Source: Methanobacteriales archaeon HGW-Methanobacteriales-1
Lineage (GTDB): Archaea; Methanobacteriota; Methanobacteria; Methanobacteriales; Methanobacteriaceae
Direction: 5' to 3'
DNA length: 64,000 nt
Assembly (NCBI GenBank): GCA_002839705.1
Contig: PGYO01000003.1
Span: 1 to 64,000 of the forward strand
Position numbers and translations under genes: made by a program. A model generated the notes under the pieces. It made no database searches, was not told the DNA's origin, and was given only the letters and a program-made list of their open reading frames with translations. Shown here piece after piece: positions 1 to 64,000 of this stretch. Positions within the stretch are counted from its first letter, which is position 1, and the number at the start of each line of letters is the position of its first letter.

Positions 1-39
1 GGGCTGTTCCAAAAGCTCGTAATACATATCATACTTCAT
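1..39 (-). CDS. Partial CDS, N-terminus only (window edge)
   Basis: On the minus strand an ATG at 39-37 opens a frame that runs off the window after 13 codons (MKYDMYYELLEQP). A purine-rich GAGGGAT lies about five bases upstream of the ATG, a plausible ribosome binding site. The fragment is too short to assign to a family. It is called a gene only because a good site precedes an open frame. Confidence 0.5.
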   Translation of the reverse strand, partial: MKYDMYYELLEQP

Positions 40-316
40 TATGATCCCTCATGACCTAAATAATATTGAATAATATTTAAAATATATAATCATTTAGTTG
101 ATAAAAATATAGAATTTAATTATGAATTATTATGAATTTATTAATTACCTATTTATCAAAGTCTATTATCTTAATTATGCAATATTAATATTTAAATGGT
201 ACTGCTTTATCAATAGCTGGCAATCCATTAAGAAAAATCAGTGCAGCAGTCAATTTTAATGTAAAGCTATATATAATTTCAAAGAATTTTGAAAAATAGT
301 CATAATTGACTAAAAT

Positions 317-868
317 TTAATCCAAAGCCAGCCATAACTTAGCAATACATACTGCGGTTCTGGCAGATTCTATTGCATCAGGAGCCAGCAAACATACAAT
401 AGGTTCTTTACCCCATGCTCCTAAATGATAAATCACGTCTGGAACCTCTCCAATTTTATTTATAGCTTCTTTAACTCCCCAAGGAATAGTCCCACCTTCT
501 TCATTTTTAATATTCTCTGGTTCTTGGGTTCTATCATAAGAAGAAACTTTAAGGCCCAGTTTCTGGCAGATTTCAATTATTTGAGGGTGATACTTGAGAT
601 CAATGGCACTTCTCTTTCTCGAATCGTATTTTCTAACATTTAAAACCATACGGGCCATGTGAGAAGATGCTCCAAATTCTGGTTCCCTGCAAGCAAAAGC
701 CCTTCCATTAAAAGTAGTTATCCTTCCTGGAATTCCTGCAACATCTTTTTCAGTTTTAGCATCTATTTTGGCCATTACTAAATTGGTCCTAACTTCAGGA
801 ACAATAAATGCAAATTCCTCAGAGGAAGTCAGTATTTCCAATCCCTTTTTAAGGTTTTCAATTTCCAT
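317..868 (-). CDS. thiN: Stand-alone thiamine-phosphate synthase ThiN
   Basis: This 183-residue protein matches the ThiN domain over nearly its whole length. ThiN joins hydroxymethylpyrimidine diphosphate to the thiazole phosphate to give thiamine phosphate, replacing the unrelated ThiE. The hallmark core is visible as [17 protein letters not shown] and then [15 protein letters not shown]49 and H70 are 21 residues apart, the same spacing as the Arg and His reported as essential in a Pyrobaculum ThiDN enzyme. In many archaea ThiN is the C-terminal half of a ThiD-ThiN fusion or carries an N-terminal HTH (ThiR). Here neither is present, so an enzyme is more likely than a regulator. No strong ribosome binding site precedes the ATG, so the transcript may be nearly leaderless. 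Confidence 0.85.
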
Positions 869-1074
869 AATGTAAAATATTTATTTGATTAAATATAACC
901 GTATTGTTATATTAACTTTGAAAAATAATTAACTTACAACAGAATAACAATAGCATTTGAGTATTATCATATCATTACAAGCATATTAAGATATAAAATT
1001 TTAGATTATAATTGTAATATTTATTAAAAAATATGGCCATAGGTTATTGTTATTTTCGTAAATTGGGGGATTTT

Positions 1075-1533
1075 ATGGAAAAAATCAAAGAATTTAAAGG
1101 TATTAAAGGACATTTAGAAGCATTTAAAGATGAAGTGATAGATGCCAAACGAATTGCTTTTGCGGGAGTTCCTGGAGTCTGCACTCCTTTTGCACTACTT
1201 TTTGCATATTCCATTAGAGAAAAGGAAACTATTTTTATTCCAATCACGGACATTAATAAAGCTCGTAAAATGAAAATAACTGATTATGGGCTAGAATTAG
1301 GGGAAAAAACTAATGCAAATGCTGATGTTTTAGTTCTTTTAGGAGGTCTTTCCATCCCCCATATTGGATCTAATCCCAGTGATATTAATGAATTAGTTGA
1401 AAATGTTTTAATTGATGGTGGAAAAGTAATTGGAATATCCTACATGGATATGTTCCGCAAAGCAGATTGGGATAGTAAAGTAGATTTTGATTGTATTATT
1501 AATGCAGATCTAGAAGGATATGTATTAAAATAG
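1075..1533 (+). CDS. DUF2124 family protein
   Basis: A 152-residue soluble protein resembling DUF2124, a family found almost only in methanogens and with no known reaction. It reads as an alternating alpha/beta protein, with a strand-turn segment IAFAGVPGVCTPFALLFAY containing one cysteine, and a later VLVLLGGLSIP segment. The frame is open from 1033, but the ATG at 1075 is chosen because GGGGGA sits just upstream and family members start near MEKIKEF. It is divergent from thiN and runs toward the DUF447 gene 70 bases downstream. Function is unknown. Confidence 0.75.
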   Translation: MEKIKEFKGIKGHLEAFKDEVIDAKRIAFAGVPGVCTPFALLFAYSIREKETIFIPITDINKARKMKITDYGLELGEKTNANADVLVLLGGLSIPHIGSNPSDINELVENVLIDGGKVIGISYMDMFRKADWDSKVDFDCIINADLEGYVLK

Positions 1534-1604
1534 AATTTATTAAATATCCTTATTCAACATTTTTTAAATATTAATAATGAAATTAAAGAATAAAAGGAAT
1601 TAAT

Positions 1605-2351
1605 ATGCCCGAAAATCATTTAAATAATGGAAATCCTAATTATAAAAAATTAAATGATTTATATTCTATTCAAATGGCAAAAGGCCAATTATACGAAACA
1701 ATTATCACAACTAAAAATGTTAATGGGTTTGAAAAGAATCTAGGCAACTTAAAAGAGTCTGATAATTTAAAATCAGATGATAACGATACTAATGGTTCAG
1801 TTAATGCTGCCCCTATTGGAGTTCTATGCAAAAATTCAAAACAGATTGTTTTATATTTGTACGAAGGAACCCATACTGTAAATAATATCCACCACCATGA
1901 TTATTTTATCGTGAATATAACTCAAAATCCTATTATTTTTACTAAATCAACTTTAGAAGACCTGAGTGATGAATATTTTGAATATTATCATGAAATTCCT
2001 TTTTTAAAAGATGCAGATGCTTTTTTTGTTTGTCAGGTAAACAAAATAAAAGAAATTACTAAAAATAATGATTTAGGATCTTCTAAAATGTCAATTGTAA
2101 CCGCAGATGTTGAAGAAGTAGTTCAACTCAATTCTCATGCCATTCCACTAAATAGAGGAATATATGCCGTAATTGAGTCGTTAATACATTATACTAGGAT
2201 TGAGCTGGCAGATAATGAAACAAGAACCAGTTACTGGGCCAGAATAAATGAAATGAATAGGGTAGTAAAAAAAGTAGGCAGTCTTCAAGAAAAAGAGGCA
2301 CTTGAAGAGATAATAAAAGAAATTAAAGAAAATTTTAAGGATCTCAACTAA
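1605..2351 (+). CDS. DUF447 family protein (probable flavin-binding split barrel)
   Basis: The protein of 248 residues matches DUF447, an archaeal and bacterial family whose solved members adopt an FMN-binding split-barrel fold. The hallmark N-terminus is present as LYETIITT followed by NAAPIGV, then a YEGTHTVNNI segment and a VNITQNPIIF strand. The C-terminal half has the helical segment with NRGIYAVIESLIHYTR. Between TTKNVNG and NAAPIGV there is an insertion of about 27 polar residues (roughly 42-65) that most members seem to lack, probably a surface loop. AAAGGA lies upstream of the ATG. The gene ends 11 bases from the convergent adenine deaminase gene. The substrate is unknown. Confidence 0.75.
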   Translation: MPENHLNNGNPNYKKLNDLYSIQMAKGQLYETIITTKNVNGFEKNLGNLKESDNLKSDDNDTNGSVNAAPIGVLCKNSKQIVLYLYEGTHTVNNIHHHDYFIVNITQNPIIFTKSTLEDLSDEYFEYYHEIPFLKDADAFFVCQVNKIKEITKNNDLGSSKMSIVTADVEEVVQLNSHAIPLNRGIYAVIESLIHYTRIELADNETRTSYWARINEMNRVVKKVGSLQEKEALEEIIKEIKENFKDLN

Positions 2352-2362
2352 TTATTTAAATC

Positions 2363-4024
2363 TCAGTTAATTATCTTCTTAATTACATCCACAAATTCAA
2401 ATTTAGAAACATCAAAAAGGCCTTTATCACTTATTTTTAGTTGAGGAATCACCAGAAGGGCCAAAAATGACATAGTCATGAAAGGAGATTCAAGAGAGCA
2501 TCCCATATCCAGGGCCATGTTATGAAGCTCTTGTAATTTGGATGATGCTATTCCTACTTCATCATCCACCATTAAGCCAGCTATAGGTAATTTTAATGAC
2601 TTTTTACCGTATTTAGAGATTGCTACCAGTCCGCCCTTATTTTCTATTAAAGTATTCACTGCCTGAGACATATATTGATTATCAGTACCTATTACAATCA
2701 CATTGTGAGAGTCATGGGCCACACTGGAAGCAAATGCTCCTTCTTTAATGCCAAATCCTTTTACAAAAGCGGTGCATAAATTTGGCAGGTTTTTCAAATC
2801 ATTTTCTTTATTTTTCAAATCTGTTGATTTTCCATGTCGTTCTATAACTGAAATCTTGATTACATCCAAGGAGGTATCTGAGACTAAATCTTGATCAATA
2901 ATTTGTATCCTTGCTTCAGACTCAGAACTTATAATTTGGCCATCAGAAACATTAATCACGCGAACGATTGCCTCGTTTCCAGAAGCCTGGATTCTAAAAT
3001 CTAATGGTTCAAGTTTTTCAAGGATAATACTGTTGCTTTGGCATTGATGGCTTACATCAAAAAGAGCAGATTTGTTTTCAGCAACTAATTCACCCCCTAT
3101 AAAAACCTTTTTTACATTAAAACTGGTCAAGTTATCTATCAAAATAAAATCAGCCGCCCTACCAGGACTAATAGCACCCATATTAAGAGAATAATGTTCA
3201 GCCGGATTAATAGTGACCATTTTAATAGCTTCCATAGGATTCATACCCAATTTAATTGCTTTTTTAACTATATAATCCATGTGTCCCTTTAAAATATCCT
3301 GAGGGTGTTTATCATCAGAAACTAGGAAATTTCCCCCAGCCGAGATTAAATCTTCCAAATTTTTTGCAGAAGAACCTTCCCGAATCATTATTTTTATTCC
3401 CAATTCTCTCTTCTCAAGGGCCTCCTCCAGTGAACTACATTCATGATCAGTAGAAATCCCAGCAGATACATAACTACAAAGTTCTACAGCAGATAAAAGT
3501 GGTGCATGACCATCAACAGGTTTTCTGTGGCGTTTAGCACTGGCAATTTTAGCCATAACCTGAGGATCACCATTTATAACTCCTGGAAAATTCATCATTT
3601 CACCCAGAGCCACAATTTCTTCCTTTTCCATTAAAATATCAATTTCTTCAGGGCCAATATCCGCTCCAGAAGTCTCAAATTCTGTTGCCGGTACACAAGA
3701 TGGTGCTGAGAAAAATAATCGAAGGGGAACCTTTTTCGAATCATTTAGCATAAAATTAATTCCCTCAAGGCCCAGCACATTAGCTATTTCATGGGGATCG
3801 GCCACTACAGCAGTTGTACCATTAGGAACCACTGCTTTAGCAAAAAAAGAAGGAGTAAGCATAGAACTTTCAATGTGAATATGGGCATCTATTAGTCCAG
3901 GAATTAGGATTCCATCAAAATTTCCTTCAATTTTTTTTACACAAGTTATAATACCTGATTTAATAGTAATTTCAGCAGGATACACTTCATCTGTAAAAAC
4001 ATTTAAAATATTTCCCATTATCAT
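2363..4024 (-). CDS. ade: Adenine deaminase
   Basis: A member of the amidohydrolase superfamily, 553 residues long, converting adenine to hypoxanthine and ammonia in purine salvage. Metal-binding signatures are visible in order: GLIDAHIHIESS, a GDPQVMAK/GHAPLL region, STDHECSS and VSDDKHP. The C-terminal domain with the VIGTDN and AVNTLIENKGGLVAI segments is typical of AdeC rather than of cytosine or adenosine deaminases. GGGGAT six bases before the ATG supports the start, although the N-terminus is slightly shorter than the common length near 575. No neighbouring purine gene is present. It converges on the DUF447 gene. Confidence 0.9.
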   Translation of the reverse strand: MIMGNILNVFTDEVYPAEITIKSGIITCVKKIEGNFDGILIPGLIDAHIHIESSMLTPSFFAKAVVPNGTTAVVADPHEIANVLGLEGINFMLNDSKKVPLRLFFSAPSCVPATEFETSGADIGPEEIDILMEKEEIVALGEMMNFPGVINGDPQVMAKIASAKRHRKPVDGHAPLLSAVELCSYVSAGISTDHECSSLEEALEKRELGIKIMIREGSSAKNLEDLISAGGNFLVSDDKHPQDILKGHMDYIVKKAIKLGMNPMEAIKMVTINPAEHYSLNMGAISPGRAADFILIDNLTSFNVKKVFIGGELVAENKSALFDVSHQCQSNSIILEKLEPLDFRIQASGNEAIVRVINVSDGQIISSESEARIQIIDQDLVSDTSLDVIKISVIERHGKSTDLKNKENDLKNLPNLCTAFVKGFGIKEGAFASSVAHDSHNVIVIGTDNQYMSQAVNTLIENKGGLVAISKYGKKSLKLPIAGLMVDDEVGIASSKLQELHNMALDMGCSLESPFMTMSFLALLVIPQLKISDKGLFDVSKFEFVDVIKKIIN

Positions 4025-4142
4025 GAAAAATCCCCATTATTATGTATTAATATCATCTTTTATTCTATTATTTGCCCCTAATCTGAATTTAAGAATAATA
4101 AGTTAAACTAATGAGTATTGGACAATAATAAATCTTATTTAA

Positions 4143-4337
4143 TTATTTTAGGATTTCTTGAACCCTACCCACACTCCCATCTTCAAGCCTAACCTTTATT
4201 CCATGTGGATGGTAATCAGATTTTGTGAGCAAATCTTTAACTACGCCCTTGGTTCTTTTTCCAGTGTTTTGATCTTTTTTAAGTACTATGCAAACTTCAG
4301 ATCCTCGTTTAATATCTTTCCTGTTTTGTCCATTCAT
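4143..4337 (-). CDS. YwbE-like small basic protein (DUF2196)
   Basis: A 64-residue basic protein matching the YwbE/DUF2196 family: RKDIKRGSEV near the N-terminus, then a KGVVKDLLTKSDYHPHGIKVRLEDG core and a C-terminal GRVQEIL. The family is widespread in bacteria and archaea and is predicted to form a small beta barrel. Its function is not established. GGAGCGAT upstream of the ATG is a good ribosome binding site. It is transcribed toward the ade gene but 118 bases separate them. Confidence 0.8.
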   Translation of the reverse strand: MNGQNRKDIKRGSEVCIVLKKDQNTGKRTKGVVKDLLTKSDYHPHGIKVRLEDGSVGRVQEILK

Positions 4338-4538
4338 TTTATCGCTCCAAAAGCTGTGAATAATGATTTTACTACTTATTTATTGGTTATTAATTAACTG
4401 AAGTCATTAAACTGAGAATATATTGAGAATATATTTATTTTATTTTTTTAAATAGTTTTATGAGTATAATTCATCATATTAAATATTATATTCATAAATA
4501 TTTTTAAAGACATAATAAACCTATTAGTAGGTGAATAT

Positions 4539-4880
4539 TTGTCTATTTTAGAAATAATTAATTTAATTATATTTATTACAGTGATGGTGCGTATTTTAGG
4601 AGCTATGGCCATTTTTATAACCTACAATAAAGAAGAAATGCAGGCCCGATTCTTTTTAAAATATACTCAAATATGTAAGGGTGCTATTTCATTCTCTTAG
4701 GTGGCTATTTTTGTAATAACTTATTCTAGTAATGAAGTGGGAATAATAAGTGCTAGTGGCTATTTATTTTATTTGAATATAGTAATCTTGTTATTAGTGT
4801 TTGATTTCATTTTATTATTTCTTCACCACCATACAACAGAAAACTCTGAATTAATAATCACTAATTGTTATTTAGTTTAG
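4539..4880 (+). pseudogene. Small membrane protein gene interrupted by an in-frame amber codon
   Basis: A TTG at 4539, preceded four bases earlier by AGGTGA, opens a frame of 113 codons ending with TAG at 4878-4880. It has a single in-frame TAG at 4698-4700. The first part gives a hydrophobic helix (IINLIIFITVMVRILGAMAIFI) and then KEEMQARFFLKYTQICKGAISFS. The stop falls in what reads as a second membrane helix, continued by VAIFVITYSS, and a third helix follows (YLNIVILLLVFDFILLFL). Because a hydrophobic segment spans the stop, one three-helix protein broken by a nonsense change is the simplest reading. Restart at the GTG right after the stop is possible but has no ribosome binding site. The family is not recognised. 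Confidence 0.5.
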
Positions 4881-4949
4881 TAATCCAAAAAAAATGGGAA
4901 AGATTTATTATTAATTATGAATCCTTCCCCAAAATTATCCTAATTTATA

Positions 4950-6167
4950 TTATTTTTTTAGCTCATCAAGCAATATTGGTAAAAATGCGCCAACATCAGT
5001 TACAATACTTACAACTTGAGCACTTCCTCTATCAGCCAGTTTAGTGACAGTAGCAGGATTTATATCCACACATATGCTTTTAACTTTAGAAGGGAGAATG
5101 TTACCCGTTGCTATAGAGTGTAACATGGTGGCAATCATAATCACCATATCCACATCCTGTGCATAAATCCGCATTGCATCTTGTGCCTCAATTACATCAG
5201 TTATAACATCCGGTAAAGGCCCATCATCACGTATAGATCCTGCAAGAACAAATGGAACATTATTTTTAACACATTCATACATTATACCCTTTTTTAGTAC
5301 CCCATTGTCTACTGCATCTTTTATAGAGCCTTCTTTATTGATTTCATTTATGGCATTGATGTGATGACGATGCCCCCGAGTAACTGCTTCTCCACTGCGA
5401 ACACAGATACCAAGCGAAGTTCCATATAATGCATTTTCAATATCATGAGTTGCCATTGCATTTCCAGCAAATATAACGTCAATATATCCTTCTTTAATCA
5501 TTTGGGCAATTATTGGAGCTGAACCAGTGTGTACAATAGCCGGGCCACCTACAATAGCAATTTTTCCTCCTCGTTGTTTAATTTCTTTAATTTCCGATGC
5601 AATTTTCTTAATTAAAGACATCAATGGCTTTTCAGAGGAAACATCACTATTCATAAATTCAAATACTCCTTGTTTACCCCTTGGCCTTTCTGGAGGAGTG
5701 ACTTTAATACCTTCACGCCCCACAACGATTAAATCATCCTTTTCAACACGACCTATTGGTTTGCAGAAGGCTTTTTTATCCCGAGGTTCTATAACAATCA
5801 TACAATCCATTTCAATTTCTTCCACTTCAATCCATTCATCTTTATAATAAACAAAAGTGGGATGATTAGTAGTAGAATAAAAATCTGAAGGTAAAACTCT
5901 GTCTTTTTCAGATGCTACCAATTTAACCTCTTTAATTTCAGCTATAGATGCCCCAATTTCACTTAATTCATCCAATATTTCATTTAAGTGCTCTGGAGTC
6001 TCAGAAGAAACCAGAATTCTGGCATGGCTGGTATCCGTTTTCTTTTTACCAACTTCAAATTCCAGAATTTTAAAGTCGCCACCCATATCCATAATAATAT
6101 CCATGGTTTTAGGAAGGATGAGACTATCTATAATGTGACCAGAAAGTTCTACTTCGCGCATATTCAT
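4950..6167 (-). CDS. LOR/SDH-domain protein, archaeal ornithine cyclodeaminase type
   Basis: A 405-residue protein matching the TIGR00300 LOR/SDH family. The methanococcal member MMP1218 was reported as an ornithine cyclodeaminase, making proline and ammonia from ornithine, and the same domain forms the C-terminal half of cyanobacterial ArgZ/AgrE. An N-terminal regulatory-like domain (about 1-105, ending at VKLVASEKD) precedes a nucleotide-binding domain with [30 protein letters not shown] and later [24 protein letters not shown] upstream of the ATG supports the start. Its neighbours agmatinase and arginine decarboxylase point to arginine/ornithine metabolism. The exact reaction in this organism is inferred. 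Confidence 0.8.
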
Positions 6168-6390
6168 TCTATAACCTCTAAAATCTAATAAATAGTGATT
6201 TTAATATGATAAATTAATATTAATCCTCATTTGACTTACTCAAAGCATTAAGAAAAATATTGTTCAACATAATTGTATTCTAAAGAATAGTATTTATTTA
6301 TTTCATTATTTTTTTATTTAAAAGATATTTAATAGAAGTATTTAAAATTAATGAGAAAATAAAAAAAAAAAATTTAAATATAATCATTCA

Positions 6391-7308
6391 TCACTGTAAA
6401 CAAAGAAAATCATGAATAATTTTGGCCCCATTAACAGAAGTAATGTCTCCAATTTCTCTAGAAGCAACTTCCACCAAATCTATACCAATTACATCTTTTT
6501 GGGCCAATATTTTAATAAATTTTTCAATTTGGAAGGAATTCAGTCCACAGGGAGTTGGATTACCCACACTGGGTGCTTGAGAAGGATCTAAAACATCTAT
6601 ATCTATTGAAATATAAATTGGGCCTTTAATTTCATCCAGAATTGATTTTATCAAATTTTCATCATTTTTGATATCATGAGAAGTATAATAATCAATTTTT
6701 TGTGAATTTTCATCCACAAAATTTTTTTCTTCTAAAGATGCTGAACGAACACCAATTTGAATGATTTTTTTAGGCTCAAGATCAAAAACTCGACGCATAA
6801 CCGTAGCATGAGAAAGTTTCTCTCCCAGGTATTCATTAATAATATCCATGTGCGCATCAAAATGAACTACAGTAATATCCTCTAATCCATGATGTTCTTT
6901 TAAGGCAGATATAACTCCCAAACTTATGCTGTGCTCACCCCCAATAATTATGGGGATAATTCCAGCACTATAAAGCTCCAATACGGTTTCTTGAAGTTTT
7001 TCACATGTTTTTTTGGCATTACCATGAATAACTTCCAGATCGCCTAAATCAAAAAAAATAGCATCTAAACTTTCATTAAATGACAAATTATAGTTTTCAA
7101 AGTTATAAGATGCCTCACGGACAGCCGATGGGCCAAAACGAGCCCCGGGCAGGTAAGTAGTAGTACCATCAAAAGGCACACCAATTATTCCGAAAGGCCT
7201 CTGATTTTCCGAGTTTGAATCAATATCCAAATTGGATATATAATGTTCAAAGTCCGATTTATCCCTAGAAAAAGCAAATTTTGAAGGGTTATGAGTATAA
7301 AATAACAT
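6391..7308 (-). CDS. speB: Agmatinase (ureohydrolase family)
   Basis: A ureohydrolase, 305 residues, most likely splitting agmatine into putrescine and urea. Binuclear manganese motifs are all visible: GGEHSISLG, VVHFDAHMDI and SIDIDVLDPSQAP, with GARFGPSAVRE near the N-terminus. Formiminoglutamase or guanidinobutyrase activity cannot be excluded by sequence alone. The context supports agmatinase: the arginine decarboxylase gene that makes agmatine lies 1.3 kb away, with aIF5A in between. GAGATCAT upstream of the ATG is an acceptable ribosome binding site. Confidence 0.88.
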   Translation of the reverse strand: MLFYTHNPSKFAFSRDKSDFEHYISNLDIDSNSENQRPFGIIGVPFDGTTTYLPGARFGPSAVREASYNFENYNLSFNESLDAIFFDLGDLEVIHGNAKKTCEKLQETVLELYSAGIIPIIIGGEHSISLGVISALKEHHGLEDITVVHFDAHMDIINEYLGEKLSHATVMRRVFDLEPKKIIQIGVRSASLEEKNFVDENSQKIDYYTSHDIKNDENLIKSILDEIKGPIYISIDIDVLDPSQAPSVGNPTPCGLNSFQIEKFIKILAQKDVIGIDLVEVASREIGDITSVNGAKIIHDFLCLQ

Positions 7309-7619
7309 TATGATCTCATTTCACATTTTATGAGTTAATATTATTTAAAATTTTATTATAATCATATTAGATATCTTTTTTATTAATTAAGCAATTGATT
7401 TAATCAATTCAATATCCTAATCAATTTAATATTCGATTAATCAAACAAATCGAAAAATATTATTAAAAAGGATTATTATTAAATTTAAATAATATAATTG
7501 ATTGGATTAGATTATTAAATGATTAATAACAATTAATTTAATTAATAGCAGATTATAATCATCAGAATGAATTAATCTAAAGATATTCATTATCTGAATA
7601 GTAAGATATCTAATTAAAA
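7309..7619. other. AT-rich spacer with a 17-bp palindrome
   Basis: No coding frame of note lies between the minus-strand aIF5A and agmatinase genes. A perfect palindrome with 8-bp arms and one central base (AATTGATT T AATCAATT) occupies 7393-7409, about 85 bases upstream of the speB start. Further GATTAATC-like half sites follow. It could be an operator, but AT-rich DNA makes such palindromes by chance more often. Confidence 0.35.
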
Positions 7620-8012
7620 TTATCCTTTAGTTCTCATGAGTTTTTTGTTACCCATGGCCATGATATACTCAACTTCCACACCTTCAAGGAGTTGGTCTCG
7701 TAGATCATCTGGAATAGGAATTTCAAAGGTTTCATATGTTTCCAAATCCATTAATTGAACATCGCTACCCATAAGAGCCAGTACCTGACCAGTTCTTTTG
7801 TCAATAATTGGGATATCAATTTTAGTATCCACTGGTTTTACAATACTTCTTTTTTGAGTATCAAAAATACCAACTGCTTCCACACGAGCTTTTGCAGAAC
7901 CGTGCTTACCTGGGGATGATGTTGAAATACTAGTGATTTTGGATGCTTCACCGCCTAAAATTACATATTTACCGACTTTTAAAGTTTTAACTTCTACAAC
8001 TTTCTTTGACAT
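7620..8012 (-). CDS. eif5A: Translation initiation factor aIF5A
   Basis: Archaeal IF5A, 130 residues, the hypusine-carrying factor that relieves ribosome stalling. The modification loop reads [12 protein letters not shown], placing the hypusinated lysine at residue 36. The C-terminal OB-fold segment follows ([17 protein letters not shown]). The frame is open further upstream, but the ATG at 8012 is chosen because an excellent GGAGGT sits just before it and the family begins MSKK-like. It lies between agmatinase and arginine decarboxylase, which feed the polyamine pool that supplies the aminobutyl group for deoxyhypusine. Confidence 0.95.
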
Positions 8013-8568
8013 TATTTTACCTCCTATATAATGTAAGAAAATATCAATTGTCAACATAACTGAATGATACTTGGAGACTTTAATAAAATTCACCAATAGA
8101 ACACCAGCATTGAAACTGATATAGGACGCTATTTAGATTTTATAGTAATTATCGTTAGATAAAATAGCCATAATTATCACAAACAGCTGAAAAATTGATT
8201 GATATCTAATCTAATTTAAGCCAAATCCAATTTATAAAAATATGTCAATATATCATAAATATTTGAAATGACCATAAGATGTTAACAATATATCTAACTA
8301 TCTATTTATATTAACTTTATTTAACCACATTAGATAATGGTATTTTCTAATTAATATTAATTAAATAATTATAGAAATTAGATTATATCAAGGTTATTAA
8401 TTTTATTAGGTTATTTTAATGTATAAATGATTATAAAGTTATTTACTAATAAAAAATATGCAATTAATCAGTAATTATAATTGAATCAAATAATCACTGC
8501 GATGCACAGTACAATTTATTAAAATTAGAAAAAATTAGTTGAAAAAATTCATAGATAAGTGATCATTA
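8013..8568. other. Divergent intergenic region between aIF5A and pdaD
   Basis: This stretch of over 500 bases is AT-rich and carries no recognisable gene. A hairpin with GCTATTT/AAATAGC arms lies around 8130-8172 on the aIF5A side. It must contain promoters for both flanking genes, but no box A stands out clearly. Confidence 0.4.
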
Positions 8569-9015
8569 ATGAAAGTCGCAATAACATCTGGAAAAGCAGA
8601 AGGCCCTACAAAACTAAATGCATTTGACAATGCTCTCTTATATGCAGGAATTGGAGATGTGAACCTAATTAAAGTTTCTAGTATAATTCCTGCAAATACT
8701 GAGATTATAGAACTTAAAAAATTGACTCCTGGAGATATGGTTAACTGTGTGCTTTCCTATACCAGTTCTTCTAATCCAGGGGATCTTATTTCAGCAGCTA
8801 TTGCTGTGGCCACATCTTCTGATTTTGGTTGTGTTGTAGAACACAGTGGCATTAACTGTGATCCAGAAGCTATTAGAAAAGAAGCTATTTCCATGGTAAA
8901 ATACATGATGCAAGTTAGGAATATGGAAATAAAAGAATTGCTTGTTGAGGAAATTAATCATGAAGTGGTTGATTTAGGTGCAGTGGTAGCATCTTTAGTT
9001 TATTTAGGAGATTAA
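8569..9015 (+). CDS. pdaD: Pyruvoyl-dependent arginine decarboxylase
   Basis: A 148-residue proenzyme that decarboxylates arginine to agmatine. Self-cleavage at the serine pair in KVSSIIPA (S37-S38) would give the beta chain and the pyruvoyl-bearing alpha chain, as in the Methanocaldococcus enzyme. [13 protein letters not shown] and a C-terminal MKELLVEE-like tail (here [24 protein letters not shown]) are typical. GTGATCATT directly before the ATG supports the start. Agmatine serves putrescine synthesis through the neighbouring agmatinase and, in archaea, agmatidine modification of tRNA-Ile. Confidence 0.93.
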
Positions 9016-9326
9016 AATCCATTAAAGCCTATAACATTGAATTAATTAAAAAATCATTTAATTCTATATTTAACAAATAACAGGAACTCATAATTCTAGA
9101 TTTTATTTATTATATATTATTTTTTTAATTCCAATTTTTTGACTTTTGAAAAACTCTTTTAAAAAAGAATTTAATTAAAATCACCTTTCACTTAATTTTA
9201 TTAAATTGTAAATCAATATGAATAACTAATGAATTAAAATTAGTCAAATGAAACTGCTGTAAGAAAAATAATAGCAGATTTTTTGTAATTACAATACCCG
9301 ATATTAATAAAAAATGGGATGGTTAA
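9016..9326. other. AT-rich spacer with a hairpin and T-run
   Basis: No coding frame is supported. A short hairpin, CTGCT at 9254-9258 with AGCAG at 9273-9277, is followed by a run of six T at about 9279-9284, shaped like a weak terminator. It lies just upstream of the phosphatase gene rather than right after pdaD, so it may be a leader element. Confidence 0.3.
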
Positions 9327-10250
9327 ATGGAAGAATCTGATTTGCAATTTTGGAGAAGTATAGCTGTTAAAATGACAGAACAAGTTGAAAAAGCTGTTTC
9401 CCCATTAGTTGGCAAAAAGGAAGCAGGAGAAATAATAAAAATGGGTGCAGACGGTACGCCGTCTAAATTAATTGATTTAGTTGCTGAAGATGAAGTAATT
9501 GAAGTCCTTATAAGATCAAAAAGACCAGTAATTTTAATAAGTGAAGAAATCGGGACTATAAAAATTAATTCCAGTCCAAATGATTATTTAGATACAGAAT
9601 CACTTAGAAATGCGCATGATGAAAATATCGAGCCAAACGGTGACTTTTTCAAAACAAGCCCAGACCCTCAAATCATTTTTGTAGTAGATCCTTTAGATGG
9701 AACCAGTAACTCTGTTAAAAATATTCCTGCATTTGGAATATCAGTAGCTGTGGCCGAATACATACCTGGCGCAAATTTACCATCCCTAAGAGATGTGAAA
9801 ATGGGATTTGTTAAAAATTTCGCCACCGGTGACTTTTACGAGGCCATTAAAGGAAGAGAATCCCTGGTGAATGGAGAAAGAGTTTTCCCATCCACACAAG
9901 ATAGTTTAAATAAATCATCCATGGGTGCTTTTATTTATGGCACGAAATTTAGCCAGGTGAATAACATCTGTAAAATCATCCGAAGAATGAGGATACTAGG
10001 TTCTGTGGCCTTAGAACTTTCATATGTTGGTAATGGAGCCTATGACGCATTTATGGATCTTAGAGGAAACCTGAGAGTAGTAGATATTGCGGCAGCTAAA
10101 TTAATAGTAGAAGAAGCAGGAGGAATTGTAACCGACCAGGAAGGAAAGTCTGTAGATGGCCTTTTAAGTGTAAATGCCAGAACATCCATTATTGCTGCAG
10201 GAAATAGTAATCTTCATCAAGAAATTATGAAAATTATGGAGGTCATCTAG
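9327..10250 (+). CDS. Inositol monophosphatase / fructose-1,6-bisphosphatase family (archaeal class IV)
   Basis: A 307-residue lithium-sensitive phosphatase of the SuhB/FBPase IV superfamily. Metal ligands are seen as ISEE (about 71-74), VVDPLDGTSNS (D121, D124) and a C-terminal VVDIAAAKLIVEEAGG. Archaeal members hydrolyse inositol phosphate and fructose 1,6-bisphosphate, and some act on NADP. Between ISEE and DPLDGT there are about 46 residues, roughly 30 more than usual, an insertion near the active site. The stop TAG touches the ATG of NAD kinase, so the two are co-translated. In Methanocaldococcus the same two activities are fused in MJ0917, so NADP phosphatase is a real alternative. Confidence 0.85.
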   Translation: MEESDLQFWRSIAVKMTEQVEKAVSPLVGKKEAGEIIKMGADGTPSKLIDLVAEDEVIEVLIRSKRPVILISEEIGTIKINSSPNDYLDTESLRNAHDENIEPNGDFFKTSPDPQIIFVVDPLDGTSNSVKNIPAFGISVAVAEYIPGANLPSLRDVKMGFVKNFATGDFYEAIKGRESLVNGERVFPSTQDSLNKSSMGAFIYGTKFSQVNNICKIIRRMRILGSVALELSYVGNGAYDAFMDLRGNLRVVDIAAAKLIVEEAGGIVTDQEGKSVDGLLSVNARTSIIAAGNSNLHQEIMKIMEVI

Positions 10251-11090
10251 ATGCATATTGGAATTGTAGCCCGTTTAGACATCCCCAAATCAGTCGAATT
10301 AGTTAAAAAAATAGCTAAATTTCTTTTGAACAAAGATATTGAAGTTTCCATAGATTCTTCGCTCATAAAAGAAATCAGTGAATTTAAAGAAATGGGTGTG
10401 GAAATTCAAGATATGCAAGCAGACATGATAATAGCCATTGGAGGCGATGGAACTATATTAAGGACCCAAAATTTTGTTAATGGTAAAAAAATTCCCATCT
10501 TAGGAATAAATTTAGGTACTGTTGGATTTTTAACAGAAATAGATCCTGAAAACACATTCACTGCATTGGAAGAAGTATTATCTGGAAATTATTTTATTGA
10601 AGAGAGAACCCTTCTAAGAGTTTATCATGGAAATGAATTACCTTCAGCCCTTAATGAAGTAGTTATGATGACCAAAAAACCAGCTAAGATGTTACATATA
10701 GAAATATCTGTTGACGAAGAAGTTGTAGAAGAATTAAGAGCTGATGGCATTATAGTGGCCACTCCCAGCGGATCTACAGCATACTCCATGTCTGCAGGAG
10801 GACCCATAGTAGATCCTCGAGTTGAAGCGTTCCTCATTGTTCCTATATGTCCATTTAAACTTGGTGCACGACCAATTGTAGTTTCCAATGAAAGTGAGAT
10901 AAAAGTAAAGCTGTTAAGAGAAGGAAAAAGAGCAATTGCTGTAATCGATGGGCAATTTGAAGAAGAATTCAATTATCCGGAAGAACTATTATTTAAAAAA
11001 TCAGACACCAAAGCTTATTTTGTAAGGCTTAATAAAGACTTTTACAAAAAAGTCAGGGAAAAACTTACTGAAGGCGGAATTAATTCATGA
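10251..11090 (+). CDS. nadK: NAD kinase
   Basis: NAD kinase, 279 residues, making NADP from NAD. The catalytic GGDGT motif is at 64-68, followed by INLGTVGFLTEIDPE and the DGIIVATPSGSTAYSMSAGGPIVDP region. The start abuts the stop of the phosphatase gene with no spacer, and a GGAGGTCATC at the end of that gene acts as its ribosome binding site. Pairing of NAD kinase with an inositol-phosphatase-like protein suggests paired synthesis and removal of NADP. Confidence 0.95.
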   Translation: MHIGIVARLDIPKSVELVKKIAKFLLNKDIEVSIDSSLIKEISEFKEMGVEIQDMQADMIIAIGGDGTILRTQNFVNGKKIPILGINLGTVGFLTEIDPENTFTALEEVLSGNYFIEERTLLRVYHGNELPSALNEVVMMTKKPAKMLHIEISVDEEVVEELRADGIIVATPSGSTAYSMSAGGPIVDPRVEAFLIVPICPFKLGARPIVVSNESEIKVKLLREGKRAIAVIDGQFEEEFNYPEELLFKKSDTKAYFVRLNKDFYKKVREKLTEGGINS

Positions 11091-11286
11091 AAATCCTAAA
11101 CTTTTAATTAAACTCTTAAAGTTTATATTACTCCTCCACAGAAAATTAAATTAGCTTTAAATCTAAATAACAGACTTATTGCTGAAATATGACCATATTA
11201 TTAATAATCAAATTATATCCACATTTTAATCCAAATAATTTTTAAATAAATCATTTGTCAAATATTTTATTTACCTGGTGAATTTA

Positions 11287-12849
11287 ATGAATGTTCTTAT
11301 AATAGACCTTACTCATGGCGGATTGATTATCGCCTTAGAAATAGCAAAATTAGATATTTTTAAGGATGTCTGGGTATGGGATATTTACCAAACCACCAGC
11401 GCAAAGCAAAAAAAGACTCTTCAGGAAAATGGAATCAAATTAATAAATTCTGGGTTCAAAGAAAACGAATATTTGGAAAGTAAAGACGATTTGAAATCAT
11501 TTTTAAGTTTAAATAACCCGGATTTCCAAACAGAGGATGATATTAAAATAATTTCACCAGTACATTGTCCGCTAAATATTAAACCAGATTTTTCCCATCA
11601 TCAAGCTATTAAATTAATTTTAGATAAATGGAAAAAGCTAAAAATTAAAAATAGCAATTTTGAAGAAAATTTAAAGGAAAAGTATCCATTAAATTTTAAT
11701 GAGAATTCCAAAGAAATTCCTATAATTGAAGTTACTGGGGTAAAAGGAAAAACCAGTGCGGTAGGAATGTTGAAACAAATTTTTGCACCATACCGGCCAC
11801 TTATACTGAGTAGTTTAGGGGCAGAAATCTTTGAAAATAGTGAACGGTCTGAAAATAGTGAAATAGTATCAGAATCAATTATTCTAAAAAAAAATATCAG
11901 TATCACTCCCGCTAGCGTAATTGAAACCATTAAATTGGCAGGAACTAATGATTATGGAATTTCTATATTTGAAACTTCATTAGGAGCTACTGGAATGGCT
12001 GATGTGGGGTTATTAACCAATATAATTGAAGATTACCCTATTGCCGGTAAAAAAAGTAAGGCCAGTTTAGCTAAAGAACAAATATTCCAGAGCAAGATGA
12101 TATGCTGTGAATATGACACATTTATGGAATATTATGGTCATTTGGATAATTTAAAAAATAGATTAAACACTTTCAGTTTTAATAAAACAGACCAATCAAA
12201 TTTATGCTTAACCAACGTTGAATATGGACTTACAAAATCAATTATTGGAATAAAGACCTGGAATTTGAAAACAATTAATGGTGATGTTTTAAATTGCGAT
12301 TTTTCAATAGAAACATTTGCCCCATCCCCATATCAGGTTGAAAATGTGCTAGCTGCTGTTTGTTGTGCTTTAACATTATGTATGGGTCCCAATAACATTA
12401 AAGAAGGGCTAAAAAATTTTTCTGGATTGGAAGGAAGAAGTTCTATAAAAAAATTTGATAAAGTAAACATTATTGAAGAAATTAATCCCGGTATAAATAT
12501 CACCGCCATAGAAAATGCGATTAACATGACTATGGAACTAAAAAACCCAGCCATTATTCTAGGCGGACAATATGGAATAACTTGCGAAGAAATAGATGAA
12601 ATTAAAGCCGCTGAACTTTTAGAAAAGATATTTTATAATAAAAATAATAATACATCAAATAGTATTCCCGAAAAAAAGATTTCTTTAATACTTACCAACG
12701 AATTAGGGTTAGGAATTAAAGAAAATATGAATTATAATCCGCATCACTTTTTTGATCCTCAAGAAGCAGTCCAATTTGCTATTGATAATGGAAGAAAAAA
12801 TATTGTTTTCATTTATCGCTCAAATTACTCAAATCTTAAGCAACGGTAA
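11287..12849 (+). CDS. cfbE: Coenzyme F430 synthetase (Mur-ligase-like CfbE)
   Basis: A Mur-ligase-family protein of about 520 residues. The ATP-binding loop is in IIEVTGVKGKTSAVGML, followed by YGISIFETSLGATG and the C-terminal ligase domain around NPAIILGGQYGITC. The N-terminus (MNVLIIDLTHGGLIIALEIAK) is characteristic of CfbE, which acts in the late steps of F430 synthesis, the nickel tetrapyrrole of methyl-coenzyme M reductase. The frame opens at a GTG at 11278, but that GTG lies within a GGTGA ribosome binding site serving the ATG at 11287. The next gene is hemC, which fits tetrapyrrole synthesis. Assignment rests on motifs and context. Confidence 0.82.
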   Translation: MNVLIIDLTHGGLIIALEIAKLDIFKDVWVWDIYQTTSAKQKKTLQENGIKLINSGFKENEYLESKDDLKSFLSLNNPDFQTEDDIKIISPVHCPLNIKPDFSHHQAIKLILDKWKKLKIKNSNFEENLKEKYPLNFNENSKEIPIIEVTGVKGKTSAVGMLKQIFAPYRPLILSSLGAEIFENSERSENSEIVSESIILKKNISITPASVIETIKLAGTNDYGISIFETSLGATGMADVGLLTNIIEDYPIAGKKSKASLAKEQIFQSKMICCEYDTFMEYYGHLDNLKNRLNTFSFNKTDQSNLCLTNVEYGLTKSIIGIKTWNLKTINGDVLNCDFSIETFAPSPYQVENVLAAVCCALTLCMGPNNIKEGLKNFSGLEGRSSIKKFDKVNIIEEINPGINITAIENAINMTMELKNPAIILGGQYGITCEEIDEIKAAELLEKIFYNKNNNTSNSIPEKKISLILTNELGLGIKENMNYNPHHFFDPQEAVQFAIDNGRKNIVFIYRSNYSNLKQR

Positions 12850-13201
12850 TTAGTATATAAATAATAAAGTAATTATATTCATTATATCTGATATCTGGAA
12901 AAAATTTAATATAATATTTAATATAATAATTGGAATACATTTTATTCAATAGATATTTTCGAATGAATGTTTTATATAATGAAAATCTTAATTCATGATA
13001 TCACTTATACATTTAATATCGAATTAAAAAAATTTAAGAATGAAAACAAAAAAATCTAGAAATACATTTTAAGATAGATTATATTGCAGATTAAACTATT
13101 TATGGATTAAAATTCATTTTTAAAGTATAAATTTATAAAATAAGAATTATATAATTTATTCAAATTAAAAAATCCCCCGTTATAATTTTGGAGATGATTC
13201 A
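12850..13201. other. AT-rich spacer before hemC
   Basis: More than 300 bases of AT-rich sequence with no open frame worth calling. The end holds GGAGATGA at 13190-13197, the ribosome binding site of hemC. No clear terminator or riboswitch-like fold was seen. Confidence 0.4.
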
Positions 13202-14071
13202 TTGATTGTAGGAACTCGAGGGAGCATGCTTGCCACAGTGCAAACAAAATATATTATCAAAGAAATTTCAAAAATAAGCAATGAGAAAATAGAAACCCAT
13301 ATTATTAAAACTATGGGGGATCAAATAACCAATTCTCAACTTTACAATATGGATTCCCGGGGACTTTTTACAAAAGAACTTGATCGGGCGGTTTTAGACG
13401 AAAAAGTCGATTTTGCTGTTCACAGCCTAAAAGATGTTCCCACCAATTTAGACCAGGATTTGGTGATTGCAGCAGTTCCCATTAGAGAATCACCTTATGA
13501 AGTCTTGGTTTCCAAAAAAAGCTGGGAAGAACTTCTCCCAGGTTCAAAATTAGGAACCAGTAGTCTGAGAAGAGAAGCTTTTTGTAATTATCACCAAAAG
13601 AATTTTAAGTTAGAGCCTATAAGAGGAAATATAGAGACTCGGATTAGAAAAGTTATGGAAGGCGAATGTGATGCTACTTTGATGGCAGAAGCCGGCCTTA
13701 ATCGTCTGGGATTGACAAAGCATATTAAAAATAGATTCTCTTTGGAATATTTAACTCCCCCCGCAGGACAAGGGGCACTGGCAGTAATAACCAGAAAAGA
13801 TAGTCCAAAAAGAAGCATTATTGAAAAATTAAATCATTATATATCTTTCCAAGAAGTACTTGCAGAAAAAACCGTACTTGAAAAATTAGGTATTGGTTGT
13901 CAATGGCCATTAGGTGCCATAGCGCGCGAAAATAATGGTAAATTAGACCTTTATGCAGTTCTTCTAAATAGGGAAGGAGAAATTTTATCAAAAATCAATT
14001 TAAATGGCTCAATTAAAGAAGCCAAAGAATTAGGTTTAATTGCTGCAAATCATATGGAGGATTATGTGTGA
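13202..14071 (+). CDS. hemC: Hydroxymethylbilane synthase (porphobilinogen deaminase)
   Basis: Condenses four porphobilinogens into hydroxymethylbilane, the precursor of siroheme, F430 and cobamides. The 289-residue protein opens with IVGTRGSMLA and has FTKELDRAVLDEKVDFAVHSLKDVP, the arginine-rich LGTSSLRREA, and GCQWPLGA, where C233 is the attachment site for the dipyrromethane cofactor. The start is a TTG with GGAGATGA four bases upstream. The stop overlaps the GTG of the next gene by four bases. The upstream CfbE gene shares the tetrapyrrole pathway. Confidence 0.93.
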   Translation: MIVGTRGSMLATVQTKYIIKEISKISNEKIETHIIKTMGDQITNSQLYNMDSRGLFTKELDRAVLDEKVDFAVHSLKDVPTNLDQDLVIAAVPIRESPYEVLVSKKSWEELLPGSKLGTSSLRREAFCNYHQKNFKLEPIRGNIETRIRKVMEGECDATLMAEAGLNRLGLTKHIKNRFSLEYLTPPAGQGALAVITRKDSPKRSIIEKLNHYISFQEVLAEKTVLEKLGIGCQWPLGAIARENNGKLDLYAVLLNREGEILSKINLNGSIKEAKELGLIAANHMEDYV

Positions 14072-15021
14072 ATAAAGTTAATGTGGGAGTAATAGGCGTA
14101 GGTGCAATGGGATATAACCATGCGAGAGTTTACTATCGCCTTGAAGAAGCCAATTTAATGGCTATTTCTGATATAACACAAGGAACTTTAGCTAAAGTTT
14201 CAAAAAAATATGATGCACAAGGATTTGTGGATTATGAAAATATTCTAGAAATGCCAGAAATAGAAGTTGTTAGTGTTTGCGTTCCTACTACACACCACTA
14301 TAATGTGGTAATGGATGCTATAGAACATGGAAAACATGTTTTAGTTGAAAAACCAATTGCTTTTACACTGGATGAAGCCAAGGAAATGGTTAAGGCCGCC
14401 AAGAAAAAAGGTGTTAAATTAGGAACCGGGCATGTGGAAAGATTTAATCCTGCTGTTCAGAAAGCCAAAGAACTCATTGAAAATGATGTTATTGGAGATG
14501 TAGTTTCTGCCTCTGCTAAAAGAGTAGGACCATTCCCTCCCCGAATTAAAGACGTTGGCGTAACTATTGATTTGGCGATTCATGATCTTGATGTAATGTA
14601 TTACTTATTTAGTGAGCCAGTAGCAGAAGTTTATGCTACTATGGGAAGTATCTTAGAGCGGTGTGAGTTTGAAGATCATGCCGAAATCATGACTAAATTT
14701 GACAGTGGAATAACTGGTATTTTAGAAGTTAACTGGCTAACTCCTTACAAAAGGCGTGAATTGGAAATTACTGGAACTGACGGCATAATCTCTATTGATT
14801 ACATTGATCAAAGCATTGATGTATTTGGAAAATTTGCTCAAGATGTTCAAATAAAACATGAAGAACCATTAAAAGAAGAAATAAAATCATTCCTTTCATC
14901 AATTGTTAATGATGAAGATCCTGAAATCACAGGGGACGATGGAATCTATGCCCTTAAAACAGTTCTAGCTGCCATGAAATCTTCCAGAGAGCATAGGCCA
15001 GTTAAATTAAATGGAGAATAA
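14068..15021 (+). CDS. Gfo/Idh/MocA family NAD(P)-dependent oxidoreductase
   Basis: Its 317 residues begin with a Rossmann motif (VGVIGVGAMGYNHARVY) and continue with VEKPIAFTLDEAKEM, the EKP signature, then a C-terminal alpha/beta domain with IDLAIHDLDVMYY. Members oxidise or reduce sugars, inositols and related alcohols. The GTG start overlaps the hemC stop (GTGTGA), and the GGAGG ribosome binding site lies in the hemC coding end, so translation is coupled. The substrate cannot be read from the sequence. The link to hemC may be only operon sharing, but a tetrapyrrole role cannot be dismissed. Confidence 0.85.
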   Translation: MNKVNVGVIGVGAMGYNHARVYYRLEEANLMAISDITQGTLAKVSKKYDAQGFVDYENILEMPEIEVVSVCVPTTHHYNVVMDAIEHGKHVLVEKPIAFTLDEAKEMVKAAKKKGVKLGTGHVERFNPAVQKAKELIENDVIGDVVSASAKRVGPFPPRIKDVGVTIDLAIHDLDVMYYLFSEPVAEVYATMGSILERCEFEDHAEIMTKFDSGITGILEVNWLTPYKRRELEITGTDGIISIDYIDQSIDVFGKFAQDVQIKHEEPLKEEIKSFLSSIVNDEDPEITGDDGIYALKTVLAAMKSSREHRPVKLNGE

Positions 15022-15063
15022 TTAAGTTATTATAATAATCCAATTAACCAGTGAGGGTTGTAA

Positions 15064-15681
15064 ATGAATCAGGAACTTATAAAAAAAGCTAATGAGCTGA
15101 GAAGCAGAGGTTTTACTACAGGAGAAATCGCCGACGAGCTAAATGTTTCTAAGGACACAGCAAGGTGGCTTACACTACAATCTACTGGTAAAAAAATGGG
15201 AGAATCTGTAGAAAAAGCTCCTATTGACTTTGCAATTAACTGGGAAAGTTTAGGTGGTAGTTCTGCCCGTTTAAGATATGTTTCTGCAGCCATGGCCGAT
15301 ATGGCATTAAAACATGGCACTGCTGATGTGGTGGTTGGTATTGCAGTGAGTGGAGTGCCATTTGCCACCATGATGGCTGATGTAATGGATGTGGAATCTG
15401 GTTTAGAAACATCAATTGCTGTTTTTCATCCTATTAAACACAGGAAAGGCGAAGATGCAGCAGGGGCCATAAGTAGTAATTTTGCTTCGGTGAGTGGTAA
15501 AAGAGTAGTAATCGTCGATGATGTTATTACCAGTGGTCGCACTATAAAAGAAGTTATCAATGTCCTTAAAGATCAAGGAGCAATCCCTACGGCAGTAACT
15601 GTCTTGATTGACAAAAAAGGAATTTCCCAAGTTTCAGATGTTCCCGTTGAATCATTGATTCAAGTCAGCCGCCTTGGTTAA
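15064..15681 (+). CDS. gfcR: PyrE-like transcriptional regulator (GfcR-type)
   Basis: A DNA-binding protein of 205 residues combining an N-terminal helix-turn-helix (about 5-40, [21 protein letters not shown]) with a phosphoribosyltransferase fold. The PRPP loop reads [13 protein letters not shown]. Such proteins are often annotated as orotate phosphoribosyltransferase-like, but the halophile member GfcR is a regulator of sugar metabolism, and the HTH argues against a plain enzyme. AGTGAGGGTTGTAA before the ATG contains a GTGAGG site. It follows the Gfo/Idh gene by 42 bases on the same strand. Its targets here are unknown. Confidence 0.8.
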
Positions 15682-15700
15682 TATTTAGTCAGGGTTAATT

Positions 15701-15719
15701 TATTTTTCATTATTTTTTT
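15701..15719 (+). terminator. Oligo-T terminator after gfcR
   Basis: Two T-runs (five and seven T) occur 20-38 bases after the gfcR stop, matching the oligo-T type of archaeal transcription termination. No strong hairpin precedes them. Confidence 0.45.
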
Positions 15720-15916
15720 AAATTAATTACAATGTTTTTTTTATTTAAATCAAATCCAGACTGCTTCCGTTAATATTTAATAAGAGAATATTTCAATTCT
15801 ATTTTAAGAAAAAAGCATTTTATTTGTATCTGAATTATGAATTTAATATAAATTCCTTAAAAGTGTTTAATAAATTTAAAAAAATTCTTTTCCTATTAGT
15901 AATAAAATATTAATAC

Positions 15917-16843
15917 ATGCGACATAAAGTTCAGTTAGTTTATAGAGACATGAATTTAATTTCCTTGTCTCCAAAAAAAGCACTATTAATTTTTTTTAGA
16001 TTATGTGAATTTATAAAAAAATTGTTTATTTATGGAGGATATTTACCTGCGTTGTGGGGGCCTTCCCTTAATTTAACTGTTTGTTTTATTTTAAATATTT
16101 CTTTAGACTTTAGAATACTTGCAATTTCTTTTTTACTTCCATTAATCGTTTATAGTCATGATTATCATGAAGATTTAGAAAATGATGCTAAAACTAATCC
16201 TGAAAGAGCAAATTTTTTAGACCCCAAGCGAAGTAAACAATTAACATTTTTTTATCTTATTCTAATGGGGATTTTATTAGTATGGGTATTCAGTTTTGCA
16301 ATAATAGTATTCGTAATAACCCTTTTTGTGATGGGAATCCTTTATACAGGAGTTTTAAAGGGAATAACTCGGAAAATTACGGCATTTAAAAATTTTTATA
16401 TAGCTTTAATTTGGGGATCGTGGGGAACATTCCTAATTGCTATTTACCATAAATCAACCTTTAATATGGGATTTATTTTCTTATTTTTGTTTATTTATTC
16501 TAAAGTAATTGTAAATACTATTTTTTTCGACCTGAAAGACACAAAATCAGATAAAAAATCTGGATTAAAAACTATGCCTGCTGTTTTAGGAATTAAAAAT
16601 ACAATCAACTTTTTAAAAGGGATTAATATATTAACCTCAAGTATTTTAATAATAGGAGTGTATTTAAAAGTTTTACCGCCAATTGCCTTATTTTTGACAC
16701 TTTTTTATGCATATACATCTCATTATCTGAAAGTAGGCCATGTGAATCCATCAGAATTATCAAATAAATCTTTTATTGCAGATATAGAGGCAGTTCTATA
16801 TCCGGGATTATTGGTTTTTATGAAATTTCTATTTGGAAGTTAA
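15917..16843 (+). CDS. UbiA-family prenyltransferase-like membrane protein
   Basis: An integral membrane protein of about 308 residues with seven to nine hydrophobic helices. Two acidic motifs fit the UbiA superfamily: DYHEDLENDAKTNPERAN (about 76-93), replacing the usual NDxxDxxxD, and FFDLKDTKSDKKSGLKTMP (about 203-221), the second aspartate motif with its conserved GLKTMP. UbiA enzymes attach prenyl groups to aromatic or glycerol acceptors; archaeal ones make membrane lipids (DGGGP synthase) or quinone-like compounds. The acceptor cannot be told here. No good ribosome binding site precedes ATG 15917, and ATG 15950 is an alternative start. Confidence 0.72.
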   Translation: MRHKVQLVYRDMNLISLSPKKALLIFFRLCEFIKKLFIYGGYLPALWGPSLNLTVCFILNISLDFRILAISFLLPLIVYSHDYHEDLENDAKTNPERANFLDPKRSKQLTFFYLILMGILLVWVFSFAIIVFVITLFVMGILYTGVLKGITRKITAFKNFYIALIWGSWGTFLIAIYHKSTFNMGFIFLFLFIYSKVIVNTIFFDLKDTKSDKKSGLKTMPAVLGIKNTINFLKGINILTSSILIIGVYLKVLPPIALFLTLFYAYTSHYLKVGHVNPSELSNKSFIADIEAVLYPGLLVFMKFLFGS

Positions 16844-16989
16844 TTTCAAAAATAAGCCATTGTAAAAAAAATAAAAAATCTAAATAGAAAATTTGAAAAA
16901 TTATGAACATAAAACATAGTCACATCTAAAAACCGACATCGAACATAAAACTCCTGAAAAAATAAATATCATGGCCATAAGCATGTATC

Positions 16990-18219
16990 TTAAGGCCGGT
17001 ATCTTAAAACAGCACCTATTCCGCCAAAAGCGCGGAGTAGTTGCATTCCTTCTTCTGTTTCAGTAGATACTATCTCTACTTCTGACCCCACTTCCTCTGA
17101 CATTTCAACAAAGTCATCAATGACATCTTTGCTTTCTACAACTTTCATTTTTTCATTGCAGCTATTGCATGTTTTTTCAACTTCAGATTCTGAATTTTTA
17201 GTAGTATATTCTGAAGTATGGCCACAAACAGAACATTCATAGCTTATTCTTTTAGAATTAAGGTCTTCAGACAATAAAAGAATTTCAACAGCACCCATTT
17301 GAAGATTCTTTCTCACTTCTTTCTCACCATAAGATGCCAGACCATTATCATTTATCAATTCATGTAAGAACCTTTGAACCAGCTTCTTTTCACGCATTAC
17401 ATCAATTTCAGTTAAAACATCCATTGATTTATCAATGACCTCACGAATACCAAATTCACCAGTATATGAAGTATCAACAGTAGTTATTACCTTTTTCTTT
17501 ATTTCATGGTTCATGTAGTCACCTTTAAGGAATTCTTCCTTAGTATGACCCGGACCGCCCAATACAACACCATCTAAATCAGGTAAGGGTAACCATGCAT
17601 CATTGATATGTTCACCTATTCTTTTCAAAAATTCGTGTGCTGCCAATTCAATAACCCGATCAAACCTTCGTTGAGATTGACCTCCTGCCTTATGCTTTCC
17701 TGGTACTCCACTGGTTAAAGTTTTGACGATGTCAATTCTTTTACCCCTTAAAATAGCAATAGTAGCTTCTTTCCTATCAAGAACCGCCAGGCCATAAACA
17801 TCTTTGTCCCCCAGCATTTCTTGAAGAGGTTCCAGGAAAAATTCAGAATTACAGTGATAGGTATAGGTTTGAATTGATTCTGGAGGCTCAAAAACATAAG
17901 TCTCCATTTTTTCTGTACCTGGGCCGCCCCTAGGTATCATCCCTACAAACATCACCAATCCACGTTCAGGAGGTTTTGGAAACAGCCTCAATCTTTGTAT
18001 TATAACTTCAATAGCAGATTGAACATTTTTTTTGGTTGATTTGCTCTTGATGTTTGCACTCTGGCTCATTTCTTCCCGCATATGTTTAGCAACATCACTG
18101 ACCTGTTTGTCTGGTGGGATATAAACTGAAACAAGTTCAGTTCCTCTGCCTTTTTTATCGGCAAGCTCCTGTAAAGTTCTTTTAAACTCATAAAGATCTT
18201 TTGATGATATTTCAGTCAA
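16990..18219 (-). CDS. prf1: Peptide chain release factor aRF1
   Basis: Archaeal class I release factor reading all three stop codons. NIKS, which contacts the stop codon, lies in [11 protein letters not shown], and GGQ, which triggers hydrolysis, lies in [12 protein letters not shown]. Domain 3 carries a zinc-ribbon-like insert with CSVC and CNSC pairs, as in many archaeal factors. The frame opens at GTG 18228, but that GTG is within the AGGAGTGA ribosome binding site, so the TTG at 18219 is the better start, giving 409 residues. It is divergent from pyrH across 500 bases. Confidence 0.95.
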
Positions 18220-18735
18220 TATATTCACTCCTGATTCTATAAAAAAATATATTCAATTATTATATTGAATTAGATTTCAATTGATAAAGTTATTTAAATT
18301 TGTTTAATATTTTTATTATATTCTTAATTTAATTAGATTATCTGGGATAAATAAATAAATCTAATGTGAATTTTTATTTATGAAAAATATTTTTTATTTA
18401 ATTTTTTAGCTAAGACTACCTTATTAGAAAACAATGTGTATCAATAGTAAATTATGCAAATTTGATATCATATTTTTTTTATATATATTTTAAATAAACA
18501 GTTATAAACTATGTTATTTAAGGGTATAAAGTTATACTTCTAATTATATTATAATGATATAATATAATTAAATATTTAAATAGATTAAAATTTTAAATAG
18601 ATTAAAGATTCATAACTGGTTTTAATTTAAAAATTTATTATAAATTCATTTTATAAACCAGTTTAAACAATTAACTAATAAATTAATATTTTTCAATAAT
18701 AAAGTTAAGGCCTTTAAAATGGCCAGGCGATCATT
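18220..18735. other. Divergent AT-rich region between prf1 and pyrH
   Basis: About 500 bases with no coding frame. The region is extremely AT-rich with many TATA-like words (for example around 18480-18560), so single promoters cannot be singled out with confidence. AGGCGATCATT directly before the pyrH ATG is that gene's ribosome binding site. Confidence 0.4.
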
Positions 18736-19410
18736 ATGAGAATTGTAGTAACTATCGGCGGATCCATTATAATAAAAGAATATGACCACCAGAAATTTGA
18801 AGATTATGCAGAAATTTTAGGCTCTTTAAAGGACCAGCATGAGATATTTGTGGTTGTAGGTGGTGGCCAACCGGCCAGAGATTACATAAAAGTAGCAAGA
18901 GACCTAGATGGTGGTGAAGCACATTGTGATGATATTGGCATAGATGTTACCAGATTAAATGCCAAGTTATTAATTATGGCACTTGGTGGCGATGCCTATC
19001 CTTTAGTTCCAGAGAATTTCCACCAAGCACTAGAGTATTCTACTAGCAATAGAATAGTTGTTATGGGCGGTACAGAACCTGCCCATAGTACTGATGCCGT
19101 AGGTGCTATTCTAGCAGAATTTGTGAAAGCAGATCTTTTAATAAATTTAACATCCGTAGATGGCCTTTATGACAAAGATCCAAATAAACACGACGATGCC
19201 CAGCTTCATGAAAATGTTACTGCCACCAAAATGATGGAATTTTTGGCAGATAAGGACGTGAAAGCAGGAACATACGAATTTTTTGATATGACTGCCATAC
19301 AAATGATCAAACGATCTGGAATAAAAACCATTATTGCTAATGGGAATTATCCTGAAAACTTATTAAATGCTTTAAATGGAAAAATAGGAACTGTTATAAT
19401 TCCTGAATAA
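18736..19410 (+). CDS. pyrH: UMP kinase
   Basis: Phosphorylates UMP to UDP. The protein, 224 residues and of the amino-acid-kinase fold, shows [43 protein letters not shown] and the substrate-loop segment [15 protein letters not shown]. The length and N-terminus match archaeal UMP kinases, which lack the GTP-binding extension of bacterial ones. A small zinc-ribbon membrane protein follows 58 bases downstream on the same strand. Confidence 0.92.
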
Positions 19411-19468
19411 AAAAATATTTATTAAAATATAATTAACAAATAACAAATAAATTAAAGAAGGTATAAAA

Positions 19469-19663
19469 ATGACCAAGCCACACCGACACTGTTCCGTTTG
19501 CGGAACTCCCATACCCCTAGAGGAAAGAACCTGTTCAGATAAATGTCAAAAAATCTTAGTTGATAATAGAAATAAAGTCAATAAAACTAAAAAGATTATT
19601 TACATTTTATTTGCTGCATTTGTACTTATTTGGATAGGCATGATGATTTATAACAAAATGTAA
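19469..19663 (+). CDS. DUF2116 zinc-ribbon, tail-anchored membrane protein
   Basis: A 64-residue protein with a cysteine/histidine cluster (HRHCSVCGTPIPLEERTCSDKC), typical of DUF2116 zinc ribbons, followed by a basic linker and one C-terminal helix (IIYILFAAFVLIWIGMMIY). The layout predicts a cytoplasmic zinc ribbon held on the membrane by its tail. The role is unknown. GAAGGTATAAAA precedes the ATG. It is probably co-transcribed with pyrH. Confidence 0.8.
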   Translation: MTKPHRHCSVCGTPIPLEERTCSDKCQKILVDNRNKVNKTKKIIYILFAAFVLIWIGMMIYNKM

Positions 19664-19783
19664 TCCAAATCATATTTAATAGTTTAAATAGCAATAATTA
19701 CTCTAAATTATTCTATTCCATTATTTAATTCTTTATTTTTCTATTTAATTTAAATATAATCCATATTTAGTTTTTATTTATTT

Positions 19784-20263
19784 CTATCTTTGGCGTTGAT
19801 AAGCATAATAAATAAGTGCCAGGCCAATAAAAATGCCCAAATACATAGGATTAATAACCCCAAGTCCCATTAAAATATAAATTAATCCCAAAACTAATAA
19901 AATGTTTCTAAGATCATTTTGGTACTTATTAGAATATCTTGATTTAAAAATAAGATATCCTGATGCTCCAAGCAATATTCCGGCTATTAAAAGCCATATT
20001 TCAATGACATAAATTTGATATATTAAAGAAATCCCCAATATCAGTGAAATTGCAAATATAGCTAACCAAACCATTTTTATTCTTTCATTTGAAATTTTTT
20101 CAAAATTAGTATCCTTAAATTCACTGAAAAAGATTAAAAGACAAAGGCCAAGTAGAATCAGACCAGAAATCTTACTCAGGTTAACCTGACCCAAATATGG
20201 ATAAATAATAATAATAATACCTGCAGCTGCAGATACATAAGCAATTTTATCACTTTCTGGCAT
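19784..20263 (-). CDS. Polytopic membrane protein of unknown function
   Basis: A 159-residue protein with about six short hydrophobic helices (for example VSAAAGIIIIIYPYLG, ISGLILLGLCLLIFF, MVWLAIFAISLILGISLIY) and few charged residues apart from one basic loop (FEKISNERIK). No catalytic or binding motif is visible and I do not recognise the family. GGAGTTATC upstream of the ATG is a good ribosome binding site, so it is very likely a real gene. Confidence 0.6.
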   Translation of the reverse strand: MPESDKIAYVSAAAGIIIIIYPYLGQVNLSKISGLILLGLCLLIFFSEFKDTNFEKISNERIKMVWLAIFAISLILGISLIYQIYVIEIWLLIAGILLGASGYLIFKSRYSNKYQNDLRNILLVLGLIYILMGLGVINPMYLGIFIGLALIYYAYQRQR

Positions 20264-20523
20264 TTGATAACTCCTTAATTAATTATATTTATTCTCATTT
20301 TAAATTTGATTATAAATAAAGTTGATTAAATTATTTTAATTAGGTGAAATTTTAATAATATAAAAACATCATCAAATATTTTCTTATTAATTGAATAATA
20401 CATTAGATTTAATATTTTTTTCACTTTGAGAATTAATAAGCAATATATTAATCAATAATATGTTCTCTAATGATATTTCTTTATTTAATTTGTTCAGTTT
20501 GTTTTTTAATTTGAGGATAGGAT

Positions 20524-21354
20524 TTAAATTGGAATTCTTAGAAATTCAAAAACTCCTATCATTTTTAAACCAATATAAATTAAAATGGCTGAGAATATGT
20601 ATCTCAAATAATTTTCAGGCAATTTTTGTGCTGTTCGGGCACCTAATTTAGCCATAGGTATACTAAATCCGGCTAAAACTGCAAACTGAAGTAAATTTAT
20701 ATATCCTAACGAATATTCAGGTAATCCTGGGACTCCTAAACCATTAAATGTGTAAGATATTATGCCTCCCAAAGATGTGAGAATAATGACTGCTGTAGAT
20801 GTTCCCACAGCCTCAATCATCCTAAATCCAAGTAAAATAACCATGATTGGAACCAGTATTATTCCCCCACCGATTCCCAGTAGTCCCGAGCAGATTCCGG
20901 CTATAAACCCGTAAAATAACAAGTGATAAATATCTAAAATCTTTTCTCCAGATTTCTTAGGATTACTATACTTTAAAAACTGGATTACTACCAAAAATAT
21001 TAAAACTCCGAAAAGAACTTTTAAAATCTCACCTGGAGTATGGGCCGCGACAAATCCCCCTAAAATTCCTCCGAAGAAACCAGCTAAACCTAAATAAATT
21101 GCTGGTTTAATCAGAACGCAACTATTCTTATGGTGAGTATAGGCCCCACTTAAAGCCGTGGGAAACATTACGGCTAGGCTAGTTCCAAAAGCCGTGCGAA
21201 TAGCTGTATCCGTGTCCACACCTAAAGATTGTAGCAAGAAAAACTGTATCGGGGCCAGAATAAATCCACCACCCACCCCTAGAAGGCCTGTGAAAAAGCC
21301 CACAGCAATGCCAGTTATAGCTAAAATAAATAGGTAAATAAGGTTTATTTCCAT
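20524..21354 (-). CDS. TauE/SafE family anion permease
   Basis: A 276-residue membrane protein with about eight helices in two repeated halves. Each half carries the family glycine signature: GFFTGLLGVGGGFILAP (about 19-35) and GICSGLLGIGGGIILVP. Members move sulfite, sulfoacetate or other organosulfur and carboxylate anions, but the substrate cannot be predicted here and no sulfur gene adjoins it. The start is at ATG 21354 with only a weak ribosome binding site. Confidence 0.85.
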   Translation of the reverse strand: MEINLIYLFILAITGIAVGFFTGLLGVGGGFILAPIQFFLLQSLGVDTDTAIRTAFGTSLAVMFPTALSGAYTHHKNSCVLIKPAIYLGLAGFFGGILGGFVAAHTPGEILKVLFGVLIFLVVIQFLKYSNPKKSGEKILDIYHLLFYGFIAGICSGLLGIGGGIILVPIMVILLGFRMIEAVGTSTAVIILTSLGGIISYTFNGLGVPGLPEYSLGYINLLQFAVLAGFSIPMAKLGARTAQKLPENYLRYIFSAILIYIGLKMIGVFEFLRIPI

Positions 21355-21931
21355 GATACTATTTAGAATTATGAATCATATAATTTATTCCATTAAATAA
21401 ATTAGAATAACTAATTTAGTATTCAAATCAACTTAAATTCAAATATTCCTTGAAAAGGTCATTTTCATCTGTTTTTTTCCACATTGAAATAAATTAAATC
21501 AATATCCTATTTTATCCATTTCAAATATTGTTTAATGTTATCTGGAATGATTTGATCAATAAATCTTTATCTGTGATTTCATAAGAGTAAAATCGTATTT
21601 ATCAACATTTGTCCTTTAATGACAGATATGGTATTTGAAACGAGAATCATCAATTATTTTACCATAATAATTTCAAGTTTAAAGATAAATCAATTTCAAT
21701 ACTATTAGTTTATTAATTAAATAAAAAATTGAGGTTGCTCATTTTTATTATTAGTATTATACAAATACATTCTAAACAAAATATTAAAACTGATAAACAC
21801 TCAACTATTTAAATAAAAAATGATAAAAAGAATCTACTAATAACAATTACTACTTAAATATCAATCATTTTCAATTAGTCATAATTAAGTTATTTTTACT
21901 AAATTCCAATATTTTATTGTGGTGTTAAGTC
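21355..21931. other. AT-rich divergent spacer
   Basis: Nearly 580 bases between the permease and the next plus-strand gene. All frames are short and broken, and no RNA-like GC-rich island was found. GGTGTT at its end is the ribosome binding site of the following gene. Confidence 0.4.
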
Positions 21932-22975
21932 TTGAAAATCCAATCATATCTGTATAAATATAAAATCAGCGTAATTGGGCTCCTATTAATATTATTAGGA
22001 GTTTTTATATTCAAATATGATAATTTAGACATTTATATCCGGCCATTGACACAAATTTTTTTAATGGGTTCTTCTGAAGGAAAGGATGTTTTATTTTTCT
22101 TATTGATGGGAAGTATGATGTTTATCAGTCCTCTTTTCAGCAGTAAAGGTTATTTACGCGGTAAATTATCCTATTTTAACTATTTTAAAGAATGGAAAGG
22201 TAATGATTTTCTTAAAGTGACCATTATAATAGTTTTATTCACTTATATTTTAGGAATTATCATGGAAATATGGCTTAGAGCACAGTTTGGTGTTTCCATA
22301 TTCACTACTTTTGTTTCATTAAATCCTGACCCCACAACAAGTAGTATTCTCCACAGCCACATATTCAAAGCCGTGCTTGGGCCATTTATCTCTTCAGTTG
22401 TCACTGTCCCTATGGGGGTACATACTGGAACATCATTATTACAGTACGTACCAGCTATCGGACTTTTAATAATTATTATATTTCCATTAGTTTATTTATT
22501 AGGTCTATTTTCAATAGGAGAAAGACGAGATTATCATCAAGTTATAGTAATATTTGCCATTTCTAACACTATTATTGGCTTAATAGATGGTGGATTATTA
22601 TCAACTCCAGCCATGGTTGGGCTTTCTGGAATTTTAGGCATGTACTCCCTAAAAATGCCATTTTCTCCAAAAAATTTAATCACACCTACTGCTATTATTG
22701 CCCTTTTAATTATACTAAGAGTTATTTTAGGAGTTTTTGGATCTAATACGGATTATTATGAAGTAACAGTTATTGGTGCTGGTGAAAATCTCAATTTAAG
22801 TGATTATGATGTGTTATCTATTCAAACCCAAGGCGAAAAAACAGTAATCCACATATCACCCAAATATAATGAAATGATTCTTTTAAATGACCTTGCACAG
22901 ACTTTAGAAGGCAAATGCCAAGGATTTTTCATAAACTGGAATTTCTTCTCGTATTTTAGAGATTCCACTTCTTAA
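21932..22975 (+). CDS. Polytopic membrane protein with C-terminal soluble tail, unknown function
   Basis: A 347-residue protein starting at a TTG preceded by GGTGTT. About eight hydrophobic helices cover residues 10-270. A polar segment in the middle (SSILHSHIFKAVLGPFISS and MGVHTGTSLLQYVP) contains histidines that may lie near the membrane surface. The last 75 residues form a soluble alpha/beta tail (YYEVTVIGAGENLNLSDYD onward). I do not recognise the family. The glycosyltransferase gene 122 bases downstream on the same strand could share its transcript, suggesting an envelope role, which is inference. Confidence 0.65.
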   Translation: MKIQSYLYKYKISVIGLLLILLGVFIFKYDNLDIYIRPLTQIFLMGSSEGKDVLFFLLMGSMMFISPLFSSKGYLRGKLSYFNYFKEWKGNDFLKVTIIIVLFTYILGIIMEIWLRAQFGVSIFTTFVSLNPDPTTSSILHSHIFKAVLGPFISSVVTVPMGVHTGTSLLQYVPAIGLLIIIIFPLVYLLGLFSIGERRDYHQVIVIFAISNTIIGLIDGGLLSTPAMVGLSGILGMYSLKMPFSPKNLITPTAIIALLIILRVILGVFGSNTDYYEVTVIGAGENLNLSDYDVLSIQTQGEKTVIHISPKYNEMILLNDLAQTLEGKCQGFFINWNFFSYFRDSTS

Positions 22976-23097
22976 AAAGAGTTAAATGAATTGATTCATA
23001 TTTAAATAAATTTTATAATTTTTAATAAATTTATTTTTATAAATTTTTATAAGTAGTTTTATAAATAATTAATAATAACCAGACGAGATAAGATAAA

Positions 23098-25011
23098 ATG
23101 ACAAAAATCAGCATTATAATTCCTACATTCAATGAAGAGGAGTATTTACCTCAACTTTTAGATAGTATAAAAGATCAGAGTTACACCGATTACGAAATAA
23201 TAATTGCTGATGCTCAGTCTAAGGATAAAACTCGTGAAATTGCCAAATCATATGGTTGCATTATTACTGAGGGAGGTTTACCTGCACTTGGAAGAAATAA
23301 TGGAGCTAAAAAAGCTAACGGGGATCTTCTTTTGTTTTTAGATTCAGATTTGATTTTAACTGATGATTATCTAAAAGATTCAGTAGAAGAATTTGAGGAA
23401 AACAATCTTGGAATTGCTATAACTCAAATGATTCCACTATCTGATAAAAAAAGGGACAAAATACTTCACGAATTTGCTAACCGATTTATGATAATGGTTG
23501 AATCAATTAAACCACATGGCGCAGGATGTTATGGAATAATATCCCGTAAAGATTTACATGATCAAGTGGGAGGATTTGAAGAATCCCTTGATTTTGGAGA
23601 AGATAGTGATTATATAGAACGAATTGGAAAAATAAGTTCATTTAAAGTACTTAGAAAGCCACATGTTCTAGTTTCCATACGCAGATTAGAAAAAGAAGGC
23701 CTTAAAAGTCTAGCATATAAATACAGTAAAAGTACTGTTTATGACTTTATGGGGAAAAAAATTACTGCTGACGAGCTTGATTACACCTTTGGTTACAGTG
23801 ATGAACACCGCCCTAGCTTTTTAGAAGAAGATAATTACGCCTATGAAGACTTAGAAGCCAATGAAACTAATGTTTCTTACAATAATCTTGAAAAAAATCA
23901 TATAAATCAATCTATTGTAAAAGAAAATCCAGAGGATACTCTTGAAAATGCAGAGGCTGCAAAAAAACGGATTATATATTCAGTTTGTGGAGAAGGCTTG
24001 GGCCACGCCATAAGAAGTGGAGTAATTATAGAAGAGCTAATTGAAAGATATGACATTCTTATTTTTGCCAGTGACCGAGCTTATACCTATCTTTCCCAAA
24101 AATTCGAAAATGTGTATGAAATTTATGGTTTTAATACAGTTTATGAAAATAACACAGTTCAAAACAGAAAAACATTCGTGAAATCAATGAAAAGGCTTCC
24201 TAGAGATTTAAAAGAAAATTTAGGATTGCTTTACAGATTAGCCAGAGATTTTAAACCCAATGCTATTGTTTCCGATTTTGAATTTTATGCCAGTCTTTTA
24301 AGTAAGTTACTTAGAATACCACTCATAAGCATTGATAATATGCATGTAATTACTCAGTGTAACATTGAATATCCGGATAAATACAAAAAAGACAAGCTAA
24401 AAGCTGAAAGCGTCGTGAAATCATTTATTGTTCGGCCTAAAAGACATATAATTATCAGTTATTTCTATCCTGAAATAAAAAACCCCGAAAAAACCATTAT
24501 TTACCCCCCAGTTCTTAGAAAAGAGATTATCGAACTTAAACCAGACTATAAAAATCATATTTTAGTTTATCAAACCAGTAAATCAAATGAAAAATTAATT
24601 AAGACTTTAAAAAAGGTTAAAGAAAAATTCATAGTATATGGGTTTGATAAAAACGAAGTAGACAAAAATTTAGAATTTAAAATGTTTAATGAAGATGAAT
24701 TTTTCAGTGATTTGCAAAATTCCAGAGCAATAATAACTAATGGGGGTTTTACCCTGATTAGTGAAGCCCTGTATCTAAAAAAACCTGTTTACAGCATTCC
24801 CGTCAAAGGTCAGTTTGAACAAATCATAAATGCAATCTATCTTGATAAACTAAGTTATGGTGAGTTTCACGAAGAAATTAATAAAAATAGTCTGGAGAAA
24901 TTCATCAAAAAACTGCCCAAATACCAAAAAAATCTCAAAAAATATGATGGTGGAGATAATAAGGCCTTGATCAAAGAATTAGAGAATTCTATTGAAAAAT
25001 ATGCCAAATAG
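23098..25011 (+). CDS. Two-domain glycosyltransferase (GT2 plus MJ1255-like)
   Basis: A 637-residue fusion. Residues 1-235 are a GT-A family 2 domain: SIIIPTFNEEEYLPQLL, IIADAQSKDKT, GRNNGAKKANG and the DSD metal motif at 82-84. An acidic linker (about 236-288) leads to a GT-B domain resembling MJ1255/VC2487-type transferases, with IIYSVCGEGLGHAIRSG at 292-308 and NGGFTLISEAL near 555. The first half would transfer a sugar from a nucleotide sugar to a lipid or glycan, and the second may add another. There is no signal peptide or membrane helix, so it acts in the cytoplasm. Substrates are unknown. Confidence 0.82.
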   Translation: MTKISIIIPTFNEEEYLPQLLDSIKDQSYTDYEIIIADAQSKDKTREIAKSYGCIITEGGLPALGRNNGAKKANGDLLLFLDSDLILTDDYLKDSVEEFEENNLGIAITQMIPLSDKKRDKILHEFANRFMIMVESIKPHGAGCYGIISRKDLHDQVGGFEESLDFGEDSDYIERIGKISSFKVLRKPHVLVSIRRLEKEGLKSLAYKYSKSTVYDFMGKKITADELDYTFGYSDEHRPSFLEEDNYAYEDLEANETNVSYNNLEKNHINQSIVKENPEDTLENAEAAKKRIIYSVCGEGLGHAIRSGVIIEELIERYDILIFASDRAYTYLSQKFENVYEIYGFNTVYENNTVQNRKTFVKSMKRLPRDLKENLGLLYRLARDFKPNAIVSDFEFYASLLSKLLRIPLISIDNMHVITQCNIEYPDKYKKDKLKAESVVKSFIVRPKRHIIISYFYPEIKNPEKTIIYPPVLRKEIIELKPDYKNHILVYQTSKSNEKLIKTLKKVKEKFIVYGFDKNEVDKNLEFKMFNEDEFFSDLQNSRAIITNGGFTLISEALYLKKPVYSIPVKGQFEQIINAIYLDKLSYGEFHEEINKNSLEKFIKKLPKYQKNLKKYDGGDNKALIKELENSIEKYAK

Positions 25012-25092
25012 AATATTTAATTTTTAAAATTATAAATAATTAAAATTGCACATCAAAAAAAAAATCAGAAAAAATATAAATTTTGGGTGAAA

Positions 25093-26025
25093 TTATAAGG
25101 TTACACCCATATCTAGCTGCTCAGTGAGTTCTTTGTATCTATTACGAATAGTTACTTCCGTAACTCCAGCAATATCTGCCACATCTCTTTGAGTCTTTCG
25201 CTCTCCCAAGAGAACAGATGCAATATATAAAGCAGCAGCAGCTACACCAGTTGGTCCTCTACCTGAAGTAAGCCCTTTTTCCATGGCCTTTTCAATTATT
25301 TCAATGGCCTTAGATTGTACTTCTCCAGATAATCCCAGTTCACTGGCAAAACGAGGTACATAATCCACCGGAGATGTTGGAGGAAGTTTTATTCCTAATT
25401 CCCTGGTTAAAAATCGGTAAGTCCTACCTACTTCTTTTTTACTTACTCTAGAAACTTCAGCAATCTCATCAAGAGTACGAGGCACATTACAACGCCTACA
25501 AGCAGCATATAATGATGCAGCAACTACACCTTCAATACTTCTTCCTCTGATGAGCTTGTTTTCCACAGCACTTCTGTAAACTACAGATGCAGCTTCTCTT
25601 ACACTTCTAGGAAGTCCTAATCGAGAAGAATCCCGGTCCAATTCACTTAATGCAAAGGCCAGGTTTCTTTCAGTAGCACCAGAAATTCTGATTTTTCTCT
25701 GCCATTTTCTCAAACGGTACCATTGGGCCCGATTTCGGGCAGGAATATCTCTACCGTAGATATCCTTATTTCTCCAATCGATCATGGTAGAAAGCCCTTT
25801 GTCGTGAATGGTGTAGGTAATAGGTGCTCCTACCCGAGTACGTTTGTCCCTTTGTTCGTGATCAAACGCTCTCCATTCAGGACCCATATCCACTAAACTA
25901 TCATCAATAACAAGTCCACATCCACCGCAAACTATTTCAGCTCTTTCGTAATCCCCAATAAGGTTCTCAGAGCCGCATTCTGGGCATTTTGTTTCCTTTT
26001 CAACTTCAGAAACATCACTTTTCAT
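25093..26025 (-). CDS. tfb: Transcription initiation factor TFB
   Basis: Archaeal TFIIB homologue of 310 residues that recruits RNA polymerase to TBP-bound promoters and reads the BRE. The N-terminal zinc ribbon has CPECGSEN and CGGCGLVI, followed by the B-reader/linker ([16 protein letters not shown]) and two cyclin repeats (about 110-205 and 206-305). The C-terminal helix-turn-helix ([23 protein letters not shown]) contacts the BRE. It overlaps gar1 by four bases (ATGA), so the two are translationally coupled. Confidence 0.96.
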
Positions 26026-26321
26026 TTTTTCTTTCGTTTTTTACGCCCCCATTTTTTCACAGGTTTTGATGAAATATACAAAACTGCTCCAACGCGGTCA
26101 TCCAGATGCTTTGTGTTATCCGTGTGTTTTTTAGAATTTTTGCTGCTTAATGGCTTTATAGTGATATAAGGTTCTTTAGTAGGACCAAAAACATCGTGTA
26201 CTTTACCAATTCGCTTTTTATCGTCAGTGAAAACAATTAATCCAAGAGCAGGTGTGCTGCTTGATCTTGCAATAATATTTCCCTTGTTGGAGATATGTGA
26301 AATAGTTCCCAAAATCTTCAT
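26022..26321 (-). CDS. gar1: H/ACA ribonucleoprotein subunit Gar1
   Basis: A 99-residue Gar1 homologue, the subunit of archaeal H/ACA RNPs that helps load and release RNA substrates during guided pseudouridylation. The beta-barrel core shows [18 protein letters not shown] and [20 protein letters not shown], the conserved Gar1 signature, and the tail is lysine/arginine rich ([11 protein letters not shown]). It is the first gene of a two-gene unit with tfb. A box A is seen about 55 bases upstream. Confidence 0.92.
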
Positions 26322-26375
26322 AATTTAAAACCGAAAATTTTATATATTCTTATATAACTACTCTTACGCAATAAG

Positions 26376-26386
26376 TCATATATAAA
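26376..26386 (-). promoter_or_regulatory. Box A promoter of gar1-tfb
   Basis: On the minus strand TTTATATATGA preceded by the purine-rich CGAAACA (BRE-like) fits the archaeal box A. A start about 25 bases downstream, near 26352, would give a leader of about 30 bases before the gar1 ATG. Confidence 0.6.
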
Positions 26387-26408
26387 TGTTTCGATAGGAA
26401 TATATAAG

Positions 26409-26478
26409 AAGGTTTTTGATATTAAAAGTAATTTTCCCTTTAAAAACCTTGTGGTGGGTGATTAAAAGATTTAATATC
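26409..26478. repeat. Interleaved inverted repeats, pseudoknot-like
   Basis: Two perfect 9-bp inverted repeats interlock: AAGGTTTTT (26409-26417) with AAAAACCTT (26442-26450), and GATATTAAA (26418-26426) with TTTAATATC (26470-26478). The order A-B-A'-B' is that of an H-type pseudoknot. The element lies between the gar1 promoter and the UPF0104 gene and is not coding. It may be a small RNA or a leader structure, or an AT-rich coincidence. Confidence 0.35.
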
Positions 26479-26529
26479 ATTAATACATCCCAAAGTTAAT
26501 ATGATTAAAAATAAAGGACTATAAATAGA

Positions 26530-27621
26530 TTACTGTGCTGATTTAGGTTTCTTTTCACTTGTGATAATTTTACCATAGTAAACTGCTGCAAAAGCCCCAA
26601 TAATAGTAGGGATAAAGTAACTACCTATACGATCAATAATACTTGCTGCAACCACATAATCTGCAGAGATTCCGGCTACTGCAAAAAGTGCTACCAGTGT
26701 GGCCTCCCTAATTCCCAGTGATCCTGGAATAAGTGGAAGAAGTGAAATCAAAACTCCTACTGTATAAATAATTACCAGCGGAAGTAGGGGAGGTTGAATT
26801 CCAACTGCCCAGAAACAAACATAAAACCGGACCATATCCAGGCCCCACATTCCAAAAGAAAGGACAAAACCCATTATAAGAATTTTTTTATCTTTTAATG
26901 CCATGGCAAAGCCTATGGTAAATCGATTAATATAAAATATTAATTTTTCACTTATTTCTAAGAAAGTAATCTCTTTCCTAGTGAGTTTTAAAAAGAAGGG
27001 GAATACTGAACGGGCCACAGATAAAGTGATTCTTTGAGCAATCTCTTTATTGATTCCAGCATAAATTATCACACTAAAGAATACAATGCACAAAACTATA
27101 AGAACCGTGACCAGAACCCGAGTCCATATGGAAATATCCCAGGTCAAAATCAGTATTGCCGCCAGAACAGATATTATGATAAAGGGTAAAAATTCAAAAA
27201 CTCTATCTGCAGTTGAAGAAGCGAATCCAAGCTCAAAAGGAGTTCCTTTAACTTCTCTTAGAATATATGCCCTTAATGGTTCCCCTCCAGCAGCACCAGG
27301 AGTTATATTATTCCCAAACAAGCTGGCAAATAGCATTACCATTAAACTAGTAAACTTAGGTGATTCATCTATTACATCCAGTATTAGCTTCCATCTTAGA
27401 GTCCATACAAGTATTATACATGCTTCTAAAATAAAACTAAGACCCAAAAGCCAGTAATTAGTTTTTTCAAGTGCACTTATAATGCCATCCAAACCTGCAA
27501 GAGCAGTAACAATGAATACAATTATGGCCGCAGCTATAAACGAAAGAATAATTTTCTTTTTATGTTCTCGGATAAACCCCAGAACATCCTCTTGTTCGAC
27601 CTCTTTTTCTATAGGAGACAT
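26530..27621 (-). CDS. UPF0104 / flippase-like integral membrane protein
   Basis: A 363-residue protein with about eight membrane helices, matching the lysylphosphatidylglycerol-synthetase transmembrane/UPF0104 family (TIGR00374), which includes archaeal proteins implicated in moving lipid-linked sugars. Signature segments are LFGNNITPGAAGGEPLRAYILRE (about 103-125), a STADRVFEFLPF loop and PLIPGSLGIREATLVALF near the C-terminus. The N-terminus is acidic and cytoplasmic. GGTGATT before the ATG is a good ribosome binding site. The exact substrate is unknown. Confidence 0.8.
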   Translation of the reverse strand: MSPIEKEVEQEDVLGFIREHKKKIILSFIAAAIIVFIVTALAGLDGIISALEKTNYWLLGLSFILEACIILVWTLRWKLILDVIDESPKFTSLMVMLFASLFGNNITPGAAGGEPLRAYILREVKGTPFELGFASSTADRVFEFLPFIIISVLAAILILTWDISIWTRVLVTVLIVLCIVFFSVIIYAGINKEIAQRITLSVARSVFPFFLKLTRKEITFLEISEKLIFYINRFTIGFAMALKDKKILIMGFVLSFGMWGLDMVRFYVCFWAVGIQPPLLPLVIIYTVGVLISLLPLIPGSLGIREATLVALFAVAGISADYVVAASIIDRIGSYFIPTIIGAFAAVYYGKIITSEKKPKSAQ

Positions 27622-27733
27622 TTAATCACCAGTTAATGATAATGCACAGCATAAATGACATTACTATATTCAAAATCAATTTTAGTAAAATTAAATGAAT
27701 AACACTCATTTAAAGAATATTATTTAAGAATAA

Positions 27734-28540
27734 TTAATTTAATTTTAAAATTTCTAATAGTGATTTTCCATCATTTATTAGAGTAATTATCCTTTTTTCC
27801 GAATTTTTAATTTCCCATAACGATTTTATTGCCTCCTCAAAAATCTTTTGAGGAATTACAACAACACCACATTCATCACCCAAGATGTAATCTCCAGGAT
27901 TAACTTTAATTCCATCAAAGCATAGATCAGTATTTATTTTTCCGTTTAAAAGAGGTTTTCCCGCATTGGGCACAATTGTCTTGGAGAAAACAGGATAATC
28001 CATATTTTTTATGGCATCAAAGTCCCTGCAAGCCCCATTAATTATTGTACCTGAAATTCCTTTTTTTTGTGCTGCTTTAGAGGTTAATTCGCCCCAAATT
28101 GCAGCTTTATGGCCTTCAACATTAATAAAAAGGATTTCACCAACTTTAGCTTGATCAATTGCTTTAACTGAAGTTCCCCAATCGAGTTCATTAGTTTGCA
28201 CAGTTAAAACTCTTCCAAACGTTTTTTTACCATTAACCGATTTCACATAAGGTATAACACCATTAGATCCATTAATTTTTTGTAAAGCATCTGAAATTTG
28301 AGGAGTGGAAATAAAATCCAGATTTTTATCTAGATTTACTGAATCACTGGCCTTCTTTACTGCATCCAGGAAACTTTTAAAACTTGGAAATTCAGATTCA
28401 TCTACTTGAGATTCCATTTTAGAAATATTTGGTTCTGAATTTTCGAGTTTTATTTTTGTTTTTTTAGAAGAAAACTTCCTCAGTAAAGAATTAGGAGAGA
28501 TTTTTGAATTTTTATGGGTTTTATTATTTTTTACTGACAT
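27734..28540 (-). CDS. RraA-like protein with N-terminal extension
   Basis: A 268-residue protein whose C-terminal two thirds (about 78-255) match the RraA / 4-hydroxy-4-methyl-2-oxoglutarate aldolase fold. The core motif reads IWGELTSKAAQKKGISGTIINGACRDFDAI, where the usual DGxxRD is NGxxRD. The first 75 residues are lysine- and serine-rich and look disordered. RraA-fold proteins include aldolases, RNase E inhibitors and domains fused to hexulose-phosphate synthase in archaea. RNase E inhibition is unlikely in an archaeon. It starts five bases after the DUF211 stop, so the two are one operon. Confidence 0.72.
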   Translation of the reverse strand: MSVKNNKTHKNSKISPNSLLRKFSSKKTKIKLENSEPNISKMESQVDESEFPSFKSFLDAVKKASDSVNLDKNLDFISTPQISDALQKINGSNGVIPYVKSVNGKKTFGRVLTVQTNELDWGTSVKAIDQAKVGEILFINVEGHKAAIWGELTSKAAQKKGISGTIINGACRDFDAIKNMDYPVFSKTIVPNAGKPLLNGKINTDLCFDGIKVNPGDYILGDECGVVVIPQKIFEEAIKSLWEIKNSEKRIITLINDGKSLLEILKLN

Positions 28541-28545
28541 TAAAT

Positions 28546-28836
28546 TCAGTCCTGAGGAGTAGTAACCTCTTCAACCATGGTGCGACCAGCTACTACTTCA
28601 TCTACACTGTGAATAGAACCACCATAATCTTCAATAGCATTAGATATTTCTTCAAAGTTAAGGTCATTTCCTTGAATGGTGACTTTAATATTCTCTGTTT
28701 CCTTGTCAATTTCCATTAAAGTTATATTTACGCCCTCTACACCACCCAATTCACTTAAATATTTAGCATAGTAAGGAATGATTGGATCATGAGGTTTCAA
28801 TATGTCTAAAACAATTCTAATTAGGCCTTTTGCCAC
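28546..28836 (-). CDS. DUF211 family protein
   Basis: A 96-residue ferredoxin-like-fold protein of the archaeal DUF211 family, whose Methanothermobacter member MTH889 has a known oligomeric structure. The sequence is typical: GLIRIVLDILKPHDP, GVEGVNITLMEIDKETENIKVTIQG and the C-terminal SIHSVDEVVAG. The pattern resembles a small regulatory or ligand-binding domain, but the role is unknown. GGAGG precedes the ATG. It is followed directly by the RraA-like gene. Confidence 0.85.
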   Translation of the reverse strand: MAKGLIRIVLDILKPHDPIIPYYAKYLSELGGVEGVNITLMEIDKETENIKVTIQGNDLNFEEISNAIEDYGGSIHSVDEVVAGRTMVEEVTTPQD

Positions 28837-29326
28837 TTATATTTCCTCCAAATAATTTTGAATAAGTATTCTATTAATTTATTTATATAATTGTAATTGA
28901 TATTTCTTAATTGATACAATTAATTAATTACTCTTTTTATTATTTAATGTTAGTAAATTTTACTAATTAAAACTAATTCAACTTAGTTAATTAAAACTTT
29001 TGTGATAACTCAACTTTAAATTGAATGGATAAAATGAATCCAGATATTAATTAAATATAACGTGAATTTGTTAAATTAAATGTCATTATCAAAGTAAAGA
29101 ACAAGAATAATTATTTTATGATTAATTTTATTAAAAAATTTTTATAATTGAATTAAAAACTTGAAAAAGTTCTAAAGATATAATAAAGTTAAATATAGTC
29201 AATTAAAGTTAAATACAATCCTAAATCTTTTTTTTCAGTTTCATTAACACATCTACAATTTTATATATGAGTTTAGGCATAATATTTGGTAGATACTATT
29301 ACAGTCATCAAAAGGATTTATTTAAC
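28837..29326. other. Divergent AT-rich spacer with a box A at 29259-29269
   Basis: No gene is supported in this region. A consensus-like TTTTATATATG at 29259-29269 is a strong candidate promoter for the Toprim gene. Transcription would begin near 29290, downstream of the in-frame ATG at 29267, so that ATG is probably not the start. Confidence 0.5.
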
Positions 29327-29743
29327 ATGAGTTTTAGGAGATTATTACGTTTAAATGAAGAACTCGAGGAATTAAAATATTATGGTGAACAAGGAGTACC
29401 AATATTAATAGAGGGTAAAAAGGACGATAAAGCCCTTAGAGAACTGGGAATTAACGCTAATTTTATGAAAGTTTCTGGATCTCCCCTAAATCTCTTTGAA
29501 ATTGCCGAGTTAGCGGCAGAATCATCATCCAAAGTAATTATTCTTACCGATTTTGATAAAAAAGGAAATCAATTAGCTAAAAAACTATCAAAAGATATTC
29601 AAGGTTTGGGATCATACCCAGATATGCAAATAAGGCGCAGAATCATGGGAATGACCCGTAAATATATCAAAGACATACAGAGTCTTCCTAAACATATTAA
29701 TAAGCTGGAACTTGATGTTTATCCTTCTGGATGCTGTTGGTGA
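29327..29743 (+). CDS. Small Toprim-domain protein (UPF0292-like)
   Basis: A protein of 138 residues with a Toprim fold: [18 protein letters not shown] carries the conserved glutamate, and [17 protein letters not shown] carries the DxD. Such stand-alone Toprim proteins resemble RNase M5/RnmV and archaeal UPF0292, possibly nucleases or primase-like. The frame opens at ATG 29267, but the box A at 29259 implies a transcript starting later, and AAGGAT precedes the ATG at 29327. It lies just upstream of dnaG, another Toprim protein. The tail ends in SGCCW, a possible metal or redox site. Confidence 0.75.
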
Positions 29744-29851
29744 TCACTGTTATCCATCTGTAATGGATTTTAGTATCAAACATTACAGATCATCTATTAA
29801 TTGATAACTAAATTATCCCTGCAAGTATCTAAGTAATTAGGGAGGCTTAAC

Positions 29852-30991
29852 ATGGGAAAAGCAGAAGAAATAAGTACAACTAAATATCTCATTCACGCTC
29901 AAATTAATGCTAATGGAATCGTGGAAAAGCCTGACGTGGTTGGTGCCATATTTGGCCAAACTGAAGGACTTTTAAGTAACGATTTGGATCTAAGAGAACT
30001 ACAAAAAACTGGGAGAATAGGTCGAATTAAAGTAAATATTACCTCCCGAGGGGGTCGATCTAAAGGAGAAATAGTTATACCTTCCAGTCTAGATCGAGTA
30101 GAAACTGCCATATTAGCTGCATCTTTAGAGACTATAAACCGAGTAGGACCCTGCGAGGCCTATATTCAAGTTTCTAAAGTAGAAGATGTTCGCGCAGTTA
30201 AAAGGAAAAAAGTAGTGGACCGGGCAAAAGAAATATATGCCGGAATGATGGATGAAGTCACTCCTGAAAGTCTGAAAATGATTGAAGAAGTGAAAGAGGC
30301 CATGCGTATCCACGAAATAACCGATTTTGGGGATGAAAAACTCCCTGCAGGTCCAAATGTCCATACTTCAGATGCTATTCTAGTAGTAGAAGGTCGATCT
30401 GATGTTCTAAATCTTTTAAAACATGGAATTAAAAATGCTATTGCTGTGGAAGGCGTAAGTGTTCCAAAGACTGTGGCCGATTTAACCCGTAAAAAGACCG
30501 TTACTGCATTTGTAGATGGTGATAGGGGTGGAGAACTGATTTTAAAAGAACTTCTCCAAGTAGGAGAAATTGATTACGTTACTCGAGCTCCTAGAGGAAA
30601 AGAAGTAGAAGATTTGGGTAAAGACGAGATTATGGTAGCTCTTAGAGATAAAATGCCTATAGAACAAATGTTCCATGATTTGGGTATTAAGGTAGAACCT
30701 AAGAGTGAAGATAAAATGGTGGTTCTCAAAAACATTCTAACCGAGCTAGAAGGTTCTGGAAATGCTGAGATATTAGATGACGCCTTAAACATCTTAAAAG
30801 AAGTTAAAGTAGAAAATCTATACGATGAATTAAAAAAGATCAATAACCACCCCTACGCTGTAGTTTTTGACGGCGTAGTTAGTCAGAGACTTCTTGATAT
30901 TGCCCATGAGAAAGGTATTAAACATATCGTTGCCATTCGATCTGGAGAAATTGTCAAAAAGCCTGAAAAAGTGAAATTAATCACTCGCTAA
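29852..30991 (+). CDS. dnaG: Archaeal DnaG primase-like protein
   Basis: A 379-residue archaeal DnaG. The central Toprim domain (about 168-255) has [17 protein letters not shown] and the acidic [15 protein letters not shown]. The N-terminal region with IFGQTEGLL and [21 protein letters not shown] is specific to the archaeal form. Archaeal DnaG makes short RNA primers in vitro and also associates with the exosome. GGGAGGC before the ATG is a strong ribosome binding site. The chromosomal setting with XerA and a Toprim protein suggests a conserved information-processing cluster. Confidence 0.93.
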
Positions 30992-31238
30992 TTTAATAAA
31001 TAAGATTTATAATCTTATATTAAATATTCTTTTAAAAAAGAATATTATAAACAAAAACGGAAGATTTCTTCCAAATTTTATTTTTTTATAATTTTTTAAT
31101 AGCTAAATTCAAAATTAAATTCCAACTGTTAAAATAATTCCATTCATAAATTCAAAAAAGAATATCATTAATTTATGAAAAAATTTGAAGGAAATTATAG
31201 ATAAATTGTACTAAATAATGCAAAAAGAAGGCATCAAA

Positions 31239-32750
31239 ATGTACATCAATATCAAAAACAATCTGGAAAATATTGAAACCACAAAAGATATTATTATTCC
31301 TAAAGATCCTCTTGAAAGGGTTATAGGGCATGAAGATATTATTCAACTTGTTAAAATTGCAGCAAAACAAAGAAGAAATCTTTTACTGGTAGGCCCTCCG
31401 GGAATTGGAAAATCTCTTATTGCTCAGGCCATTTCTTTTCATTTAACTCAACCTTCTGAGGAAATAAGTGCAGTTCACAATCCTGAACGACCAGAACGTC
31501 CGTTTATAGAAATTAAAACTCGTAAAGAGATTGCTGAAGATAGAGTTACTATTGAAAAGGCAGAAGGAGAATTTATAGATCCTCAAAATGTTCCAGATGC
31601 TGTTTCCGAACGATTAGGATTTAAATGTATGCACTGTGGAAATTATAATAGTGTCTATGAAAGTATATGTCCTAATTGTGGAGGGGACAAATTCTCACAT
31701 ATAAATGCCCGAAGAAAACATTTGGGCGACCTTTTAGGCATGTTTGAAATGAGTTCCGGACCAGTAAACATTCCTCAGGATAGAGTAACTACTACTCGTG
31801 AAATAAATGGTCGAGAAGAAGTAGTGATTTACGAGAGGCTGGGCGGAGACCAGATAAAAGTTCTTGATCAGAAGGCCCTGGAAAAAAGAAGAGAGTTAGT
31901 AGATGAAAAACCAATGAATGTGGTAGTTCCTCTTAAAAGAAAATTCTTCATTCAGGCCACCGGGGCTAGTGAAACAGAATTACTAGGTGATGTTAGACAT
32001 GACCCATATGGAGGACATCCTGATCTTGGAACTCAGCCTTACGAACGTGTAGTTCCCGGAGCAATTCATGAAGCTCATGAAGGAGTTTTATTTGTAGATG
32101 AAATAGTCCATATTTCCCACTTGCAGAGATTTATTCTTAGTGCCATGCAAGATAAGGTTTTTCCAATTGTAGGGAGAAATCCACAAAGTGCAGGAAGCTC
32201 AGTTAGAGTAGAAAACGTTCCATGTGATTTTATTTTTGTAGGTGCTTGCAATATAGCTGATTTGAAACATATATTACCACCACTAAGATCACGTATCCAG
32301 GGAGAAGGATATGAAATCTTAATGAATACAACCATGCCTATTAATGAGGAAAATGAAGCAAAAATAGCCCAATTTGTGGCCCAAGAAATAGAACTCGATG
32401 GAAAAATCCCTCATGCAACATTAGGAGCTATTGAAATTCTGATTAGAGAAGCCAAGAAACGAGCTAAAATCATCGATGATAAAAATGATTCTTTTACCCT
32501 TCGATTAAGAGATTTAGGCGGGGTAATTAGAATGGCTGGAGATATGGCAGTTATGAACCAGAACCCATATATAACTCAAGAACATATGAATTTAGCTGCT
32601 AAAAAGGCAGTATCCATTGAAGATCAGATTATTCAAAGATATCAAACTTATGAAAATGCATTGCAAAAAGATCTAACTAGCTCCCAGCAATCAGTTAATC
32701 CTCACAATAAAAAATATCAAAATGAAAACGTTGACCGTAGTTATATGTAG
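31239..32750 (+). CDS. Lon-like AAA+ ATPase with zinc ribbon, no protease domain
   Basis: A 503-residue AAA+ protein related to archaeal LonB and ChlI-type ATPases. Walker A is GPPGIGKS (51-58) and Walker B is GVLFVDEI. Between them sits a zinc ribbon with C130, C133, C144 and C147 (CMHCG and CPNCGG) and then a long insert. The C-terminal helical lid has DKNDSFTLRLRDLGGVIRMAGD. The Ser-Lys protease domain of Lon and the membrane helices of LonB are both missing; the tail is polar and ends after about 30 residues. It is probably a remodelling ATPase. ATG 31239 has AGAAGG upstream and is preferred over ATG 31218. XerA follows on the same strand. Confidence 0.8.
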   Translation: MYINIKNNLENIETTKDIIIPKDPLERVIGHEDIIQLVKIAAKQRRNLLLVGPPGIGKSLIAQAISFHLTQPSEEISAVHNPERPERPFIEIKTRKEIAEDRVTIEKAEGEFIDPQNVPDAVSERLGFKCMHCGNYNSVYESICPNCGGDKFSHINARRKHLGDLLGMFEMSSGPVNIPQDRVTTTREINGREEVVIYERLGGDQIKVLDQKALEKRRELVDEKPMNVVVPLKRKFFIQATGASETELLGDVRHDPYGGHPDLGTQPYERVVPGAIHEAHEGVLFVDEIVHISHLQRFILSAMQDKVFPIVGRNPQSAGSSVRVENVPCDFIFVGACNIADLKHILPPLRSRIQGEGYEILMNTTMPINEENEAKIAQFVAQEIELDGKIPHATLGAIEILIREAKKRAKIIDDKNDSFTLRLRDLGGVIRMAGDMAVMNQNPYITQEHMNLAAKKAVSIEDQIIQRYQTYENALQKDLTSSQQSVNPHNKKYQNENVDRSYM

Positions 32751-32969
32751 AAATTTGGGGAAAAGTTATTTATAAAAAATAATATAAAGACATATTATAA
32801 CTACAATAGCCCATCAAAATAATCAAATAGTTCAACATTGCATAAGAATAAGTTGAGCAATTTGAATTTAATATTATATTAAACTGATGCACTTTCCCAT
32901 GAATAAATACAATAAAAAGGTATTTAAGGACAATATGAGTGTTATGGAATATTGTAAGAATAAATAAAA

Positions 32970-33980
32970 ATGTCTGATATGATGAATCCTTATTCCCAAC
33001 AAATTGGCAGAGCATCTGCGTCTGATTCTGGAAGTTTTCAGCAGAATTTCCCTGCAGAATTTAATGATGGCAAAAGAAAAACAGTTCTAGAAGCCTTTGA
33101 TTTTCCAGATATGATTGAAGAATACCTCATAGAACTTGAAATCAGAAATTATTCTAGAAATACCATTAAAACATATAAATCAATCGTAAATAATTTTTAT
33201 AAATTCTTATTAACTGAAAAAGATCTTTATGACGATAGAAGAGTTCTAAGGTCATTCAAAAGGTATATACAATACCTCAAAAGAGAAAAAAACGTTTCTC
33301 AAAATTATATTTACCTAGTTACAGTTGTGGTTAAGAAATTCTTAGAATTTAATGATATTGATTTTTTAAAGGATGTTAAAACACCTAAAAGAACCAAATC
33401 CCTACCCAAATCACTTAATGAGGGCGAAGTAATAAAATTAATCAATGCAGTGAACTGTGATGGGCCAAAAGAGGGAGATTCAGCTCTTCAAACCAGCAAT
33501 AAACTCAGAAACAGATTAATACTGGCGTTACTTTACTCTTCAGGACTTAGAGTATCCGAACTAGTTTCATTAAGAATTGATGACGTTGATTTGGAGGATA
33601 GAACACTTAGAATCCGAGGAAAGGGTGAAAAAGATCGTATTGTGCTTTTTGATGAAGAAACCCGAGTATTAATTGATACTTACATAGAAGTTAGGTTCCA
33701 TCAAGGAGAACACTTGTTTTTGAATAGATTCGGAAATAATTTAACTCCCCGCTATGTTCAGATGATGATAAAAAACTATGCTGAAATGGCCGGCATAAAA
33801 AAGAGAGTTACACCCCATATTCTAAGGCACTCTTTTGCAACTCATCTGTTAAAGAACGGAGTGGATATTAGAGCTATTCAACAATTATTGGGACACTCTA
33901 ACCTGTCTACAACCCAAATCTATACCAGTGTGGATATGCAAACCCTCAGGAATGTTTATGATCGGGCCAAGCTTCATTAA
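32970..33980 (+). CDS. xerA: XerA tyrosine recombinase
   Basis: A 336-residue tyrosine recombinase, probably the archaeal XerA that resolves chromosome dimers at dif. The catalytic set is complete: R194 (SSGLRVSEL), K218 (RGKGEKDR), H283 and R286 ([12 protein letters not shown]), H309 ([13 protein letters not shown]) and Y318. The N-terminal SAM-like core-binding domain spans about 45-135, after a 40-residue polar extension. It follows dnaG and the AAA+ gene in a housekeeping setting with no attachment-site repeats or phage genes, so it is not taken as a mobile integrase. ATG codons at 32979 and 32982 are alternative starts. Confidence 0.88.
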
Positions 33981-34070
33981 AATAAAATGTATTTATTAAT
34001 TTTTAAATTAATTTTAAAAATTTATTATTTCAGAAAACATTGAAAGAAATAACTAATAAAAATAAATAAA

Positions 34071-35165
34071 TTAATTATCATCTTTATAATCTAATTTTAC
34101 CCGTTCAGTGTATCTTAATTCTTCAAAATTAATTTTAAAAGAAGTACCTTCAGTTCCATCAAAATCTACAGAACCGCCTAATTGTTTAATAAGTGTGTTA
34201 ACCATTCTAAATCCAAAAGATCCTTTGCAAGGGAATTCAACATCAGAAGGTATTCCAACACCATTGTCACTTATGAAAAGAGCATACCTACCTCTTTTAT
34301 CAGAGCGAAGCTCAATTAATATTTCTCCTTTTTCAATTTCAGACAAATCTAAAAAAGCGTGTTTTAGGGAATTACTGAGAATTTCATTGATAATCAGTCC
34401 ACAAGGAATCGCGGTTTCTACATTGAGAAAAACATCATCGGAATTAATAGTAATATTGATATTTGGATCTTTTTTATAAGAACTAGATAACTGAGAAGCT
34501 AGACCAACCAGATAATGATTAAAATCTATGCTAGATAAATCATCAGACTGATAAACTCTTTCATGTATCATAGACATTGATTTGAGCTGGTTGACATAAT
34601 CTTTGAAAAAATCATGTACCCGTTCATCTTCAAAATATTTTGATTGTAGAGAAAGAAGACTGATAATAATTTGAAGGTTGTTATTAACCCGGTGGTGAAT
34701 TTCACGCATTAATGTCTCTTTTTCATTCAGAGATTTTTCCAAGTATTTATTGATTGCTTTTTGCTGTATAAGTTGAAGACGACTCTTACGGGCTTCATGT
34801 TTATACAATGCCATTTCAATATTAATTTGAAGATCTCTTTCTTTGAAAGGTTTAAGTATGTATCCATAAGGTTCTGTCTTTTTGGCCCTTTGTAAAATTT
34901 CTTTATTACTATATGCTGTTAGGTAAACAACAGGAATATCATACCTTTCAGAAATTTTCTGAGCGGTTTCAATCCCATCCATTTCACCTTCCAACATGAT
35001 ATCCATTAAAACAGAATCCGGGCAGTATTCCTCTATTTTTAGAAGAGCCTCTTCACCAGATGGAGTAATAGCTGGAACATGATAACCTAAATCTTCCAGA
35101 ATCAATTTTATATCCTGGGCAACTAGTTCTTCATCTTCCACAATAATTATTTTCTCATTTGCCAT
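34071..35165 (-). CDS. Receiver-histidine kinase hybrid (REC-HisKA_2-HATPase)
   Basis: A 364-residue cytoplasmic signalling protein. The receiver domain (1-125) has D55 as phosphoacceptor in SVLMDIML, with acidic E10/D11 and K105 in ILKPF. A coiled linker leads to a HisKA_2 domain with H157 in [12 protein letters not shown], and then the ATPase domain with [12 protein letters not shown] and DNGVGIP. With the receiver at the N-terminus and no membrane helix, it probably receives phosphate from, or passes it to, the overlapping upstream kinase. It overlaps that gene by 11 bases. Confidence 0.88.
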
Positions 35166-36600
35166 TAGGTATTCTTCCCCTGTAATTTAATTCCTGAAAA
35201 CTAATTTTAAATCTAGTCCCCTTAGATCTATCAATAACCATTTCACCATTTATTCGCTTACTGAGATGTTGAACCAATTCTAAACCAAAACTATCGATTT
35301 TATCCAGGTTCAATTGAGAAGGTAAACCCTGCCCATCATCAGCTACATTAAGGATAATTTTATTATTTTCCAGGTCTTTACTAAGGCCCACAAAAATTTC
35401 CCCATTTTCTGATGGTTTGAAAGCATGTTTAAGTGAATTGGTCAAAAGTTCATTAACAATAAGACCACAAGAAATAGCAGTTTCAATATTCAATTTAACG
35501 TCATCTAATTCTAATTTTAATTTTATTCTACTGGAGTCCGTAGGGAAAAAGTGTAAAAGATCACCAGTTAAACTTTTTAGATAATCTGAAAAATCAATAC
35601 ATCCCATATCCTGAGATTGATATAATTTTTCATGCACCAGAGCTATAGAACTAACCCTATTCTGGCTTTCTCTAAAAATTTCTAAAGCCTCTGGATCATT
35701 AATATGATAAGATTGAAGTCTAAGTAAGCTGGAAATAACTTGTAAATTATTTTTTACCCGGTGATGTATTTCCTGTAAAAGTAACTCTTTTTCTTTTAAA
35801 GATTCTTTTAATTTATCTTCTGCAATTTTACGACGTGTAACATCTTGTTCAGTTCCGATAATTCGCAAAACTTCACCATGATCCCCATGAATAACTTCAC
35901 CATGGGACGAAACAAATCTAACATCACCATTAGGGCGAGATATTCTATATTCTGCAGAAAAAGGCATTAAATTATCTAGAGAATTATTTATACTTTCAGA
36001 AACTGACTTCTGATCATCAAAATGAATTCTATCCATGAAAGAGTCAAAATTAGCATTAAAAGTTTCTTTTTCAATACCGGAAATTCTATAAAATTCATCC
36101 GAACAATCCATAGTACTTGAATGAATATCCCATTCCCAACTCCCAATATGGCCTATTTTTTGGGCTTCCATTAGCTGCCAGTGACTTTTTATCAGTTGTT
36201 CTTCAGCACTTTTACGTTTTTGTTGTTCTTTAACCTCTTCTATGGCCCTTTTAATTGCTGGAACAATTTTAGAAAGATTACTTTTTAGAACATAGTCTGT
36301 TGCACCGTTTTTAAGAGCATCTACTGCAAATTCTTCCCCAATAGTTCCACTGACAAATATAAATGGTACTTCTGGACAATTCTCCTTGGCAATTTCCATA
36401 GCAGAAATACCATCAAAGTGAGGTAGTGAATGATCAGCTAAAATTAAATCAGGTTTAAATTCATTTATTTCTCTTAAAAAATCTTCTTCAAGTTCTACTG
36501 TTCTTGAATTGAAATCAATACCTGATTTTTTTATTTCACGCTCCATTAACTCCACATCAAATGGAACATCCTCCAGTATCAATATATTATAAGTTTTCAT
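35155..36600 (-). CDS. Receiver-PAS-histidine kinase hybrid
   Basis: A 481-residue protein with a receiver (1-120; D56 in LILADHSLP), a PAS domain (about 145-258, [10 protein letters not shown] to [10 protein letters not shown]), and a HisKA_2 kinase with H279 in [13 protein letters not shown] and ATPase motifs [12 protein letters not shown] and DDGQGLP. There is no membrane segment, so it senses a cytoplasmic signal, perhaps redox or a small ligand, through PAS. It is the first gene of a two-gene unit. No DNA-binding output regulator is encoded nearby. Confidence 0.88.
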
Positions 36601-37008
36601 GGTCTCAGATTAGTTGTATTCTTATTCAAAAGACAATATGAATTGATTTAATTCTGATTCTTAACATATGATTATGAACTATTCATCCACTAGTTATTTT
36701 CGTGATTATCTATTGTTAATATTAAAGATTTACTAAATAGGTAAATTACTAAATAGTTTCGATGACTCATCTTAAATTATTAAAATTTAGTTAATTGATT
36801 TAATTTTAATTAATTTATTTTAGTCTAATTAATTTTTTTAATTAAGTTATTTAAATAATTATATATTGAATTTTAAAAAAATCTTAATAATAAATAACAT
36901 TCTAGAATGAATTATTATTTAATTGTGGAATAACATAAACATTATAACAAATCCATTAACTATTAATTTAATTTATTTCAGACATTAAAAATTGATGAAG
37001 GAGTTATT
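36601..37008. other. Divergent AT-rich spacer
   Basis: Four hundred bases between the kinase pair and the DUF523/DUF1722 gene. No frame or RNA-like structure is supported; the sequence is almost entirely A and T. GGAG at its end serves the TTG start at 37009. Confidence 0.4.
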
Positions 37009-37965
37009 TTGAGAAAATATCAAATCCCCAATTTATTAGTCAGTAAATGCATAGAATTTGAATCTTGCCGTTATAATGGACTTATAATTGCCAGCCCACT
37101 TATTAAGAAATTAAAAGATTACGTTAATTTTATCCCTGTTTGTCCAGAAGTAGAAATAGGTTTAGGAATACCTAGAGACCCCATTAGATTGGTAGAAATA
37201 AATGGAGAAATAAATCTCATACAACCTTCAAAGGACCTTAATTTAACTCAAAGTATGGAAGAATTTTCCAGCTCTTTTTTAAGCTCATTAACAGATATAG
37301 ATGGTTTTATTTTAAAAAATAAATCTCCTTCATGTGGGGTAAAGGCAGTTAGAGTCTATCCACATCCAGGAAATTCTCGGCCAAAAACAGATGGCATAGG
37401 CCTTTTTGCAAATTCTGTTTTTAATAAATTTCCATACACCCCCCTTGAAGATGAAGGGCGTTTAAGAAATTTGCAAATAAGAGAAGATTTTTTAACAGCA
37501 ATTTACACGTTATCTGACTTCAGAAATGTGAAAAAAAGTCAGAAAGTTTCTGAATTAATTGATTTCCATCGGCAAAATAAGTTTTTGCTAATGGCCTATA
37601 ATCAAAATATAATGAAAGAAATGGGAAAAATTCTTGGTGAACAAAAAAATTATTCTAATGAGGACTTATTTTCCAAATACAAGAATATGTTAGGTAAAAG
37701 CCTCAAAAAACCTCCCGAAATTCCTTCAAATATTAATGTACTGCTGCATGTTTTTGGATACATCTCAGATAAACTTAATCATGAAGAAAAAGCATTTTTC
37801 TTAGATTCACTGGAAAAATACCGGCATGGAATAATGCCATTATTAGTATGTCTTAATTTGCTAAAATCTTGGATAATTAGATTTGAACAGGATTATTTAG
37901 CTCATCAGACTTTTTTTCAACCTTACCCTCCAGAATTAATGCCAGTTACAATCATAGAACGATAA
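37009..37965 (+). CDS. RudS-like tRNA 4-thiouridine desulfidase (DUF523-DUF1722)
   Basis: A 318-residue fusion of DUF523 (TudS, about 1-150) and DUF1722 (about 190-310). TudS-type proteins remove sulfur from thiouracil using a [4Fe-4S] cluster held by three cysteines. The candidate ligands are visible in SKCIEFESCRYNG (C14, C20), PVCPE (C45) and SPSCGVKAV (C109). The fusion with DUF1722 was described in bacteria as RudS, which acts on tRNA 4-thiouridine. The TTG start follows AAGGAG. The next gene, 94 bases on, encodes a photolyase, as with ybgA-phr in E. coli. The archaeal substrate is inferred. Confidence 0.78.
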   Translation: MRKYQIPNLLVSKCIEFESCRYNGLIIASPLIKKLKDYVNFIPVCPEVEIGLGIPRDPIRLVEINGEINLIQPSKDLNLTQSMEEFSSSFLSSLTDIDGFILKNKSPSCGVKAVRVYPHPGNSRPKTDGIGLFANSVFNKFPYTPLEDEGRLRNLQIREDFLTAIYTLSDFRNVKKSQKVSELIDFHRQNKFLLMAYNQNIMKEMGKILGEQKNYSNEDLFSKYKNMLGKSLKKPPEIPSNINVLLHVFGYISDKLNHEEKAFFLDSLEKYRHGIMPLLVCLNLLKSWIIRFEQDYLAHQTFFQPYPPELMPVTIIER

Positions 37966-38059
37966 TATAGAACTATGAAAATTAAATTAATGCTGATAAT
38001 ATCATAGGTATACTTGAATTTAATGCAAATTTAATGCAAGTAAAAAAGAAGGTTAAAAC

Positions 38060-39427
38060 TTGATTCATGATGAGAGAATAGAATATTTGAATTCAAATAC
38101 CTTTCAAAAAGGAGATTACATCCTTTACTGGATGCAGGCATCTCCGAGAAGTCATTATAATCATACATTAGAATATGCAATTGAAAAAGCTAATGAAATA
38201 GAAAAACCACTTATCACTTATTTTGGAATCAGTGAAAATTTTCCCAACGCAAATAATAGGCATTATTATTTTTTAATTCAAGGGCTGAAAGAAACTGCTT
38301 TATCTTTAGAAAAACGGAACATTCATATGGTCCTATTGCAGGAAAATCCCGCGAAGGGTGCTATTCAACTATCAAAAAATGCAGTATTGGCCATTACCGA
38401 TATGGGTTACTTAAAAATTCAAAGAGAATGTAGGGAAAAGGTCGCTTCCACTATTAAATGTCCTTTAATTCAAGTGGAGACTAATGTAATAGTACCTGTT
38501 CAAACAGCATCACCTAAGGAAGAATATTCTGCAGGAACAATCAGAAAAAAGATTCAGCGAGAATTAGATTATTTTATGGTTCCACTACGCGAACAATTGC
38601 TTGAAAAAAATTCTTTGGATTTTAATTTAAAAACTAATTCAAAATTAGATTCTAAAAAATTCAACCTTGAAAACTTGGAAAAATCTATTAAAAACCTGAA
38701 ATTAAAGGATGATATAAGTCCCGGCATTTTCCAAGGAGGTACTGATAATGCTTTGAATTTGTTTCATTCCTTTGTTGAAAATAAAATAGACAAATTTGAA
38801 GACTTGAGAAATGACCCTGCAGAGAATTATCTTTCAAATATGAGCCCATATCTCCATTTTGGCCAAATTTCACCATTATATTTAGCATTGGAAGTTTCTA
38901 AAATAGAAAGTCCGGGGAAAGATTCCTTCCTGGAAGAATTAATAATAAGAAGAGAATTAAGCATGAATTTGGCCCATTACAATGATAATTACGATAAATT
39001 TGATTGTTTACCAGATTGGGCTAAGAAAACATTGTTAGAACATCGAAATGATATTAGGGAGTATAGTTACACTTTAGAAGAGCTTGAAACCGCTAAAACA
39101 CACGATCCTTACTGGAATGCTGCTCAAAAGGAAATGATTATTACTGGAAAAATGCACGGTTATATGCGGATGTATTGGGGTAAAAAAATTATAGAGTGGA
39201 CTAATGATCCTAGAAATGCATATGATATTGCAGTGTATTTAAATGACAAATATGAAATTGATGGAAGGGATCCCAATGGATATGCTGGTGTTGCATGGTG
39301 TTTTGGAAAACATGATAGGGCCTGGAAAGAAAGAGAAATATTTGGAAAGGTCCGTTACATGAATGCTAATGGATTAAAAAGAAAGTTCAAAATAGAAAAA
39401 TATGTAGATCGCATTAATCAACTTTAA
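38060..39427 (+). CDS. phr: Class II deoxyribodipyrimidine photolyase
   Basis: A 455-residue FAD enzyme that splits cyclobutane pyrimidine dimers in light. It belongs to class II by [26 protein letters not shown] near the N-terminus, and by [27 protein letters not shown] and the C-terminal [17 protein letters not shown] and [23 protein letters not shown]. The start is a TTG preceded by GAAGG; no ATG is in frame nearby. Methanosarcina has a well-studied class II enzyme. It follows the RudS-like gene on the same strand. Confidence 0.95.
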
Positions 39428-39777
39428 CAAAAATTGAAACTACTCTACCCCAATTTAATATCCCAATATTTATTATTTTTATCTAATCATTTTCTTTATT
39501 AAGGTTTATTTTAGGTTTTATATTATTTCAAAATAAGTTCTAAAATTTAATAATAAGATTCTAATTTATTAATTCATAATACTACCGTAGAATAACCGAA
39601 TTATTAATCAATTGATATATTTTAAAATAAAGTTTTTATAATACTGTCACCTAATTAATTAAGGAAGTATATTCTTCCTATTTCTAAATACTAATGAATT
39701 TGATAAAAATTTTGGAAAAATTATTAGCTTAATTAAATGAATTGATAAGCAGCATCCAAAATATTGGAGGATTTGAA
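39428..39777. other. AT-rich spacer before bioY
   Basis: About 350 bases with no gene. A small hairpin (GGAAG/CTTCC, about 39662-39677) lies 100 bases before the bioY start. GGAGG at 39766-39770 is the bioY ribosome binding site. Confidence 0.35.
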
Positions 39778-40440
39778 TTGAACATAACATTAAATAATTA
39801 TTATAAAAAACGTTTTGACTTTTTTAAATGGAGGAGTCATCAATCATTGGCTTACAAAGTAGTTATGGCATTTTTCATGGCATGCATAACTGGAATGATG
39901 GCCCAAATAATAATTCCATTGCCCTGGACTCCAGTACCAATAACCGCCCAAACATTCGCAGTTTTAATAGCTGGAATAGTCCTCGGAAGATACTGGGGAG
40001 GATTAAGCCAGATTATGTATATTGGTATAGGAATATTAGGAGTTCCATGGTTTACACAAATGTCTGGAGGCCTGGATGTTCTTTTAGGTGCCACTGGAGG
40101 TTATTTGATTGGATTTGTATTAGCTTCCCTTTTCTTAGGCCATTTTGCAGATAAATACATCCGAGCAAGAAGTTTCACAACTATGTTCGGACTCATGATC
40201 TTTGCCAGCTTCGTTTTAATTTATGTGCCAGGACTAATTGGTCTGGGACTATGGTTATCTACAACCACTGGTGGTTTCCCTGGAATCTGGCAGTTACTGG
40301 CCATGGGATTAATTCCATTTGTTATTGGAGATTTAATAAAAGTTGCTGGGGCTTCTGCATTTACCAAAATTATAATGCCTAAAGAACCCTTTGAGGGAGA
40401 ATTAGATATTGAGCAGTCAAAAAATTGGAGAATATTCTGA
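39778..40440 (+). CDS. bioY: BioY biotin transporter S component
   Basis: Substrate-binding membrane subunit of an ECF-type biotin transporter, 220 residues with six helices. Typical features are PLPWTPVPITAQTFAVLIAGIVLG, then GGLDVLLGATGGYLIGFVLAS and a late GDLIKVAGASAFTKII. The frame extends upstream to 39742, but TTG 39778 follows a perfect GGAGG by seven bases and is chosen. No ECF A or T component is nearby; some BioY proteins work alone or share an energising module. The DUF1284 gene overlaps its end by 32 bases. Confidence 0.9.
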   Translation: MNITLNNYYKKRFDFFKWRSHQSLAYKVVMAFFMACITGMMAQIIIPLPWTPVPITAQTFAVLIAGIVLGRYWGGLSQIMYIGIGILGVPWFTQMSGGLDVLLGATGGYLIGFVLASLFLGHFADKYIRARSFTTMFGLMIFASFVLIYVPGLIGLGLWLSTTTGGFPGIWQLLAMGLIPFVIGDLIKVAGASAFTKIIMPKEPFEGELDIEQSKNWRIF

Positions 40441-40852
40441 TACCATTCGTATCAGAGCACATCATCTCCTTTGCATCCAGGGATTTCAGGGCAAAGGTTA
40501 CAGTGCAGATTTTATAAATAATATGAATCAAATCATATATTTTTTAAATGATGGTATCTCTAAAAAAATAAGAGTAATTAATCATGACGATGACATCTGC
40601 ACTCACTGTCCACACCTAGAAAAAACTCATTTAGAGAAAAATATTTGCTCACAGTTCCCTGAATCCGAAAAAAGAATTAAAAAAATGGATGATTTAACTA
40701 TAAAATTATTAAAGTTAGAATGTGGTCAAAAATACAATTATAAATATATTTTCAGTAGAATAAACGAGATTATTAGTTTTTATCAAATAAAAAATATTTG
40801 TGGCCATTGCTCTTGGAATAAAGACTGCTTATTTTATTTAAAATTTATATAA
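40409..40852 (+). CDS. DUF1284 cysteine-rich protein
   Basis: A 147-residue protein matching DUF1284. The hallmark is IRIRAHHLLCIQGFQGKGYS near the start, followed by several cysteines (CTHCPHLEK, NICSQFP, then CGHCSWNKDC) that suggest a metal or iron-sulfur site. The family is seen in methanogens and clostridia and has no known function. The TTG at 40409 has GGGAGA eight bases upstream, inside bioY, so the pair is translationally coupled; the exact start is not certain. Confidence 0.72.
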   Translation: MSSQKIGEYSDTIRIRAHHLLCIQGFQGKGYSADFINNMNQIIYFLNDGISKKIRVINHDDDICTHCPHLEKTHLEKNICSQFPESEKRIKKMDDLTIKLLKLECGQKYNYKYIFSRINEIISFYQIKNICGHCSWNKDCLFYLKFI

Positions 40853-41136
40853 ACTGAAAATAATTTTATTTTTGAATTTACTTATTGATTTTTTACGGAT
40901 TTTTAGGATTATAGATAATTTATAGTTTTTAAAGATATTTACGAAAACATCTATTTCATCTTATTAAATTTAATATTATTTTAATTTAGAATTCATTTAA
41001 AAATATTTAATATAAATAATAAGGAATATCTAATTAAATAATAATATTAATTACATTTAGTTTAAGGTAACTGTTTAAATGCGATTTCATGAGAATTAAT
41101 TATCATAATCACCAGAAATCAAAGGGAAATAAAAAA

Positions 41137-42285
41137 ATGCTTTATCGGAAATTAGGTAAAACAAATGAAAATGTGTCCATCTTAGGAATGGGAGCCATGC
41201 GCTTACCTGTTAAAAATGATGATTATGGTAATATTGATGAGAAAAAATCATCAGAAATGCTAAAATATGTTTTAGATAATGGAATAAACTACATTGACAC
41301 CGCATACCCCTATCACAATGGGGAAAGTGAAAAATTTCTGGGAAATTTCTTTGAAGAATATCCTCAGTACCTTGCAGATACGTTTATTGCCTCAAAAATG
41401 CCTAGCTGGTTAATTGAAAGTCAGAATGATATGGAATACTATTTGAATCAGCAGCTTGAAGCTTTGAAGATTGAAAAACTAGATTTTTATCTTTTACACT
41501 CTTTAAAACCAGATTACTGGGAAAATTTGATTAATAACAATGTTTTTGAATTCCTGGACAATGCAAAAGAAGAAGGAAAGATTAATTACACTGGATTTTC
41601 ATTCCACGGAGAAATAGATCTATTTTTCGAAGTTATTGATTCTTACGACTGGGATATTTGTCAAATTCAGCTTAATTTCATGGATGAACATTATCAAGCT
41701 GGAGTTGAAGGCCTTAAATATGCTAAAAGTCAGAATTTAGGAACAGTTATAATGGAGCCTCTACGTGGAGGTTGCTTAACTCAAAACATTCCAGACGAAG
41801 TGCAGGAAGTTTGGGATCTGGCCGATGAACCTAAAACTCCTGCAGAATGGGCTTTGAAATATCTCTGGGACTATGAAGAGGTAGATATAGTATTAAGTGG
41901 AATGTCGACCTTAGATCAAATTAAAGAGAATCTGGATTTTGCTGAGCATGGTTTAGCCAATTCTTTCACCAAAAATGACAAAGAAATCATTAAAGAAGTT
42001 AGAATGAGCTATCGTGAAAAAATAGAAGTAGAATGCACTTCCTGTGGATATTGTATGCCTTGCCCAGAAGGAGTAAATATTCCTAAAAATTTTGATATTT
42101 TAAACCATGCCTATATGTTCAATGATCCCAAAGCCCTTCAAATGCAGTATATGTCCCTTTTAACTGAAAGACAAAGAGCTTCTGCATGTAATATGTGTGG
42201 AGAATGTCAAAAAATGTGTCCTCAAATGATTCCCATAGTTGAAAAACTAAAAGAAGTTAGGGAAACTTTTGAAAAGGAGAATTGA
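41137..42285 (+). CDS. Aldo/keto reductase with C-terminal ferredoxin-like domain
   Basis: A 382-residue protein. Residues 1-280 form an aldo/keto reductase barrel: LGKTNENVSILGMGAMRLP, IDTAYPYHNGES (the catalytic aspartate and tyrosine) and DFYLLHSL. The C-terminal part has two cysteine sets, CTSCGYCMPCPEGVNIP and CNMCGECQKMCPQ, expected to hold iron-sulfur centres. Such fusions are common in methanogens and clostridia; the substrate is unknown. The frame opens at 41089, but ATG 41137 matches the family start (MLYRKLGKT). Confidence 0.85.
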   Translation: MLYRKLGKTNENVSILGMGAMRLPVKNDDYGNIDEKKSSEMLKYVLDNGINYIDTAYPYHNGESEKFLGNFFEEYPQYLADTFIASKMPSWLIESQNDMEYYLNQQLEALKIEKLDFYLLHSLKPDYWENLINNNVFEFLDNAKEEGKINYTGFSFHGEIDLFFEVIDSYDWDICQIQLNFMDEHYQAGVEGLKYAKSQNLGTVIMEPLRGGCLTQNIPDEVQEVWDLADEPKTPAEWALKYLWDYEEVDIVLSGMSTLDQIKENLDFAEHGLANSFTKNDKEIIKEVRMSYREKIEVECTSCGYCMPCPEGVNIPKNFDILNHAYMFNDPKALQMQYMSLLTERQRASACNMCGECQKMCPQMIPIVEKLKEVRETFEKEN

Positions 42286-42400
42286 ATCCCAGCTATTGAT
42301 TTTTATTATTTATTTTTTAATTAATTTTTTTGATGGTCTAAAATTAAGTCTTTAAAAAAGTATATCGAACATTAAAAACATAATATCAAATGGTGTTAAA

Positions 42401-43042
42401 ATGAATGTTCTAATTGTATATGCTCATCCTGAGCCAAAGTCTCTTAATGGTAAACTAAAAGAACTAGCAGTTGAAACTTTAAGGAAAAAAGGCCATGCAG
42501 TAAAAATTTCTGATTTGCATGGTTTGAATTTTAAAGCAACACTTGATCAGTCAGATTTTATCAGCCGAGCTAATTTAGAATCATTTAATCCCATTTTAGA
42601 ACAATACAATGCCGTTAAAACTGGCAATGTTTCAGAAGATGTTTTCTCTGAAATGGAAAAAGTAAAATGGGCCGATTTAATAATTTTCCAGTTTCCTATT
42701 TACTGGACTTCCATGCCTGCCATATTAAAAGGATGGATAGATCGTGTTTTTGCCAATGGATTTGCTTTTGATGCTGCAGAAGAAAAATTTTATGATACTG
42801 GTCTATTGAAAGGTAAAAAAGCTCTTCTTTCTATAACCACTGGAGCTCCCAGAATATTGTATACTGAAGGAATGCCACATGGTGACATCAAACAATTGCT
42901 AACCAGTATCACCCACAATACCCTTGGATTTGTTGGCTTAGAAGTTTTACCAATCTTTGGAATTTTTGGGCCAGGTGCCATGGATGCCGAAGAACTTGAA
43001 AATGAAATTATAAAATACAGAAAACTACTGGAATCATTTTAG
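42401..43042 (+). CDS. NAD(P)H quinone oxidoreductase-like flavoprotein
   Basis: A flavodoxin-fold protein of 213 residues related to NQO/MdaB-type enzymes. Features are VLIVYAHPEPKSLNGKLK, binding the flavin phosphate, FQFPIYWTSMPAILKGWIDRVFANGFAF, and SITTGAPRILYTEGMPHGD. It probably reduces quinone-like compounds or oxidants in two-electron steps with FAD or FMN. It follows the ferredoxin-like aldo/keto reductase by 115 bases on the same strand, which may reflect a shared stress or redox role. GGTGTT precedes the ATG. Confidence 0.85.
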   Translation: MNVLIVYAHPEPKSLNGKLKELAVETLRKKGHAVKISDLHGLNFKATLDQSDFISRANLESFNPILEQYNAVKTGNVSEDVFSEMEKVKWADLIIFQFPIYWTSMPAILKGWIDRVFANGFAFDAAEEKFYDTGLLKGKKALLSITTGAPRILYTEGMPHGDIKQLLTSITHNTLGFVGLEVLPIFGIFGPGAMDAEELENEIIKYRKLLESF

Positions 43043-43333
43043 TATAAATAATTCTATACCGCATTTTATTCCTATTTTTCTTTTAATTATTTAAAAAAGT
43101 TAGTTACATAATTAATATTTTAAAATATGATTATTAAATAAATTAATTAATATCCGATCTCTAAATAATTATAAACTATTTTTAACCCGGCATTAATAAA
43201 AATTATTGGAAATTAATGTTTTTATTTTAAAATTTAAAACTAAATTTAGAAACATTATCAAATAACTTATAAATCAAATATACTATATACAATAGTCTAA
43301 TAGTTAACTTTACAAAAACTTAGAGGCGATAAC

Positions 43334-43777
43334 ATGGATATACAAATCTTTCCATACCGAATTTTAAGTGCTGATACTACTGAAAATTTATTAAGAGAAC
43401 TAAATGAAATTGAAGGCATCCATAGAATGGTTTTACAAGGAGAGCGCCTACCTGAATCAGAAATAGGTCATCCAGATCGTAGAGTAATCACAGTTAAGGG
43501 TGAAGAAATAGATTTACAAGTTAAAACCGGCCGAATATTGATTGAAATATCTGATGAAGCAGTTATTGAGAAAGTAAAAGAAGTTAGTGAACCTCATCTT
43601 CCTTTTGGTTTTGACATCTATGCTGGAACATTTATAAGAAAAGAAAAAACCGTTAGTGATAACCTGAAATATGGTGAAAAGCTAGATGAAATTCCAGCTG
43701 AAATGGTAGGCTTAACTGATCAAACAGCACATTTAAGTAAACGAGCTACTATTTTAAGGAGTAAAAAAGAATCTTAA
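43334..43777 (+). CDS. mcrD: Solitary methyl-coenzyme M reductase operon protein D
   Basis: A 147-residue McrD homologue. Family signatures are [37 protein letters not shown] at the N-terminus, then [28 protein letters not shown] and [20 protein letters not shown]. McrD is normally encoded inside the mcrBDCGA operon and is thought to help MCR assembly or activation; here no other mcr gene is near. GAGGCGAT precedes the ATG, and a TATA-like CTTATAAAT at 43266-43274 would give an independent promoter. Its divergence suggests a paralogue or a specialised version. Confidence 0.85.
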
Positions 43778-43889
43778 AATAAAATATTAATTTTTTCTTT
43801 TATTTGACTTGATTATCGATCATTAGTTTATTAGATTTATTTTAGTTAAGATTTTATTATTAAGTTTTTTGACCCTAGGATGGAATAAA

Positions 43890-44087
43890 ATGCTCGGACG
43901 TTTAAAATATTCCATTAAAATAGGTTTATTGCTTGCTGTTTTAGGAGGATTAGTTTTTTTTATTTGGGGAATTATCGACAATGAATTTTTGTTTTCTGAA
44001 GTTTTAAACTCATCATTAATGGCCATTCTCGTTTTTGGATCAATTGGGTTTATATTGGGACTATTAATTTATGGCCTGGAACCCTGA
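43890..44087 (+). CDS. Small two-helix membrane protein
   Basis: A 65-residue hydrophobic protein with two predicted helices, IGLLLAVLGGLVFFIWGII and LMAILVFGSIGFILGLLIYGL. The N-terminus (MLGRLKYSIK) is basic, so it should face the cytoplasm. The frame opens at a TTG at 43869, but ATG 43890 with AGGATGG upstream is preferred. I do not recognise a family. Confidence 0.5.
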   Translation: MLGRLKYSIKIGLLLAVLGGLVFFIWGIIDNEFLFSEVLNSSLMAILVFGSIGFILGLLIYGLEP

Positions 44088-44207
44088 AGGCCTTGGAACC
44101 AGCAAATTTATTTTTATAAGTTAAAAACCAGAATATTTTTTGTTAATTTGTAATTATATAAATAATATTTTTAAAGTATTTCTAAACCCCTGCTCCAAAA
44201 AAACATA

Positions 44208-44231
44208 TTCGCTATAGTTCAGTTTAGCGAA
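44208..44231. promoter_or_regulatory. 24-bp palindromic element, candidate operator
   Basis: Perfect 7-bp arms TTCGCTA and TAGCGAA with ten bases between, within a near-symmetric CATAT...ATATG frame. It lies about 140 bases upstream of the next membrane protein gene in otherwise featureless DNA. The arms are less AT-rich than the surroundings, which suggests a protein-binding site or a short RNA hairpin. Confidence 0.45.
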
Positions 44232-44369
44232 CATATGGTCCGGATAAATAAATAACTGAAGAAACAGAAAATTAGTCTAAAATTAGAAGTTATTCTGTCA
44301 AAAATTACTTATGATTACTAGAACAGATTATTCATATTAATCTGGGAGTATTAATTCGGGGGTCATTAT

Positions 44370-44849
44370 ATGACTGCAAGTACTAAAATAAACCGTTTTT
44401 TGGAAATAATGCGTTGGGCCGGTGTAGCCTTGGGGATATTTTTCGCATTTTATTTAGGCAATAATAATCCTCAGTCACAGTTTTCTATTTTTGCAATTTT
44501 AAGCACAGTATTTTTAGCAGGTTTCACTGCAATAGAAGGTATGTTCTTTAGAGAAGGTGGTGGAAAAGTAGCGGGTTATGGTGATCAAGGTGAAGCCTGG
44601 CGCAGACAGTCCAGAATGCACTTTTTAGCGATTACAGTTACTATGATCTTTGCTTGGATTTTAAACTGGGGATTCTATGCTTATCTTGGAATCTACATGG
44701 TTTTACTAGTATTTTTCACTTTCAGTTCAGTTAACCATTTTTATACTGGTTTGAAAGAGAAATTCGTAATTAACACCATTCTAAGGCCAATATTAACCAT
44801 TTTACTCTGGGTGATGACCATTTACCTGTTATTACCTGCCTTAAAGTAG
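44370..44849 (+). CDS. Four-helix membrane protein (possibly DUF6790-like)
   Basis: A 159-residue protein with four predicted helices, and between the second and third a polar loop (REGGGKVAGYGDQGEAWRRQSRMHF) rich in glycine and charged residues. The pattern recalls DUF6790-type proteins annotated in methanogens, but I cannot confirm the family. GGGGGTCATT before the ATG is a clear ribosome binding site. A palindromic element lies upstream. Function unknown. Confidence 0.6.
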   Translation: MTASTKINRFLEIMRWAGVALGIFFAFYLGNNNPQSQFSIFAILSTVFLAGFTAIEGMFFREGGGKVAGYGDQGEAWRRQSRMHFLAITVTMIFAWILNWGFYAYLGIYMVLLVFFTFSSVNHFYTGLKEKFVINTILRPILTILLWVMTIYLLLPALK

Positions 44850-45247
44850 TTTTATTTATTAATAGTCCGGCAGCAAATAAAACTAAGGAATTTATGAAAC
44901 AAAACTTAAAAATTCCATTATCAAATATTAGAAAAAATATTTGAACTTTTTTTATATTTATTTTGAGATAGTTATGTTATAATTCTTAAAAAATTTTTAT
45001 GTATTTATGGAATGTTATTCTATGTAGTTATAAAAAATAATATCCTCTAAAAATCAGAAGAAAGGTATTTTAGTTAATAAAACTAATTCCAATAATATTA
45101 GTTCAAATCTTATTTTTAAGAATTATAAATTCAAATGTTAATTTAAAACAATTATATCATAGCCAATACAAAAAATCATTCCAATAAATGATTAATAATG
45201 ACCTATTTATTCTAATTACAATCTATTTAAATCAAAGAGGACATTAA
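44850..45247. other. AT-rich spacer
   Basis: Nearly 400 bases without a gene. Frames are short and the composition is A and T throughout. GAGGA at the end serves the TTG start of the ExoD gene. Confidence 0.4.
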
Positions 45248-45877
45248 TTGCAAGAAAAAAGTCATTGCGTCACAACTTTCTCATCAAGGATATCAAAAAT
45301 TCCATCTCAAATTCACGATGATGGGGCCACATTAAAAGAGTTTTTAGATATAGTTGGAGAAGAAGGCCAATTATTCACCTGCATCATTTTAACCGGGCCT
45401 TTTTTGCTACCAGTGTCAATTCCAGGAAGTAGTATTCCCTTTGGCCTGGCCATATTCGTAATCTGTGTGAGTATAATTCTTAACAAGTATATGGTACTTC
45501 CCAAAAGAATTATAAATTATAAAATATCTAAAAACAATCTGGAAAAGATTTTAAATGGGATTATTCCCATTATGGGGCGCATAGAGAAATTTATAAATCC
45601 TAGATTCCTTGTTTTGTGTAGTGGATCCAGAACAGACCAATTCAATGCAGCAGTAATGGGATTTTGTTCACTTTTATTGACATTACCGCTCCCAGTGCCC
45701 CTCACTGACTTTTTACCAGCATATAGCATACTATTTCTAGCCTTGGGTTCTTTAGAATGTGATGGATATTTAATATTAGCAGGATATATTCTAGCAATGG
45801 TTACTACACTATATTTCACATTCACCGCCGTTTTAGGGTGGGATGTAATTGTTTCTGTTTTTTCATTTATTACATGA
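45248..45877 (+). CDS. ExoD family membrane protein
   Basis: A 209-residue protein of the ExoD family, named after a Sinorhizobium gene affecting exopolysaccharide production and alkali tolerance. Family features include the N-terminal LKEFLDIVGEEGQLFTCIILTGPFLLPVSIPGSSIPFGLAI segment and later ALGSLECDGYLILAGY, with about five helices. The TTG start follows GAGGA by six to seven bases. The biochemical role is not known in any organism. A minus-strand 54-residue membrane protein converges on it. Confidence 0.83.
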   Translation: MQEKSHCVTTFSSRISKIPSQIHDDGATLKEFLDIVGEEGQLFTCIILTGPFLLPVSIPGSSIPFGLAIFVICVSIILNKYMVLPKRIINYKISKNNLEKILNGIIPIMGRIEKFINPRFLVLCSGSRTDQFNAAVMGFCSLLLTLPLPVPLTDFLPAYSILFLALGSLECDGYLILAGYILAMVTTLYFTFTAVLGWDVIVSVFSFIT

Positions 45878-45979
45878 TAAATGATAAAATAAATTTAATT
45901 ATTTGAATTATTAATAAAAAAAATTATACATAAAAAGTTAGAGTAAACCCACTAATCATTGTAATTCTAATTTAAATAT

Positions 45980-46144
45980 TTATATAATGCCCATTACTAA
46001 AACAATGGCCGCTACAGCAGTGCAAAAAATAGCCACCAGATAATTTGATCTCTTTGCGGCTTCTGGAAGTTTTTTTGTCATTATTAAAAGAAGAGTTGCT
46101 ATTATAACTAGTATAATGCCACTTATAATCAGAAATATACTCAT
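45980..46144 (-). CDS. Small membrane protein, 54 residues
   Basis: On the minus strand an ATG at 46144 has an excellent GGAGGGG ribosome binding site five bases upstream and opens 54 codons ending in TAA. The product has two hydrophobic helices (FLIISGIILVIIATLLLI and YLVAIFCTAVAAIVLVMGII) joined by a basic loop (TKKLPEAAKRS). No family is recognised. The strong site and clean two-helix layout make it a likely real gene despite its size. Confidence 0.6.
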   Translation of the reverse strand: MSIFLIISGIILVIIATLLLIMTKKLPEAAKRSNYLVAIFCTAVAAIVLVMGII

Positions 46145-46512
46145 TTTTTCCCCTCCATGATTTATTATATTTAAAAACTTGATTAAAATATTATAATAAT
46201 TTAATTAATCCTATAAAAAATCTATTGATTAGTTTAATCCAGGCTGTTTTTAGGATTTTTTTATAATAAAATTTAAACTATAACTGATAATAACATATTA
46301 TACTCCAAATTAGAATATATAATCTCTTAAAATACATAAATAAATAATATTTTACTTTTATAAGCTAAATTAAAGTGTTTAAATAATTAAAATGAATATT
46401 ACACAAACAAACAATTTTATTCATAACCTATTAACCGATAAGTATAAATAGGAAGTCCATTAAACATTGAGATTGCCCTATTTAAGGGGCAGTTTTTACC
46501 AAAAACCCGTAT
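46145..46512. other. Spacer with tRNA promoter and leader hairpin
   Basis: The first 280 bases are featureless AT-rich DNA. Near the end is the tRNA promoter (46436-46450), followed by a short hairpin, TGCCC at 46474-46478 with GGGCA at 46487-46491, and five T, which lies in the expected tRNA leader. Confidence 0.45.
46436..46450 (+). promoter_or_regulatory. Box A promoter for tRNA-Gln
   Basis: AAGTATAAATA preceded by CGAT is a good archaeal TATA box. Transcription would start near 46470, leaving a leader of about 40 bases before the mature tRNA. Confidence 0.55.
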
Positions 46513-46584
<72 letters not shown>

Positions 46585-46836
46585 TCTCTATTTTAATTAA
46601 TTATATTCTCATTTTTAATTGAATTTTATTAAAATCAAATTTATTTATTTTTTACCTATTTATTTAATAGAAGAAAAAACTATAAGCATAAATTTTATAA
46701 GCATATCATTCAAGAAATTTAGTAGAAATCTAAATTATACATTTATAATCATTATAATGAATCTAAATACTAATCAAATAATAATTAGGACGATAAAACT
46801 TATTTAAATACATTATAGATTTCTAAGGTTGTTTAT

Positions 46837-48021
46837 ATGGAAAAATTACTCATTGTTGGAGTTAATACCCGCCCTCTGGCCAAATCTGCCTATGAGATAG
46901 GATACGAGATATATTCTGCCAGCTACTTTTGCACCTCAGATTTTGATTCTTACCATCATAAAAAGTGCCTCTTGAAGCAAAAACCCCATTATTCTTGTGG
47001 TTATTTTCAAGAATCATATAGGCCACTCGAACTTAGAGAATTATGTTCCGAGTGGATAGATGAAATTGACTACATCATACCATATACTGGAATTTCACCT
47101 CAAAACTTTACTTCATCTAAAGTTATCGGGAATAAAAATGTGGAAAATATTGAAAATAAATACAGGTTATATAAAAAAATTAGGAAACATTTTAATTTGC
47201 CAGAAACATTTTTATTATCCTCATTAGAAGAAGCTTGGGAAATAAACAATCAAAATACTGAAAAAGAGTATCTCATTAAACCAGTTTATGGTTCCGGAGG
47301 TTATGGTATATTCCAACTCGGTTCTTTAGAGCCTAATTCGAGTTCAAATGATTCAAAACAGGCAAATGATAGAGATAATTATTTAAATAGGGTTACAAAG
47401 GAAAAATTCATTTTGCAAGAATATATTTCAGGTAGCGAAGTTAGCTCTTCAATCATATCTACCAAAAAAGAGGCATTATCCATAATCAGTAGTTCACATA
47501 TCAATAATTCTGACGATTCAGCAGAAAATAAATTTATTTATAGTGGAAATATTACTCCCTACCCTGGAGATGACCTGCCAATAAAAGAAGTCGGACAGGA
47601 AGTAGTGAAGTATCTTAAATTAGTTGGATCCAATGGAGTGGATATGATAATTAATAATGGAGAAATTTATATTATAGAAGTAAATCCTCGGTTTCAGGGA
47701 ACTTTCGAGTGTTCAGAATCATCTTTAGGTATTAATTTGATAGATGCTCATATAAAAGCTTGCGAGGGCGAATTAATAAAAACTCCTGCAGTAGAAAAAT
47801 ATACTATCAAAGAGATTATTTACGCCCCAGAAAAATCATTAGTTGGTAAGATAAATATTCCTGGCGTTTATGATATTCCTAGAGAACATACAATTATAGA
47901 AAAAGGAGAACCCATGGTAAGTATTCTCCAAACCGGGAAAACATGTGACGAGGCCATTAATAAAGTCAATTACCTTCGAAATAAAGTTAAAGAAAATATT
48001 TATCCTATTAAACATAATTAA
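46837..48021 (+). CDS. ATP-grasp family carboligase (COG2232-like)
   Basis: A 394-residue ATP-grasp protein. The N-terminal domain begins LLIVGVNTRPLAKSAYEIGYEIY, the central ATP-grasp part has YLIKPVYGSGGYGIFQL and LQEYISGSEVS, and the metal-binding end is IYIIEVNPRFQGTFEC. The layout fits the COG2232 group of predicted carboligases found in methanogens, distinct from the shorter MfnD-type tyramine-glutamate ligase. It would join a carboxylate to an amine using ATP; the substrate is unknown. A polar insert of about 20 residues (SNDSKQANDRDN) sits in the ATP-grasp domain. AAGGTTGTTT precedes the ATG. Confidence 0.75.
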   Translation: MEKLLIVGVNTRPLAKSAYEIGYEIYSASYFCTSDFDSYHHKKCLLKQKPHYSCGYFQESYRPLELRELCSEWIDEIDYIIPYTGISPQNFTSSKVIGNKNVENIENKYRLYKKIRKHFNLPETFLLSSLEEAWEINNQNTEKEYLIKPVYGSGGYGIFQLGSLEPNSSSNDSKQANDRDNYLNRVTKEKFILQEYISGSEVSSSIISTKKEALSIISSSHINNSDDSAENKFIYSGNITPYPGDDLPIKEVGQEVVKYLKLVGSNGVDMIINNGEIYIIEVNPRFQGTFECSESSLGINLIDAHIKACEGELIKTPAVEKYTIKEIIYAPEKSLVGKINIPGVYDIPREHTIIEKGEPMVSILQTGKTCDEAINKVNYLRNKVKENIYPIKHN

Positions 48022-48073
48022 AAAATTTAAAATAAAATTATTAAAATAAAAAGGAAAATAAAAAAGAATATTC

Positions 48074-48223
48074 TTAAATTATTCCTAAAAGTCTTAAAAT
48101 AAGAATAAAAACCCCAATAACCATTAAAAACGTTACTATAATCCTTACAACTACAATTGCAAGGAAATACTTTGCTCTTTTGTCGGGGTCCTTAAGATAT
48201 TCTTTTATGGGATCTTTACTCAC
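48074..48223 (-). CDS. Small membrane protein, about 49 residues
   Basis: The frame runs from ATG 48277, but a GTG at 48223 is preceded by GAGCTGAT, one mismatch from GAGGTGAT, and is taken as the start. The product begins VSKDPIKEYLKDPDKRAKYF and ends in one long hydrophobic segment (LAIVVVRIIVTFLMVIGVFILIL). It looks like a small anchored protein with an acidic/basic head. The family is not recognised. It converges on the ATP-grasp gene. Confidence 0.5.
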   Translation of the reverse strand: MSKDPIKEYLKDPDKRAKYFLAIVVVRIIVTFLMVIGVFILILRLLGII

Positions 48224-48813
48224 AAGTATCAGCTCATTAAATAAAATTAAAAACAACAATATTGAATAAATATTCAAATTAATTTTAATAATTCAATATC
48301 CTATTTTTATTAGTGTATTCCTTTTGGAAAAATTTCTCATGCTAAATCTTTAAAACTATCTATTGAATTATAATTGATGGTATTTAAACATTTTTTTCAA
48401 AATAATTAAAAATATTTTATTTTATAAATTACTTTTTAAAAAAATTAACATACGTCGTTCATCTTAGTAGCCTTGAATATTCCATCTTTTGGCTAGGAAT
48501 ATGTTAATTTAAGCTAAAAATTTGTTTTAAAATAATCAATCGATTTATCAAAATCCTGCTCATGAATTAAAATTATGAACTAATTATTAATTAATTTTAT
48601 ATATATTAGTGTCCAAATTTTTATGCATGGAAAGTACAGGATAAAATACAAATCTATCCTGTAAAAAAAGTTAAATAAATTAATTCAAAAAAGATCAAAA
48701 AATGAATTAAATTTCTTTTAGCCTATATGTCACAAATGAATAAAGGCTCGATTTTATTTTTAAAGATCTTAAACCGACAATTGAAACAAATAATATTATT
48801 GGGGAAATATTGT
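48224..48813. other. Spacer with an inverted repeat and a box A
   Basis: Mostly AT-rich. It contains the long inverted repeat at 48442-48510 and a consensus TTTATATATA at 48597-48606 on the plus strand, a likely promoter for the coiled-coil protein gene. No other coding frame is convincing. Confidence 0.45.
48442..48510. repeat. Nested inverted repeat, candidate structured RNA
   Basis: Perfect 11-bp arms AAATTAACATA (48442-48452) and TATGTTAATTT (48500-48510) enclose a second pair, TAGCC near 48468-48472 and GGCTA at 48491-48495. The inside is less AT-rich than the flanks. It could fold as a long stem with an inner stem, as a small RNA would, or be the remains of a short mobile repeat. Confidence 0.4.
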
Positions 48814-49248
48814 ATGGATATTAATGATTATAATAAAATTATAGTCGATCTGATTGACTTCGAGATAGAAATGTCTTCTATTGCAGAATCTAGAAAAACT
48901 ATTTTAATGCTTCAAGAAAAGCGAGAAATTTTAATAAATATGAAAGAGCAAATCCGAGGAGATATACGTTCTACAGAAGTTCAATATTTAGGTATGCGAA
49001 CTAGTATTCGAGAAGAATTTTCTATAGAGAATGTAGATAATTCCAGAAAAAGGAAATTGTTAAAAGGAAATAAGTCGCCGGCTACCATGCGGGCCAAAGC
49101 CATGAAAAAGCTTGAATCTGAAAAAAAGGGTAAGATTGAGAGTTATAATGATATAAAAATAACTATTGATGATCTATTAGAACAGATAGAAGCCGTAATG
49201 ATAGAAGTTTATGGATCCATGAAATCATTTTTAGGTAATAGTTACTAA
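48814..49248 (+). CDS. Coiled-coil protein of unknown function
   Basis: A charged helical protein of 144 residues from ATG 48814 (173 from ATG 48727). Heptad-like runs cover residues 10-75 (VDLIDFEIEMSSIAESRKTILMLQEKREIL) and the C-terminal 45 residues (KGKIESYNDIKITIDDLLEQIEAVM), with a basic stretch between (NSRKRKLLKGNKSP). GGGGA eight bases before ATG 48814 supports the shorter start. I do not recognise the family; DNA or ribosome association through the basic stretch is only a guess. Confidence 0.5.
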   Translation: MDINDYNKIIVDLIDFEIEMSSIAESRKTILMLQEKREILINMKEQIRGDIRSTEVQYLGMRTSIREEFSIENVDNSRKRKLLKGNKSPATMRAKAMKKLESEKKGKIESYNDIKITIDDLLEQIEAVMIEVYGSMKSFLGNSY

Positions 49249-49414
49249 AAATTCATTTTCCAGAAAATAAATTAATTATAATGCTATTTTTTTATATTTT
49301 TATTTTGTTTTTATTTCAGTAATTAATTAGTTTCAAATCACAAAATAAATGCAATTTCCTAAATTTTTCAATTATTATAATTAATTAAAAAATAAGTCAA
49401 AAACAGCATATTAA

Positions 49415-49437
49415 TATTAAAAAATAGAATAAAAAAA
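49415..49437 (-). terminator. Oligo-T terminator of the ATP synthase operon
   Basis: Read on the minus strand, runs of seven and then several more T begin just after the DUF22 stop. This matches archaeal oligo-T termination. Confidence 0.45.
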
Positions 49438-49449
49438 GGAGATTGGAGA

Positions 49450-49842
49450 TTAAATAGATGGGTGGGTTAATTCCACAGGTAAAAGAATAATTACTCCTAA
49501 AAGATCATTCTTTTTTATGGATCCATCTACAGCTGCTACAAACATAGCATGATCTACATGTCTATCTAGACTTATTGGTAAAGGAGTTTCTTCACCAACA
49601 GCAATGGTATGACCTTGTCTGTTTGATGCATAAGCTGAAATAAAGAAAATGTAGTTGGCTGGAATACTGATATCTTTAATTTTAACAGGTATTGATTCAC
49701 CTGATTTAAAATCAACTTCTTCCTCTGCAACAACTGCTCGGAGATTGCCCGAAATTGTTCCAATTTTAAAGTCCACCAGTTCATCCTCATATTCTTTAAT
49801 GTCCTTTTTAACCGCACCTAAACGGGTTAGTATTCGAACCAT
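49450..49842 (-). CDS. DUF22 family protein, tenth cistron of ATP synthase operon
   Basis: A 130-residue beta-rich protein resembling DUF22, a methanogen family without known function. Visible segments are FKIGTISGNLRAVVAEEEVDFKSGESIPVKIKDISIPANYIFFISAYASNRQGHTI in broad outline and a C-terminal GVIILLPVELT. Its ATG overlaps the atpD stop (TAATG), so its translation is coupled to subunit D. The position suggests a link to ATP synthase assembly or regulation, which is inference only. Confidence 0.65.
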   Translation of the reverse strand: MVRILTRLGAVKKDIKEYEDELVDFKIGTISGNLRAVVAEEEVDFKSGESIPVKIKDISIPANYIFFISAYASNRQGHTIAVGEETPLPISLDRHVDHAMFVAAVDGSIKKNDLLGVIILLPVELTHPSI

Positions 49843-50486
49843 TACTCCATCTCCATGGATTTTTTAATCATTTTTAATCGCACGAAGTTTTCCCTTTCCA
49901 TCTCTTCAAGTCTCATTTCAATATATTTAACCGTATTTTCAAGACGCGGAATAATAATATGTTCCAACGCATTTACACGACGTTTAGTAGACTCGATTTC
50001 ACTGGCCAGAAGAATAATAGTTTTTTCTATTTCTCCCAGTTCAATGATGAGGGCAATGGACTCTTCGAACTTTTTAGCAGCTTCATCCAATTTAACTGAA
50101 GTGTCTACAAAGCCGTAACCTCTTTCCACAACAGTTCTCTCTGGAGAAGTGCTAGATTCAACTACAGGAACTACTACACCCATAATACTTCTGGAATCAA
50201 TATCAACTTCTACTGATTCTTTTACAGATAAAGCTGCTTTGTTGACTGCTAAATCACCCATAATAACTTGAGATGCAGTTAAATCTTCAAAAGCCTCTTT
50301 CAGTTTTTCTTCCACATTTTCACGGGATCCTTTTACCCTTTCTAAAATGTTAAAGAACTCCATAATAAGGGCATTTCGCTTTTCTTTTAAAAGACTGTAT
50401 CCTTTAACAGCGAGTTTTTCCCTGTCTTTAAGCTTCAAGAGCTCCATACGGGTGGGGTTGATCCCTTCAATCATTTCTTGTGCCAT
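49842..50486 (-). CDS. atpD: A-type ATP synthase subunit D
   Basis: Central-stalk subunit of the A1 rotor, 214 residues and largely coiled coil. Typical regions are [33 protein letters not shown] at the N-terminus and the C-terminal [39 protein letters not shown] helix. AGAGGGAT precedes the ATG. It follows atpB by 29 bases and overlaps the DUF22 cistron by one base. Confidence 0.95.
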
Positions 50487-50515
50487 TTTATCCCTCTAAA
50501 AAAATAGTAAAGGGG

Positions 50516-51916
<1,401 letters not shown>

Positions 51917-51918
51917 TT

Positions 51919-53673
51919 TTACACCTCAGCACATTGTTTGACAATTTTTTCCTGGATTTCCTTTACAGCAGTTTCAAATTCATCTTCAGCAATAAATTTC
52001 ATACGACCGATATCTTCTTTAACAGAAAGGTTAATGATGTCTGCAGAAGGAGCTCCTCTTTCCAAGGCAGCTGTTGCCTTATTTTGGAACATAACAATAG
52101 TTTTGAGCATTTGATATTGTTTAGCAGGAGAACAGTAAGTATCCACTTCGTGATATGCATTCTGTTGTAGGAAATCCTCCCTAATCATACGACTGGTTTC
52201 TAAAGTAATTCTTTCCTTATCAGGTAAAGCATCAGGTCCTACCAGTTGCACAATTTCCTGAAGTTCAGATTCTTTCTGGAGGAGGATCATAGCTTGATCT
52301 CTGGTTTCTCTCCATTCATCTCCTACATTACCAGCCCACCAACCTTGTACGCTATCCACATATAATGAGTAACTTTGTAACCAATCAATGGAAGGGAAGT
52401 GACGTTTATCTGCTAAAGATGCATCTAAAGCCCAAAATACTTTACAGATACGTAGAGTATTTTGAGTGACTGGCTCAGACAAGTCCCCACCAGGAGGTGA
52501 TACTGCACCTACTACAGAAACAGACGAAGTTTTATCTTCAGTTCCTACAGTAGTTACTCGTCCAGCTCGCTCGTAGAATTGAGCTAATCTAGAAGCTAAG
52601 TAAGCAGGATATCCTTCTTCACCAGGCATTTCTTCTAACCGTCCGGAAATCTCCCGCATAGCTTCTGCCCATCGAGAAGTTGAGTCAGCCATTAGAGCTA
52701 CATCGTAACCTTGATCACGGAAGTATTCTGCAATAGTAATTCCAGTGTATACACATGCTTCCCTTGCAGCCACAGGCATGTTAGAGGTGTTAGCGATTAG
52801 AACAGTTCGGTCCATGAGTGGTTTACCGGTTTTTGGATCTTCCAGTTTTGGAAACTCTTTAAGTACCTCAGTCATCTCATTACCACGTTCACCGCATCCT
52901 ACATAAACAACTATGTCTGCATCAGCCCATTTAGCCAGTTGCTGTTGAGTTACAGTTTTACCTGATCCGAAAGGACCGGGTATAGCAGCTGTTCCTCCCT
53001 TAGCAACAGGGAAAAAGGTATCTTGTGCTCTTTGACCAGTTACCAGAGGTATATCTGGGTCAAGTTTGGATTTGTATGGTCTTCCTTTTCTTACAGGCCA
53101 TTTTTGCATCATTTGAACTTTTTCAGTTCCTTTAGAGGTTTCCACTTCAGCAATATCATCTACTACAGTGTATTCACCTTCAGCAACAATGCTTTTTATA
53201 GTTCCTTCCATCATTGGAGGGACTAAAATCTTTTGAAGAACTGCTGATGTTTCCTGAACTTCTCCTAAGACATCCCCACCTAAAACTTTTTGACCTGCTT
53301 TAGCTACTGGTTTAAAAGTCCATTTTTTGTCCTTTGGAAGGGATGGTACATCTAATCCTCTTTCGATATAATCTCCAGATATTGCCTTAATAGTTTCCAG
53401 AGGTCTTTGGATACCATCAAAGATAGATCCAATGATACCTGGACCTAATTCTACAGATAAAGGTCCTCCAGTACTTTCCACCACTTCACCAGGCTTTAGA
53501 CCAGCAGTTTCTTCGTAAACCTGAATGGTTGCAGTGTCACCGTCAAGCTCAATGATTTCTCCAATAAGCTTGTAGTCACCTACTTTAACCATTTCATTCA
53601 TTTGGGTTCCTCTCATCCCGTCTGCGACGATAACAGGACCCGCGATTTTAATAATTTTTCCTTCAGTAATCAT
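51919..53673 (-). CDS. atpA: A-type ATP synthase catalytic subunit A
   Basis: Catalytic subunit, 584 residues. The archaeal P-loop is [12 protein letters not shown], preceded by the bulge (non-homologous) domain at about 110-190 with [19 protein letters not shown]. Also seen are [34 protein letters not shown] and [21 protein letters not shown]. There is no intein in the P-loop region. It overlaps atpF by four bases (ATGA) and is followed three bases later by atpB. Confidence 0.98.
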
Positions 53674-53993
53674 TTTACCATCTCAACCCCAATAACTCGT
53701 TTAATTAGATCTCCCATCGGGTCGACAGCCCTATCAGACGGGCCAGATTTGTCTGGAATTTCTATTATCATGGGTAATGTATTTGATTTGGTGAATCTAT
53801 CAATGAAATCTCTAATTTCATCACCAATTTTTTCAGTTATTATGATTATGGAAACATCTTTTTCTTTTATGATGTAGTCCAAAGTTTCTTCTGCTTCCTG
53901 TGATGTTTCAACCACATGACCTTCTTTAATGCCTCCTAATTTGAAGCCAGTCACGGTATCCACATCAGCAACTACTGCCATAGATGATTTCAC
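53670..53993 (-). CDS. atpF: A-type ATP synthase subunit F
   Basis: A 107-residue central-stalk subunit with a CheY-like fold, modulating ATP hydrolysis. Typical text is [22 protein letters not shown] and [22 protein letters not shown], with [16 protein letters not shown]. It overlaps both neighbours by four bases, consistent with tight translational coupling. Confidence 0.95.
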
Positions 53994-55147
53994 ACTAACA
54001 TCTCCTTAATCATAGCAGCAGGGAAATTTGCTTCCCGTTTACCACGAGCAATAACTTTTAAATTCCTAATTTCATTCTCTTTGCGGTTTAAGAAACCAAT
54101 CATAGGACCTGCTCCAAATGGCTTTTTAACTGCGAAGTTTCTAGCCATTTTAGTTAGGTAGATATCTAAATCTTTTTCAAATGAAGCAATGGAACCCGTT
54201 TGAGTATATCCATTTAGAGCTTCAGATAGTATTGGTGCATAATCAGTACCTTCCATGGCACTAACCACCGCACTAACATCTTCAGCTTCCATTAAATCCT
54301 TAAGTTTCCAATCCCGTATTTGGTAACCATTAGAAATCATGTAAGGACTGATATCATCATATTTTAAGCCATCGACTTTTGCTCTGAGGATAATCTTTAG
54401 ATTGGTTATATCAACCTGAGAACCTATATAGATGTGAACTAAACTACTGTTATCATCAGCAGGATTGGCAGATGCTCTTAAAAGATTTTCCAGATAGTAC
54501 TTATCCAGAGCAGCCTCTAATGGAAGAACCATTTGGGTGTTCTGGTATGCTGGAAGTGCATCTTCTAGAACTTTAGCATAATCCGTGCCTTCTAATGCAG
54601 TTATAATATCAGTTACAGAATTTACTTCAGATAATTGTCCTAAATCGTCTTTAAGGTCTCCGAAAGGTATTAATAATTCCATAGTCTTTTCAGAGTTTAA
54701 ACCTACTTCTTTAGCAGTTATTACACTTTTAATGTTTCTGATATCCCATTTCTTTAGTAATGCTCTAAACACTGGCTTTATATCACCAGGTGCAATTCGA
54801 GCAACTAAATCATAAGTGTCTGCCAGTTGAGCATCCAGTGCTTTTTCCAAAGGATATTTATCCACATATTGTGCATACTCTGGAAATCCTCGAAGATAAT
54901 TCTGAACTTCGTCCAGGTTATCAGATTCCAGGATTTCAGAGAGTTGTTTTTCTGAGAATAAACGTCCGACTCTGGCTCTAACTCTAGCATTGGGATAAGC
55001 ATATGGAAACAAATCCAGGAGTGGCCTTATAGTAACTATTACGACAATAGCTCCAATTATGGCCCCGCCCAAAAGTAGTACTGCTATAAAAGCTTCTACA
55101 GAGGGGAAACCTAGTGCAGTTACAATTGCAGTTATGCTTTCAACCAT
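53990..55147 (-). CDS. atpC: A-type ATP synthase subunit C
   Basis: Subunit C, homologous to V-ATPase subunit d, joins the central stalk to the membrane K ring. The protein is 385 residues with repeated helical units (for example YPNARVRARVGRLFSEKQLSEILESDNL, IRNIKSVITAKEVGL and the C-terminal GFLNRKENEIRNLKVIARGKREA). The N-terminal 25 residues form a hydrophobic helix, longer than in most bacterial relatives, which may anchor it. It lies 15 bases downstream of atpE. Confidence 0.95.
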   Translation of the reverse strand: MVESITAIVTALGFPSVEAFIAVLLLGGAIIGAIVVIVTIRPLLDLFPYAYPNARVRARVGRLFSEKQLSEILESDNLDEVQNYLRGFPEYAQYVDKYPLEKALDAQLADTYDLVARIAPGDIKPVFRALLKKWDIRNIKSVITAKEVGLNSEKTMELLIPFGDLKDDLGQLSEVNSVTDIITALEGTDYAKVLEDALPAYQNTQMVLPLEAALDKYYLENLLRASANPADDNSSLVHIYIGSQVDITNLKIILRAKVDGLKYDDISPYMISNGYQIRDWKLKDLMEAEDVSAVVSAMEGTDYAPILSEALNGYTQTGSIASFEKDLDIYLTKMARNFAVKKPFGAGPMIGFLNRKENEIRNLKVIARGKREANFPAAMIKEMLV

Positions 55148-55162
55148 GCATTATCTCCCCTA

Positions 55163-55786
55163 TTAATTAAATAGAACTTTAGCAACCTCTGAACGTAGAG
55201 ATTTCTTAAATCTTGACATTCTAGACTCTATAGTGTTATTAACCTCAATTTCTCCATTTTTGGTTTTAACAACAGCCCCACCAATAGTATTTATATTCTC
55301 TCCAATTGCAAGAGTAGTTTTAATACCAGTTTGAGCTTCAACGTCCTTTGCAATAGTGTCAATTGAGTCCTTTATTTTATCCACATCCTCAGCTTTAAGA
55401 TGAACTATCACTTCTCCACCGCCAACTTCTAAAGTTGCTTCTTTGACGATTTCCACTAGTGATTTTTTATATTCATCAGAAGAGGAAGATGCAATCTTGG
55501 TAAGATCATCTTCTGCCTGTTTAAAGGCGTCTTCAATTACTTCTTCTCTGGCCTCCAATTCTGCCCGACGAGCATTCATTTTTGCTTCTGAGATTAATTG
55601 CTGATATTTCATATTGGACTGCTTATTAGCTTCATCCAATATTTTCTCATTTTCTGCCTGGGCCTTTTTTTGGCCTTCTTCCAGAATCAAATCAGATTCT
55701 TTCTGGGCGTCCTGAATAAAAACATCAGCTTTACTCTGAGCGTCGGACAATATGCTGGAGACAATTTTATCTGCCCCTGAGCTCAT
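55163..55786 (-). CDS. atpE: A-type ATP synthase subunit E
   Basis: Peripheral-stalk subunit of 207 residues. The N-terminal 100 residues are a long alanine- and glutamate-rich coiled coil that pairs with subunit H, and the C-terminal globular part (VGGGEVIVHLKAEDVDKI to GGAVVKTKNGEIEVNNTIESRM) binds A and B. AGGAGG precedes the ATG. Confidence 0.95.
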   Translation of the reverse strand: MSSGADKIVSSILSDAQSKADVFIQDAQKESDLILEEGQKKAQAENEKILDEANKQSNMKYQQLISEAKMNARRAELEAREEVIEDAFKQAEDDLTKIASSSSDEYKKSLVEIVKEATLEVGGGEVIVHLKAEDVDKIKDSIDTIAKDVEAQTGIKTTLAIGENINTIGGAVVKTKNGEIEVNNTIESRMSRFKKSLRSEVAKVLFN

Positions 55787-55799
55787 TTTAATTGTCCTC

Positions 55800-56285
55800 C
55801 TATCCTAAGATTCCGCCGAATACCATGAGCAAGATAGCAATCAAAAACCCGTAAATAGCCTGAGTTTCAGGCAGAGCTGAGAAAATAATACCACGAGCAA
55901 ACATATCTTCGTCTTCTACTACTGCACCTACAGAGGATGCCGCAGTAATACCTTGACCCATACCTGAACCGAGACCAGCAAATCCTATAGCTGCACCAGC
56001 ACCAATTGCTATTAACCCTGCAGTAACACTTAGTGAGCCGGACCCACCCAGTAAACCAGAGAATACTAGTAAAAGAATAGCAATCAAAAACCCGTAAATA
56101 GCCTGAGTTTCAGGCAATGCAGAGAAAATAATACCACGAGCAAACATGTCATTATCTTCGGCAACTGCACCTACACTTCCTGCTGCTGCTATACCTTGTC
56201 CTAAACCTGATCCTAACCCAGCAAATCCTACTGCCACACCGGCACCGATTGCTGCTAATGCTGTTCCTAAAGCTACTTCAACCAT
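55800..56285 (-). CDS. atpK: A-type ATP synthase proteolipid subunit K, duplicated
   Basis: The membrane rotor proteolipid, 161 residues, made of two fused hairpins of 81 residues each. Both halves keep the ion-binding glutamate in SALPETQAIYGFLIAILL, the form known from Methanothermobacter, so each hairpin can carry an ion. Proton or sodium specificity cannot be decided safely. The two halves are nearly identical in DNA over long stretches. AAGGAGGT precedes the ATG. Confidence 0.95.
   Translation of the reverse strand: MVEVALGTALAAIGAGVAVGFAGLGSGLGQGIAAAGSVGAVAEDNDMFARGIIFSALPETQAIYGFLIAILLLVFSGLLGGSGSLSVTAGLIAIGAGAAIGFAGLGSGMGQGITAASSVGAVVEDEDMFARGIIFSALPETQAIYGFLIAILLMVFGGILG
55834..56150. 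repeat. Internal 243-bp direct duplication in atpK
   Basis: Segments starting at 55834 and 56077 repeat with 243-bp (81-codon) spacing. The first 34 or so bases are identical, and synonymous sites are conserved further along as well, for example through the LPETQ codons. The degree of silent-site identity suggests recent gene conversion between the halves. Confidence 0.7.
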
Positions 56286-56290
56286 ATTTT

Positions 56291-58264
56291 TTACCTCCTT
56301 ATTTTCGTGAAACTTCTTTCAGCGCGAAAAGCTTCAAATCTAATTTTACCACCCATATAAAATTGGGCAAAGAATTCTACATAATGTAAACGCAATGAAT
56401 TAATAAATGCACCTAAACTCTGGAAAGCAAGGTTTGCAATATGTCCTCCAATGAATATTATTGGAGCTAGTATAATTCCAATGACGGGTATCATTTCATA
56501 ACTTAATCCAGTTAAAATGTTAACTGTCATGGCTATCCCTCCTGTTGAAAGACAAAGTGCCAGAAGCCGGGCATAAGATAATAAATTACCCAAGAACCCC
56601 GTAAGATCCATAAGACCAAACATTCCATTGAAATATATAAGCATTGCAATTGCAATTAACACTAATGGGCCTGCAACATACAGTCCTCCAATTAAATAAA
56701 GGACAATTCCTGCTTCAAGTATAAACCATACTATCTGAGTACCCAAGGCAGCATTCATATCACCTGCACGGATATTATTAATTGCACCTATAATCAGACC
56801 TAAGTTAATATGTATAACTCCAACAATTAAGGCAAAAATTAAAATATTAGCCGGGTTTACAAATGCATCAATAGCCGGTATAACCGTCGGTAAGGTAATA
56901 CCTAAATATTTCGGGAATAAATCTCCAATGAATCCATTGGTAAGCATACCCATGATAAAGGCCCATACACCACATGCAATCAGAATAATTCCAAAGTTTT
57001 TCATGAATGGATTAACCTTACCCATCCCCCTATAAAGGACATATCCCAATAGAGCATCAATTATACCGTAACCGGCATCAGTTAGACAGAAACCAAAGAA
57101 AAATGGGAATACTATGGCCATAAGCATAGTTGGATCAATTTCATTGTATTTTAAAGGAGAATACATCTCCACAAAATTTTCATAAGGTTTAGCAAAGCGC
57201 GGATTGTCCTGTAAAACAGGCACCTGATCATCTTCTGGAACTTCAGATTCAACAACCGAATGTCCATCAGTGGATTTTTCAATCACATCTAAAGCAGATT
57301 GTTGCTTTTTCTCTGAAACCCATGCTTCAAACATTACAGTTTTCTCTGTTTCTCCAAAAGAAGCGAATATTTCATTCCGTTCTTTCTCAATTTCCAGTTG
57401 TTCTTTTAAAACTAAAAGCTCATCTTCCCATTTAGCAGAGACTTCTTGCAATTCAATGACTGCAACTCCTCTTTCCTGAGCAATGGCTTCCAATCTTGAA
57501 TTTGAACTGGATATTATATCTTTTGGTTTACCAGACAAGCCAGAAATTTCGAATCTTTCGAATTCGATTCTTCTCAATATTCCGGCGATATCTTCACCAT
57601 ATTTTTTTAAAGTTATGATAATAATAGTTTTTTCAGTTTTAGCATCGCCATCGGCTTCTAAAACTATCAATTCATCAGTAACTTTGACAGATTCATCTTG
57701 GAACTTATCATAGCTTTCCAGTGAAATTTTACCTGCCATTATAGAGACAAATTCAGAACTACTTAGTTCTGATAAATCAGCATCAAAATTAATTAATTTT
57801 TTAGACACATTTAGATTGGTTTCAATCTCACTTTTTTCACTGTCAAGAGCAGCGAGCTTTTCTTCTATACCCTTAGTAAGCGACTCTACCTGGTTTAAAA
57901 CCGATTCTGCCTTAGAAAGAAGGCCATCAGTATCAAGTTCTTCAATTTCTCTCTTTTCAAAAACAGGGGGATTAATAAATCCTTTAATGGTTTGCATCAT
58001 ACTTTTTTCAGGAACTGCGGTTCCTAAAAAGTCAGCTATTCCAGTTGTTTTCATTAAAAGAGAAGCGATTTTTCCAGTTTGTGGAGTTACTTTAGAAGGT
58101 TTTAGAATTTGAGCCCATTCTGCATCTTGCTGAATACGTTCAGATATATCATGAATCTGTACGATACCTTCCTCGTGCAGCGAGCGCACGGTGGAATCAG
58201 CGTACTGATCCAGTGTTATTATTTTTAATTTACGCATCCTTGCTGGCAAGAACATGGTACTCAC
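56291..58264 (-). CDS. atpI: A-type ATP synthase subunit I (a-subunit)
   Basis: A 657-residue stator subunit. The N-terminal half is a cytoplasmic domain with long coiled coils (about 90-330); the C-terminal half (about 370-640) has seven or eight membrane helices that conduct ions against the K ring. Typical segments are PFFFGFCLTDAGYGIIDALLGY and NLLSYARLLALCLSTGGIA, with the arginine (YARL) opposite the rotor glutamate. It starts at GTG 58264 two bases after atpH; ATG 58255 is an alternative. Confidence 0.95.
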   Translation of the reverse strand: MSTMFLPARMRKLKIITLDQYADSTVRSLHEEGIVQIHDISERIQQDAEWAQILKPSKVTPQTGKIASLLMKTTGIADFLGTAVPEKSMMQTIKGFINPPVFEKREIEELDTDGLLSKAESVLNQVESLTKGIEEKLAALDSEKSEIETNLNVSKKLINFDADLSELSSSEFVSIMAGKISLESYDKFQDESVKVTDELIVLEADGDAKTEKTIIIITLKKYGEDIAGILRRIEFERFEISGLSGKPKDIISSSNSRLEAIAQERGVAVIELQEVSAKWEDELLVLKEQLEIEKERNEIFASFGETEKTVMFEAWVSEKKQQSALDVIEKSTDGHSVVESEVPEDDQVPVLQDNPRFAKPYENFVEMYSPLKYNEIDPTMLMAIVFPFFFGFCLTDAGYGIIDALLGYVLYRGMGKVNPFMKNFGIILIACGVWAFIMGMLTNGFIGDLFPKYLGITLPTVIPAIDAFVNPANILIFALIVGVIHINLGLIIGAINNIRAGDMNAALGTQIVWFILEAGIVLYLIGGLYVAGPLVLIAIAMLIYFNGMFGLMDLTGFLGNLLSYARLLALCLSTGGIAMTVNILTGLSYEMIPVIGIILAPIIFIGGHIANLAFQSLGAFINSLRLHYVEFFAQFYMGGKIRFEAFRAERSFTKIRR

Positions 58265-58266
58265 AA

Positions 58267-58581
58267 CTACAAAACACTTTTTATAATAATATTGGCCGCC
58301 TCGGCAACCTTGCCCTCAGATTGTGTTTTAATTTTTTGCACATCTGTTTGGGCACGATTAGATATGTGTACAGCTTCAGTTTTAGCATTAGATTCTGCTT
58401 CAGAAATAGTAGTCTCAGATTGCTCTTGAGCCTCAGTTTTAGCTGTCTTCATCATTTCCGCGGATTTCGCCTTGGCTTCATCGATCATTTCAGATGATTT
58501 TAATTTTGAATCTTCTATTAGTTTATTAGCATCATTTTCAGCTTTCTTTATCGTAGTAATAGCTTCCGATATTGTTATCAT
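58267..58581 (-). CDS. atpH: A-type ATP synthase subunit H
   Basis: Peripheral-stalk coiled-coil subunit of 104 residues, pairing with subunit E. The sequence is alanine/lysine/glutamate-rich with right-handed-like hendecad periodicity (IEDSKLKSSEMIDEAKAKSAEMMKTAKTEAQEQSE region). The frame opens at 58593, but ATG 58581 follows GGTGG by six bases and is taken as the start. It is the first gene of the operon. Confidence 0.9.
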   Translation of the reverse strand: MITISEAITTIKKAENDANKLIEDSKLKSSEMIDEAKAKSAEMMKTAKTEAQEQSETTISEAESNAKTEAVHISNRAQTDVQKIKTQSEGKVAEAANIIIKSVL

Positions 58582-58614
58582 TTGAACCACCATGGTATAG
58601 CAAAATATATTTGC

Positions 58615-58630
58615 AGATATATTTATCTTT
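58615..58630 (-). promoter_or_regulatory. Box A promoter of the ATP synthase operon
   Basis: On the minus strand AAAGATAAATATATC is a good BRE/TATA combination. Transcription would begin near 58592, giving a leader of only about a dozen bases before atpH. Confidence 0.55.
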
Positions 58631-58935
58631 TACTATTTAATTTTCGTGAATGAAATCGTATAAAATCTAAAAATACTATTAACGGTTGTCTTTTTCTCAC
58701 TTCTTATCATTTTTTAATTTTTAAAGGTAAATAATGATTTTAATAATTCTAAATAAAATATTTTAAATTAATAATAAATATAAGGTATTTTTTCTAGTTA
58801 AAATAATTCATGAATTTTTTAATCGTGAATCTTAGAATATAAATCTAAGAGTAAATTTAAGTGAATTTAATAAGGGCTATATTAGGTTATAGGGTTAAGT
58901 AATTGAAATTTAATGGAATTTAGGTTAATAAAAAC
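58631..58935. other. AT-rich spacer with a small hairpin
   Basis: No gene is seen. A perfect 6-bp hairpin (CTTAGA 58831-58836, TCTAAG 58844-58849) lies about 90 bases after the end of the citrate-synthase-like gene; it has no T-run and is a weak terminator candidate. Confidence 0.35.
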
Positions 58936-59784
58936 TTAATCTCCAGCATTTCTCACATTTAAATCGTGAACCGGCGTAGCAGTTCTATCTTCAATTCCAT
59001 CATAGTATATTTCATCTGCATCAAAAAATTTTCTAAAATCAGGCTCTCTTACCTTTTCTTCATAAACATGGGATATTAAACCGGGTAGCCTACCAATCAT
59101 GAATATTCCAGTTCCAGTTCTCCAATCAAAACCCATATCGGATAATATGCCTGCATTGGCTCCATCAATATTCATTTTTATGTCTTTCATTTCTAAAAGT
59201 ATTTCTTGGACAGCAATGGCCAACCGAGTATGAGAACCCGCACAATTTTGTTCTTTAGCCATTTCAATAAGACGGGCCGCTCGAGGATCTTCACTGTGAT
59301 ATCTATGACCAAACCCTGGAATTTTAATGCCTTTTTTTAGATAATCATCTACAAAACGTTTTGCAGTAATGAAAATATCTTCTTCAGGATTTGATCTCTG
59401 GATAGCATCTTGAAATGCTTTCATGGACCTTTCAATGGCCCCCGCATGGTTTTTACCAAAAGCTAAAAGACCTCCAGCAATGCAAGCGTGAACTGGAGAT
59501 CCCGCTGAAGCAATCATTCGTGCTGCTTGTGTACTGGGAGGAGTTACTCCATGATCACAGAATGAAACCAGTACCGAACCAAGCATCTTAGATTCTTTTT
59601 TAGATGGCATTTCACCTTTTATCAGAAGATAAACCATCTCTGAAAAAGAAACATTACCAATTAAATCTTCTTGGGAATATCCTCTTGTTATTATACGATT
59701 AGGTTCCACCTTTGTTATGGAAGTTCTCCATTTAGGATTACTAACCTTGAAAACGTTCTCTAGTGACTCTCTTCCTATTGCCAT
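58936..59784 (-). CDS. Short citrate synthase-family protein (citryl-CoA lyase-like)
   Basis: A protein of 282 residues, much shorter than normal citrate synthase (370-430), resembling proteins annotated as citryl-CoA lyase. The catalytic histidines appear as GSPVHACIAGG (H99) and PGFGHRYHSEDPRA (H160), and the acidic residue as NIDGANAG (D207). It probably makes or breaks a carbon bond between an acyl-CoA and an oxo-acid. The frame opens at 59817 but ATG 59784 with GTGGTAAT upstream is chosen. It is the last of four minus-strand genes with related chemistry. Methanogens of this order usually lack a full citrate cycle. Confidence 0.78.
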   Translation of the reverse strand: MAIGRESLENVFKVSNPKWRTSITKVEPNRIITRGYSQEDLIGNVSFSEMVYLLIKGEMPSKKESKMLGSVLVSFCDHGVTPPSTQAARMIASAGSPVHACIAGGLLAFGKNHAGAIERSMKAFQDAIQRSNPEEDIFITAKRFVDDYLKKGIKIPGFGHRYHSEDPRAARLIEMAKEQNCAGSHTRLAIAVQEILLEMKDIKMNIDGANAGILSDMGFDWRTGTGIFMIGRLPGLISHVYEEKVREPDFRKFFDADEIYYDGIEDRTATPVHDLNVRNAGD

Positions 59785-60129
59785 GATTACCACACATCCT
59801 ACTGTGGCGAATATCAATAATAATCCGCATTTATTGTTGGTTTTAATGGATAATTAATGATAAAACGAATTTTTATCACCAAATAAATCCAAAGACCAGA
59901 TATTAATATGAAATTAATTTAAAAGTTTATAATCGGTTTATAACTAGCATAAAGAATATAATAATTCCAATAACTTGAATTAATCTGATATATTGCATTT
60001 ATTTACGAAATATAAAACAGATACAACCATTAAATATTATTTATCATCCTTATCTAATCATTTAAATTTCTAATTTGATTGAAGTTTAATCTTATTAAAG
60101 TAAATCAATTTAAAAATCTTAAAAATTCT
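59785..60129. other. AT-rich spacer
   Basis: About 340 bases between the fumarase-like and citrate-synthase-like genes. It contains TATA-like text on the minus strand but no gene. A separate promoter for the downstream gene is possible. Confidence 0.4.
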
Positions 60130-60972
60130 TTAAATTTCAATCAAAGCTCTTCTAGGTTCTACACAGCAGCAAGGCCTCATGGAAACAATTCTAACTCCAC
60201 TGGCCCTTTGAGGTCCGATTTTTACAAAAGACCCTAAAGCTGTTGAACCTCCCCCCAGTCCAAGCGGACCCACCTGAGCATCATTAATAGAATCTGTAAT
60301 GTAATTTTCAATATCAGACTGTTTATTTAAGTTCCCATAGGCCATTGCTTTAATCATTAATGAAATTGCCTCAAAATGAGTCCTGCCAATACCCACTGCT
60401 GGGATGCATGGAGTACACCCTAACATTGGAACCTCTGATTTGAACCATGTTACAACTTCCTCAAATACTTTTCTATTATCTCGCTTATGGAAAACTCTAT
60501 AAGTACTGGCCCTTATTTCTGGCCCACCTCCTAACATTAAAATATGAATTTTGGTTTGTTTTCCAGGAATAGAATCCATTAAGATTGCAGGTGAGCTTAG
60601 CTTTCCCGGATCTTCAAATAGGCCTTGACTCTGTTCAATTCGCTGAATATCATTCCCTTTAACTGCCATTGGCCTTGCTGGAAGCTCCTGTAATCCAAGT
60701 TCAATACCAGATTTAATATCTTTTAAAAAAGCAACGGGGAGTTCTGAATCATCACCCACTTCAATTAAAACATGAGGAATCCCAGTATCATCACATAAAG
60801 GCCTTTTTACAGCCTCAGCAATTTTTGCATTTTCCAGGAGGATATTTAAAACCCAAGCAGCATTTCCATTAGTTTCTTGAGAAAGTGCTCTTTCATAAGC
60901 ATCTATCTGATCCTGACGATAAGTTGTGCTGGCTTCAATAACCGCTTCCTTAACTTTATTAATCAAATCCAT
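60130..60972 (-). CDS. Class I fumarase/tartrate dehydratase alpha-like subunit
   Basis: A 280-residue protein of the fumarase alpha (TtdA/FumA N-terminal) family, which forms a [4Fe-4S] hydro-lyase with a beta subunit. Cysteine regions are KRPLCDDTGIPHV (C59 region), MLGCTPCIPAVGIGRTHFEA and the C-terminal MRPCCCVEPRRA. The usual GKGGGSENK-like motif is changed to LMLGGGPEIRAST, so this is a divergent member. No beta subunit gene is adjacent. AAGGAACGAT precedes the ATG. The likely reaction is hydration or dehydration of a hydroxy-dicarboxylate. Confidence 0.8.
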   Translation of the reverse strand: MDLINKVKEAVIEASTTYRQDQIDAYERALSQETNGNAAWVLNILLENAKIAEAVKRPLCDDTGIPHVLIEVGDDSELPVAFLKDIKSGIELGLQELPARPMAVKGNDIQRIEQSQGLFEDPGKLSSPAILMDSIPGKQTKIHILMLGGGPEIRASTYRVFHKRDNRKVFEEVVTWFKSEVPMLGCTPCIPAVGIGRTHFEAISLMIKAMAYGNLNKQSDIENYITDSINDAQVGPLGLGGGSTALGSFVKIGPQRASGVRIVSMRPCCCVEPRRALIEI

Positions 60973-61117
60973 GAAATCGTTCCTTAAACAATATTATGCC
61001 TAAAAATATTATAATTTATAAACTTAGATATTTGCTGAAATGTTCTTGATTATCGTATATATTAGTATTATATTATAATTCGATTTATAAAATAACAAAA
61101 ATGTTGTTTTTAATCTA

Positions 61118-62029
61118 TTACCTCAAAACAGGTATCGCCAGATCAGATGGGCCCTTACCAGACATTTTAGCTTCAGGATAATATCTTAAAATCATGGATT
61201 GTACTAAAAACACTTGTCTAATCCTTTCACGGGCCTGTGTTTCTGTAGTGTCCCAGCCATGGTGGCCTGCTACTGCCCCTCCAGTCTTGAGATAAACCGG
61301 TGAAACAGCTCGAATAATATCTGGAGCTTCATAATGACGTATAAATCCTCCAGAAGATTTAGGATTTTCGGTGTGAACATCTATAGAGATATCTATAGCG
61401 TCCCTAAGTGATGCCAGCATATTAATTTGAAGATCCCTAACTGGATTAAATGAATCAGCCCCAATTTCTTCTAAAAGTTTGGCTGAAGCAGGATTTCCAT
61501 GGCCAGTATGGGCAGATATCTTGAAGTGAACATCTTCTGGAATCTCACCTTCATTTCGCATTTGATTTAGGGTCCATAAAAGGCCCTCATCATAAACTAC
61601 GATTCCCCTAACACCCAGAGAAATTGCCCTTTTTACATCTTCAATAGCATATAACAAATTATTATATCCTCTTAATCGATATCCAATCCTGGCCCCTTCT
61701 TTAGTTTGTGCAGAAGCACTGGTATCATAGACCGCTCTAGGTCCTACACTTAAAAAGAGTTCAAGTTTGGCTTCTCTTGCGAAATCCGTCATTTCTTCAA
61801 TTTCAGAGTCCGTCAAAAGCATTATTCCTTTGGTCTGAGTAACCCGATGCACTAAGACCTGAAATTCATCCATGGCCTCAATTAGGGATCCCATGGCACC
61901 AGGTTTTTGAATCCCCGGAACTTCAAATCTGTATTGTGCACCATCTTTGAATCTTTTTTGAGATGTATAAGAACTGCTAATATCCTCAGTTATTCCTATT
62001 TTTTCTAAAAAAGTCTTTGAATCTTTCAA
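61118..62029 (-). CDS. U32-peptidase-like TIM-barrel protein
   Basis: A 303-residue protein resembling U32-family (collagenase-like) barrels, a fold also used for non-protease chemistry. Seen are LGVRGIVVYDEGLLWTLNQMRNEGEIP, KISAHTGHGNPASAKLLEEIGADSFNPVRDLQ and DISIDVHTENPKSSGGFIRHYEAPD, with conserved H, D and E that may bind metal. The frame opens at ATG 62056, but TTG 62029 is preceded five bases earlier by a perfect GGAGGTG, so it is the better start. The genes around it act on carboxylic acids, so a metabolic enzyme is more likely than a protease. Confidence 0.68.
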   Translation of the reverse strand: MKDSKTFLEKIGITEDISSSYTSQKRFKDGAQYRFEVPGIQKPGAMGSLIEAMDEFQVLVHRVTQTKGIMLLTDSEIEEMTDFAREAKLELFLSVGPRAVYDTSASAQTKEGARIGYRLRGYNNLLYAIEDVKRAISLGVRGIVVYDEGLLWTLNQMRNEGEIPEDVHFKISAHTGHGNPASAKLLEEIGADSFNPVRDLQINMLASLRDAIDISIDVHTENPKSSGGFIRHYEAPDIIRAVSPVYLKTGGAVAGHHGWDTTETQARERIRQVFLVQSMILRYYPEAKMSGKGPSDLAIPVLR

Positions 62030-62327
62030 TATCCCACCTCCATTTATTTTATCCAATTTAGGTATGAGATTTAATAAAAGTGATTTAAATAAATTAATAA
62101 TTTCAGTTTTGGTAATTAATTAATTTTTATATAATTCGGAAATTGGATTTTTAATTATATATTATATAAAATATTTGGTTGTAATAATCCATCAAATAGT
62201 TCTATTAATATAAAATGTAAATGAAATTTATTTTAGAGAGAATATTGGGAATTAAAAGACTTTAAGCATTTAAGGAATATAATTAGGCTATTTTTTAACA
62301 TTTAATAATAAATTAGCCACTAAATAG

Positions 62328-63764
62328 TTATTTTTTAAAATCTATCATGAAATCTTTTACTTTAACTAAAGGTAATTCATCAATTGAATTTAGATTAAAT
62401 GAATTAAAATCAGAATTTAACAAGTAAAATTTCGCAAAAATCTCCTGTTTGGTGAAAGGATTTTCAGGTTCTCCTTTAGGTAAAAATTTAGTCTTTTCTA
62501 GAACCAAATTATTCCCTCCACCAGTAGTAGTATTGAGATTATAATTATTGAATCCATTAACCATTTGTAAGCCTTTTTCAAATTCAATTATAACTCTTGA
62601 AGGTCTTTTTTGAGGTTGAAGATTATTTAATTCCTTACTAATCTGAATTTCAACTTTATCTGCAATTTTTAAGATTTTTTCCTTAAATTCCAGATTGTTT
62701 TCAAACTCTTCAATATTTTCTAGTGTTAATTTTCCCTTAGTCAACACCATAGCCAGACTAATAGGTAAACTTTGGCGAACAGATTCTGCAGCCATAGGGC
62801 AATAATTATCGTGTTCAGCTGCCGTTTTGTAGGTTTGAACGGTTATTTTCTTGATTTTTTGATTATCAATAGAAGAAATATTTATTTCATTCAAAATATC
62901 TACTGCAGAGTCAATGGTAGAATGTAGATGCCTGCAAACAGGATATTTTTTTAAGTAAACATTTTGAATGTGAAATTGACCCAATTCCAAATTAATCTGA
63001 TTTGCTATTTTAATAGAATTCTCAAAAACTTCTTCTCCACCAAGAGCCTTGAAAAATCCTTCTTTGCCTTCCACTATGCTTTCAGCACCGGTGAATCCCT
63101 TTTGTGATAGAAGAGCAGATATCATCCCAGATTGAACTGCTCTACCTGCATGAAGGTGTTTACCCATGGTACCGGCGTGATCCGATTCTAGAAGACCTGA
63201 TGCTTGGGTTCCAGCCAGACCTAAAGCATTTATAGTTTTTTCAAAATCCAAATTCAGAATTTTAGATGATGCAGCAGCTGCAGCAAAGGTTCCTATAGTT
63301 CCAGTACTGTGAAACCCATTATTGCGGTGTGATGGATTAATTGCTTTTCCCAGTACTATAGCTACCTCATATCCTGCTACTATTGCTTCTAAGAATTCTT
63401 TTCCATTTTTATCTTTTTCTTCTGCCAGGGCCAGGGCCGCAGGAATCACAGTACAACCTGGATGCAGCTGAGCTAAACGATGCCCATCATCCAGATCCAG
63501 ACAATGAGCCGAAATCCCATTTAAAAACCCAGCATTGAGAGCATCTCCATTTTCATGGCCAATAATAGTTGATTTAAATTCAAAATTAAAACTTGAATGG
63601 AAATTAAGAACTTCAAAGGCAATTAAACTACTTTTCTCTTGAGAACCTCTAAGTGAAACACCTAAAAAATCCAAAAAACATAACTTGGCCTTTTCTATTG
63701 CTGAATCAGGTATATCTTCATATTTTAAAGAAACAATAAAATTTGCTAGTTCTTTAGTAATCAT
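62328..63764 (-). CDS. MmgE/PrpD family hydro-lyase or decarboxylase
   Basis: A 478-residue protein of the MmgE/PrpD family, which includes 2-methylcitrate dehydratase, cis-aconitate decarboxylase and iminodisuccinate epimerase. Typical segments are FLDFLGVSLRGSQEKS, AFLNGISAHCLDLDDGH-like text (NGISAHCLDLDDGHRLAQLHPG), NGFHSTGTIGTFAAAAAS and KHLHAGRAVQSGMISALLSQKGFTG. Unlike the unrelated aconitases it has no iron-sulfur cluster. AGGTAGTTT precedes the ATG. It is first of the four-gene set that ends with the citrate-synthase-like gene. Substrate unknown. Confidence 0.85.
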   Translation of the reverse strand: MITKELANFIVSLKYEDIPDSAIEKAKLCFLDFLGVSLRGSQEKSSLIAFEVLNFHSSFNFEFKSTIIGHENGDALNAGFLNGISAHCLDLDDGHRLAQLHPGCTVIPAALALAEEKDKNGKEFLEAIVAGYEVAIVLGKAINPSHRNNGFHSTGTIGTFAAAAASSKILNLDFEKTINALGLAGTQASGLLESDHAGTMGKHLHAGRAVQSGMISALLSQKGFTGAESIVEGKEGFFKALGGEEVFENSIKIANQINLELGQFHIQNVYLKKYPVCRHLHSTIDSAVDILNEINISSIDNQKIKKITVQTYKTAAEHDNYCPMAAESVRQSLPISLAMVLTKGKLTLENIEEFENNLEFKEKILKIADKVEIQISKELNNLQPQKRPSRVIIEFEKGLQMVNGFNNYNLNTTTGGGNNLVLEKTKFLPKGEPENPFTKQEIFAKFYLLNSDFNSFNLNSIDELPLVKVKDFMIDFKK

Positions 63765-63898
63765 TGATTAAACTACCTGCATGAGTAAATATAATTTTTA
63801 CTATATTTTATTGATTATAGATACATCACTGCTGTAAAAATTTAAAAATAAGTTGAAAATTTAAAAAAATAATCAAATGAAAGAAGAAGAAAAAAATA

Positions 63899-64000
63899 TT
63901 AATATATACAATCATATGATTTTTTAGCCATTCTAATCAATTGTTTAGATAAATGGCGTCGAGCGGATGGTGGAACTTCATAAAAACCTTTATCAATATC
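63899..64000 (-). CDS. Partial CDS, C-terminus only (window edge)
   Basis: The minus strand from 64000 to a TAA at 63901-63899 reads 33 codons without a stop, ending RHLSKQLIRMAKKSYDCIY. The composition (basic, with PPSARR) is protein-like. The start and most of the gene lie outside the window. The family is not recognised. Confidence 0.5.
   Translation of the reverse strand, partial: DIDKGFYEVPPSARRHLSKQLIRMAKKSYDCIY

Follow-up and report, generated by a model that had tools for sequence, protein, structure and literature searches.

A vertically inherited gene module of Methanobacteriota, probably for a polycarboxylic acid, and its possible role in making the methanofuran tail

Four minus-strand genes of Methanobacteriales archaeon HGW-Methanobacteriales-1 form a real, ancient and vertically inherited module that, on the genomes sampled, is specific to the phylum Methanobacteriota. 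They were found in the window, that is, the whole 64,000 nt stretch of DNA analysed (positions 1 to 64,000 of contig PGYO01000003.1). Together with a fifth gene outside the window, which codes for a divergent Fe-S hydro-lyase beta subunit (beta') and lies behind mfnA, they make up a vertical, mfnA-linked five-gene module that we regard as well supported. As for its product, we give an even chance to the four genes being an ancestral Methanobacteriota operon that makes 1,3,4,6-hexanetetracarboxylic acid (HTCA).

The four open reading frames lie in series, as the earlier note had described. They code for an MmgE/PrpD-family protein (62328..63764, minus strand; PF03972, 1.3e-74, and PF19305, 2e-20), a U32-like TIM-barrel protein (61118..62056, minus strand), a divergent class I Fe-S hydro-lyase alpha subunit, hereafter alpha' (60130..60972, minus strand; PF05681, 1.5e-53), and a short condensing enzyme of the citrate-synthase/citryl-CoA-lyase type, hereafter the CS-type enzyme (58936..59784, minus strand; PF00285, 4.7e-45). 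Three of the family calls made earlier hold in Pfam; the U32 call holds at most at the level of fold, the protein having no profile match. The CS-type reading frame extends to a TTG at 59817, and the start is likely the ATG at 59784, since the orthologues begin at MAIGxESLE. The gaps between the genes measure about 145-345 bp, in agreement with the 140-350 bp previously given for this genome. Scans for sigma-70 promoters and terminators returned nothing above shuffled sequences, and such models do not apply to archaea.

Downstream of the four genes, and outside the module, lies the A-type ATP synthase operon (49450..58593, minus strand), a conserved neighbour that is syntenic in the compared loci. 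The region of this operon has 36-41% G+C (window 50001-58000), while most of the window stands at about 30%, and the proteolipid gene of the operon (window 55800-56285) is a tandem duplication of a hairpin unit within one gene.

The gene order beside the A-ATPase operon is fixed in all four Methanobacteriota families sampled. Precisely, the series tiaS - PrpD - U32 - alpha' - CS - ahaH - ahaI is seen in each of the three families of the order, interrupted by insertions in certain genera and lacking an adjacent tiaS in one family (f3), and tiaS - PrpD - U32 - alpha' - CS is also present in the sole representative of the fourth family (G120), which we take to be Methanothermus fervidus. In the latter, the PrpD and U32 genes overlap, about 8 bp separate the pair from tiaS on its upstream side, and the remaining gaps are of tens of bases. 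The wide gaps in the window had been read as a sign of recent assembly; because the same genes are tightly packed in such Methanothermus-like loci, the gaps are a derived feature.

Among 120 Methanobacteriales genomes, the U32-like protein was found in 103 and the MmgE/PrpD protein in 102. The CS-type gene follows the same distribution, apart from a few gaps that fall in fragmented assemblies; alpha' was separated from the canonical fumarase alpha subunit by identity. A single genus lacks the whole block of four genes, in all 17 of its sampled genomes; we take it to be Methanosphaera, including M. stadtmanae DSM 3091 and strain BMS. In a wider set of the phylum (n=152), the other genomes listed as lacking the U32-like protein are all incomplete, three genomes not being listed. 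The set is present in M. thermautotrophicus delta-H. Outside the phylum, coverage of archaea comprised M. jannaschii, M. acetivorans and 26 Methanosarcinales genomes. In the M. jannaschii and M. acetivorans controls no protein exceeded the cut-off of the CS subfamily and PF03972 was not found, and the U32 profile found nothing in the 26 Methanosarcinales genomes. For every protein of the module, pairwise distances and those of the neighbouring AhaI are correlated (r 0.88-0.93), congruence being assessed by distance matrices. The earlier note had named independent vertical genes with no co-occurrence as the outcome that would speak against a module; inheritance is indeed vertical, but co-occurrence is strictly conserved.

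The CS-type enzyme scores 453 bits against the NCBIfam citryl-CoA lyase subfamily NF004866 (cut-off 245), and its best solved relative is the citryl-CoA lyase 6hxp (3e-62), with which the catalytic His, His and Asp align. Both the profile score and these three residues place it in the citryl-CoA lyase/citrate synthase superfamily. It shares with the Hydrogenobacter-type citryl-CoA lyase (6hxp, PRK06224 family) its length, the His/His/Asp residues and homology over 250 residues, whereas the module has neither a citryl-CoA synthetase nor a reductive TCA context, and its partners are the PrpD, U32-like and hydro-lyase genes. A second CS/citryl-CoA-lyase paralogue, 64% identical, adjoins phosphate-transport genes (G000:C4:26715-27509; L144:6716-7510); it occurs in Methanothermobacter-type, f3 and own-genus genomes and was not seen in Methanobrevibacter-type genomes.

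The MmgE/PrpD protein carries both domains of its superfamily and the Asp/His/His/Lys/His motifs, which are kept in orthologues, and its closest solved relatives are IDS-epimerase and a B. subtilis IRG1-like protein. Against the 2-methylcitrate dehydratase PrpD equivalog TIGR02330 it reaches 43.7 bits (cut-off 458), and against another NCBIfam PrpD equivalog 48 bits (cut-off 575). We propose that it is a dehydratase of a 2-methylcitrate-like tertiary alcohol. The U32-like protein matches neither Pfam nor NCBIfam, the U32 sequence profile included, and its AlphaFold model is a confident TIM barrel (pLDDT 86.9), for which the PDB search ranked the U32 protein Mk0906 first, with a TM score of 0.42-0.51 that is similar to those of other barrels; its neighbours at fold level include methylisocitrate lyase and class II aldolases. 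It shows a mean column identity of 74% across the order and is rich in invariant Arg, His and Lys, and we propose that it acts on a polyanionic substrate, at a step left undefined.

For alpha', the score against the fumarase equivalog NF004885 is 111.7 bits, under the cut-off of 276. The protein retains the cluster cysteines, and positions conserved in fumarases, whose roles we presume from the Leishmania enzyme, are altered (PLCQDTG to PLCDDTG, CHT to QRA). A canonical fumarase alpha subunit, with which alpha' is 28% identical, is encoded elsewhere in the genome near the por genes. Archaeal-type class I hydro-lyases consist of an alpha and a beta subunit, and the genome has two beta genes, a canonical one and beta', as divergent as alpha' (G000:C17:14174-14668; L142:9675-10169), which retains RD, TTS and GKG and has Lys in place of Arg after TTS (TTSxR to TTSNK). 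Having both canonical subunits, the genome leaves no place for alpha' as an ordinary fumarase. Because alpha' and beta' are both divergent and both lost from the genus without the module, we infer that the orphan alpha' partners beta'. This putative pair would share with the two-subunit class I fumarase of the M. jannaschii 7xky type the alpha plus beta architecture and the three cluster cysteines; it differs in that the two genes are unlinked and the motifs of alpha' are changed, neither the equivalog score nor the pocket residues being those of a fumarase. The deposited sequence of M. thermautotrophicus delta-H has beta' cut in two by what looks like a frameshift (L257:9510-9999), likely a sequencing error, since the frame of the adjoining PEP synthase is broken too.

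The beta' gene begins 189 bp behind mfnA, the gene of the tyrosine decarboxylase that serves methanofuran synthesis (552 bits with TIGR03812). An upstream mfnA was found in 23 of 30 loci, comprising all the f2 and f3 loci examined and several genera of f1; in one locus (L151) the two genes overlap by one base, and in the M. smithii-type genus mfnA was not found within 1.5 kb of beta'. A close beta' (48-100% identity) occurs in all genomes outside the presumed Methanosphaera genus except two incomplete ones, and in none within it. The module is thus linked to a methanofuran gene through beta', the four window genes not being mfn-linked themselves. Since the neighbours of the mfnA-beta' pair are conserved too, this linkage may be plain synteny.

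HTCA is a pair of C5 units linked through their alpha carbons, and its retrosynthesis comprises a Claisen or aldol step, loss of water and reduction. The enzyme types of the module (acyl-CoA/2-oxo-acid condensation, dehydration and Fe-S hydro-lyase) fit this chemistry, for which reason we propose HTCA synthesis; condensation and water loss are the two steps that the module would supply. The CS-type enzyme would attach a C5 acyl-CoA (glutaryl- or glutaconyl-CoA type), through its alpha carbon, to the keto carbon of 2-oxoglutarate; the product, a C10 hydroxy-tetracarboxylate, would have the core of 2-methylcitrate, of which it is in effect a large homologue. The MmgE/PrpD protein, the alpha'/beta' hydro-lyase or both would then remove or move water, and a reductase would saturate the double bond, with the U32-like barrel working on a polyanionic substrate at some step. 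The substrates, the order of steps and HTCA as the product are all putative.

In Methanobacteriales, HTCA forms the typical end of methanofuran and also occurs as a free solute. In a structure of the Methanothermobacter formylmethanofuran dehydrogenase, methanofuran ends in a 4,5,7-tricarboxyheptanoyl group, that is, HTCA (PMC13397495). In its free form, HTCA ranks among the major solutes of the Methanothermobacter Marburg strain (PMC1224877). The six known genes mfnA-mfnF, to which the module is tied by beta' following mfnA in three families, make the core with the first glutamate and not the HTCA terminus, and the enzymes attaching the terminal moieties of methanofuran were still unidentified in 2021 (PMC8141765); a count from 2011 put the number of unknown methanofuran proteins at about seven (PMC3087415). 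No HTCA genes came up in a search of the literature, the 1987 and 1994 HTCA labelling papers and White 1988 lying outside its coverage. The methanofurans of M. jannaschii, M. acetivorans and the Methanosarcinales carry polyglutamate tails. The module was found in the HTCA maker M. thermautotrophicus, and those of its parts that were searched for were not found in polyglutamate makers, on limited sampling and with tail types that we partly presume.

We favour HTCA on the basis of the order-wide co-occurrence of the genes, their loss as a block from one genus, and the position of beta' next to mfnA with the same distribution. Methanosphaera cannot reduce CO2 to methane, and M. stadtmanae has lost the interconversion of methanol and CO2 (PMC7374477). 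That the module with the mfnA-linked beta' is the missing HTCA pathway, made up of a citryl-CoA-lyase-type synthase, two dehydratases and a new barrel enzyme, and was dropped by Methanosphaera as it abandoned CO2 reduction, we put slightly below an even chance. Taken alone, the correlation with this loss is weak, because there is only one loss event. Loss of all methanofuran synthesis in the genus is ruled out by the retention of MfnB. Formylmethanofuran dehydrogenase genes are also kept in M. stadtmanae (PMC3439257), so that the genus probably still makes the methanofuran core and would have lost the tail alone, which counts against HTCA as the product. On the same side we place the lack of a reductase among the cluster genes, the lack of a proven C5 acyl-CoA source, the presence of two dehydratases for a single dehydration, which is more than needed, and the chance that the mfnA-beta' linkage is plain synteny.

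The earlier note had suggested that the four genes jointly process a tricarboxylic acid such as a (methyl)citrate-like compound, and our results support this idea, with substrates that are putative. The families constrain the chemistry and not the carbon skeleton, and the second CS-type paralogue in several genera makes citrate-like products possible. Hence the product of the module could be, instead of HTCA, a different polycarboxylic acid or part of a coenzyme that is confined to Methanobacteriota, for instance a citrate- or aconitate-like acid. We consider this less likely than HTCA, because among the known acids of this kind that typify the order only HTCA lacks known genes, and because beta' is coupled to mfnA.

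Considerably less probable, in our judgement, is the chief alternative with a named pathway, a 2-methylcitrate-type cycle built from partly unrelated parts for the use or removal of propionyl-CoA. Each of its four enzyme types has one counterpart in the module: the CS-type enzyme, whose superfamily includes methylcitrate synthases, would be the methylcitrate synthase, the MmgE/PrpD protein the dehydratase, alpha'/beta' the methylaconitate hydratase, and the barrel, whose model resembles methylisocitrate lyase at fold level, the lyase giving pyruvate and succinate. The condense/dehydrate/hydrate chemistry, an MmgE/PrpD member and a CS-superfamily enzyme are indeed common to the module and the known cycle (PrpC, PrpD, AcnD, PrpB). 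However, the barrel has no sequence match to PrpB or isocitrate lyase, the PrpD equivalog scores fall far under their cut-offs (48 against 575 and 44 against 458 bits), and the module, found in autotrophic archaea, is mfnA-linked via beta'; such a cycle hardly explains this linkage or the strict conservation in autotrophic thermophiles.

The earlier supposition that the four genes may be a bacterial-type catabolic module of recent assembly or acquisition is hardly credible: bacterial homologues exist for each family, but the order-wide vertical conservation, the fixed position and the distances tracking AhaI rule out any transfer short of one predating the phylum. The homologues found on bacterial plasmids do not exceed 41% identity and, where their surroundings could be read, stand in unrelated contexts; sharing no four-gene context with the module, they were rejected as a guide to function. 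The bacterial citryl-CoA lyase clusters have a related CS-type enzyme (31-36% identity), whereas this enzyme is accompanied there by CoA-transferases together with either transporters or aromatic-acid genes, and no PrpD, U32-like or Fe-S hydro-lyase partner was present in the four loci that were read. Where the annotation around plasmid U32-like homologues could be read, it showed either sugar transporters nearby or a cluster of biosynthetic appearance. On an Enterobacter chuandaensis plasmid (L128:10835-23072), a distant U32-like homologue is found within a natural-product-like cluster that codes for an aminotransferase, iron-containing redox enzymes, an M14 peptidase and an MFS exporter.

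Methanofuran is the coenzyme that first binds CO2 in methanogenesis, and the five-gene candidate set makes the question of its terminal group directly testable. On the genomes sampled, the proteins are restricted to a group that dominates methane production in the rumen and the gut and, if HTCA is indeed the product, the set would give a marker of the HTCA-type coenzyme.
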